NCBI GenBank assembly: GCA_903845215.1
Contig: CAIMWI010000025.1
Coordinates: 1-40,790 of the forward strand
Reading direction: 5' to 3'
Origin: an uncultured Rhodobacterales bacterium
GTDB taxonomy: Bacteria; Pseudomonadota; Alphaproteobacteria; Rhodobacterales; Rhodobacteraceae
DNA: 40,790 nt
Shown here: one piece after another, positions 1 to 40,790 of the stretch
Numbering within the stretch: position 1 is the first letter of the stretch
How the letters are laid out: each line of letters begins with the position of its first letter
Translations under genes and position numbers: made by a program
Notes under the pieces: generated by a model
Databases searched by the model: none
Seen by the model: the letters and a program-made list of their open reading frames with translations, nothing else
Told to the model about the DNA's origin: nothing

Positions 1-61
1 CCATGCGGGGCAGGAATTATTAAGGGTTATCAACGGGATACACTGTCATTTCAGACAATTT

Positions 62-80
62 ATGGCGGACAGAGAGAGGG
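62..80 (-). other. tRNA 3'-end-like sequence, possible attachment-site remnant
   Basis: Read on the minus strand this segment ends CTCTCTGTCCGCCA, which resembles the acceptor 3' half plus CCA of bacterial tRNA-Ser genes with a GGACAGA-type acceptor. No T-arm consensus (GTTCGA) or remaining tRNA body follows at higher coordinates. It could be the duplicated 3' tRNA end left by an integrative element, which would fit the accessory character of 80-4300. No intact partner tRNA or integrase lies in the window, so this is a weak inference. The segment is also part of a short inverted repeat: TGGCGGA here, TCCGCCA about 30 bases further on. Confidence 0.25.
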
Positions 81-254
81 TTGTGTTCTCATGATCCGCC
101 AAAGTCCCGCTAACCCTCTGATATTGCATGATAGGGACCAGTCTGGTTCGATGCAAGTAGGCGCTTTCTGGTCAGTAATTTGGTCAACTCTCTGGGTGGC
201 TAGAGAATTCATAGCCTTAACGACACCAACCATTTCTTGGAAACTGTTAAAGAT

Positions 255-296
255 GGGGTGCAGGGGGAGGGTATGGGCCAGTGGGGGGTACGGGGG
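255..296 (+). other. G-run cluster, potential G-quadruplex
   Basis: Six runs of three to six consecutive G lie within 42 bases (255-258, 263-267, 269-271, 275-277, 283-288, 292-296), separated by loops of one to five bases. This meets the usual four-run G-quadruplex pattern with runs to spare. It lies in otherwise moderately AT-rich non-coding DNA, so it is not a simple consequence of high local GC. Confidence 0.55.
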
Positions 297-457
297 TAGT
301 CATACATGGGTTTTGCCAGCGGGGAAGATTTCAGGATTTGGGCAAGGTGGCAACTACCTGGGGCCAGTCTTGAGGGGTCGGACCTTGGGTACCGTGAGTT
401 AGGCCAATCTGGACACTGAGCACTTCAAGCGATAACATTAATTATAGCGGAAGCGTG

Positions 458-487
458 AAGTACGATTATGTGCAGTTGTTCGTACTT
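458..487. repeat. Perfect 8-bp inverted repeat
   Basis: AAGTACGA (458-465) and TCGTACTT (480-487) are exact reverse complements around a 14-base loop, in AT-rich non-coding sequence. It may be an operator or an RNA hairpin. No neighbouring gene start makes the role clear. Confidence 0.4.
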
Positions 488-528
488 AGGTTTCTGTATA
501 AGTTATTGATTTAATTTTCTAAAATAGA

Positions 529-576
529 AGGTGTAAGTCTTCTGAATGGGAAACCCTGTCCTTTACACTTACACCT
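529..576 (-). terminator. Stem-loop at the 3' end of the small gene, possible terminator
   Basis: AGGTGTAAGT (529-538) and ACTTACACCT (567-576) are perfect 10-base complements, and an inner GGG-AAA-CCC hairpin lies in the loop. The right arm overlaps the TAG stop (575-577) of the minus-strand small gene. The sequence just beyond, on the minus strand, is T-rich (TTCTATTTT). A transcription terminator is the simplest reading; the loop is longer than in a canonical intrinsic terminator. Confidence 0.4.
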
Positions 577-874
577 AAGGCCAGACGTATCTTGTACCGA
601 TAGCCTTCAGTAAGTCCTTCACTTTGGGGTCGTTGACCGTGGTCCAGTCTGTCCCTCCAGCGCTAGCCCTTTTAGCATTCTTCACATCGCTTGAGGTGGT
701 GGTGTAGCCTAAGGACGTGATCCATGCAGCAAGGTCAGCGTAGGTACAGTCCTTAATCCCTTGGTCGTTATTGGCAAATGCCCGCAAGAACTGCCTCTTG
801 CACTGACCCTCGAGATCACCATGCCCAGTTGTACCACCCTTAGCTTTCAGGGTCTTGCGCTCTCGAAATGCCAC
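575..874 (-). CDS. Small protein of unknown function, GTG start
   Basis: A 99-residue protein that I do not recognise. It is hydrophilic, with no signal peptide or membrane segment. The N-terminal third is basic and Gly-rich (residues 1-27). The rest looks like a small globular helical domain, with CTYADLAAWITSLGYTTTS-like character in the middle and an aromatic C-terminus (RYVWP). The only usable start is GTG at 872-874, which lies inside a 10-base inverted repeat shared with the upstream region of the divergent glycosyltransferase. The ribosome-binding site is poor. The 3' end runs into a stem-loop. It may be a cargo gene of the accessory region. The reading frame is plausible but unproven, and no function is claimed. 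Confidence 0.45.
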   Translation of the reverse strand: MAFRERKTLKAKGGTTGHGDLEGQCKRQFLRAFANNDQGIKDCTYADLAAWITSLGYTTTSSDVKNAKRASAGGTDWTTVNDPKVKDLLKAIGTRYVWP

Positions 875-954
875 TCGACTAACTTGATTTAGTAAGTTCA
901 GTTTCCGGATGACTTGCTAACTCGTCGGCATTCGCTATTGTTATGAGTGGCATT
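867..954. promoter_or_regulatory. Divergent intergenic region bounded by a 10-bp inverted repeat
   Basis: AATGCCACTC (867-876) and GAGTGGCATT (945-954) are exact reverse complements placed symmetrically between two divergent genes. The left arm covers the GTG start of the small minus-strand gene and the right arm lies 20 bases before the glycosyltransferase ATG. The space between is AT-rich and presumably holds both promoters. The symmetry suggests a duplicated operator or a shared leader element. Confidence 0.4.
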
Positions 955-973
955 CTAAAGGATCACATCCGAC

Positions 974-1729
974 ATGATAAAAAAGCATTGGAAATGTGCT
1001 GCTGTGACGCCTTATTATCAGGAGACCCGCACGCAACTTGAGCGATGTTTAGCCAGTGTGCAGCTCCAGTCTATAAAGACGGACCATTTTCTTGTGTCTG
1101 ATGGATTCGCCCAAGATTGGCTTGATCAAACCGATGTGCGCCACCTCCGTTTGGGAGAGGGCCATGCGGACTATGGCAACACGCCTCGCGGTTTGGGTGC
1201 GCTTTTGGCTGCATCGGAACAATACGATGCTATATTCTTTCTGGATGCAGACAATTGGCTTGAGCCAGAGCATGTTGCTCTCTGTATCGATGCATCAGCG
1301 TCAAGTTTTGGAACGTCCCTTGACTGCGACATTGTTTTTTCTAAGCGAATATTTAGGAGAATAGATGGAACAATTATGTCAATCAGTGAAGAGCCCAATC
1401 ACACTGATACTAATTGTTATTTTTTCTTCCCCGGCGCATTTCATCTTCTTTCGTTTTGGATTACAATGCCGAAAATCATGTCTAGTGTGGGTGATCGTGT
1501 GTTTCACGCTCTAGTCAAGTCAAGAGATTTAAGAACTGCAGAATGTGACCGCCCGACAGTGAATTATCATTCCACGTGGTCTGCACATTATAGAGCCTTG
1601 GGAGAGGACCCGCCCATTGGTACCAAGGAATCAGTTCAGATCAATTTGAAAGCCGCCTTTGACCTCATGTCTGAAAGGGAAATGGAGATTGTATCCCGGT
1701 TGACCGGTGGCTTGGTTTGGAAGCGATAG
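974..1729 (+). CDS. GT-A-type glycosyltransferase, family 2-like
   Basis: A 251-residue protein likely to transfer a sugar from a nucleotide-sugar donor. The N-terminus has the family 2 pattern of a beta strand followed by a polar start (AAVTPYYQE, residues 8-16) and a helix with LERCLASVQ. A central FFLDADNW segment (near residue 90) supplies the DxD-type metal/nucleotide-sugar motif. There is no membrane segment, so it is probably cytoplasmic. The start has a good AAAGGA ribosome-binding site. The gene converges on a methyltransferase, and both are much more AT-rich than the core genes (20 of 60 G+C at 1321-1380 by hand count), consistent with transfer. Acceptor and product are unknown; modification of a surface polysaccharide or an O-methylated glycan is a guess from the pairing. 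Confidence 0.7.
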   Translation: MIKKHWKCAAVTPYYQETRTQLERCLASVQLQSIKTDHFLVSDGFAQDWLDQTDVRHLRLGEGHADYGNTPRGLGALLAASEQYDAIFFLDADNWLEPEHVALCIDASASSFGTSLDCDIVFSKRIFRRIDGTIMSISEEPNHTDTNCYFFFPGAFHLLSFWITMPKIMSSVGDRVFHALVKSRDLRTAECDRPTVNYHSTWSAHYRALGEDPPIGTKESVQINLKAAFDLMSEREMEIVSRLTGGLVWKR

Positions 1730-1762
1730 ACTCCGCTTTACTGAACGCTACTGCTAGTTGGA

Positions 1763-2401
1763 TTAATCGCTGATTTTTTGAATGTAAAGTTGATAAAGTG
1801 GCGCACTGATTAATCTAATCTTTCGGCAATAAATATTGGTAAAGGCATCTATAGCTATTTTTGGGCAACGTATTGGGTCAGTTCCGTATGGTAATTGCTC
1901 TTGCCACAAATAATCGTCAAAAGCCATAACTCCATTATTTTTTAATAACCTAAAACTTAGAACTGCGTCACTCAATACGTCTGGCGCTTGATGCGAACCA
2001 TCAATATATATAAAATCGAAATACTCCGACTTTCCTTCAACCAATAAACTTGATAGCTCAAAGTCGCTCATTCCTTTATGAATAGTAAGTTGAACAGAAT
2101 TTTCAACTTTTCTGATTGCGATTTTGGTATTTTGGTGAAATCTATTTTCAACATCTGACATATTCACTTCTGCACCTCCTCCTTTTTTATTCTCTATTCC
2201 ACCCTCCCAAGTATCAATGCAATGCAGTTCTATATTTTTTGAAGCAGCAAGCTTTTCAATGAGGTAGCAAGTGCTAGCGCCTTCATACGAGCCAATCTCT
2301 AATATTCGAGTTGGATTTACTTGAGGGATAAGAGAGTCCCAAACTGATTTTGCAGCGCTTTCAAACCAATTGTTGGTAAATTTGTATGTCATATTTTGCA
2401 T
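1763..2401 (-). CDS. Class I SAM-dependent methyltransferase (Methyltransf_24-like)
   Basis: A 212-residue soluble methyltransferase. Motif I is ILEIGSYEGAST (residues 33-44), which binds S-adenosylmethionine. HCIDTWEG follows as the acidic end of strand 2, and FIYIDGSHQAPDVLSDA near residues 130-146 is the typical post-motif of the Methyltransf_24 group, whose members often act in polysaccharide or antibiotic gene clusters. The ATG at 2399-2401 is preceded by GGGAG at good spacing. The gene converges on the glycosyltransferase with only 33 bases between their stops. GC is very low (19 of 60 at 1921-1980 by hand count). An IS66 scar lies just upstream, so the pair looks like imported cargo. 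Substrate unknown. Confidence 0.75.
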   Translation of the reverse strand: MQNMTYKFTNNWFESAAKSVWDSLIPQVNPTRILEIGSYEGASTCYLIEKLAASKNIELHCIDTWEGGIENKKGGGAEVNMSDVENRFHQNTKIAIRKVENSVQLTIHKGMSDFELSSLLVEGKSEYFDFIYIDGSHQAPDVLSDAVLSFRLLKNNGVMAFDDYLWQEQLPYGTDPIRCPKIAIDAFTNIYCRKIRLISAPLYQLYIQKISD

Positions 2402-2586
2402 AGTTATCTCCCTATTTTCATATTGATCAAAAAAAAGAGTAGTGCCTTACAGCGGAAAAGTAAAGCCTTCTCCCCTTCTTGCATCTGCTTGAAAAATAAA
2501 TAAAATCATTGGCTTAGTATGATATACCCTGCAAAAGCACGCCCGAAGAAAGTATCCGTCCGGTTAAGGCGCAATTTCAGGCTTTT

Positions 2587-2703
2587 TTCGGTCAGCCAGT
2601 TCCACGGCATGAGTTCATCGATGCGATTTATCTTGTGATCTGGCAGTTGCTGGAGGTCCCATGTGAGCTAGGCTTCGGGATCGACGTTGTTCATTTTGGC
2701 CTG
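2587..2703 (-). pseudogene. IS66-family transposase (TnpC) C-terminal remnant
   Basis: On the minus strand the translation reads QAKMNNVDPEA, then a TAG stop (2668-2670), then [12 protein letters not shown] and [12 protein letters not shown]. This is the highly characteristic C-terminus of IS66 TnpC (KLNGVDPxAWL...[17 protein letters not shown]). The in-frame stop replaces the expected Trp/Tyr codon, and nothing further upstream matches the family, so only the tail remains. After the NW residues the frame runs on for about 30 unrelated codons. It marks past IS66 activity beside the glycosyltransferase/methyltransferase pair. Confidence 0.85.
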
Positions 2704-2843
2704 ATCACTTCGGTTTCTAGATACTGGCGCACCTTTTTCATCGTAGTCTTGATCTTCACATCCTCAGCTACCTTGGTCTTGGGCAAGAGTTCCTCGCACA
2801 ATTTCAGCAACATCGAGTTCAGGTCTTTTTCGATCTCGGTCAT
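2691..2843 (-). CDS. Short open frame of unknown function beside the IS66 scar
   Basis: A 50-codon frame encoding a Lys/Glu-rich, helix-like peptide (begins MTEIEKDLNSMLLKLCEELL). It overlaps the upstream end of the IS66 remnant in another frame. The composition resembles a real protein rather than a shadow, so it may be the start of a gene truncated by the IS66 insertion. I recognise no family, and a chance frame is possible. Confidence 0.2.
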   Translation of the reverse strand: MTEIEKDLNSMLLKLCEELLPKTKVAEDVKIKTTMKKVRQYLETEVIRPK

Positions 2844-3342
2844 CTAGTACTCACCTCAGCTTCTCGTGCGTACGATTGTCGAGGGGATTCGCATGCTGTC
2901 AACAGATCACTGTTTGGGTATTTCGGTTCTCTTTCCGAAGCCAACGGACTGCCAACTTGTATTTCCTTAAGAGACTTATTTCAATTTTAATAAATAAAAA
3001 CAGTATGATAGGCTGTATCACAGCGCTTGTTGTTCAGTCTACAGCCCCATGGTCATTGCCCGAACACAACCAACCTGCCAACATCACGATGGTTTACAGA
3101 TTCAGACAAGCCTCAGGGGCACATAATGATCATCATCGGGTTCGACAGCGAGTACGTTCGACGCCGGCGTTCGCCGACCAAGGGCTGACGGAGGCGGCAG
3201 TGGAGCGGATTACACGCCAGATAAACGGAGGCGTTTCGACGAAGGATGAGCGAATCGAAAAGATGACCGGAATCCGCGATAGCGGTCAGTTCGACGGAAT
3301 CTGCCGGTTCTCGGTTGCGCGCCCACGGTTTGAGGACTCAGA
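2844..3342. other. Non-coding or decayed stretch
   Basis: No supported gene. An open plus-strand frame ends at 3346 and overlaps the next gene's ATG in an ATGA arrangement. Its last 50 or so codons (from about 3185) have a plausible protein composition, including AAVERITRQINGG, but no recognisable family. It could be the surviving 3' end of a truncated gene that was once translationally coupled to the secreted protein downstream. The first 250 bases are AT-rich and show nothing identifiable. Confidence 0.35.
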
Positions 3343-3873
3343 ATGATGCTGCGTCTCGTGATCGGGCTTGTCGCCAGCATGTCTTCTATCGGGAGTGCTT
3401 CTGCGCAAGAGGTGATCTATCGAAACACGCTTTCGGAACAAAGCGTCGAAACTCGGACGCTTTCTATTCAGCTGGAATCGGTCGACGAAGATGTGCGATT
3501 TGCCGTGACTTTGAGAAACAAAGAAACTGGAGTTGTGGAGCGGCACGAATTCGATGGCGAAGGCGCAAGCGACCCTTCACCGTTCCAATTTGAGGAAAGC
3601 TATCTATGTGGCACCCCTGTCATCCTGCTGACGGTGCAATACCCCTGGCGCCACGCCTTGCCAGAATTCGTTCGTGTTCTCGATACCTTCGCGTTCCGTC
3701 GAACCGACTTCGCCTTCATCGATGTTGCCTTCGGACCATTGACCGATATCGCGCTGGCCGATGACTGGGCCTACGACCCAGAAGATCTTGAAATGCTTCC
3801 GCCGATCCGGGTGCACTGCCTGAACGGTCAGGACGGGAAGCCCTTCGAATTTTCCGAGAAAGCAACCAAATAG
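3343..3873 (+). CDS. Secreted protein of unknown function
   Basis: A 176-residue protein with a clear Sec signal peptide: MMLRLVIGLVASM, a hydrophobic core, then SASAQ with probable cleavage after ASA near residue 21. The mature part is acidic and beta-rich with two Cys (in SYLCGTP and VHCLNG) that could pair in the periplasm. I do not recognise a family. The start is one of two adjacent ATGs after a GAGG-containing leader; the first overlaps the stop of an upstream open frame. GC content is higher than in the glycosyltransferase/methyltransferase pair, so it may have a different history. It sits between two IS scars. Confidence 0.6.
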   Translation: MMLRLVIGLVASMSSIGSASAQEVIYRNTLSEQSVETRTLSIQLESVDEDVRFAVTLRNKETGVVERHEFDGEGASDPSPFQFEESYLCGTPVILLTVQYPWRHALPEFVRVLDTFAFRRTDFAFIDVAFGPLTDIALADDWAYDPEDLEMLPPIRVHCLNGQDGKPFEFSEKATK

Positions 3874-4041
3874 GTGGATCCCGTACCCAGAGAAGGTTCG
3901 ACCGCAGTCGCGTCCGCCCCGCCAATATACATTGAAATCATTGGATAATTTAGGGTTATTGAAAAATACCCTCGAAAATACCTGCAACGAACGCACCATG
4001 TCCTCAGCGACCGCCGGAGCCATGATACTGGCCCGCACGCA

Positions 4042-4202
4042 GATGTCCGCCGCGCCGTCCGGCAAAGCCTTCATGCACGGATGTACCATCGCCGGATACA
4101 CGCCATATTCGTCCACCAGTTCGGACACTGTGCGCTCGCCCTTCACGGCTTCCACTGCAACAGGGTTATTGAACCCCGCGCATGGTTCCTGCGTTTCGTC
4201 AT
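4042..4202 (-). pseudogene. IS3-family orfA (Transposase_8 HTH) remnant, frameshifted
   Basis: The minus strand begins with ATG at 4200-4202 and reads MTKRRNHAR, as in IS3-group OrfA proteins (MTKRRNHAPEF...). It then shifts frame and resumes as VEAVKGERTVSELVDEYGV followed by a degenerate YPAMVHPCMKALPDGAADI, matching the helix-turn-helix stretch usually read as HPTQIHQWKKALLDGAADIFE. The two parts lie in different frames. Similarity stops after ADI and no OrfB is present. It is a dead scar at the right boundary of the accessory region. Confidence 0.8.
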
Positions 4203-4312
4203 AGTCTGATCTCCTCGTTCGTGCAGACCAGCAGGGGTCAGATCGTAGCTTACGTCACTGTCCGATTTTCGAGGAGAACCTCAGTGCGCTAGCTTCGCCA
4301 CTTCAAGTTAGC

Positions 4313-6586
4313 TTACCCACACTTTGAATGCCCGCAATCGTTGCAGGTCATGCAGCCTTCTTTCATCTGCACCGCAAAACTGCCGCAGCTAGGGCAGGCT
4401 GCCCCCCTTGGGCTGCCACCTACGACCATTTTCTCGGCATGCGGATCGCTTTTCAGGCCCAGGCCCTCGCCCTCGATAAAGCCTATGGCAATCAGGTGGC
4501 GTTCGATCACCCCGCCGATGGCCGCCAAGATTGACGGCACATAGCGCCCCTCCATCCAAGCCCCGCCGCGCGGGTCAAACACGGCTTTAAGTTCTTCGAC
4601 GACGAAGGAAATATCCCCGCCACGCCGGAACACCGCGCTGATCATTCGCGTCAGGGCGACTGTCCAAGCGAAGTGTTCCATATTCTTGGAATTGATGAAA
4701 ACCTCGAACGGACGGCGGTGGCCCGAGATAATGATGTCATTAACCGTGATATACAGCGCATGTTCGCTGCCCGGCCATTTGACCTTATAGGTATTGCCCT
4801 CTAGGGCAGCGGGCCGGCTGAGGGGTTCGGCCAAGTAGACCACTTCGCCACCCTTTTCTTCAGGCACTTGCGCCGGGGCGGCGGGGGCGGCCTCGCTTAC
4901 CGTCAGCACCGATCCTGTCACAGCATTGGGGCGGTAGGTGGTGCAGCCTTTGCAGCCTTGATCCCAAGCAGCCATATAGACTTCTTGAAAGGCCTCAAAG
5001 CTGATATCTTCAGGGCAGTTGATGGTCTTCGAGATCGAGGAATCGATCCACTTCTGCGCCGCCGCCTGCATGCGCACATGGTCCAGTGGCGGCAGGGTTT
5101 GGGCATTGACGAAATAGTCAGGCAAGGGCGCATCGCCATGGGTTTCGCGCCACAGTCGCACAGCGTAATCGACCACTTCTTCCTGCGTGCGCGACCCGTC
5201 TTTTTGCAGCACTTTGCGGGTATAGGCATAGGCAAAGACCGGCTCGATCCCTGACGACACATTGCCGGCATAAAGGCTGATCGTGCCGGTGGGGGCAACA
5301 GATGTCAGCAATGCATTGCGAATACCGTGCTGGGCGATCAAGGCGCGCACATCGGCGTCCATTCCGGCCATCGTGCCCGATGCCAGATAGGCCTGCGCAT
5401 CAAACAGCGGGAAGGCGCCCTTTTCCTGCGCCAGATCAACCGAAGCCAGATAAGCCGCTCTCGCTATCGCATGCATCCACGCTTCTGTCTGTGCCGCTGC
5501 TTCAACCGAGCCATAGCGCAGCCCCACCATCAACAGCGCATCGGCCAGTCCCGTGACGCCAAGGCCAATGCGCCGCTTGGCGCGCGCCTCGGCCTCTTGT
5601 TGGGGCAAGGGGAAGCGGCTGGCGTCAACGGTGTTGTCCATCATCCGCACGGCCATGCGCACCAAATCGTCAAGCGCGGCCACATCCAGCTTGGCCCCGC
5701 CGGTGAAGGCCCCCGACACCAGCGTGGGCATGTTGATCGAGCCTAGCAAGCAAGCGCCATAAGGCGGCAAGGGTTGCTCGCCGCAGGGGTTGGTGGCGGC
5801 GATTTGCTCGACATAGCCCAAATTGTTGGCCGCATTGATCCGGTCGATAAAGATCACCCCGGGTTCGGCGAAGTCATAGGTGTTGCGCATGATCCGGTTC
5901 CACAGATCGCGCGCGGGCAGGGTTTTGAAGACACGCCCGCCAAAGACCAACTCCCACGGCCCATCGGCCTTGACGGCTGCCATGAAGGGGTCGGTGATCA
6001 GCACAGACAGGTTGAACATGCGCAACCGCGCCGCGTCTTTTTTGGCTTCGATAAACGCCTCGATATCAGGGTGATCGCAGCGCATCGTCGCCATCATGGC
6101 CCCGCGCCTGCTGCCCGCCGACATGATGGTGCGGCACATCGCATCCCAGACATCCATAAAGCTCAACGGGCCAGAGGCATCTGCCGCCACCCCTTTCACC
6201 TCGGCCCCGCGCGGGCGGATGGTGGAAAAATCATAGCCAATCCCGCCGCCCTGCTGCATGGTCAGCGCCGCTTCTTTCAGCGCTTCGAAGATACCGGCCA
6301 TGGTGTCGGGGATCGTGCCCATGACAAAGCAGTTGAACAAGGTAACAGCCCGCCCAGTGCCCGCCCCTGCCGTGATGCGCCCTGCGGGCAGGAACTTGAA
6401 CCCGTCTAGGGCGGCATAGAACCGCTCTTCCCACAAGGCGGGGTCTTTTTCGACCACGGCCAAGGCCCGCGCGATCCGCCGCCATGTGTCTTCCACCGAG
6501 GTGTCAATCGGCGTGCCATCGGCTTCTTTCAGACGATATTTCATGTCCCAAATCTGTTCGGCAATAGGCGCGTTGAAACGGGACAT
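4313..6586 (-). CDS. nrdJ: Adenosylcobalamin-dependent (class II) ribonucleotide reductase
   Basis: A 757-residue enzyme reducing ribonucleotides to deoxyribonucleotides with a B12-derived thiyl radical, so it works with or without oxygen. The N-terminal RNR helices are followed by FNCFVMGTIPDT with the first redox Cys. NPCGEQPLPPYGACLLGSIN follows, with the Asn-Cys-Glu active-site trio around Cys268. PTGTISLYAGNVSSGIEPVFA is the phosphate-binding and substrate loop. The tail ends in a Cys-rich zinc-ribbon-like segment (CPSCG...CMTCNDCGHSKCG), as in NrdJ/NrdZ-type proteins. Length fits the shorter alphaproteobacterial form, and no intein is present. An AAAGG ribosome-binding site precedes the ATG. 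No cobalamin riboswitch is apparent in the 143 bases separating it from the divergent DUF1489 gene. Confidence 0.95.
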   Translation of the reverse strand: MSRFNAPIAEQIWDMKYRLKEADGTPIDTSVEDTWRRIARALAVVEKDPALWEERFYAALDGFKFLPAGRITAGAGTGRAVTLFNCFVMGTIPDTMAGIFEALKEAALTMQQGGGIGYDFSTIRPRGAEVKGVAADASGPLSFMDVWDAMCRTIMSAGSRRGAMMATMRCDHPDIEAFIEAKKDAARLRMFNLSVLITDPFMAAVKADGPWELVFGGRVFKTLPARDLWNRIMRNTYDFAEPGVIFIDRINAANNLGYVEQIAATNPCGEQPLPPYGACLLGSINMPTLVSGAFTGGAKLDVAALDDLVRMAVRMMDNTVDASRFPLPQQEAEARAKRRIGLGVTGLADALLMVGLRYGSVEAAAQTEAWMHAIARAAYLASVDLAQEKGAFPLFDAQAYLASGTMAGMDADVRALIAQHGIRNALLTSVAPTGTISLYAGNVSSGIEPVFAYAYTRKVLQKDGSRTQEEVVDYAVRLWRETHGDAPLPDYFVNAQTLPPLDHVRMQAAAQKWIDSSISKTINCPEDISFEAFQEVYMAAWDQGCKGCTTYRPNAVTGSVLTVSEAAPAAPAQVPEEKGGEVVYLAEPLSRPAALEGNTYKVKWPGSEHALYITVNDIIISGHRRPFEVFINSKNMEHFAWTVALTRMISAVFRRGGDISFVVEELKAVFDPRGGAWMEGRYVPSILAAIGGVIERHLIAIGFIEGEGLGLKSDPHAEKMVVGGSPRGAACPSCGSFAVQMKEGCMTCNDCGHSKCG

Positions 6587-6729
6587 GGGCAGACCTTTAT
6601 CAATTTGTGGGGTTTTTTTGCAGCGAGCCTACCAGATACGCGATCAGGTCACCACAGGCAAGCACCTGCCGCGCCTTTCTTTCTCCAGCCACCCCTTGAG
6701 GCTGCGCGCATCCCCGCTATGATAGAGCT

Positions 6730-7155
6730 ATGGCACTGAACATCCTTAAACTTTGCGTGGGCGCCGAAAGCGTCGAAGACCTCGTGCATTGGCAGACCCA
6801 GCACAAGGCCTATTGGCCGACGGGCACGGCCGAACACATCACCCGCATGTGGCCCAAACGCGCCGCCGAAGTGCTGGATGGCGGTTCGCTGTACTGGGTG
6901 ATCAAGGGCCAAGTTCTGGCGCGACAGCGCATCTTGGGGCTTGAACCGCGCCAAGGGTCTGACGGGATCGCGCGCTGCGCCTTGGTGCTGGATCTCGAGG
7001 TGATCCGCACCGAAGCCGCCGCCCGCCGCCCCTTCCAAGGCTGGCGCTATCTTGACGCCGCCGAAAGCCCGCGCGACCTGCCCAAAGGCCGCGCCTTGGA
7101 AACGGCGCTGCCCCCCGGCCTTGCACAGGCCTTGGCCGAAATCGGTCTGCACTGA
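6730..7155 (+). CDS. DUF1489 family protein
   Basis: A 141-residue soluble protein of the DUF1489 family, conserved in alphaproteobacteria and of unknown function. Recognisable features are the start MALNILKLCVGAESVEDL, the THMPKR-type segment here reading ITRMWPKRAAEVLDGGSLYWV, and the basic ARQRILGLEP segment followed by VLDLEVI and RRPFQGWRYL near the end. It runs divergently from nrdJ and ends 37 bases before the DMT exporter, with which it may be co-transcribed. No catalytic motif is evident. Confidence 0.85.
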   Translation: MALNILKLCVGAESVEDLVHWQTQHKAYWPTGTAEHITRMWPKRAAEVLDGGSLYWVIKGQVLARQRILGLEPRQGSDGIARCALVLDLEVIRTEAAARRPFQGWRYLDAAESPRDLPKGRALETALPPGLAQALAEIGLH

Positions 7156-7192
7156 CTTGCCAGCGCAGAAGCGCCCTGCCACACAGGGCGGC

Positions 7193-8062
7193 ATGAAACG
7201 CCCCCTTTGGCTGATGGCCGCCCCCGTGATCTTTTTGTTGCTGTGGTCTGCAGGCTTTGGCGTGGCCAAACTAGGGCTTCAACATGCCCAACCCCTGACC
7301 CTTTTGGCGCTGCGCTATGTGGCAGTGCTGGTGGTGCTGATCCCTGTGGCGCTGGTGCTGCGCCCACCCTTGCCCAAAACATGGCGCGCCGCAGGCGATG
7401 TGGCGCTGGTGGGGTTCTTGATCCAAGTGGTCTATTTTGGCCTATGCTATGTCGCCTTCAAATCCGGCGTCTCGGCGGGGGCAGTGTCGATCATTGTCTG
7501 CTTGCAGCCCATCCTCGTGGCCCTCGCCGCCCCCGCACTGGTGGGCGAGCGCGTCAGCCCAATGGGCTGGGCAGGGCTTGTCCTTGGGCTGGCGGGCGCT
7601 GCCGTGGTGATCTTGGCACGGGCCGAGGTGGCAGCGGAAAACCCTTGGGGTCTGCTGTGCACGCTCGCCGCCCTGTTCGGCATCACCGGCGGCACGCTTT
7701 ATGAAAAGAAATTCGGTGTAACGCACCATCCCGTGACCTCGAACCTTATCCAATATGCCGTCGGTGCCGCCTTCACCCTGCCCTTGGCCTTGGCCACCGA
7801 AAACCTGCACGTCCAATGGGATGGGCAGTTTGCGTGGGTCATGGCCTATCTGGTGCTGGGAAATTCGATCCTGGCCATGACGCTGCTCTTAGCCATGATC
7901 CGCGCCGGAGCTGTCAGCCGCGTCTCGGCCCTGTTCTACCTCGTCCCGCCCTTGGCCGCCCTTTTCGCGTGGCCCTTGCTAGGTGAGGTCATGCCGCCCC
8001 TGGGCTGGCTTGGCATGGCGCTTGCCGCCGCAGGCGTAGCCCTCGCCAGCCGTAAACCCTAA
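7193..8062 (+). CDS. DMT superfamily (EamA) transporter
   Basis: A 289-residue inner-membrane protein with about ten hydrophobic helices in two homologous EamA halves, the usual size for drug/metabolite transporters. The first half begins PVIFLLLWSAGFGVAKLGLQ, the characteristic EamA entry helix. The second begins near residue 150 with NPWGLLCTLAALFG. The start was placed at the ATG at 7193, where the membrane protein begins (MKRPLWLMAAP), rather than at an upstream in-frame ATG inside the DUF1489 gene. Probably a metabolite exporter; substrate cannot be told. It converges on hisG across a palindromic repeat. Confidence 0.88.
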   Translation: MKRPLWLMAAPVIFLLLWSAGFGVAKLGLQHAQPLTLLALRYVAVLVVLIPVALVLRPPLPKTWRAAGDVALVGFLIQVVYFGLCYVAFKSGVSAGAVSIIVCLQPILVALAAPALVGERVSPMGWAGLVLGLAGAAVVILARAEVAAENPWGLLCTLAALFGITGGTLYEKKFGVTHHPVTSNLIQYAVGAAFTLPLALATENLHVQWDGQFAWVMAYLVLGNSILAMTLLLAMIRAGAVSRVSALFYLVPPLAALFAWPLLGEVMPPLGWLGMALAAAGVALASRKP

Positions 8063-8072
8063 CGTCCTGCCC

Positions 8073-8129
8073 CCTTTCATACTTGCCCAAACATCCTCGG
8101 GGGTCCGGAGGCATAAGGCCCCCGGCCTT
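8073..8129 (+). repeat. Dispersed palindromic repeat, copy A
   Basis: Begins with the head CTTTCATACTTGCCCAAA, followed by CATCCTCGGGGGTCC and a GC-rich hairpin (AAGGCC-CCC-GGCCTT, 8115-8129) whose right arm overlaps the hisG stop codon. It lies between the convergent DMT gene and hisG. It shares its head with copies at 11467, 11738, 15982 and 33738, and may act as a bidirectional terminator. Confidence 0.75.
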
Positions 8130-8808
8130 AGGGCCGCAGCCCGATCTGTGCCAGCAAGGCCGCAACCTCGGGGCCCGTGGAGAGTGCTGATTGATACAGC
8201 ATCGCCTGACTGCGCAGGATCACAGCGTCACTTAACACCTTCAAATGGTTCGCCCGCAGGGTTTCCCCGCTCGAGGTGATGTCGGCAATCGCTTCCGCCG
8301 TAAGGTTCTTGACTGTGCCCTCGGTCGCACCTTGGCTGTCGATCAGCTGGTAATCGGCCACGCCTTGTGCTGTCAGATAGTCGCGCACCAAGCGGTGATA
8401 TTTGGTGGCAATGCGCAGCCGAAACCCGTGGCGGGCACGAAATGCGGCGGCGGCGGCGTCCAGATCGTCCAGCGTGTCCACATCGATCCAAGCGGCAGGC
8501 ACTGCGATGATCAGATCGGCCTGACCAAAGCCCAAAGCGGCCACTTCGCGCACCTGACGGTCCCAATCGGCCAGCTTGTCCCGCACCAGATCGGTGCCTG
8601 TTACCCCCAGATCAATCCGCCCCGCCGCCAGTTCCCTTGGCACTTCCGAGGCTGACAGCATCACCAGCTCTACCCCCGCCACGCCTTCCACCACGCCCGC
8701 ATATTCCCGATCAGACCCGCTTTTGGCCATCCGCAGGCCCCGCGCCCCGAACCACTCAAAGGTCTTTTCCATCAGCCGCCCCTTGGATGGCACCCCGATC
8801 TTAACCAT
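8128..8808 (-). CDS. hisG: ATP phosphoribosyltransferase, short (HisZ-dependent) form
   Basis: A 226-residue catalytic subunit that condenses ATP with PRPP in the first step of histidine synthesis. It starts [16 protein letters not shown], has the ELVMLSASEVPRELAAGRIDLGVTGTDLV segment typical of HisG, and carries the PRPP-binding loop in the DSQGATEGTVKNLTAEAIADITSSG region. It lacks the C-terminal regulatory domain, so it is the short form that needs HisZ. The ATG overlaps the hisZ stop by one base (TGATG); a GTG one codon earlier is an alternative start. It is the last gene of hisS-hisZ-hisG. Confidence 0.95.
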   Translation of the reverse strand: MVKIGVPSKGRLMEKTFEWFGARGLRMAKSGSDREYAGVVEGVAGVELVMLSASEVPRELAAGRIDLGVTGTDLVRDKLADWDRQVREVAALGFGQADLIIAVPAAWIDVDTLDDLDAAAAAFRARHGFRLRIATKYHRLVRDYLTAQGVADYQLIDSQGATEGTVKNLTAEAIADITSSGETLRANHLKVLSDAVILRSQAMLYQSALSTGPEVAALLAQIGLRP

Positions 8809-9899
8809 CACGCAGCCCCCCGCAGCGCTGCCACCAGATGCGGGCGAATAATCCCGCCGACAGCCGGGATCGATCGCCCCTGCCCCAGCACGGCCGTCAA
8901 AGCATCATAGCGCCCACCCGAGGCCACGATCTCTTCGCCGTTCACAAAGCTAAAGACAAAGCCGTCATAGTACTCCATCGCGGTGCGGCCATGGCTGGCC
9001 TCAAACGCCAGCGTGGCGACATCGACGCCTTGGCTTTGCAAAGCCTCTAGTCGGGCAGCAAATCTGTCTATGGCCGGCAGAATGGCGGGCAGATGCACCG
9101 CAATGCCGCGCAGATGGGTCAGCGCGGCAGGGGCTGGGGCTTGCAATTGCAACAGGTCATACAGCATCGCCGCCTCCAGCGCCGAAATCGGCGCAGCCTT
9201 GGCATCTTCCAGCAAAGTTACGGCACGCGCGGCGATCTCATCGGCCTCACGCAGGCCGATCAGCGGGCCAGCGGCGGCGATCAGATCGGCAGGCGCGCCG
9301 CCCGCCAGCCTTGCCAGCAAAGCGGCACGGGCAGCAGGCATCGCCGCGCGGCCTGAAAAGCGGTCTAACAAGGCGCGAAAGCGGTGCGGGCGCCAGATGT
9401 GGCGCAAAAGCGCGGCTTTGCGCTTGTCGCTTGCGCTGATGCCGCGCACAGCGGCCATCAAGATGCCGATGTCGCCCGTGACAGCGCGCAAGTTCAGGCC
9501 CGCGAGCAAAGCGCCAAACAAAGCAAACACCTCGGCATCGGCGCGCTCGGGGGCTTGGCGGTCAAAGATTTCAAACCCCACTTGCAAGCTTTCGCGCGCC
9601 TGAGCCCCCAAATGATCTTGGGCGCGAAACACCTCTCCACTGTAGCAATAGCGGGCGGGGTCCGCGCCGTGGGCCATATGGGCCTGCACCACGGGCACGG
9701 TAAAATCGGGGCGCAGCATCATTTCGCCCAGCACGGGGTCGGTGGTGACATAGGCCTTGGCGCGGATGTCTTCGCCGTACAGGTCCAGCAGCGTTTCGGC
9801 GGGCAGCAAGATATCGGCATCGACGGGCACAGCCCCTGCCGCCTGAAACGCCGCAAAAAGCCTGTCAGCTTCCGCCCGAATGGAAGCCTTTGGCGTCAT
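8808..9899 (-). CDS. hisZ: ATP phosphoribosyltransferase regulatory subunit
   Basis: A 363-residue paralogue of histidyl-tRNA synthetase that forms the hetero-octamer with short HisG and confers histidine feedback. It keeps class II synthetase-like motifs ([12 protein letters not shown] near residue 60, [12 protein letters not shown] as motif 2 remnant, ASGGRYDAL near the C-terminus) but lacks the anticodon-binding domain. The start at 9897-9899 overlaps the hisS stop in an ATGA arrangement, and a longer upstream frame is inside hisS. Overlaps with both neighbours indicate one tightly coupled operon. Confidence 0.93.
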
Positions 9900-11383
9900 T
9901 GCGCCAAAATCCGCCGCACCGCCGCCACCAAGTCGGCGCGGGGCACTTCGATTTGCGCGGGGCGGTCTTTCCATTCTTCCAGCGTGGCGTTCTGGGCAAT
10001 CTTTGCCCCAAGGATCAGGTCTTTAAGGATCACCACCCCCGCCTCGGCCTCGTTCCCGCCTTGGATAACCGCCACGGGAGAGGCGCGTTTGTCGGCATAT
10101 TTCAACTGGTTGCCAAAGTTCTTGGGGTTGCCCAAGTAAACCTCGGCGCGAATACCCGCTGCGCGCAACTCGCCCACCATGGCCATGTAATCGGCCATCC
10201 GCTCGCGGTCCATCACGGTCACAACCACCGGCCCTGCGGTATCCACAGCGCCGCGCCCTTTGGCGCGAAGGGCGGCAAGCAAGCGATCCACACCGATCGA
10301 AACGCCCGTGGCAGGCACGGCTTGGCCGGTGAACCGCTTGACCAGATCGTCATAGCGCCCACCGCCCGCAACCGAGCCAAACTGCCGCTTGCGGCCCTTT
10401 TCATCCAAGATCTCAAAGGTGAGTTCGGCTTCGAAGACGGGGCCGGTGTAATACCCCAAGCCACGCACCACGCCGGGATCTAGCACGATCCGGTCAGCGC
10501 CATATCCCTGACGGTCCAACAAATCGGCCATCATCTCTAGCTCGGCCACCCCTTCGCGGCCAATAACCGAAGCGCCCACCAATTCCGCCAAACGCGCCAC
10601 GGTGTCGCGCCCCGTTGCCCGCTTGGCCGAGGTGAAGCCCATCACAACCTCTGCCTGTTCTGCTGAAAGCCCCGCGCCCTTGGTGAAATCGCCGCTGTCA
10701 TCACGACGCCCCGCGCCCAGCAAGGCGCGCACGCCTTCGTCGCCCAAACGGTCCATCTTGTCGATGGCGCGCAGCACAATGCCGCGTTCGGCTTCAAAAC
10801 GGGTGGGATCGGAGGGGTCCAGCACCCCCGCCACCTCCATCACGCCGTTCAGCACCTTGCGGTTGTTGACCTTGACGACATAATCCCCGCGCGGAATTCC
10901 CACGGTTTCCAAAGCATCCGACAACATCGCGCAAATCTCGGCATCCGCCGCGACCGAAGGCGCGCCGACCGTATCGGCGTCGCATTGGTAGAACTGCCGG
11001 AACCGCCCCGGGCCAGGTTTTTCATTGCGCCACACCGGCCCCATCGCATAGCGGCGGTAAGGCGAGGGCAGATCGTTGCGAAACTGTGCCGCCACCCGCG
11101 CCAAAGGGGCGGTCAAATCATAGCGCAGGGCCAGCCAATCGGCGTCTTCATCTTGCCAGCCAAAGACACCTTCGTTCGGGCGGTCGACATCGGGCAGGAA
11201 CTTGCCCAGCGCCTCAACCGTTTCAACCGCGCTGGTTTCCAGCGGGTCAAAGCCATAAAGATGATACACCGCCGCCACCTTATCGAGCATCTGCTTGCGT
11301 TCGGTGACCTCTGCGCCGAAATAGTCGCAAAAGCCTTTGGGCGTTTCGGCGCGCGGGCGGCGGGCGGGTTTGTCCTGTGCCAT
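9896..11383 (-). CDS. hisS: Histidyl-tRNA synthetase
   Basis: A 495-residue class II aminoacyl-tRNA synthetase that charges tRNA-His. The start at 11381-11383 gives [18 protein letters not shown], the usual alphaproteobacterial N-terminus. [33 protein letters not shown] (motif 2), [11 protein letters not shown] and [13 protein letters not shown] (motif 3) are all present. A C-terminal anticodon-binding domain follows from about residue 405 ([14 protein letters not shown] onward). It heads hisS-hisZ-hisG, which ties histidine charging to histidine synthesis. The upstream region is shared with slyX and contains repeat copy B. Confidence 0.97.
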
Positions 11384-11466
11384 GATAGCCCCTTGGTTGG
11401 TTGGGCGTTGCATAGCCGAGGCGGGGGGGCGCTTCAAGGACTGCGGGCGCGCTTGAGTCTCCCGCC

Positions 11467-11521
11467 CGGAGGGTTTCACACGCTGCGGACCTCCCGTGGG
11501 ATATTTGGGCAAGTATGAAAG
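11467..11521 (-). repeat. Dispersed palindromic repeat, copy B
   Basis: In minus orientation it reads CTTTCATACTTGCCCAAA then TATCCCACGGGAGGTCC and a GC-rich tail with GTGTGAAACCC. It lies in the divergent region between hisS and slyX, and its head ends just before the slyX ribosome-binding site. The GTGTGAAACCC element in the tail is shared with copies E and F. Confidence 0.75.
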
Positions 11522-11529
11522 GGAAGAAG

Positions 11530-11730
11530 ATGACGATGGAAGGCTTGGAAGAGAAAATCGCCCACCTGATGCGGATGGGAGAGGATTTGTCGGATATGGT
11601 GGCCAAACAAGGCCGCGAGATCGACCGCCTAACCCGCATCGTGGGCCTTTTGGCCGAACGCGAGGCGGCGCGCGAGAGTGAGGGGGGCAATTCCATCCCC
11701 TTGGCCGATCAAAAGCCGCCGCATTGGTAG
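11530..11730 (+). CDS. slyX: SlyX family protein
   Basis: A 66-residue protein that is almost entirely coiled coil ([20 protein letters not shown], then [20 protein letters not shown]), followed by the hallmark [12 protein letters not shown] tail; SlyX proteins end in PPHY/PPHW. Function is unknown. The start at 11530 follows GGGAAG; an in-frame ATG two codons later (11536) is equally possible, and an upstream ATG at 11515 belongs to the repeat and is less likely. Divergent from hisS and convergent with dnaE. Confidence 0.85.
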
Positions 11731-11737
11731 GCCCAAC

Positions 11738-11790
11738 TTTCATGCTTGCCCAAAATTACTTGGGGGTGCGGGTTCCGACGGCCCCCAGGA
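11738..11790 (+). repeat. Dispersed palindromic repeat, copy C (diverged)
   Basis: Head TTTCATGCTTGCCCAAAA matches copy A with single changes, followed by TTACTTGGGGGTGCGGG and a complementary CCCCCAGG arm near 11782. It lies between the convergent slyX and dnaE and could terminate both transcripts. Confidence 0.65.
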
Positions 11791-11844
11791 TGTAGGCCGG
11801 TGTCTTTTGGGAACTCGGCGCAGACTATGCGACTTAGTGGGTCG

Positions 11845-14800
11845 TTAAACCTCTTCCACCAACACCACACCACTCATCGCCTTGATCGCCCCACGGATTT
11901 GCGGCGTCAGCGGATAGGGCTGCGGCAGGGTCAGGTCGATTTCGCGGCCCTGATCATCAGGCACGCACAGGGTGATCTCGGCTTTGTTGCGCCCTTCGAC
12001 CTTGGCCAGAAGGGCGGCAAGCGAGGGGATCGCCTCTGCCCTGTTCAGATGCACGCGGATGGCTTGGGCGCCCGCATCGGCGGCCACTTGGTCAATGGGT
12101 TGGGCGGCGCGGGCCAGCAGTTTGAGCGTATCGCCTTCCAAGGTCGCCTCGACCGTCAAAACCACGTTCAACCCCGGTTCCAGCAGATCGCGCGCCGCTT
12201 CCAGCGTGTCGGAAAACACCGTGACCTCGTAAAGCCCCGTCGGGTCTGACAGGCTGACAAAGGCAAAGCGGTTGCCCTTGGCTGATTTGCGCTCCTGCTT
12301 GGCCGAAACCGACCCCGCCATCTTGGCCACCAGCGGCCCGCGTTCGGCCATCACAGTCACCTCAGCCAAGGTCTTGACCTCTTTGCGCTTTAAGGCCGAC
12401 ATATAATCATCCAGCGGGTGGCCGGACAGGTAAAAGCCGATGGCTTGGTGTTCTTGGGTCAACCGCTCTACCGGCAGCCAATCGTCGCGGAAGGGCAGGC
12501 GGGGTTCGGGCAGATCGCTGCCCGTATCGCCAAAAAGCGAGACTTGGGTGGAGGCTTTGGCCTCTGCCACCGCCGCCGAATAGGCGACCAACGCATCCAG
12601 CGCCTCGAACACGCGGGCGCGGTTGGGGTCTAGCACGTCAAAGGCACCGGCACGGGCCAGCATTTCCATGGGGCGCTTGCCCACGCGTTTCATATCGACC
12701 CGGCGGGCAAAGTCGAACAGCGTGGCAAAGGGCTTAACACCGCGCGCATCGACGATCAGCGCCATCGCCTCGACGCCAACACCTTTCAGCGCGCCCAAAC
12801 CGTAGATCAGCCGCCCGTCGCGCACGGTGAATTTGGCGAGCGAGTCGTTGACAGACGGGGCCACCGTCGCAATCCCCAGCTTGTCCACCTCGCGCTTATA
12901 AACCGCCAGCTTATCGGTCAGATGCAGGTCGCAGTTCATCACGGCGGCCATGAATTCTACGGGGTAATTGGCTTTGAGATAAGCCGTTTGATACGACACC
13001 ACCGCATAAGCGGCCGCGTGCGATTTGTTGAACCCGTAGTTGGCGAATTTCTCAAGCAGGTCAAAAACCTCGCCCGCTTTTTCCTTGGGCACATTATGGG
13101 TGACCAAAGCGCCTTCGATGAACTTTGGCCGCTCTTTGGCCATTTCCTCGGCGATCTTCTTACCCATGGCACGGCGCAAAAGGTCAGCCCCGCCCAGCGA
13201 ATAGCCCGCCATAACTTGGGCAATCTGCATCACCTGTTCTTGATAGACGATGATTCCTTGGGTTTCTTTCAAGATATGGTCGATCGTCGGATGGATCGAT
13301 TCCAGATCACGCAGCCCGTTTTTGACCTCGCAATAGGTCGGGATGTTTTCCATCGGCCCTGGGCGATACAGCGCCACCAAGGCCACGATATCTTCAATGC
13401 AGGTGGGCTTCATGCGCCGCAGCGCATCCATCATGCCGCTGCTTTCCACCTGAAACACCGCGACCGTCTTGGCCGAGGCGTAAAGGTCGTAGGATGGTTT
13501 GTCATCCAGCGGGATCAGGTTGATGTCGAACGACACCCCACGCAGGGCCAAAAGTTCCATGCAGTTCTGAATCACGGTCAGGGTTTTCAGGCCCAGAAAG
13601 TCAAACTTCACCAGCCCCGCCGCCTCGACCCATTTCATGTTGAACTGGGTCGCGGGCATGTCGGACCTTGGGTCTTGGTACAAAGGCACCAGCTCGTCCA
13701 AGGGGCGATCCCCAATCACCACGCCCGCCGCATGGGTAGAGGCGTTGCGATACAGCCCCTCGATCTGCTGGGCAAAGCCCAACAGGCGGCCCACCACCTC
13801 TTCCTTGGCGGCCTCGCGCAGGCGGGGTTCGTCGGCCAAGGCTTTGGTGATGCTGACGGGTTTGACCCCTTCCAACGGGATCATCTTGGACAGCCGGTCC
13901 ACCTGCCCATAGGGAAGTTGCAACACCCGTCCCACATCGCGCACGGCGGCTTTGGACAGCAAAGCGCCAAAGGTGATGATCTGCGCCACCTTTTCGCGGC
14001 CGTACTTCTCTTGCACATAGCGGATCACCTCTTCGCGGCGGTCCATGCAAAAGTCGATGTCGAAGTCGGGCATGGATACCCGCTCGGGGTTCAAGAACCG
14101 CTCGAACAGCAGCGCATAGCGCAACGGATCAAGGTCGGTGATCGTCAGCGCATAGGCCACCAGTGACCCCGCCCCAGATCCCCGCCCCGGCCCAACAGGG
14201 ATGCCGTGATCCTTGGCCCATTTGATGAAATCGGCCACGATCAGGAAGTAACCCGGAAAGCCCATCTTTTCGATGATATCTAGTTCGAAATCCAGCCGTG
14301 CCTGATACTCGTCGGGTGTTACGGAATGGGAGATCACGGCAAGACGCGCCTGCAACCCTGCATTGGCCTGCCGGCGCAGTTCTTGCACCTCGTCATCGGC
14401 AAATTTGGGCAGGATGGGCTTGCGCTTGTAGGCAGCAAACGCGCAGCGGCGGGCGATTTCGATGGTGTTTTCCAAGGCTTCGGGCAGGTCGGCGAACAGG
14501 GTCGCCATCTCGGCCTCGGTCTTGAAATAGTGTTGGGCGGTCAGACGGCGGCGCGGTTGGCTTTGGTCAACATAGGCCCCTTCGGCGATGCAGATCATCG
14601 CATCATGCGCCAGATACATCTCGGCTTTGGGAAAATAGACATCGTTGGTGGCGACCAGTGGCAGGCCCAGATCATAGGCCAGATCGACCATGGCAGCTTC
14701 CGAGGCCGCCTCCCCCTCGGGCAGGGCGCCGCCTTCACCGGGATGGCGCTGCAGTTCGACGTAAAGGCGATCAGGATAGGCCGCAGCCAACCTTTGCAGC

Positions 14801-15273
14801 AAGGCGCGCGCTTTGGGCAAATGCCCCGCCAGAATGCTGCGCCCCAAAGGCCCGTCTGACCCGCCTGTCAGGCAGATCAGACCTGCGCTATACCGTTCCA
14901 CCTCTTCAAGCGTCAGCTGCGGCAAAGCCCCGCCCTTGTCGATATACAAGCTAGAGTTCAGCTTCATCAGGTTCAAATAGCCCGCCTCGTTTTGCGCCAG
15001 CAAAACCAGCGGTGCGGCAGGCTTGGTCTTTTCGCCCGTGGCAGGGGTTTCGTAAGCGACCGAGACCTGACAGCCCATGATCGGCTGCACCCCCTCGCCC
15101 ATGGCCGAAACCGCAAACTCAAGGGCTGCAAACATGTTGTTGGTGTCAGTCACCGCCACGGCGGGCATCTGGACCGCCTTGGCCAGTTTGATCAGCGATT
15201 TGACTGGAACCGCCCCCTCTAGCAGGGAATGTTCGGTATGCACGCGCAGGTGGATGAATCGGGGTTGGGCCAT
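11845..15273 (-). CDS. dnaE: DNA polymerase III subunit alpha
   Basis: The 1142-residue replicative polymerase catalytic subunit. The PHP domain opens with [17 protein letters not shown]. The palm motif DFDID places catalytic Asp at residues 403 and 405, matching E. coli Asp401/Asp403. [16 protein letters not shown], the finger residues and a helix-hairpin-helix region ([12 protein letters not shown]) follow, with an OB-fold segment near residue 1000. The start at 15271-15273 ([12 protein letters not shown]) was preferred over an upstream frame extension that lacks family similarity. Single gene, divergent from xdhA and convergent with slyX. Confidence 0.98.
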
Positions 15274-15487
15274 GGCCGCAAGATTAGCGCAAGGCGCGCC
15301 GAAGGGAAACGCCCGCCTTTCGCCCATTTGCGCGCCATTCTCACCGAACCCATGAAAGAGCTTTCGCCCAAATCCCAAAGGAAGGGCTGGACATGCGCCC
15401 CCTTGTCCCGTTCAAATGGCCAAAGCTTGCCCCTTTCCGCCGCATCGGGGGGCAAAGCGCAGTCCAAAGACCGCGGCAGGACAGATC

Positions 15488-16942
15488 ATGACGCAGGTGA
15501 CGTTTTTACTGAACGGAGCCCCCGTTGCCGTATATTCGGCAAACCCCACCCATACGCTGCTGGATTATCTGCGCGACACCGCAGGGCTAAAAGGCACGAA
15601 AGAAGGCTGCAACGAAGGCGATTGCGGGGCTTGTAGCGTGATGGTGACAGATGCCCAAGGCAGCCGCGCGCTCAACGCTTGCATCCTTTTCCTGCCGCAA
15701 CTGCACGGCAAAGCCGTCCGCACGGTTGAAGGGCTGACAGGCCCCGATGGCCAAGCCCATCCTGTGCAAACGGCGATGATAGCCCACCATGGCAGCCAAT
15801 GCGGCTTTTGCACCCCCGGCTTTGTCATGTCGATGGCCACGGCCCATCTGAACGGCGACCGCGACCATGACACCACACTCGCCGGCAACCTTTGCCGCTG
15901 CACAGGCTATGCCCCGATTATCCGCGCCGCCCAAGCCGTCGAAGACCAACCCGTTCCCGCATGGCTGCAAAAAGATGCTTCTTTCATACTTGGGCAAATA
16001 TCCTCGGGGGATCCCAAGGGGGCAGACGGCCCCCTTGGCGCGGGGGGGGGCGGGGAGGCGAGCAGCCCCCCCGTTTTGGGAACCGACAGCGTGTTCCGGC
16101 CTGACAACAGCGATGCCCTTGCCGATTGGTACCTCGCCAACCCCGAGGCGACTTTGATCGCGGGGGCCACCGATGTGGGCCTTTGGGTCACCAAGCAGAT
16201 GCGCACCTTGGGCAAAGTGGCCTTTTTGAACGGCGTGCAAGACCTGCAGCACATCGAATTCCAAGGCCCGCTTGTGCATATCGGCGCAGGGGTCACCGTC
16301 GAATCCCTGCGCAAAGCCATGCTGCCGCTGCACCCGTCCTTTGCCGCCATGCTGCAACGCTATGGCTCTACCCAAGTGCGCAACGCCGCCACCATCGGCG
16401 GCAATATCGCCAATGGCTCGCCCATCGGCGACGGCCCCCCCGCGCTGATCGCTTTGGGGGCCACGCTGCACCTGCGGCGGGGCGACGAGATGCGCACGAT
16501 GCCGCTGGAGGCTTTCTTTCTAGACTACCGCAAACAAGACCGCCGCGCTGGCGAGTTTGTGGCCGGCATTTCCCTTCCCGCCCAAGCCCCCGCGCTGCGC
16601 TGCTACAAAATCTCCAAGCGGTTCGATCAGGACATCTCGGCCCTGTGCGGCTGTTTTAACGTGACTGTGCACGACGGCCACGTGGCCGCCGCCCGCATCG
16701 CCTTTGGTGGCATGGCCGGCATTCCCAAACGCGCCGCCCATGTCGAAGCCGCCTTGATCGGCCAGCCTTGGGATATGGCAACCCTCGCAGCCGCACGCGC
16801 GGCTTTTGCCCAAGATTTCCGACCGCTGTCAGACATGCGCGCCTCTGCTGACTATCGGCTGCTTACCGCGCAAAACCTGCTGACCCGTTACTTCCACGAC
16901 CTTGCGGGCCAGCCCGTCCTTGTCCAACAGGTGCGCGCATGA
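15488..16942 (+). CDS. xdhA: Xanthine dehydrogenase small subunit (2x[2Fe-2S] and FAD)
   Basis: A 484-residue subunit carrying electrons from the molybdenum site through two iron-sulfur clusters to FAD and NAD. The plant-type cluster ligands are Cys41, 46, 49 and 65; the second cluster uses Cys105, 108, 136 and 138 (CGFCTPG, LCRCTGY). The FAD domain starts near residue 200 ([16 protein letters not shown]) and includes [18 protein letters not shown]. The linker between domains (about residues 165-198) is enlarged and Gly-rich because its DNA matches the dispersed palindromic repeat (copy D). The ATG at 15488 starts [13 protein letters not shown]. It overlaps xdhB by four bases (ATGA). Confidence 0.96.
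15982..16081 (+). repeat. Palindromic repeat copy D, translated inside xdhA
   Basis: TTTCATACTTGGGCAAAT then ATCCTCGGGGG reproduces the head of the intergenic repeat with the central CCC inverted to GGG. A perfect 10-base hairpin follows (CCAAGGGGGC 16014-16023, GCCCCCTTGG 16029-16038), then a G-rich tail. It is read in frame as roughly 33 residues ([20 protein letters not shown] and on) in the XdhA linker. The first ten of those residues could be partly native linker. Confidence 0.7.
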
Positions 16943-19218
16943 CCATCGGAGCCTCTCTGCCCCACGACAGCGCCCCGTTGCATGTCACAGGCCAAGCCCG
17001 CTATGTCGACGACGTGCCCCTGCCCCAAGGCGCGCTGCATTTGGCCTTTGGCCTGTCAACCGAGGCCCATGCCGAAATCACCGCCCTTGACCTGACCGAG
17101 GTTCATGCCGCCCCTGGGGTCGTCGCCGTCTTTTCCGCCCAAAACCTGCCCGACATGCCCGATGTCTCGCCCACCGTGCAGGACGAACCGCTGCTGGCGG
17201 TTGGCAAGGTGCATTACGCTGGCCAGCCTGTGTTTTTGGTTGTGGCCCACAGCCACCTTCAAGCCCGCAAAGCCGCCCGCTTGGCCAAGATCACCTACGC
17301 CCCCCTGCCCGCGCTGTTAACCGTGGAACAGGCCCTCGCCGCCAATTCGCGCTTTGAACAAGGCGCGATTGTCTGGAGCCGTGGCGACATTGCCGATCTG
17401 TCCAAAGCCGCCATTGTGGTCGAAGGCGAATTCGAAGTCGGCGGCCAAGAGCATTTTTATCTCGAAGGCCAGATTGCCGCCGCCATCCCGCAAGAAGACG
17501 GGATGCATATCATCGCCTCTACCCAGCATCCGACCGAGATCCAGCACAAAGTCGCCCATGCCCTGCATCTGCCCATGTCAGCCGTGCGGGTGGAAATGCG
17601 GCGGATGGGCGGCGGTTTTGGCGGCAAGGAAAGCCAAGGCAACGCGCTGGCGGTGGCCTGCGCTGTGGCAGCCCATGCCACGGGCAAGCCGTGCAAACTG
17701 CGCTATGATCGTGACGATGATATGGTGATCACGGGCAAGCGCCACGATCTGAAAATCCGCTACAAGGCGGGGGCCGATGCCGAAGGCCGGCTGATGGCCG
17801 TCGATTTCACCCACCTTGTGCGCTGCGGGTGGAGTCAGGATTTATCGCTCGCCGTGGCTGACCGCGCCATGCTGCATGCGGATAATTGCTATTTCATTCC
17901 CAATATCCGCATCGAAAGCCATCGTTTGAAAACCAACACCCAATCCGCCACCGCCTATCGCGGATTTGGTGGGCCACAGGGGATTGTGGGGATCGAACGG
18001 GTGATCGACCATCTGGCGCACCAGTTGGGCCTTGATCCTGTCACGGTTATGCGGCGCAATCTTTATGCCCCCATGGGCAGTGCACCCCAAACCACGCCCT
18101 ACGGGATGGCGGTGGAAGATTCCATCACCGACCAAATTCTCGACCGTTTGATCCAAACCTCAAACTACAACGCCCGCCGTCAGGCGGTGGCAGAGTTCAA
18201 CGCCAAAAGCCCGATCCTGAAAAAGGGCATCGCGCTGACGCCGGTGAAATTCGGCATTTCGTTTACCCTGACCTTTCTGAACCAAGCGGGCGCTTTGGTG
18301 CATGTTTACCAAGACGGCTCGGTCAGCGTGAACCATGGCGGCACCGAAATGGGCCAAGGGTTGAACCAAAAGGTGGCCCAAGTGACAGCGCAGGTCTTTG
18401 GGCTGACGGCGGGGCAAGTGAAGATCACGGCCGCAGATACGGGCAAGGTGCCCAACACCTCGGCCACGGCGGCATCCTCGGGGTCGGATCTGAACGGCAA
18501 AGCGGCAGAGAATGCCGCCATGACCATCCGCGACAGGCTGGCCACCTTTATCGCTGACAAGCACGGCGCGGCACCCGAAACTGTGCGTTTCACCCAAGGT
18601 CAGGTGCGCGTGGGGGGCGAGGTCTACGATTTTGCCCGTGTCGTCGCTTGGGCCTATCAGGCGCGGGTGTCGCTGTCGTCAACCGGCTTTTACGCCACCC
18701 CCAAGATCAACTGGGACAGGGTCAAGGGCCAAGGCCGCCCCTTTTTGTACTTCGCTTACGGTGCCTCTGTCACCGAGGTGGTGATTGACACACTGACCGG
18801 CGAAAACCGCATCCTGCGCTGCGATATCTTGCACGATACGGGCACTTCGCTGAACCCTGTGCTGGATATCGGGCAGATCGAGGGGGCCTATGTGCAGGGG
18901 GCTGGCTGGCTGACCACCGAAGAGCTGGTCTGGAACGCCAAGGGACACCTGACCACCCACGCCCCCAGCACCTATAAAATCCCCGCCGTCTCTGACCGCC
19001 CCGAAGTGTTCAACGTCGATCTGTGGACGGTTCCCAATGCCGAAGACACCGTTGGCAAATCAAAAGCCGTGGGCGAGCCGCCGTTTAACCTTGGGATTTC
19101 GGCGTTTATGGCCCTGTCGCAGGCCGTTTCGGCCTGCGGCCCCGCCTATCCAGCCCTGAACGCCCCCGCCACGGCAGAGCGGGTTCTTATGGCCCTGCAG
19201 CGGGGGCAGAATGTTTGA
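16939..19218 (+). CDS. xdhB: Xanthine dehydrogenase molybdopterin-binding subunit
   Basis: The 759-residue large subunit that hydroxylates hypoxanthine or xanthine at the molybdenum centre to give urate. It shows the Moco-contact sequence [23 protein letters not shown] with the substrate-contact Arg, [12 protein letters not shown], and the catalytic Glu713 in VGEPPFNLG (equivalent to Glu730 of the R. capsulatus enzyme). Length fits bacterial XdhB. It overlaps xdhA by four bases and xdhC by eight, indicating coupled translation of an XdhABC operon. Confidence 0.97.
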
Positions 19219-20146
19219 CCTGCCCGCCCTAACGGCGGCGGTGCTGGCACACGGCAGGGTCGCACGGGTGGTGATCGCGGCCCATGACGGCTCATCGCCA
19301 AGGGAAACCGGCACTGCGATGTTGGTCTGGGCAGGTGGCCAATCCGGCACCATCGGCGGCGGCGCGTTAGAGCATCAAGCAACCCTCGCCGCCCGCACCC
19401 AAACCCAAACCTGCCGGATAGAGCGTATCCCTTTGGGCCCCGCCTTGGGCCAGTGCTGCGGCGGGGCTGTGACCTTGGTGACCGAGGTTTTCACCGCAAG
19501 CACCCTGCCCCAAGGCCCCATCGTCGCGCGCAGTGTCGATGGATCGCCCATGCCGCTGTCGGTGCAACGCTTGCTGGCCCAAGCGCGCGGCCAAGGGGCG
19601 CAACCGCCCGCGCAGTTGCTGCAAGGCTGGTTGATCGAACCCGTCTTGGCCCCCAAACGCCATTTGTGGCTGTGGGGGGCGGGCCATGTCGGGCGCGCGA
19701 TTGCAGATGTGATGGCCCCCTTGCCCGACCTGTCGATCACATGGGTCGACATCAGCCCCGACCGGTTCCCGCAGCATTTACCCGCGGGCATCACCGTCCT
19801 TCCTGCCCCCGATATGCCCCAAGCCTTTAGCCTTGCCCCGTGCAACGCTGAACATCTGATTTTGACATTTTCGCACCTTTTAGACCTAGAATTGTGCCAT
19901 CGCGCCCTTCTTCATGGCTTTTTGCGATGTGGCCTTATTGGCAGCGCCACCAAATGGGTGCGGTTTCAAAAGCGGTTGGCAGAACTGGGCCATAGCCCCT
20001 ATGAGATCGCCAAGATCACCTGCCCCATCGGCCAACCTGCCTTGGGCAAACATCCCCAAGCGATCGCCTTAGGGGTTGCGACCGACTTCTTGCTGCAAAC
20101 GACGACAAAGCTCGCCCAACCGAAAGAGGCTTTATGTTCGATCTGA
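19211..20146 (+). CDS. xdhC: Xanthine dehydrogenase accessory protein (sulfurated Moco insertion)
   Basis: A 311-residue chaperone that binds molybdopterin cofactor, promotes its sulfuration and hands it to XdhB; it is not part of the final enzyme. The N-terminal XdhC/CoxI domain has GTAMLVWAGGQSGTIGGGAL and GQCCGGAVTL with the Cys pair that contacts cofactor. The C-terminal Rossmann domain begins HLWLWGAGHVGRAIADVM near residue 152, and the segment LIGSATKWVRFQKRL is typical. It overlaps xdhB by eight bases and the deaminase gene downstream by thirteen. Confidence 0.94.
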   Translation: MFDLPALTAAVLAHGRVARVVIAAHDGSSPRETGTAMLVWAGGQSGTIGGGALEHQATLAARTQTQTCRIERIPLGPALGQCCGGAVTLVTEVFTASTLPQGPIVARSVDGSPMPLSVQRLLAQARGQGAQPPAQLLQGWLIEPVLAPKRHLWLWGAGHVGRAIADVMAPLPDLSITWVDISPDRFPQHLPAGITVLPAPDMPQAFSLAPCNAEHLILTFSHLLDLELCHRALLHGFLRCGLIGSATKWVRFQKRLAELGHSPYEIAKITCPIGQPALGKHPQAIALGVATDFLLQTTTKLAQPKEALCSI

Positions 20147-21423
20147 TCCTGCGCCAAGCCAATCTGCCCGATGGCCGCAAGGGCCAAGACATCGCCATTC
20201 TTGACGGCAAAATCGCCGAGGTCGCCCCGACCATCGCAGCCGTGGCCCGCGACGAAATCGACGCCACAGGCCGCTTGGTCACTCCGCCATTCGTCGACCC
20301 GCATTTTCATATGGACGCCACGCTGTCACTGGGCCTGCCGCGTATGAACCGGTCTGGCACCTTGCTGGAAGGCATCGCCTTGTGGGGAGAGTTGCGACCC
20401 ACCCTAACCGTCGACGCGCTGGTTGACCGTGCGCTGCGCTACTGCGATCTGGCGGTGACGCAGGGGCTTTTGGCCATCCGCACCCATGTTGACACATCCG
20501 ACCCTCGCCTTGTGACGGTGGAGGCGATGCAAGAGGTCAAGCGCCGCGTGGCACCCTATCTTGATCTGCAAATCGTGGCCTTTCCCCAAGACGGCTATTA
20601 CCGCGCCAAAGACGGTGTTGCCGCGCTGTCGAGGGCTTTGGATATGGGGGCCGATATCGTCGGCGGTATCCCGCATTTTGAACGCACGATGGACGAGGGC
20701 CGCACCTCGGTTGAAGCCCTTTGCCGGTTGGCCGCCGACAGGGGCCTGCCTGTCGATATGCACTGCGACGAAAGCGACGACCCGCTGTCGCGCCATGTGG
20801 AAACCTTGGCGGCGCAAACGGTGCGCTTTGGGTTACAAGGGCGGGTGACGGGGTCGCATCTGACCTCGATGCATTCGATGGACAGCTACTATGTCTCGAA
20901 GCTGATCCCGCTGATGGTCGAAGCGCAGATGAACGTGATCCCCAACCCCTTGATCAACGTCATGCTGCAAGGCCGCCATGACGCCTACCCAAAACGCCGC
21001 GGCATGACCCGCGTGCGCGAGCTGATGGCGGCGGGGTTGAACGTGTCGTTCGGCCATGATTGCGTGATGGACCCGTGGTACGCCATGGGGTCGGGCGATA
21101 TGCTAGAGGTCGGGCATATGGCGATTCACGTCGCGCAAATGGGCAGTCTGGAAGAGAAATCTGCGATCTTTCAGGCGCTGACCACCAATTCCGCCCGCAC
21201 CATGGGGTTGCAAGGCTACGGCTTGAAAAAGGGCTGCAACGCCGATCTGGTCATCTTGCAAGCCCGCGATCCGGCCGAGGCGCTGCGGCTGAAATCGGTG
21301 AAGCTTGCCGTGATCCGGCGCGGCAAAGTCATCGCCCGCACGCCCGCACGGGTGGGGGAATTGCTGATTGAGGGGCGCAGTGGGCAGATTGACCCCTCGA
21401 TCGGGTTTGCGCCCGACTATTAA
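20134..21423 (+). CDS. CodA-family cytosine deaminase, predicted 5-methylcytosine deaminase
   Basis: A 429-residue amidohydrolase clearly homologous to E. coli CodA. Every active-site residue aligns with an offset of four: His57/His59 (PHFHMD), Gln152 (AFPQDG), His210 and Glu213 (HCDE), His242 (GSHLTSMHS) and Asp309 (FGHD). The exception is position 310, a Cys where E. coli has Asp314 (GHDDVFDPW versus GHDCVMDPW). Loss of that discriminator Asp is the feature that marked experimentally tested bacterial 5-methylcytosine deaminases, including one from Rhodobacter sphaeroides. Predicted products are thymine from 5-methylcytosine and uracil from cytosine. Isoguanine, which CodA turns into xanthine, would also fit the xdh operon. 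It overlaps xdhC by thirteen bases. Confidence 0.88.
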   Translation: MFDLILRQANLPDGRKGQDIAILDGKIAEVAPTIAAVARDEIDATGRLVTPPFVDPHFHMDATLSLGLPRMNRSGTLLEGIALWGELRPTLTVDALVDRALRYCDLAVTQGLLAIRTHVDTSDPRLVTVEAMQEVKRRVAPYLDLQIVAFPQDGYYRAKDGVAALSRALDMGADIVGGIPHFERTMDEGRTSVEALCRLAADRGLPVDMHCDESDDPLSRHVETLAAQTVRFGLQGRVTGSHLTSMHSMDSYYVSKLIPLMVEAQMNVIPNPLINVMLQGRHDAYPKRRGMTRVRELMAAGLNVSFGHDCVMDPWYAMGSGDMLEVGHMAIHVAQMGSLEEKSAIFQALTTNSARTMGLQGYGLKKGCNADLVILQARDPAEALRLKSVKLAVIRRGKVIARTPARVGELLIEGRSGQIDPSIGFAPDY

Positions 21424-21646
21424 AGCTTGCGGTACCGCCCAATAAAGACAAATCGGCCCTGTCCTGAGACGTTCAAGTCAATCATTGGCTTGTCAAAATC
21501 TGGCCGCTGGGCCAAATTACCACCGCATCATTGCGTATAAGCAAGGGCATTTCGAATTTTCGGATCGGGCCTGACGGGCTGGCCCAATCCAAGCGATCTG
21601 TGGCATTTTCAAAGATGTTCACACCGAATTCTTTGAAGGAGCGCAG
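21424..21646. promoter_or_regulatory. Intergenic region before malQ, presumed promoter
   Basis: A 223-base gap between the deaminase and malQ, AT-richer than the genes on its left. No stem-loop strong enough for a terminator and no recognised operator were seen. A clean GAAGGAG ribosome-binding site lies just before the malQ ATG. malQ probably has its own promoter here. Confidence 0.35.
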
Positions 21647-23149
21647 ATGAGATCGAAGGTTGCACGTCGCAGCGGGGTTTTGGTGCACCCCACTTCTTTT
21701 CCGGGCGACTGGGGTATTGGCGATCTTGGCGCTGCTGCGCGAGAATTCTTGGATTTTCTGGGCAAGACCCATCAGAAAATCTGGCAAGTGCTGCCCTTGG
21801 GCCCCACGGGGGACGATGGGTCGCCCTATGCGTCTTATTCGGCCAATGCGGGCAATCCTTTGCTGATCAGTATAGAGGATTTGGTGGCCGATGGGGTTGA
21901 AATTTCCGTCACCCCGCCGGGCAATACCGTGTCGATCGCCCAAGATCTTCATACGGTCAAAGAGGCTAAGTTCGCAGCCCTCGCTCTTGCCGCGAAAGCC
22001 TTTCGCGGCAATGATAATCTTGTCGCTGCCTATACCATTTTCTGCGCCGAACAAGCAGAGTGGCTGGACGATTACGCCTTGTTCATGGCGCTGAAAGACG
22101 GCCATTCCCATAAGGCGTGGAACCAGTGGCCGCCCCACTTGGCCCAACGCGATCCATCCGCCCTAAATCATGCCCGCGCCCAATTGAACGAGGCGGTTGA
22201 TTTTTACAAATTCACACAATTCGCCTTTTTCCGGCAATGGGGCGTTCTGCGCAGGTATGCCCATGATCGCGGCATCGAAATTGTGGGCGACATTCCGTTT
22301 TATGTCGCCTTTGACAGCGTCGATGTTTGGGCCAATCCTGCGAATTTTGAACTGATGCCCGAAACTCGGGAACCTGCGCTGATGGGCGGCGTGCCGCCGG
22401 ATTACTTTAGCGAAACCGGCCAGTTATGGGGCAATCCGGTTTACAACTGGGCGCATCTGGAAAGTACGGGGTTTGAATGGTGGATCAAGCGGTTCAAATT
22501 GCTGATCCAACATGTCGACGTCATCCGAATTGACCATTTCCGCGGGTTCGAGGCGTTTTGGCAAGTGCCCCATGGCGAGAAAACCGCCGTGAATGGCACT
22601 TGGGCCAAATGCCCCGGCATGGCCTTTTTCCAAAAGCTGCAACAGGACATGGGCCATTTGCCGGTTTGGGCCGAAGACTTGGGCCTTCTGACCCACGAAG
22701 TCACCGATTTGCGCGACACCTTCAGCTTTCCCGGCATGAAAGTTTTGCAATTTGCCTTTGGGGATTCCGGTGCCGAAAATCCTTATTTGCCGATCAACTT
22801 CGAACCCAATTTCGTCTGCTACACTGGCACGCATGACAATGACACTGTGGTGGGTTGGTGGAATAGCCTAACCCAAAAGCAACAACAGCAGGTGCTGGAC
22901 TATACCGGCCCGGTGTTAGAGCAAGACATCCATTGGGCCATGATCCGTCTGGCGATGGGGTCGGTCGCCGACACAGTTGTGGTGCCGTTGCAAGATTTTC
23001 TGGGCCTTGGCACCGAAGCACGCACCAATGTGCCCGGACAAGCCAAGGGGAATTGGTCGTGGCGTTACGAAGCAGGCGCCATTACGCCAGACATCGCCCA
23101 CAAGCTAAGGGCCATGACAACCACCTTCGGGCGCGCGTCAAATAGCTGA
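21647..23149 (+). CDS. malQ: 4-alpha-glucanotransferase (amylomaltase)
   Basis: A 500-residue GH77 enzyme that transfers alpha-1,4-glucan segments between maltodextrins, releasing glucose. The nucleophile is Asp296 (VIRIDHFRGFEAFW), the acid/base Glu343 (VWAEDLGLL) and the third Asp is at 397 (TGTHDNDTVVGWW); spacing matches the Thermus enzyme. GGVPPDYFSETGQLWGNPVY gives the family loop. No N-terminal extension is present, so it is the short bacterial type. The ATG follows GAAGGAG. Sampled lines (22261-22380 and 22441-22500) total 91 of 180 G+C, below neighbouring xdh genes. With no glycogen or maltose genes nearby it looks like a solitary insertion between two nucleobase modules. Confidence 0.97.
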   Translation: MRSKVARRSGVLVHPTSFPGDWGIGDLGAAAREFLDFLGKTHQKIWQVLPLGPTGDDGSPYASYSANAGNPLLISIEDLVADGVEISVTPPGNTVSIAQDLHTVKEAKFAALALAAKAFRGNDNLVAAYTIFCAEQAEWLDDYALFMALKDGHSHKAWNQWPPHLAQRDPSALNHARAQLNEAVDFYKFTQFAFFRQWGVLRRYAHDRGIEIVGDIPFYVAFDSVDVWANPANFELMPETREPALMGGVPPDYFSETGQLWGNPVYNWAHLESTGFEWWIKRFKLLIQHVDVIRIDHFRGFEAFWQVPHGEKTAVNGTWAKCPGMAFFQKLQQDMGHLPVWAEDLGLLTHEVTDLRDTFSFPGMKVLQFAFGDSGAENPYLPINFEPNFVCYTGTHDNDTVVGWWNSLTQKQQQQVLDYTGPVLEQDIHWAMIRLAMGSVADTVVVPLQDFLGLGTEARTNVPGQAKGNWSWRYEAGAITPDIAHKLRAMTTTFGRASNS

Positions 23150-23182
23150 ACACTTGAAAAGTGATCTGGGTCAGGTTCAAAA

Positions 23183-23216
23183 CGCAAAGGTGCGACAGCC
23201 AATGTCGCACCCCGTT
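23183..23216. terminator. Bidirectional hairpin terminator between malQ and the deaminase
   Basis: GGTGCGACA (23189-23197) and TGTCGCACC (23203-23211) form a perfect nine-base stem with a five-base loop, flanked by AAACG-like sequence on the left and CCGTTT on the right. It lies between the convergent malQ and the guanine-deaminase-like gene. The T tract is short, so termination strength is uncertain. Confidence 0.55.
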
Positions 23217-23238
23217 TCCAAAGGCCAGACCCAAAGCC

Positions 23239-23712
23239 TTAGCCCCATGCCCCCGCATGCACGGCGGCGGCCTCTGCCTCTAGCATCGGGCCAATCACTT
23301 CTACCTGACGCTGGCCTGCGGCAAAGACGATGTGGCAGGGCAAATCGAGCGTGGGGTTTTCGGGGTGATCGCCGGTGATGGCCTTTAGATCCTTTTCCGT
23401 CAGCCCAAACACCACGCGTTTAAGCCCCGTCCAATAGATCGCCCCCGCGCACATGGCACAGGGTTCGGCCGAGGTGTAGATGGTGCACTCTTTCAGCAAA
23501 TCCTTGGGCAGCGTGGTCGAGGCACGGGTCATCAGCACCCGTTCGGCATGGCCCGTCATGTCATGATCGGGCATGTAGGCATTATGCTGGGTCATCAGCA
23601 CCGTGCCATCAGGGCCGACAAGGATGCAGGCGAAAGGATGATTACCCGCCTCGCGTGCTTTGCGAGATTCGTCGATAGCGCGGCGCAGAAGGGCTTGGTG
23701 GTCTAAGGGCAT
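23239..23712 (-). CDS. Nucleoside/base deaminase of the CDA fold, guanine deaminase-like
   Basis: A 157-residue zinc deaminase of the cytidine-deaminase superfamily. The zinc site is His55-Ala-Glu57 (TGHAERVLM) and Cys85/Cys88 (SAEPCAMCAGAIYW). The N-terminal AIDESRKAREAGNHPFACILV and the short C-terminus fit the guanine deaminase (GuaD) and related nucleoside deaminase group better than TadA. Guanine deamination would yield xanthine, the substrate of the nearby XdhAB. The start at 23710-23712 (MPLDHQALLRRAI) was chosen; upstream extension has no similarity. Divergent from the BMP-type ABC importer, sharing a palindrome-rich regulatory region. Substrate by inference only. Confidence 0.82.
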   Translation of the reverse strand: MPLDHQALLRRAIDESRKAREAGNHPFACILVGPDGTVLMTQHNAYMPDHDMTGHAERVLMTRASTTLPKDLLKECTIYTSAEPCAMCAGAIYWTGLKRVVFGLTEKDLKAITGDHPENPTLDLPCHIVFAAGQRQVEVIGPMLEAEAAAVHAGAWG

Positions 23713-24045
23713 GGGGTCCTCGGGCTTGGGGTTTGATCTAGCATCGCAGGATGGCGGTGGCTGGCAAGGCCAAGTGTCTGGGAAATGCGCCCAAATGGCG
23801 GGCAAAAGCTGCAAATTTGGGCAAAGGCGCTGCAATATGCAGCAAATCCCTTGTGACTTGGGCCCAAGTCGGTCTAGCATTTGGTTCAGAAATCAACCGC
23901 AACGACGGTTGACTTTGGGGGATGGGTTTGGCGGCTTTGCTGGTTTATGTCAGAAATGCGAAGCTGCTTCAAATTGCGGCGGCATATACAAACCAGCGCC
24001 CAATCCGCATCACTCTTCCCACTTGCCTTGCATTACGGAGCCCCG
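23713..24045. promoter_or_regulatory. Divergent control region of deaminase and nucleoside importer
   Basis: A 333-base region without a gene, holding three perfect inverted repeats: GCCCAAAT/ATTTGGGC (23789-23796 and 23815-23822), GCTGCA-ATA-TGCAGC (23829-23843) and the uninterrupted palindrome at 23855-23870. It must contain the promoters of both divergent transcripts. A purine riboswitch was considered, but no TATAA/TATGG-type core loops were found. Long upstream frame extensions of both flanking genes cross this region and lack similarity, supporting it as non-coding. Confidence 0.6.
23855..23870. promoter_or_regulatory. Perfect 16-bp palindrome, candidate operator
   Basis: GACTTGGGCCCAAGTC is an uninterrupted palindrome without a loop, the shape expected of a dimeric repressor or activator site rather than an RNA hairpin. 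It is placed about 140 bases from the deaminase start and 175 from the importer ATG. No regulator gene is adjacent, so the cognate protein is unknown. Confidence 0.5.
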
Positions 24046-25572
24046 ATGGCCAGCCCAGCCCGCCTTGAATTGTCCGGCATAACCAAACGCTTCCCCGGTG
24101 TTTTGGCAAATGACGCCGTGGGCTTTGCTGTCAAACCTGGCGAGATCCATGCGCTTTTGGGCGAAAATGGCGCGGGCAAATCAACGCTGGTCAAGATGAT
24201 TTACGGCATCATGCAGCCCGATGCGGGTGAGATTCGCTGGAACGGCCAGCGCATCAGCGTGGCCAACCCCAAAGCCGCACGCAAATTGGGCATCGGGATG
24301 GTGTTTCAGCACTTTTCGCTGTTCGAGGCGATGACGGTTTTGGAAAACATCGCGCTTGGGATGGATGCGAAAATTCCGGCCCGCGATCTGGAAAGCCGCA
24401 TTTTGGCGGTGATGGGCCAATATGGGTTGAAATTGGAACCGCACCGGATTGTATCGACCCTGTCGGTGGGCGAACGCCAGCGGATCGAGATTGTGCGCGC
24501 CCTGCTGCTTAACCCCAAGCTGTTGATCATGGACGAGCCGACCTCGGTTCTGACCCCGCAAGAGGTGGATCAGTTGTTCACCGTTCTGCGCAAGCTGGCG
24601 CAGGAAGGGTGTTCAATCCTGTATATCAGCCACAAATTGAATGAGATTAAGGCGCTGTGCGATACGGCCACGATCCTGCGCGGCGGGAAATTGGTCGACA
24701 CCTGCGATCCAGCGGTGGAAACCAGCCGGTCGATGGCCGAAAAGATGATCGGCGGCAGTTTGAAAGACATCTCACGCGCGGCGGGGCGCAGCTTTGGGGC
24801 GGCCAAACTGGCCGTGAAAGCCCTGTCTTTGCCCGCCGATGGGCCCTTTGGCACGGCTTTGCGCGACATCAGCTTTACGGTCCGTGCGGGCGAGATTTTC
24901 GGCGTGGCAGGCGTTGCGGGCAACGGGCAGAACGCGCTGCTGCTGGCCCTGTCGGGCGAGGCTACGAACGCCAACCCCGCCAGCGTGACGGTCGACGGTG
25001 TAGACGTGGGCCACCTGCAAGCCCGCGCAAGGCGCGGGCATGGCGTGGCCTCGGTTCCGGAGGAACGCAACGGACATGCGGCGGTGCCGATCTTTACCCT
25101 TGCCGACAATGCCGTGCTGACAGCTCGCGATCGTCTGGGCATGGTGCGCGCCGGCCTGATCGACACCAAGGCCGCACGCACCTATGCCGGTGAGGTGATC
25201 GAGGCGTTTTCGGTCAAGGCCACAGGCCCAAGTGCCATGGCCGAAAGCCTGTCGGGCGGGAACCTTCAGAAATACATCATGGGCCGCGAAATCCTCCAAA
25301 AGCCGCAGGTTTTGGTCGTCAGCCAGCCCACTTGGGGCGTGGATGCGGGGGCGGCGGCGGCGATTCATCAGGCCTTGGTCGATCTGGCGGCAACGGGATC
25401 GGCGATTGTGGTGATCAGTCAGGATTTGGACGAGCTTTTGTCGCTGTGCGATACCCTAGCCGTGATCAATGGCGGGCGACTGTCGCCCCCGATGGCCGTG
25501 GCCGAGGCAAAGATTGACGAGATCGGCCTTTTGATGGGCGGCATTCATGGAGAGGTCGCCCATGCGCATTAA
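24046..25572 (+). CDS. BMP-type nucleoside/purine ABC importer, duplicated ATPase
   Basis: A 508-residue protein with two ABC cassettes, the architecture of the NupA/YufO and sugar-like importers. The first cassette has Walker A GENGAGKST (residues 39-47), signature LSVGERQRIEI and Walker B LLIMDEPTSVLTP. The second has the usual degenerate P-loop (GVAGVAGNGQNALL), signature LSGGNLQKYIMGRE and QPTWGVDAGA. The start at 24046 (MASPARLELSGITKRF) follows ACGGAG. It overlaps the first permease by eleven bases. With two permeases and a BMP-family binding protein it forms a complete importer, most probably for purine nucleosides or bases given the neighbouring deaminase and xdh genes. Confidence 0.93.
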   Translation: MASPARLELSGITKRFPGVLANDAVGFAVKPGEIHALLGENGAGKSTLVKMIYGIMQPDAGEIRWNGQRISVANPKAARKLGIGMVFQHFSLFEAMTVLENIALGMDAKIPARDLESRILAVMGQYGLKLEPHRIVSTLSVGERQRIEIVRALLLNPKLLIMDEPTSVLTPQEVDQLFTVLRKLAQEGCSILYISHKLNEIKALCDTATILRGGKLVDTCDPAVETSRSMAEKMIGGSLKDISRAAGRSFGAAKLAVKALSLPADGPFGTALRDISFTVRAGEIFGVAGVAGNGQNALLLALSGEATNANPASVTVDGVDVGHLQARARRGHGVASVPEERNGHAAVPIFTLADNAVLTARDRLGMVRAGLIDTKAARTYAGEVIEAFSVKATGPSAMAESLSGGNLQKYIMGREILQKPQVLVVSQPTWGVDAGAAAAIHQALVDLAATGSAIVVISQDLDELLSLCDTLAVINGGRLSPPMAVAEAKIDEIGLLMGGIHGEVAHAH

Positions 25573-26638
25573 GCTGGAAAAACGCCACGAGCCTAGCCTT
25601 GCGATGTTGGTGGCAACGCCCATCGCTTCGGTCATCTTGACGATGCTGATCGGCATCGTGGTGTTTGACCTTTTGGGGATCAACGGCTTTGAAGCCGTGG
25701 TGGATATTTTCCTGTCACCCCTGTTGTACAGTTACAAATGGCAAGATGTGGCGCTGAAAGCCGCACCCTTGATCATCATCGCCTTGGGTCTGTCGATGGG
25801 CAACCGCGCGCAAGTGTGGAACATCGGGGCTGAGGGGCAATATGTCATCGGCGCTTTGTGCTGCGCGGGAATGGGCATTGCCTTTGGCCAGACCGGCGGG
25901 TTTTTGGTGGTTTTGCTGATGATTGCCGCTGGCATTGTCGGCGGCGGGCTTTGGGCGGCGGTGCCGGCATGGTTGCGCACAAAGTATAATGTGAACGAAA
26001 TCCTTTCCAGCTTGATGCTGACCTATGTGTCGTTCCAAGTGCTGGGATATCTGGTGGGCGGGCCGTGGAAAGACCCCAACGGGCGCAACTTTCCCGCCAC
26101 GGCCCCTTTGGCCGATGCGCAGACCTTGCCCGTCTGGCCAGAGTCAACCGTGCATCTGGGTGTCTTGGTGGCGCTGATTTTGCCCTTTGTCTTTTGGGTG
26201 ATCATGGCGCGGTCAGAGTTTGGCTATCAGGTGCGGGTGGTGGGGTCTTCCGCCACGGCAGCACGGCACGGCGGGTTTGACAGCAAGCGCACCATCTGGG
26301 CCACGATGATCATAGGCGGCGCAATGGCGGGACTGGCGGGGGGCTTGGAGTTTGCGGGCGTGCTGCACAAAATTGATCTTGGCTTTGCGTCTGGCTACGG
26401 GTTCACCGCGATCATCGTGGCGTTTTTGGGGCGGTTGAACCCATTTGGCTGCCTGATTGCGGGGATCGTGCTGGCTGTGACCTATGTGGGCGGGCAAATG
26501 GCGCAGACCTCGGTGCATATCCCCAACTCTACCGCGGGGATCTTTCAGGCGATGATGCTGTTCTTCATTCTGGCGAGTGACATTCTGGTGCGCTACCGCA
26601 TCCGCTTGATCCCTTCGGCCAAAGCGGCGGGGGTGTGA
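25562..26638 (+). CDS. ABC transporter permease (BMP/nucleoside type)
   Basis: A 358-residue inner-membrane permease of the BPD_transp_2 family with about ten hydrophobic helices. Recognisable features are VALKAAPLIIIALGLSMGNRAQVWNIGAEGQ (about residues 60-90), NVNEILSSLMLTYV, and the FAGVLHKIDLGFASGYGFTAIIVAFLGRLNP loop near the C-terminus, all typical of the NupB-like partner. The ATG at 25562 lies inside the ATPase gene; the next permease begins one base after this stop, so the three are translated together. Confidence 0.93.
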   Translation: MRIKLEKRHEPSLAMLVATPIASVILTMLIGIVVFDLLGINGFEAVVDIFLSPLLYSYKWQDVALKAAPLIIIALGLSMGNRAQVWNIGAEGQYVIGALCCAGMGIAFGQTGGFLVVLLMIAAGIVGGGLWAAVPAWLRTKYNVNEILSSLMLTYVSFQVLGYLVGGPWKDPNGRNFPATAPLADAQTLPVWPESTVHLGVLVALILPFVFWVIMARSEFGYQVRVVGSSATAARHGGFDSKRTIWATMIIGGAMAGLAGGLEFAGVLHKIDLGFASGYGFTAIIVAFLGRLNPFGCLIAGIVLAVTYVGGQMAQTSVHIPNSTAGIFQAMMLFFILASDILVRYRIRLIPSAKAAGV

Positions 26639-26639
26639 C

Positions 26640-27563
26640 ATGGGCATTGATTTTATCATTGCGGCGATCATCACGGTGGTGGGACTGACCACGCCGATTT
26701 TGCTGGCAGGTTTGGGCGAACTGGTGGTGGAAAAGTCGGGTGTGCTGAACCTTGGCGTCGAAGGGATGATGCTGGTCGGGGCGATTTCTGGCTTTGCTGT
26801 GACGGTTTACACCTTTAACCCGTGGTTTGGCGTTCTGGGTGCTGCGGCGGGCGGGGCCTTGGCCAGTTTGCTGTTTGCTGTGCTGGTATTGCAGTTAAAC
26901 TCTAACCAAGTGGCGACTGGATTGGCATTGACGATTTTTGGCACAGGCATTTCCTCGTTGATGGGATTGTCGTTTACGGGGCGAATTGTCATGCCTTTTG
27001 CCAGCGTGTTTCCTGACGCCTTGGCAAAACACGAATACCTGCGGTTGATCTTTGGCTATTCGCCCATCGTGTACTTCGCGCTGATCATGGTGCCGCTGAC
27101 GACATGGTTCTTAAAATCCACCCGAGCGGGTTTGATTTTGCGCGCCGTGGGGGAAAATGATCTTTCGGCACATTCAATCGGCTATTCGGTGATCAAGGTG
27201 CGCTATGCAGCGATTGCCTTTGGCGGGGCTATGGCTGGAATTGGCGGGTGCTATTTCAGCATGGTGATCACGCCGATGTGGGCCGAAAAGATGACGGCCG
27301 GTCGCGGGTGGATCGCACTCGCACTGGTTGTCTTTGCCGGATGGCGCACCGGTCGGCTTTTAACGGGCGCCTATTTTTTTGGCATTCTAATGGCTTTAGA
27401 GCTTTATGCCAAAGCCTCGGGGTTCTCGTTCTTGCCCAGCCAGTTCTGGGCGGCTATGCCGTATGCCATGACGGTGGTTGCCCTATCCTTCATCTCATCC
27501 CGTGGCACGGCGGGGGCCAATGCGCCCGCCTGCCTTGGCAAGCCTTTTCTTCCTTCCACCTGA
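26640..27563 (+). CDS. ABC transporter permease, second (BMP/nucleoside type)
   Basis: A 307-residue permease that pairs with the preceding one to form the channel. It begins MGIDFIIAAIITVVGLTTPI and contains GELVVEKSGVLNLGVEGMMLVGA, the family signature, then SNQVATGLALTIFGTGISSLMG and AGRGWIALALVVFAGWRTGR. It has eight or nine likely membrane helices. It is separated from the upstream gene by one base and followed 22 bases later by the binding protein. Confidence 0.93.
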   Translation: MGIDFIIAAIITVVGLTTPILLAGLGELVVEKSGVLNLGVEGMMLVGAISGFAVTVYTFNPWFGVLGAAAGGALASLLFAVLVLQLNSNQVATGLALTIFGTGISSLMGLSFTGRIVMPFASVFPDALAKHEYLRLIFGYSPIVYFALIMVPLTTWFLKSTRAGLILRAVGENDLSAHSIGYSVIKVRYAAIAFGGAMAGIGGCYFSMVITPMWAEKMTAGRGWIALALVVFAGWRTGRLLTGAYFFGILMALELYAKASGFSFLPSQFWAAMPYAMTVVALSFISSRGTAGANAPACLGKPFLPST

Positions 27564-27585
27564 CCCAAACCAACAGGAGTATCTA

Positions 27586-28665
27586 ATGACCATGATTTCC
27601 CGCCGCACGCTGTTTAAAGGCGCAGGCGCTGCCACGCTTGCAACCCTTGCCTCGCCCGCTTTGGCAGAAGACAAAGTCAAAGTCGGCTTTATCTTCCTTG
27701 GCCCGATCGGCGATTATGGCTGGACTTGGGCGCATAACAAAGGCCGTGAAGCGGTTGAGGCCGAATTGGGCGACAAGGTCGAAACGATCTATGTCGAGAA
27801 TGTGGCCGAAGACGCCAGCGCCATTCCGGTGTTGCGCGATCTGGCACAGCAGGGCTGCAAGCTGATCTTCACGACCTCTTTTGGCTATATGGACCAAACG
27901 CTCGAAGTGGCGGCAGAATTCCCCGATGTGAAATTTGAACATTGCACCGGCTACAAGCGCTCTGACAACGTGGCCACCTACAACAGCCGCTTCCATGAGG
28001 GCCGCGCCGTCTTGGGCACGATTGCAGGCAAGATGACAAAGTCGGGCGTTGTGGGCTATCTGGGCTCGTTCAAGATCCCCGAAGTGGTTCTGGGCGTAAA
28101 CTCTTTCGCACTGTCAGCGCAAAAGCAAAACCCTGCAGTCGTCGTGAAGGTGCTGATGATCGACAGCTGGTTTGACCCGCCAAAAGAGGCTGCCGCGACC
28201 GAAACGCTGATCAACTTGGGCTGTGATCTGGTCACAACCCACACCGACAGCCCCGCACCGCTGCAGGTCCTTGAGCAGAAGGGCCTCTTTGGCTTTGGCC
28301 AAGGTGCCGATATGTCGGCCTTTGCCCCCAACGCGCACCTGACCGCAATCGAAGACATCTGGGGCCCCTATTACATCGAGCGCACCAAGGCCATTCTGGA
28401 AGGCACCTGGACCTCGACCGACACATGGGATGGCATGATCGACGGCGAAGTTGTGATCTCGCCCTACTCAGCGGCAGTGACTGCCGATGCGGCGGCGGCG
28501 GCTGACAGCGTCAAGGCCGGCTATATGGACGGCAGCTTCAACATCTTCACCGGCCCGATCTACGACCAAGACGGCGTGGAGCGTGTGAAAGCAGGCGAAG
28601 TGATGGGCTTGGGCGATCTGGCCACGATGGATTGGTTCGTCAAGGGCGTCGAAAGTGCGGCTTGA
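27586..28665 (+). CDS. BMP family (PnrA/Med-like) substrate-binding protein, Tat-exported
   Basis: A 359-residue periplasmic binding protein of the BMP family, which binds purine nucleosides in characterised members. The N-terminus MTMISRRTLFKGAGAATLAT with a following SPALAED site is a twin-arginine signal with probable cleavage after ALA near residue 26. The mature part shows KVGFIFLGPIGDYGWTWAHN, FTTSFGYMDQTLEVAAEFPD and CTGYKRSDNVATYNSRFHEG, all hallmarks. The ATG at 27586 follows CAGGAG. A strong intrinsic terminator follows the stop, making this the last gene of the importer operon. Confidence 0.94.
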   Translation: MTMISRRTLFKGAGAATLATLASPALAEDKVKVGFIFLGPIGDYGWTWAHNKGREAVEAELGDKVETIYVENVAEDASAIPVLRDLAQQGCKLIFTTSFGYMDQTLEVAAEFPDVKFEHCTGYKRSDNVATYNSRFHEGRAVLGTIAGKMTKSGVVGYLGSFKIPEVVLGVNSFALSAQKQNPAVVVKVLMIDSWFDPPKEAAATETLINLGCDLVTTHTDSPAPLQVLEQKGLFGFGQGADMSAFAPNAHLTAIEDIWGPYYIERTKAILEGTWTSTDTWDGMIDGEVVISPYSAAVTADAAAAADSVKAGYMDGSFNIFTGPIYDQDGVERVKAGEVMGLGDLATMDWFVKGVESAA

Positions 28666-28685
28666 TTTGACCTGAAAGGTTGGGA

Positions 28686-28713
28686 AAGGCCCGCAGCGAT
28701 GCGGGCCTTTTTC
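28686..28713 (+). terminator. Intrinsic terminator of the importer operon
   Basis: GGCCCGC (28688-28694), loop AGCGAT, GCGGGCC (28701-28707) and then five T. The flanking AAA extends the stem into the T tract. This is a canonical rho-independent terminator. Confidence 0.9.
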
Positions 28714-28808
28714 GTTGGATAGCGTTATTTGCCCTGCCCGCGCCTGCGCGCCGTGGCCTTGTGCCTTAAGGCAATCCGTGGAAAACCTGTGCCAAAATGG
28801 AGGCGTTC

Positions 28809-29888
28809 ATGGATGCGGATTTTCTGATTATTGGCGGCGGGATTGCGGGGGTTTCAGCCTCGGCCCGCTTGGCACCGCATGGGAAGGTTGTGCTGGTAGA
28901 GGCGGAAAAGGCGCTGGCGCATCACGCTTCGGGCCGATCAGCGGCGCTGTATGAACCGCGCTACGGGTTGCCGCCGGTGGTGGGCTTGTCGATGGCCTCG
29001 GGCGATTACTTTCGCGGGGCGGACGGGGTCTTAAGCCCGCGCGGGTTGCTGGTGCTGGGCCGCGCCGATCAGGCTGACCAATTCGCCCATGAGGCGGGCG
29101 ATTTGGGCGTAGAGCGGATTTCTTTTGCCCAAGCGCAGGCCATGGTGCCGATCCTGCACCCAGATAAGGTGGCCATGGCCGCATGGGCGGAACATGCGTG
29201 GGACATTGACACCGATCTTTTGCTGCAAGGCTTTGCCAAGACGGCACGGGCGCAGGGGGCAGAGTATCACTTGGGCGCGCAGGTCACCGCGATTGCCAAA
29301 ATCGCGGGGGGCTGGCGTGTAACGGCGGGCGGGCAAGAGATCACCGCGCGTCTGCTGGTGAACGCCGCTGGTGCTTGGGTTGACGAGGTGGCCAAACTGG
29401 CAGGTGTCACCCTCTTGGGCTTTCAGCCCAACCGCCGGTCTATGGCGCGCATTCCCGCGCCGGGGGGGCACGATGTATCCAAATGGCCGATGATCTTTGG
29501 CTGTGGCGAGACGTGGTATGCCAAGCCCGATGCGGGGGCGTTGATTGTTTCGCCCGCAGAAGAACACCCGATGGCGCCGCATGATGCTTGGCCCGATGAC
29601 ATGGTTCTGGCCGAAGGCTTGGCGCGCTATGAAGAGATGGTCACAGAACCCGTGACGCGGTTGATCACCTCTTGGGCGGGCCTGCGGACCTTTTCGCCCG
29701 ATCGGTCGCTGGTGATCGGGCGCGACATCCACGCGCCAGATTTTGTCTGGCTGGCCGGTCAGGGCGGCTATGGCTTTCAAACCTCGGCCGCGGCAAGCCA
29801 GTTGGTGGCGGATTTGATCACGGGTGCCGCGCCTGCGTTAGAGGCGTCTTTGGTTGCGGCCCTATCGCCACGCCGGTTTGCAGCGTAG
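28809..29888 (+). CDS. FAD-dependent oxidoreductase of the DAO family
   Basis: A 359-residue flavoprotein with an N-terminal Rossmann FAD motif (FLIIGGGIAGVSASARL, residues 4-20) and the DAO C-terminal SWAGLRTFSPDRSLVIGRD...WLAGQGGYGFQTSAAAS, typical of D-amino-acid/D-arginine dehydrogenases and related amine oxidases. The GHASGRSAA-like segment (HHASGRSAALYEP) fits the D-arginine dehydrogenase subgroup. The ATG at 28809 is preceded by GGAGG five bases away; an upstream ATG at 28797 sits inside that Shine-Dalgarno and is less likely. Flanked by a terminator and a palindromic repeat, it appears to be its own transcription unit. Substrate not determined. Confidence 0.85.
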   Translation: MDADFLIIGGGIAGVSASARLAPHGKVVLVEAEKALAHHASGRSAALYEPRYGLPPVVGLSMASGDYFRGADGVLSPRGLLVLGRADQADQFAHEAGDLGVERISFAQAQAMVPILHPDKVAMAAWAEHAWDIDTDLLLQGFAKTARAQGAEYHLGAQVTAIAKIAGGWRVTAGGQEITARLLVNAAGAWVDEVAKLAGVTLLGFQPNRRSMARIPAPGGHDVSKWPMIFGCGETWYAKPDAGALIVSPAEEHPMAPHDAWPDDMVLAEGLARYEEMVTEPVTRLITSWAGLRTFSPDRSLVIGRDIHAPDFVWLAGQGGYGFQTSAAASQLVADLITGAAPALEASLVAALSPRRFAA

Positions 29889-29904
29889 GCGCGCGCGGCG
29901 GCCC

Positions 29905-29950
29905 CGGCTGGGGGGTTTCACACCCCCCCAGACCCCCCGTGGAGTATTTT
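29905..29950 (-). repeat. Dispersed palindromic repeat, copy E (head degraded)
   Basis: Perfect hairpin CTGGGGGG (29908-29915) and CCCCCCAG (29924-29931) with the GTGTGAAA loop on the minus strand, preceded by ACTCCACGGGGGGT. The tail matches copies B and F, but the TTTCATACTTGCCCAAA head is missing. It lies just after the FAD oxidoreductase. Confidence 0.6.
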
Positions 29951-30068
29951 AACCTCGGTGATCGGCAACAGATTTTTTGCTGTTTTTCATGTGCCATTAT
30001 GCTGCGTTAGGTCTAGCATCAGGCCAAAGCCGCGCCTAAGGTTGGGCGGGACACATCGGGGGGACATG

Positions 30069-31058
30069 ATGCATCTGTCGCAAGTGAGCGCGCCTGCGGG
30101 CGTTCAGGTTGTCGCGCGAGAGGGCGCTATGGCGCGGGTGGTGAACGGCGTCGCCTCGGTCTATGATCTGGCGATGGCGGCGGTGGCTTCGGGGCGCAGT
30201 TTGGCGCAGGAAGTGGCGGCGCGTGGGTTGGGGACGGAAGTCGATTTGGCGTTGGCCGCGACTGAGGGCCGTTTGCTGTTGCCCGTCTCGCATCCAGATC
30301 CGGCACATTTGCATATGACGGGAACGGGGTTGACGCATTTAGGGTCAGCCTCGGCCCGCGATGCGATGCATGCCAAGTTGGGGCAGGCAGAAGTGCTGAC
30401 CGACAGTATGAAGATGTTTCGCATGGGGCTAGAGGGCGGACGGCCTGCGGCGGGTGACGTCGGCGCGCAGCCTGAATGGTTTTACAAGGGCAATGGCCAT
30501 GCCGCCGTAGCCCCCGGCGCGGCGCTGACGGCCCCGGGCTTTGCCGAAGATGGCGGCGAAGAGCCCGAGATTGCCGGTGTTTATCTTGCAGGACCAGATG
30601 GGGCCGTGCACCGCATCGGCTGGGCCTTGGGCAACGAGTTTTCCGACCACGTGACCGAGCGGGTCAATTACCTTTGGCTGGCGCATTCCAAGCTGCGCGT
30701 CGCCTCTTATGGGCCGGAGATTTTGGTAGGCGATCTGCCTGCCGACATTACCGGCACCAGCCGCATCCGCCGCAACGGCGCGGTGATCTGGGAAAAGCCT
30801 TTCCTGTCGGGCGAGGCGAATATGTCGCACACCATCGCCAATCTGGAACACCACCATTTCAAATACGATATCTTCCGCCAACCGGGTGATCTGCACGTGC
30901 ATTTCTTTGGGACCGCCACCCTGTCGGTGGCAGACGGAATCAAAACCCAAGCTGGCGATGTCTTTGAGATTGACTCCGCCCCCTTCGGCCTGCCCCTGAT
31001 CAACGCCTTGGCCTTTGCCCCTGCCCAAGTCGGGGCCCAAACCGTGAAAGCCCTGTGA
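30069..31058 (+). CDS. FAH-fold AraD1/GguC family protein, likely 2-keto-3-deoxypentonate dehydratase
   Basis: A 329-residue member of the FAH superfamily in the AraD1/GguC group, related to XylX-type 2-keto-3-deoxypentonate dehydratases. Typical features are HMTGTGLTHLGSASARDAMH, EPEIAGVYLAGPDGAVHRIG with the metal-binding acidic residues, WALGNEFSDHVTE, and EHHHFKYDIFRQPGDLHVHF. Neighbours encode the preceding (IlvD-type) and following (semialdehyde dehydrogenase) steps of the Weimberg-like route, which fits dehydration of 2-keto-3-deoxypentonate to 2-oxoglutarate semialdehyde. ATG at 30066 or 30069; the latter has better spacing to GGGGGGA. Ends seven bases before the next gene. Confidence 0.85.
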   Translation: MHLSQVSAPAGVQVVAREGAMARVVNGVASVYDLAMAAVASGRSLAQEVAARGLGTEVDLALAATEGRLLLPVSHPDPAHLHMTGTGLTHLGSASARDAMHAKLGQAEVLTDSMKMFRMGLEGGRPAAGDVGAQPEWFYKGNGHAAVAPGAALTAPGFAEDGGEEPEIAGVYLAGPDGAVHRIGWALGNEFSDHVTERVNYLWLAHSKLRVASYGPEILVGDLPADITGTSRIRRNGAVIWEKPFLSGEANMSHTIANLEHHHFKYDIFRQPGDLHVHFFGTATLSVADGIKTQAGDVFEIDSAPFGLPLINALAFAPAQVGAQTVKAL

Positions 31059-31065
31059 GGATAGC

Positions 31066-32808
31066 ATGACGTTCAAACCCGCCGCTTGGCCCCGCAAACT
31101 GCGCTCGCAAACCTGGTTCGGCGGGGCGTCGAAAGACAATATCTACCACCGCGGCTGGATGAAGAACCAAGGCTTCCCGCCGGACCTCTTTGATGGCCGT
31201 CCAGTCATTGGCATTTTGAACACATGGTCAGAACTGACACCCTGCAACGCGCATCTCAACGATCTGGCGCAAAGGGTAAAACACGGCATCTACGAAGCGG
31301 GCGGCTTTCCGGTCGAGGTGCCGGTCTTTTCCACCAGCGAAAGTGCCTTCCGCCCCACGGCCATGATGTTTCGCAACCTCGCGTCAATGGCGGTCGAAGA
31401 GCAAATGCGCGGCCAGCCGATGGATGGCTGCGTGTTGCTGGTTGGCTGTGATAAGACCACGCCCTCGCTGCTGATGGCGGCCGCGTCGACTGATCTGCCC
31501 TCGATCATCGTGACGGGCGGGCCGATGTTGAACGGTTACTACAAGAACGAACGCGTGGGGTCTGGCACGCATCTGTGGAAATTCTCGGAAGCGGTCAAGG
31601 CGGGGACCATGACCAAGGAAGAGTTTGTGGAGGCCGAAGCCTCGATGAGCCGCTCACCCGGGTCGTGCAACACGATGGGCACGGCATCGACCATGGCGTC
31701 GATGGCGGAAGCCTTGGGCATGGCGCTGTCGGGCAATGCCGCGATCCCCGCCGTGGACAGCCGCCGCCGCGTGATGGCGCAGCTGACAGGGCGGCGCATT
31801 GTGCAGATGGTTAAGGATGACCTTAAGCCCTCGGACATTTTGAAGAAAGAGGCGTTTGAAAACGCCATCCGCACCAATGCCGCAATCGGCGGGTCGACCA
31901 ATGCCGTGATCCATCTGTTGGCCATCGCAGGGCGCGCCGGCGTCGACCTGACGCTGGAAGACTGGGACCGCTGTGGCCGCGATGTGCCCACGATTGTGAA
32001 CCTGATGCCTTCAGGCAAGTATCTGATGGAAGAGTTCTTCTATGCCGGTGGCCTGCCCGTCGTGATCCAGCGCTTGGGCGAGGCGGGGATTTTGCACAAA
32101 GACGCGCTGACCGTGTCGGGCGAAACCATGTGGGATCAGGTCAAGGATGTGGTCAACCACAACCCCGATGTGATCCTGCCCGCTGACAAGGCGCTGACCC
32201 AATCGGGCGGTGTGGTCGTGGTGAAAGGCAATCTGGCCCCAAAGGGCGCGGTGCTGAAACCTTCGGCCGCAACTCCGGCGCTGATGACCCACCGTGGCCG
32301 TGCGGTGGTGTTCGAAGACATTGATGATTACAAAGCCAAAATCAACGACGAGGCGCTGGATATCGACGAAACCTGCGTGATGGTGCTGAAAAACTGCGGA
32401 CCCAAGGGCTATCCCGGCATGGCCGAAGTGGGCAATATGGGCCTGCCGCCCAAGGTGCTGCGCAAGGGGATCACCGATATGGTGCGCATTTCGGATGCGC
32501 GTATGTCGGGCACGGCCTTTGGCACGGTGGTGCTCCACACCTCACCGGAGGCGGCGGCAGGCGGGCCGCTGGCTGTGGTGCAAAACGGCGACATGATCAC
32601 GCTGGATGTGCCCAACCGCAGCCTGCATCTAGAGGTGTCAGATAGCGAACTGGCCGAGCGTCTGGCCAAATGGCAAAGCCGCATTGTGCCGCCGCCTTCG
32701 GGCTATGCGCTGTTGCACCATCTGCATGTGCAAGGGGCTGATACGGGCGCCGACCTTGATTTCCTCAACGGCGGTCGGGGCAATCCGGTCGGCAAAGATT
32801 CGCATTAA
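31066..32808 (+). CDS. IlvD/EDD family sugar-acid dehydratase, probable L-arabonate dehydratase
   Basis: A 580-residue [2Fe-2S] dehydratase converting an aldonic acid such as L-arabonate (or D-xylonate) to its 2-keto-3-deoxy acid. Cluster ligands are Cys60 (SELTPCN), Cys128 (VGCDKTTP) and Cys201 (PGSCNTMGTASTM), with Lys130 as the expected carbamylated lysine; spacing matches the structurally known Rhizobium L-arabinonate dehydratase. SDARMSGTAFGTVVLH near the C-terminus is the active-site Ser region. Length fits the sugar-acid branch. It starts seven bases after the AraD1-type gene and ends thirteen before the sugar dehydrogenase. Confidence 0.93.
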   Translation: MTFKPAAWPRKLRSQTWFGGASKDNIYHRGWMKNQGFPPDLFDGRPVIGILNTWSELTPCNAHLNDLAQRVKHGIYEAGGFPVEVPVFSTSESAFRPTAMMFRNLASMAVEEQMRGQPMDGCVLLVGCDKTTPSLLMAAASTDLPSIIVTGGPMLNGYYKNERVGSGTHLWKFSEAVKAGTMTKEEFVEAEASMSRSPGSCNTMGTASTMASMAEALGMALSGNAAIPAVDSRRRVMAQLTGRRIVQMVKDDLKPSDILKKEAFENAIRTNAAIGGSTNAVIHLLAIAGRAGVDLTLEDWDRCGRDVPTIVNLMPSGKYLMEEFFYAGGLPVVIQRLGEAGILHKDALTVSGETMWDQVKDVVNHNPDVILPADKALTQSGGVVVVKGNLAPKGAVLKPSAATPALMTHRGRAVVFEDIDDYKAKINDEALDIDETCVMVLKNCGPKGYPGMAEVGNMGLPPKVLRKGITDMVRISDARMSGTAFGTVVLHTSPEAAAGGPLAVVQNGDMITLDVPNRSLHLEVSDSELAERLAKWQSRIVPPPSGYALLHHLHVQGADTGADLDFLNGGRGNPVGKDSH

Positions 32809-32821
32809 GGGGCCAGCGTCT

Positions 32822-33733
32822 ATGAAAATCGCCTTGGTGGGCATCGGTAAGATTGCGCTGGATCAGCATGTGCCCGCCATCGCGGCCTCGCCCGATTGGG
32901 AGTTGGCCGCGACCGTCAGCCGCAGCGGGCGGGTGGCGGATGTGCCCGCCTTTAGCGACTTTGACACCTTTCTAGCCCAGCGCCCCGATGTGCCAGTTGT
33001 CTCGCTTTGTATGCCGCCTGTACCGCGCTACGCCTATGCGGCAGCAGCTTTGCGGGCGGGGCGGCATGTGATGCTAGAAAAGCCCCCCGGGGCGACCTTG
33101 GCCGAGGTTTATGATCTGCAAGCCATGGCCGCCGCGCGCGACCTGACGCTGTACACCACATGGCACAGCCGCATGGCCCATGCGGTGGCGGCGGCTAAAG
33201 CGTGGCTTGCCGATACAACCGTGACCCAAGCCCATATCACGTGGCGCGAGGATGTGCGCAAATGGCATCCGGGGCAAGACTGGGTGTTTGAACCGGGCGG
33301 CATGGGCGTCTTCGATCCGGGAAGCAACGCCCTGTCGATCCTGACACATGTGCTGCCCCGCCCTGTCCACCTAACAGCGGCAACCTTGGAATTCCCGTCC
33401 AACTGTCAAACCCCGATCGCCGCCCAGATGACCTTTACGGGCGGTGTCACCGCCGACTTTGACTGGCGTCAAACGGGGCCGCAAACGTGGGACATCACCT
33501 TTGAGACACCCAAGGGCGGGCTGGCGCTGCGCATGGGGGGCAATGTGATTGAAGTGAATGGCAAACCTGCGGGAGGGGAAAACACCATCATGGGCGAATA
33601 CCCCGCCCTTTACGCCGCCATGACCGATCTCATCCACCTAGGCCAGTCCGAGGTCGACCTTGCCCCGATGATCCACGTCGCCGACGCCCTGACCTTGGGT
33701 GCACGGCGCGAGGTCGAAGCCTTCCACTTCTAA
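32822..33733 (+). CDS. Gfo/Idh/MocA oxidoreductase, L-arabinose/D-galactose 1-dehydrogenase-like
   Basis: A 303-residue NAD(P)-dependent sugar dehydrogenase. The N-terminal Rossmann fold has GIGKIALDQHVPAI (residues 7-20). EKPPGATL is the EKP motif, and WREDVRKWHPGQDWVFEPGG carries the catalytic residues. This sequence pattern matches bacterial D-galactose and L-arabinose 1-dehydrogenases, which make the 1,4-lactone. It would supply the first step of the pathway whose later enzymes flank it; the lactonase is not in the window. The ATG at 32822 follows the dehydratase by 13 bases. Confidence 0.87.
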   Translation: MKIALVGIGKIALDQHVPAIAASPDWELAATVSRSGRVADVPAFSDFDTFLAQRPDVPVVSLCMPPVPRYAYAAAALRAGRHVMLEKPPGATLAEVYDLQAMAAARDLTLYTTWHSRMAHAVAAAKAWLADTTVTQAHITWREDVRKWHPGQDWVFEPGGMGVFDPGSNALSILTHVLPRPVHLTAATLEFPSNCQTPIAAQMTFTGGVTADFDWRQTGPQTWDITFETPKGGLALRMGGNVIEVNGKPAGGENTIMGEYPALYAAMTDLIHLGQSEVDLAPMIHVADALTLGARREVEAFHF

Positions 33734-33737
33734 CCCC

Positions 33738-33790
33738 TTTCATATGTGCCCAAATATCCCACGGGGGTGCGGGGGTGTGAAACCCCCGCG
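33738..33790 (+). repeat. Dispersed palindromic repeat, copy F
   Basis: TTTCATATGTGCCCAAATAT then CCCACGGGGGTGC and a hairpin GCGGGGGT-GTGAA-ACCCCCGC. It lies within the pentose operon between the sugar dehydrogenase and the aldehyde dehydrogenase, both on the plus strand. Here it is intra-operonic and could weaken or stabilise part of the transcript. Confidence 0.75.
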
Positions 33791-33832
33791 GCATCGCCAG
33801 CCCCAAGGCCCAACGCTTACAGGAGACAACAG

Positions 33833-35341
33833 ATGCTCACCGGACATCACCTTATCGCAGGCCAATGGGTGGCGGGCGAAACCACCTTCCTGTCCTCTCC
33901 CGCTACAGGCGAAGCCTTGGCCTATAGCGTGGGCACTCCGGCCCATATCAACACCGCCGTGCAAGCGGCCGAGGCGGCCTATCCCAGCTTCGCGGCCCTG
34001 CCCCGCGCCAGCCGCGCAGCCTTTTTAGACCGCATCGCCGACGAGATTGAGTCGCGTGGGGCCGAGATCACCGCGATCGGCACCGCCGAAACCGGCCTGC
34101 CCACAGCCCGCCTTGACGGCGAGCGCGGGCGTACCACGGGCCAGTTGCGGCTGTTTGCCAGCCATATCCGTGCGGGCGACTACCTCGACCGCCGTCATGA
34201 TGCGGCCCAGCCTGACCGCAAACCCGCCCCGCGCCCCGATATCAAGATGGTCCAGCGCCCGATTGGCCCTGTGGCGGTCTTTGGCGCGTCAAACTTCCCG
34301 CTGGCCTTTTCCACGGCGGGCGGTGACACGGCGTCGGCGCTTGCGGCAGGGTGCCCTGTGGTGGTCAAGGGCCATTCCGCCCATCCCGGCACGGCCGAGA
34401 TTGTGGCGCAGGCGGTAGATGCCGCCATCACGGCGCTGGGGGTGCATCCGGGGGTGTTCTCGCTGGTGCAAGGCGGTAAGCGGGATGTGGGCGAAAGTCT
34501 GGTGCAGCATCCGCTGATTAAGGCGGTGGGTTTCACGGGGTCTTTAGGCGGCGGACGCGCGTTGTTTGACCTTTGCGCGCGCAGGCCCGAACCCATTCCC
34601 TTCTTTGGCGAATTGGGTTCGGTCAACCCCATGTTCCTTTTGCCCGCAGCGCTTGGAGCGCGCGGTGAAGCCATCGGCAAAGGCTGGGCCGGATCACTGA
34701 CCATGGGTGCTGGTCAGTTCTGCACCAACCCCGGCATTGCCGTGGTGATCGACGGGCCAGAGGCACAGGCTTTCATCACCGCCGCCCACGAATCCTTGGC
34801 GCAAACCGCCAGCCAAACCATGCTGACCGACGGCATTGCCGCCGCCTACCGCGCGGGGCGCGACCGCGTGGCGGCACAAAGTGGCGTGCGCGCTGTGCTG
34901 ACATCGGCCTGCGATCAGCGGCAAGCCACCCCCTATCTGTTCCAAGTCTCGGGCGATGACTGGCTGGGCAACCATGCGCTGTCCGAAGAGGTCTTTGGCC
35001 CGCTTGGCCTGATCGTGCGGGTGCGCGATGCGGCCCAGATGATCGCCGTGGCGCAAAGCCTTGAGGGCCAGTTGACCTGCACCCTGCATCTGGATGCGGC
35101 CGACACGGGGCTTGGCCAAACGCTGATGCCGATCTTGGAACGCAAAGCCGGCCGCGTTTTGGCCAATGGCTTTCCCACAGGTGTCGAAGTGGTGGATGCG
35201 CAGGTCCACGGCGGGCCTTATCCGGCCAGCACCAATTTTGGCGCAACCTCGGTTGGCACGCTGTCGATCCGGCGCTGGCTGCGCCCTGTGGCCTATCAAA
35301 ACTTGCCTGACGCCCTGTTGCCCGCTGATCTGCGCGGGTAG
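33833..35341 (+). CDS. 2-oxoglutarate semialdehyde dehydrogenase (aldehyde dehydrogenase family)
   Basis: A 502-residue NAD(P)-dependent aldehyde dehydrogenase. The general base Glu260 lies in FFGELGSVNPMF and the nucleophile Cys297 in GAGQFCTNPG; GPVAVFGASNFPLAF is the cofactor-binding stretch and GFTGSLGGGRALFDL the following loop. These sequences are typical of the KGSADH subgroup that ends the non-phosphorylating pentose pathway, oxidising 2-oxoglutarate semialdehyde to 2-oxoglutarate. The ATG at 33833 follows CAGGAGA. Neighbours supply the earlier steps. Confidence 0.92.
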   Translation: MLTGHHLIAGQWVAGETTFLSSPATGEALAYSVGTPAHINTAVQAAEAAYPSFAALPRASRAAFLDRIADEIESRGAEITAIGTAETGLPTARLDGERGRTTGQLRLFASHIRAGDYLDRRHDAAQPDRKPAPRPDIKMVQRPIGPVAVFGASNFPLAFSTAGGDTASALAAGCPVVVKGHSAHPGTAEIVAQAVDAAITALGVHPGVFSLVQGGKRDVGESLVQHPLIKAVGFTGSLGGGRALFDLCARRPEPIPFFGELGSVNPMFLLPAALGARGEAIGKGWAGSLTMGAGQFCTNPGIAVVIDGPEAQAFITAAHESLAQTASQTMLTDGIAAAYRAGRDRVAAQSGVRAVLTSACDQRQATPYLFQVSGDDWLGNHALSEEVFGPLGLIVRVRDAAQMIAVAQSLEGQLTCTLHLDAADTGLGQTLMPILERKAGRVLANGFPTGVEVVDAQVHGGPYPASTNFGATSVGTLSIRRWLRPVAYQNLPDALLPADLRG

Positions 35342-35591
35342 GGGCTGACTTGCCTTCCCCGCAGGTCGTGCTTGCGGCCAGATTGCGTGGACGATTGGCT
35401 TGACGGCATCATGACAGGCAGTCTTAACGACAAGGCTGCCATCGCCTAGCCGCCACGGGGGGCTTTGGCCCGACAGGCGCGTGCTTTGTGAGGCGCGCGC
35501 CTTCCAGCGACTTGCGCATGATGGTCTGAAGGGTTGGGCAATGGCCACCGATCGGCAAAAGCCGTTGAAATAGTTAGTAAAATTCATAAAA

Positions 35592-35681
35592 TGGCGGAGG
35601 CGGTGGGATTCGAACCCACGAAGGGGTTCCCCCCTTGCTCAGTTAGCAACCGAGTGCTTTCGGCCTCTCAGCCACGCCTCC
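35592..35681 (-). tRNA. tRNA-Ser (anticodon GCU)
   Basis: The minus strand gives a 90-base class II tRNA: acceptor GGAGGCG pairing with CGCCTCC, discriminator G and an encoded CCA, anticodon stem CTCGG/CTGAG with loop TTGCTAA (anticodon GCT, reading AGC/AGU), a long variable arm GCAAGGGGGGAACCCCTTC and T-loop GTTCGAATC. All expected arms are present. The 250 bases on its left hold no supported gene. Confidence 0.97.
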
Positions 35682-35728
35682 GACGCGGTGTGTTTAATCG
35701 GCTGGGGGCTTGGGGGCAAGGGGGAAAG

Positions 35729-37354
35729 CTACAGGTCTAGCGACTTCTGTCGTCCGGTTACCTCGTCACGGGCGGCGGGTTTGAAGCTGGCGGTGCGGGC
35801 GGGCAGGCGGACGGCGCGGTCGCGCAGCTGCATCGCCTCTTGGATGGTGACGATCTGGATGCGCGGAACCGAGGCAAAGCCTGCAATCTGGCACAGGCCG
35901 GCACCTGCGGCTTCGATGATCATGTGGCGGGTTGGCGGGGTAAGGGTGAGAAACACGCCGATTCCCGCCCCTTCACGTTCGATCACGCCGCGCAGGTCGC
36001 GGATCATGGCGACGTCCACTTTCGCGCCCGCCTTCACCGACACAATCGCGCGGCCTTCGGATTTGGCGCCGTAAAACAGGTTGCCGTCGATGCCCTTATC
36101 GGCGCCTTTCTTGCCCATGTTGCCCGGTTGGGCGGCAATCAGGCTAAGCGCCCATTTTTCAAACTCGTGATACTGGCCGCGCTGCGCCAGATCGCGCGCG
36201 CCTTCGATGTCTTGGGGCACGCCGTGGGTGGCAAATTGCACATCGGGGAAAGCCTCGCGCAGGCGCTTTTCGATCAGGCCGATGGCCAGATGGGTCACAT
36301 CAATGCCCAGCCATTGCCGCCCCAGCTTTTGGGCGGCATGGACAGTCGTGCCGCAGCCGCAGAAGGGGTCAAGCACCACATCGTCCGGATTGGACGAGGC
36401 GCTGAGGATACGTTCTAGCAGGGCCACGGGCTTTTGGGTGGGGTAGCCGAGGCGTTCTTGATCTACGCTGTGGAGCGGTAGAATGTCATCCCAAACTGAG
36501 GTTACGATGGAACCCGCTTGCTCGCGCAGATAACGCTTTAACGCCGGACGTTTGGAAACATCGTCACTGCCGTCCTTATTTGACGGATACCAAATTCTTC
36601 CTTCGTTATGGAGCTTTTGCATAGTAGCAAGTTGGTAGCGCCAACCTTTAGCTGGGAAGCCAAAACCGCGCCATTCGTACATTAGGTTCGGTCGAGGGTT
36701 TGGGCTGGCCATATCGCCAAGGCGATACAAGCCACGACCATCACCATCGTCGAATTTATAGAAGTTTTTCAGGTATGACTCATCATGTGGTCGATACTGC
36801 GGTTTGAATTCGAACCTCTTTGACTTTGCATAGAAAAGGATCGTGTCCGAAACGTCTGAGAATTTGTGTTTGGCGTCGCTATGCGCTGGCTGCCTTTTCC
36901 AAACAATTTCATTCCTGAAATTCTCCGCCCCAAACACCGCGTCCAGCAAGATCTTCAGGTAATGGCTCGCCGTCGGGTCGCAGTGCAGGTACAGGCTGCC
37001 CGTGGGTTTTAGCACGCGGTGCAGCTCGATCAGGCGGACGGCCATCATGGCCAAATAGGCCATCATGTCATTGTCGCCCAAGAATGACCGCATGGCGCGC
37101 AGCATGGTGGAGGCTGCCGCATTGCCGCAGCGCATCACGTCGCCAAAGGCCACTTCGGCGCTGTCGTTCCAGTGCCAAGTGTCGTCAAACGCCTCGATCT
37201 GGGCGGCTGAGTTGCCGCCTGCGGGGCCTTTGAACAGAATGTTGTAGCTGGCATTGGAATTGAAGGGCGGGTCTAGGTAGATCAGGTCAATACTGGCATC
37301 TTTGATGCTGTCGCGCAGCACCTGCAAATTGTCGCCGTAAAACAGATGGTTCAT
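35729..37354 (-). CDS. Beta-class DNA methyltransferase fused to Mrr-like nuclease domain
   Basis: A 541-residue protein that may combine DNA modification and cleavage. The N-terminal methyltransferase has motif IV DPPFNSN (Asp28) before motif I DPFCGCGTT (Asp329), the order of beta-class N6-adenine/N4-cytosine enzymes. Between them residues 132-291 are the expected target-recognition region; their DNA (36481-36960) is 232 of 480 G+C by hand count against about 64 percent in adjoining lines. Residues 385-500 form an Mrr_cat-like PD-(D/E)xK domain: GADKGIDGN with Asp423 and IVSVKAG with Lys441, where Ser replaces the usual Glu/Gln. No separate restriction or specificity gene is adjacent. Whether the nuclease is active is not known. 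Confidence 0.88.
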   Translation of the reverse strand: MNHLFYGDNLQVLRDSIKDASIDLIYLDPPFNSNASYNILFKGPAGGNSAAQIEAFDDTWHWNDSAEVAFGDVMRCGNAAASTMLRAMRSFLGDNDMMAYLAMMAVRLIELHRVLKPTGSLYLHCDPTASHYLKILLDAVFGAENFRNEIVWKRQPAHSDAKHKFSDVSDTILFYAKSKRFEFKPQYRPHDESYLKNFYKFDDGDGRGLYRLGDMASPNPRPNLMYEWRGFGFPAKGWRYQLATMQKLHNEGRIWYPSNKDGSDDVSKRPALKRYLREQAGSIVTSVWDDILPLHSVDQERLGYPTQKPVALLERILSASSNPDDVVLDPFCGCGTTVHAAQKLGRQWLGIDVTHLAIGLIEKRLREAFPDVQFATHGVPQDIEGARDLAQRGQYHEFEKWALSLIAAQPGNMGKKGADKGIDGNLFYGAKSEGRAIVSVKAGAKVDVAMIRDLRGVIEREGAGIGVFLTLTPPTRHMIIEAAGAGLCQIAGFASVPRIQIVTIQEAMQLRDRAVRLPARTASFKPAARDEVTGRQKSLDL

Positions 37355-37451
37355 GGTTCAAAGGCAGGGGTTTCCCCCGCCCCCCTAAAAATCACTTCAT
37401 TCAAATGCGGGCCTAGCTTGCGGCCAAAGGCCCTAAGAAACGGTAAAACTT

Positions 37452-37496
37452 CAAAAAATCGTTGCGCGGGGCCTGAAATGCTAGGCCCCGCGCAAA
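37452..37496 (-). terminator. Strong intrinsic terminator for the FAH/SDR operon
   Basis: TTGCGCGGGGCCT (37462-37474) and AGGCCCCGCGCAA (37483-37495) form a perfect 13-base stem with an eight-base loop. On the minus strand it is followed by CGATTTTTT. It sits just after the stop of the FAH hydrolase gene. Confidence 0.85.
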
Positions 37497-37501
37497 GGGT
37501 G

Positions 37502-38344
37502 TTAGTCTGCGATCACATCTTGGCGTTGCTGGCCCAGACCTGCAATGCCCAGTTCGACGACATCGCCCGCTTTCAAAAACTGCGGCGGCTTCATGCCCAG
37601 GCCCACGCCGGGCGGGGTTCCGGTGGAAATCACATCGCCCGGATGCAGCGTCATGAACTGCGACAGATAGCTGACAAGGTGTTTGACGCCGTAAACCATG
37701 GTCTTGGTCGAGCCGTTCTGCCGTGTGACGCCATTGACCGTGAGCCACATGGCCAGATCTTGCGGATCGGCGACCTCGTCGCGGGTCACCAGATAGGGGC
37801 CGATCTGGCCGAAGTTGTCGCAGGATTTGCCCTTGGTCCACTGGCCGGCCCGTTCGGCCTGAAATGCGCGTTCGGACACGTCATTGGTGATGGCATAGCC
37901 TGCGACATAATCCAGCGCGTCAGCTTCGGCCACGTATTTGGCGGGTTTGCCGATGATGACGGCCAGCTCCACCTCCCAGTCGGTTTTCTCGGAGGTGCGG
38001 GGGATGATGATCGGGTCGTTCGGGCCGCAGATGGCCGAGGTGGCCTTCATAAAGATAATCGGTTCGACCGGTACCTTTGCGCCGGTTTCGGCGGCATGGT
38101 CGGAATAGTTCAGGCCGATGCAGATGAACTTGCCCGTGCCTGCGACGCAAGGCCCAAGGCGGGTGGCGGCGGGCACCACCGGCAGGGTAGACGCATCCAG
38201 CCCCCGCAGCATGGCAAGGCCGGTGTCTGACAAGACAGCCCCGCCGATATCAGGCACAAGGCCGGTCAGGTCGCGGATCGTGCCGTCTGTGTGCAGCAGT
38301 CCCGGATGTTCGGCCCCTGTCGGGCCGTGGCGCAGAAGTTTCAT
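37502..38344 (-). CDS. FAH family hydrolase, probable 2,4-diketo-3-deoxy-L-fuconate/rhamnonate hydrolase
   Basis: A 280-residue fumarylacetoacetate-hydrolase-fold enzyme. It shows KFICIGLNYSDHAAETG, PIIFMKATSAICGPNDPI, the metal-binding DWEVELAVIIG (Glu pair) and STGTPPGVGLGMKPPQFLK. These are typical of hydrolases that split 2,4-diketo-3-deoxy sugar acids into pyruvate and lactate in the L-fucose and L-rhamnose oxidative pathways. The gene twelve bases upstream is an SDR fitting the preceding step, which supports this over a generic FAH role. A strong terminator follows. The exact sugar acid is inferred. Confidence 0.85.
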   Translation of the reverse strand: MKLLRHGPTGAEHPGLLHTDGTIRDLTGLVPDIGGAVLSDTGLAMLRGLDASTLPVVPAATRLGPCVAGTGKFICIGLNYSDHAAETGAKVPVEPIIFMKATSAICGPNDPIIIPRTSEKTDWEVELAVIIGKPAKYVAEADALDYVAGYAITNDVSERAFQAERAGQWTKGKSCDNFGQIGPYLVTRDEVADPQDLAMWLTVNGVTRQNGSTKTMVYGVKHLVSYLSQFMTLHPGDVISTGTPPGVGLGMKPPQFLKAGDVVELGIAGLGQQRQDVIAD

Positions 38345-38356
38345 TGTCGTCCCCCC

Positions 38357-39094
38357 TTAAATATTGGCCCAACCGCCGTCGATCACATGGGCGACACCGG
38401 TGGTATAGCTGGATTCGTCGCTGGCCAGATAGACGACCAGATTGGCAATTTCTTCGGCCTTACCGATGCGGCCGATGGGTTGGCGGGCGATAAAGGCGGC
38501 TTTGGCGGCCGCATAATCGCCAGTGTCGCGCAGACGCTGATCCAGCGACGGGCTTTCCACGGTGCCTGGGCAGATCGCATTGGCGCGGATGCCTTTGGTG
38601 ACAAAATCAGCGGCAATGGATTTGGTCAGGCCGATCACGCCCGCCTTGGTGGCCCCATAGACAAAGCGGTTGGGCGCGGCGATGACCGATCCTGCGACCG
38701 AAGCCATGTTGATGATCGACCCGCCGCCTTGCGCAATCATGGCCGGCAGGAAGGCTTTGCACATGCGGTACATGGCCGTCATGTTCAGATCCATCGAAAA
38801 GGCCCATTGATCCTCGTCACAGTCTAGGATTGTACCCGCTGCCACAAAGCCCGCGCAGTTGAACAGAATGTTCACCCCGCCGATTTCGGCTGCCGCCTCT
38901 TCGACGGCGGCTTTGTTGCGCACGTTCAACAGGCGGGTTTGCAGGCCAAGGCTGGCCAGATGTTCCAGCGATGTGGCGTTGATATCGGCGGCGATGACCT
39001 TTGCCCCCTCGCGGTGCATGGCAAGGGCGGATGCAAGGCCAATCCCCTGCCCCGCCGCTGTTACCAACGCTGTCTTGCCCGTCAGTCTGCCCAT
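38357..39094 (-). CDS. SDR oxidoreductase, probable 2-keto-3-deoxy-L-fuconate dehydrogenase
   Basis: A 245-residue classical short-chain dehydrogenase. The cofactor motif is TAAGQGIG (residues 12-19), followed by NCAGF, active-site Ser132 (ASVAGS) and Tyr146/Lys150 (YGATK), with Asp37 in the ADIN position favouring NAD. The sequence style fits 2-keto-3-deoxy-L-fuconate/rhamnonate 4-dehydrogenases, whose 2,4-diketo product the next gene would cleave. It is the first of a two-gene unit on the minus strand, twelve bases from the second. Confidence 0.85.
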   Translation of the reverse strand: MGRLTGKTALVTAAGQGIGLASALAMHREGAKVIAADINATSLEHLASLGLQTRLLNVRNKAAVEEAAAEIGGVNILFNCAGFVAAGTILDCDEDQWAFSMDLNMTAMYRMCKAFLPAMIAQGGGSIINMASVAGSVIAAPNRFVYGATKAGVIGLTKSIAADFVTKGIRANAICPGTVESPSLDQRLRDTGDYAAAKAAFIARQPIGRIGKAEEIANLVVYLASDESSYTTGVAHVIDGGWANI

Positions 39095-39106
39095 GTCATC
39101 CCCCGT

Positions 39107-39583
39107 TTAAATGTTATGCACGGGCGCTTGGCCCGAATTGGCGCGGTAGGGCCGGCTGACATCAGTCAGCGTGGCCTCTAGCGCCTCGACCTGCAAGGAT
39201 AAGGCCCCGCCACCTGCCAAAACAATCTCGACCATGCCGCCCTGTTCCTTGGGGCTAAAGCCCACCGACAGCAGCGACAAAACCGCGTCGTGATCGCCGC
39301 GGTCGACGTTCTGGCTGCGCACACCCAAAACCGTGTCAAACACCAGCAGGCTGCGGACGCGTTCAAAGGGGCGGCCCTTGCGCTTGGCGGCGGGGCTGTC
39401 CTCCCACCGGAAGCGGTTCAGCAAAAGCGCAAAGCGGTGCTGGCGCTTGGCATAGGTCATTTCCGTTATCGGAAAGACCGCGTCTTGGACAAGGGCGGCA
39501 AGTACTTCGAGATCCCGCATCTCTTGGGCGATCAACCGCAGGGGCGCATCGTCGCCATCTTGAAAGCGGGCATCAAGGTTCAT
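39107..39583 (-). CDS. DUF2948 family protein
   Basis: A 158-residue soluble protein of the DUF2948 family, conserved in alphaproteobacteria and without known function. Recognisable parts are [38 protein letters not shown] and the C-terminal segment [20 protein letters not shown] with DVSRPY. The start overlaps the murA stop by four bases (ATGA), so the two are translated together; this murA linkage is a usual alphaproteobacterial arrangement. Twelve bases separate its end from the SDR. Confidence 0.85.
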
Positions 39584-40790
39584 GAGTTGATCCGTTCAAT
39601 TTGGGCCCCGCAGGCGCGCAGTTTTTCTTCCAGCCGCTCATAGCCACGATCTAGGTGATAAACACGGCTTACCACCGTTTCCCCTTCGGCAGCCAGCGCC
39701 GCCAGAATAAGACTGACCGAGGCGCGCAGATCGGTCGCCATCACCCGCGCGCCTTTCAGACGCGGCACTCCGGTGACTTTGGCGGTGCCGCCATGCACCT
39801 CGATCTTGGCGCCCATGCGGGTCAGTTCAGGAGCATGCATGAAGCGGTTTTCGAAAATACGCTCTTCCAGCACCGACGTGCCCTCGGCCGTGCACAAAAG
39901 CGCCATCATTTGCGCTTGCAGGTCGGTAGGAAAACCGGGGAAGGGTTCGGTCACCACATCCACCGCCCGCACGCGGCCGTTCTTGCGCGCGACGTTCAAG
40001 CCGCGCTCGGTTTGGGTGACCGACACGCCTGCCGCATCCAGCTTTTCCGCAAAGGCCCCGACCAGTTCCAAAGTGCCGCCCAAGCATTCCACCTCGCCAC
40101 CGCAAATGGCGGGCACCAGCATATAGGTTCCCAGTTCGATCCGGTCTGTCACCACGGGATGGGTGGCGCCACTCAACCGATCGACCCCCTGAATGGTGAT
40201 GGTGGACGTCCCCTCGCCCTCAATCTGCGCGCCCATTTTGCGCAGGCAACGGGCCAGATCGACGATTTCCGGCTCGCGCGCGGCATTTTTCAACACAGTG
40301 GTGCCCTTGGCCAAAGTGGCGGCCATCAGCGCGTTTTCCGTGGCCCCAACCGAGACGAAGGGGAAATCCACCACAGCCCCGCGCAGCCGCCCACCGGGGG
40401 CCTTGGCATGCACATAGCCATCGCGCAGGTCCAGCTCGGCCCCCATCGCTTCAAAGGCTTTCAAATGCAAATCGACGGGGCGCGCACCTATGGCACAGCC
40501 ACCGGGCAACGACACCACCGCATGGCCATCGCGCGCCAGCATTGGCCCCAGAACAAGGATCGAAGCGCGCATCTTGCGCACGATATCGTAATCCGCCGTA
40601 TGATTGGCGATGGTGTGCGACGACATGGCCAAAACCAGCCCGTCCTGCAAGCTGGCGACCTCGGCCCCCAAAGACTGCAAAAGCTGCGTCATGGTGGCAA
40701 TGTCAGACAGGCGCGGCGCATTGGTCAGGGTCAGCGGTTCTTCCGACAAAAGCGTGGCAGGCATCAGCGTAAGGCAGGCGTTCTTGGCCC
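39580..40790 (-). CDS. murA: UDP-N-acetylglucosamine 1-carboxyvinyltransferase, 5' end outside window
   Basis: The enzyme that transfers enolpyruvate from PEP to UDP-GlcNAc, the first committed step of peptidoglycan synthesis. The frame continues through AKNACLTL to the window edge, so the true start, roughly 20 codons upstream, is missing; an ATG at 40764 is internal. The AKNA lysine (E. coli Lys22), [14 protein letters not shown], the PEP-binding and fosfomycin-target Cys in [15 protein letters not shown] (codon 40495-40497) and [12 protein letters not shown] are all present. Translation is coupled to the DUF2948 gene by an ATGA overlap. Confidence 0.96.

Follow-up and report, generated by a model that had tools for sequence, protein, structure and literature searches.

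The window, by which we mean the whole 40,790-nt stretch analysed here (contig CAIMWI010000025.1 of an uncultured Rhodobacterales bacterium, Rhodobacteraceae), carries a gene for a CodA-like amidohydrolase behind the xanthine dehydrogenase genes xdhABC. In our judgement, this gene probably encodes a cytosine-type deaminase of NCBIfam subfamily PRK07572 ('cytosine deaminase'), imported from a Rhizobiaceae-like donor and lodged in a nucleobase nitrogen-scavenging island. The enzyme belongs to a known family, and the xdhABC-deaminase arrangement is lineage-specific.

The Deaminase and Its Active Site

The deaminase gene occupies positions 20134 to 21423 (+ strand), an ORF of 429 amino acids that was assigned by phmmer and NCBIfam and whose MFDL opening, common to its homologues, backs the start chosen. 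Comparison with CodA chains by phmmer gave an E-value of ~1e-107, so the likeness to CodA is not due to chance, and identity with E. coli CodA is 43–44%. Residues 57 to 310 align with CodA (1k6w numbering) without gaps at a constant offset of four, and His57, His59, Gln152, His210, Glu213, His242, and Asp309 were all found at the places assigned to them in the preliminary description. The same alignment bears out the proposed replacement of the discriminator Asp, since D313 of CodA, a metal ligand, pairs with D309, and D314 pairs with C310, encoded by TGC at 21061 to 21063 (+ strand). A predicted model of the deaminase (mean pLDDT 82.9) matched the CodA structure 3o7u with a TM score of 0.89, and the 5-methylcytosine deaminase structure 4r7w with a TM score of 0.86. 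Confidence is below 50 in segment 311–317 of the model, so it is the sequence alignment that places Cys310 at CodA position 314.

The deaminase keeps an intact CodA-type active site minus the discriminator Asp. E. coli CodA (1k6w, 3o7u) has the same fold and the same metal and catalytic residues, but differs in Asp314 (Cys in the window), in belonging to subfamily PRK09230, and in its partner, codB. K. pneumoniae Kpn00632 (4r7w, 4r85, 4r88) is alike in fold, in catalytic residues, and in the loss of Asp314, but has Ser rather than Cys at that position. By the CodA mechanism, a metal-dependent amidohydrolase of this kind would hydrolyse the exocyclic amine of 4-amino-2-oxo-pyrimidine-type bases, using a His/His/His/Asp metal site, with Glu213 and His242 for proton transfer. 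With Cys in place of Asp, the pocket would be open on its C5 side, which would probably let the enzyme accept cytosine as well as cytosines with a C5 substituent (5-methylcytosine, for example), and possibly isoguanine.

Subfamily Membership and Position 310

The window deaminase scored 778 bits with the PRK07572 model (NF005748; cutoff 438) over residues 1–421, and 427.6 bits with the model for CodA proper, PRK09230 (NF006685), which is below the cutoff of 483. It has the metal ligands and catalytic Glu, His, and Asp of CodA proper, and Cys310 instead of Asp at position 314. E. coli CodA scores 895.7 bits with PRK09230, yet its 490.9 bits with PRK07572 also exceed the cutoff of 438, so the better-scoring of the two models decides the subfamily.

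Two sets of loci were compared. Of 588 confirmed relatives, the best 80 make up the named loci, a set that therefore leans to close kin. The family loci derive from 149 sampled genomes of the family, 58 of which, the window's own included, carry the gene; one locus was taken from each of the 57 others, leaving out a second, partial match in one genome (G139, C79). L092 and G161 are one record, sharing contig number, length, and coordinates, and L128 very probably equals G156, with which it shares contig number and coordinates, so these entries are not independent; named and numbered genomes may overlap further. At position 310, all 80 named loci (best 80 of 588) have Cys, as do 56 of the 57 family loci, the remaining one having Ser, and the metal and catalytic residues are invariant in both sets (80/80, again the best of 588, and 57/57). 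Because Cys is present in 136 of 137 sampled loci (80 of them the best of 588), it is the norm of sampled PRK07572 and no special trait of the window gene. An Enterobacter protein related to 4r7w (L172; codB neighbour, 43% identical to the window protein) lacks Asp at 314, yet scores as PRK09230. Together with the Cys of PRK07572, this indicates that the Asp was lost in both subfamilies, perhaps independently. One in-frame stop was seen in each of three deaminase copies, L041 (TGA), L081 (TGA), and G158:C50:2732-3964 (TAA), which are possibly decaying genes or assembly errors.

Locus L083 (genome G051) is probably the Rhodobacter sphaeroides 5-methylcytosine deaminase Rsp0341, and its protein is 59% identical to that of the window. 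L083 is likewise a PRK07572 protein (746.3 bits) with Cys at the Asp314 position and the same metal and catalytic residues. It differs in its neighbour, which is a BMP-type ABC transporter (the xdhABC genes of G051 are on a separate contig), and in having Trp306 and Gln308 (window positions) where the window protein has Phe and His.

Gene Order in the Window

Upstream of the deaminase, all on the + strand, lie xdhA (15488 to 16942; TIGR02963, 583 bits, cutoff 467), whose ORF opens at 15416 but is matched from ORF residue 28, the start being likely at 15488; xdhB (16939 to 19218; TIGR02965, 1181.4 bits, cutoff 849.5); and xdhC (19211 to 20146; TIGR02964, 240.3 bits, cutoff 161.6). The overlap between xdhC and the deaminase is 13 bases, as first described, with the xdhC stop inside the deaminase gene. 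Promoter-like and terminator-like sites between 15200 and 24200 were about as numerous as expected (2 found vs 2.3 expected, and 11 vs 12.0, respectively), so we conclude nothing from them on transcription; the deaminase may be co-transcribed with xdhABC.

Downstream, malQ, for a 4-alpha-glucanotransferase (21647 to 23149, + strand; TIGR00217, 388.2 bits, cutoff 205.65), separates the deaminase from a guaD-like gene for a putative deaminase of the cytidine-deaminase fold (23239 to 23712, - strand; PF00383), whose ORF opens at 23880 and whose start is likely at 23712. Guanine and guanosine deaminases are among the PDB relatives of the guaD-like protein, but the scores of CMP/dCMP deaminases are slightly higher and TadA is close behind, and we treat the guaD assignment as a family-level match only. 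A BMP-type ABC transporter follows on the + strand, comprising an ATPase (23881 to 25572, these being ORF limits, with the true start probably later), two permeases recognised by profile match (25547 to 26638 and 26640 to 27563), and a BMP/PnrA-like substrate-binding protein (27586 to 28665; PF02608, 140 bits), for which the longest ORF opens at 27478 and an ATG lies at 27586. A malQ gene also stands between deaminase and guaD in L092 (= G161), and is absent from the other xdh-linked loci read, a comparison that left out G152–G154.

Linkage to xdhABC Among Relatives

Within the genus, xdhC adjoins the deaminase in 12 of 16 genomes, the window's own included (G000, G077, G149, G150, G151–G154, G156, and G160–G162); for G152–G154 the linkage was read from coordinates only, and in G150 the contig breaks off after the first 69 residues of the deaminase. 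In two other genomes (G155, G159), deaminase, guaD, and transporter stand together, and xdhB is on a separate contig. G157 has no deaminase in the 5.8 kb read after xdhC; only a fragment turns up, on a short contig elsewhere. The xdhC contig of G158 stops ~0.8 kb after that gene, and elsewhere only a deaminase copy of 59% was found. The 13-base overlap recurs in 4 of the 14 xdh-linked loci measured (the window, L092, L191, and L098, with L092 and L191 being one record), and in the remaining 10 xdhC and deaminase lie 30 to 148 bases apart, so translational coupling is no general feature. One of these xdh-linked loci, L098, lacks a guaD in the 6 kb downstream. In genomes G003, G010, G019, and G051, a native transporter, 44–57% identical to the window's, stands directly after xdhC; in G034, guaD and a native-type transporter do, and the contig of G021 ends too early to read past xdhC. 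G159 also has a second, distant xdh-like gene set (L178:15857-17960; 27–43% identity) after its deaminase-linked transporter.

Neighbours across the wider sample were counted by targeted tblastn at set distances, a transporter being scored as an ATPase and a permease on the same strand. A BMP-type ABC transporter adjoins the deaminase in 46 of the 57 family loci and in 47 of the 80 named loci (best 80 of 588), making it the commonest neighbour (93 of 137 loci, 80 of them the best of 588). xdhC lies upstream in one family locus and six named loci (7/137 in all, with the same limit on the 80), and neither gene was found in 10 family and 27 named loci (best 80 of 588), some of which are short contigs. 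Linkage to xdhC is thus not kept across relatives. Of the partnership originally proposed, the position of the deaminase behind xdhABC stands, but it is confined to one clade, and the usual neighbour is a BMP-type transporter. A search of the open-licence PMC literature found no description of an xdh/cytosine-deaminase operon, which is not proof of its being undescribed.

The alternative arrangement is clearest in three annotated rhizobial plasmids, where the order is BMP protein, amidase, ATPase, permease, permease, and deaminase, with no xdh within 12 kb of the deaminase in the three records. The deaminase of this operon (found, e.g., on R. etli CIAT 652 plasmid pC) is 78–80% identical to that of the window and has the same active-site stretches, but its setting differs in having a transporter of its own and an amidase. 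In Rhizobiaceae, deaminase and BMP-type importer are often accompanied by an amidase-signature protein (PF01425; e.g., L090:7054-8466). The importer, uncharacterised and often with an amidase, is where the natural substrate of the subfamily should be looked for.

Origin of the Gene

In a tree of 59 rows, a hand-picked subset, the 8 xdh-linked rows form one clade (support 98/91). This clade sits inside a larger Hyphomicrobiales clade of Rhizobiaceae, Brucellaceae, Phyllobacteriaceae, and a Devosia (96/97) that contains no other Rhodobacteraceae; support for nesting inside Rhizobiaceae itself is 94/83 and 94/88, i.e., below 95. A single Rhodobacteraceae clade was rejected (27 rows vs 32; p-AU 8.9e-5), the group for this AU test having been named after a quick 140-row tree, which omitted L089–L091, had been seen. 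The nearest plasmid-borne sequences are rhizobial, at ~80%, and the best Rhodobacteraceae genome outside the genus reaches 73% identity to the window deaminase. Because the xdh-linked copies are one clade nested among Rhizobiaceae and their relatives, the gene was probably imported into the Rhodobacteraceae lineage, and the tree points to transfer from a Rhizobiaceae-like donor to Rhodobacteraceae. The donor's kin usually carry the gene with a BMP-type ABC importer of their own and often an amidase; after transfer it would have come to stand behind xdhABC, usually beside guaD and a different BMP-type transporter, probably for purines or nucleosides. The locus would then work as a nucleobase nitrogen-scavenging island, with the xdh co-location peculiar to this lineage.

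In Rhizobium sp. C4 (L120), a stretch of ~9 kb holds an MFS gene and a transporter together with a deaminase (76%) and a guaD (85%). The ATPase of this transporter is 81% identical to the window's, compared with 55–57% in Rhodobacteraceae with the native transporter; the xdhB of L120 is >200 kb from the deaminase, or on another contig. The deaminase of G149, G151, and G162 likewise has an MFS gene close by, 70–71% identical to that of L120. The gene set of L120 and the recurring MFS gene suggest, as a possibility only, that deaminase, MFS gene, guaD, and transporter were imported as one block. L120 is the only one with guaD nearby among the 74 named loci that have no xdh linkage (named loci being the best 80 of 588). 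G034, from another genus that lacks a matching deaminase, has beside xdhC a guaD (L185:6633-7094) whose identity to that of the window is 89% across residues 59–212 (154 residues). Since this is closer than the 85% of L120, guaD may be native rather than imported. The second permease of the window was found in 3 of 385 genomes in a class-wide search (E<=1e-100); of the two besides the window's own, G269 carries permease and deaminase on separate contigs, and G539 gave no deaminase match at the threshold.

Candidate Substrates

Bacterial 5-methylcytosine deaminases were reportedly recognised by Hitchcock and colleagues, in 2014, as CodA homologues with Asp314 replaced, and the window protein, with its Cys310, has such a replacement. 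A later account gives Ser as the residue of the K. pneumoniae 5-methylcytosine deaminase here (PMC6186785, numbering one higher), and a CodA mutant with Ala there gains 5-methylcytosine activity (PMC6186785, citing Hitchcock et al. 2014). The same account gives Gly for 8-oxoguanine and isocytosine deaminases, and two of the Gly-bearing deaminases convert guanine and 8-oxoguanine (PMC6186785). Because the Asp is thus also lost with purine substrates, its loss is permissive for 5-methylcytosine and not diagnostic. The earlier use of a single residue as a criterion is therefore kept in part and corrected in part. The Asp is indeed gone from an otherwise intact site, but its absence alone cannot name 5-methylcytosine as the substrate, because it is missing in 137 of 137 sampled loci (80 of them the best of 588) and in some purine deaminases. 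Judged from its residues, acceptance of 5-methylcytosine by the window enzyme is plausible.

Three narrower assignments, to plain cytosine, isoguanine, or 5-methylcytosine, are refinements within the reading we favour, an imported PRK07572 deaminase of cytosine type. A plain cytosine deaminase, serving nitrogen or uracil salvage and happening to tolerate 5-methylcytosine, is possible, and we put it forward tentatively. The CodA metal and catalytic residues, the identity to CodA, and the NCBIfam subfamily name all point to it, but the absence of CodA's Asp from every sampled subfamily locus (137/137, with the limit just given) does not.

A somewhat doubtful assignment is that to isoguanine (2-oxoadenine), which the enzyme would convert to xanthine for the xanthine dehydrogenase of the operon, parallel to the conversion of guanine to xanthine by GuaD. 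This is the deamination that would fit a coupling to xanthine dehydrogenase: xdhABC, the guaD-like gene, and the BMP-type transporter all surround the deaminase, E. coli CodA is labelled cytosine/isoguanine deaminase in RefSeq, and purines are substrates of related deaminases that lack the Asp, according to PMC6186785. The same active-site stretches are present, however, in rhizobial copies with non-purine neighbours; the deaminase is not beside xdhC in G155 and G159, guaD is missing downstream in L098 over the distance given above, and the guaD assignment is itself at family level. A wider version, in which a relaxed-pocket deaminase was recruited by transfer as a third entry to xanthine, passing isoguanine (oxidised adenine) to xanthine dehydrogenase, strikes us as quite unlikely. 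If true, damaged purine bases would have a pathway dedicated to them, made out of a subfamily in which methylated cytosine is the substrate of the characterised member. The locus offers a testable case of a probably imported deaminase lodged in a purine operon.

That 5-methylcytosine is the main physiological substrate, with thymine as the product and a functional tie of the enzyme to purine oxidation as the preliminary description proposed, we consider unlikely. Thymine is not known to be a substrate of xanthine dehydrogenase or to enter that step, so a coupling of 5-methylcytosine deamination to purine oxidation is not supported, and the xdh link is lineage-specific. In favour of this assignment, Asp314 is replaced, as it is in the probable R. 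sphaeroides enzyme and in the K. pneumoniae enzyme, and proteins for thymine breakdown appear to be present. PreA (705.8 bits, cutoff 335) is encoded in the genome from which the window comes, and beside it a PreT-like protein that matched the Pfam dihydropyrimidine dehydrogenase domain II, NCBIfam PreT giving no match at the threshold used; the pair lies at G000:C20, L204:9187-11803 (- strand). The two could allow reductive breakdown of uracil or thymine in that genome, where a search for RutA, run without a positive control, gave no match. PMC6186785 cites 5-methylcytosine activity for such enzymes, but also records the loss of the Asp in purine deaminases.

A deaminase of another N-heterocycle (creatinine, or an ammelide-like compound) is very unlikely: AtzC ranks next in relatedness behind the cytosine deaminases, and an amidase lies near the gene in 31 of the 80 named loci (best 80 of 588) and 5 of the 57 family loci, but AtzC is far more distant (163 vs 364 bits), and no amidase was found among the ten window proteins scanned.

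Elsewhere in the window, a 541-amino-acid ORF (35729 to 37354, - strand) combines an N6/N4 DNA methylase domain with an Mrr-type nuclease domain, and its product is possibly a fused restriction-modification protein.
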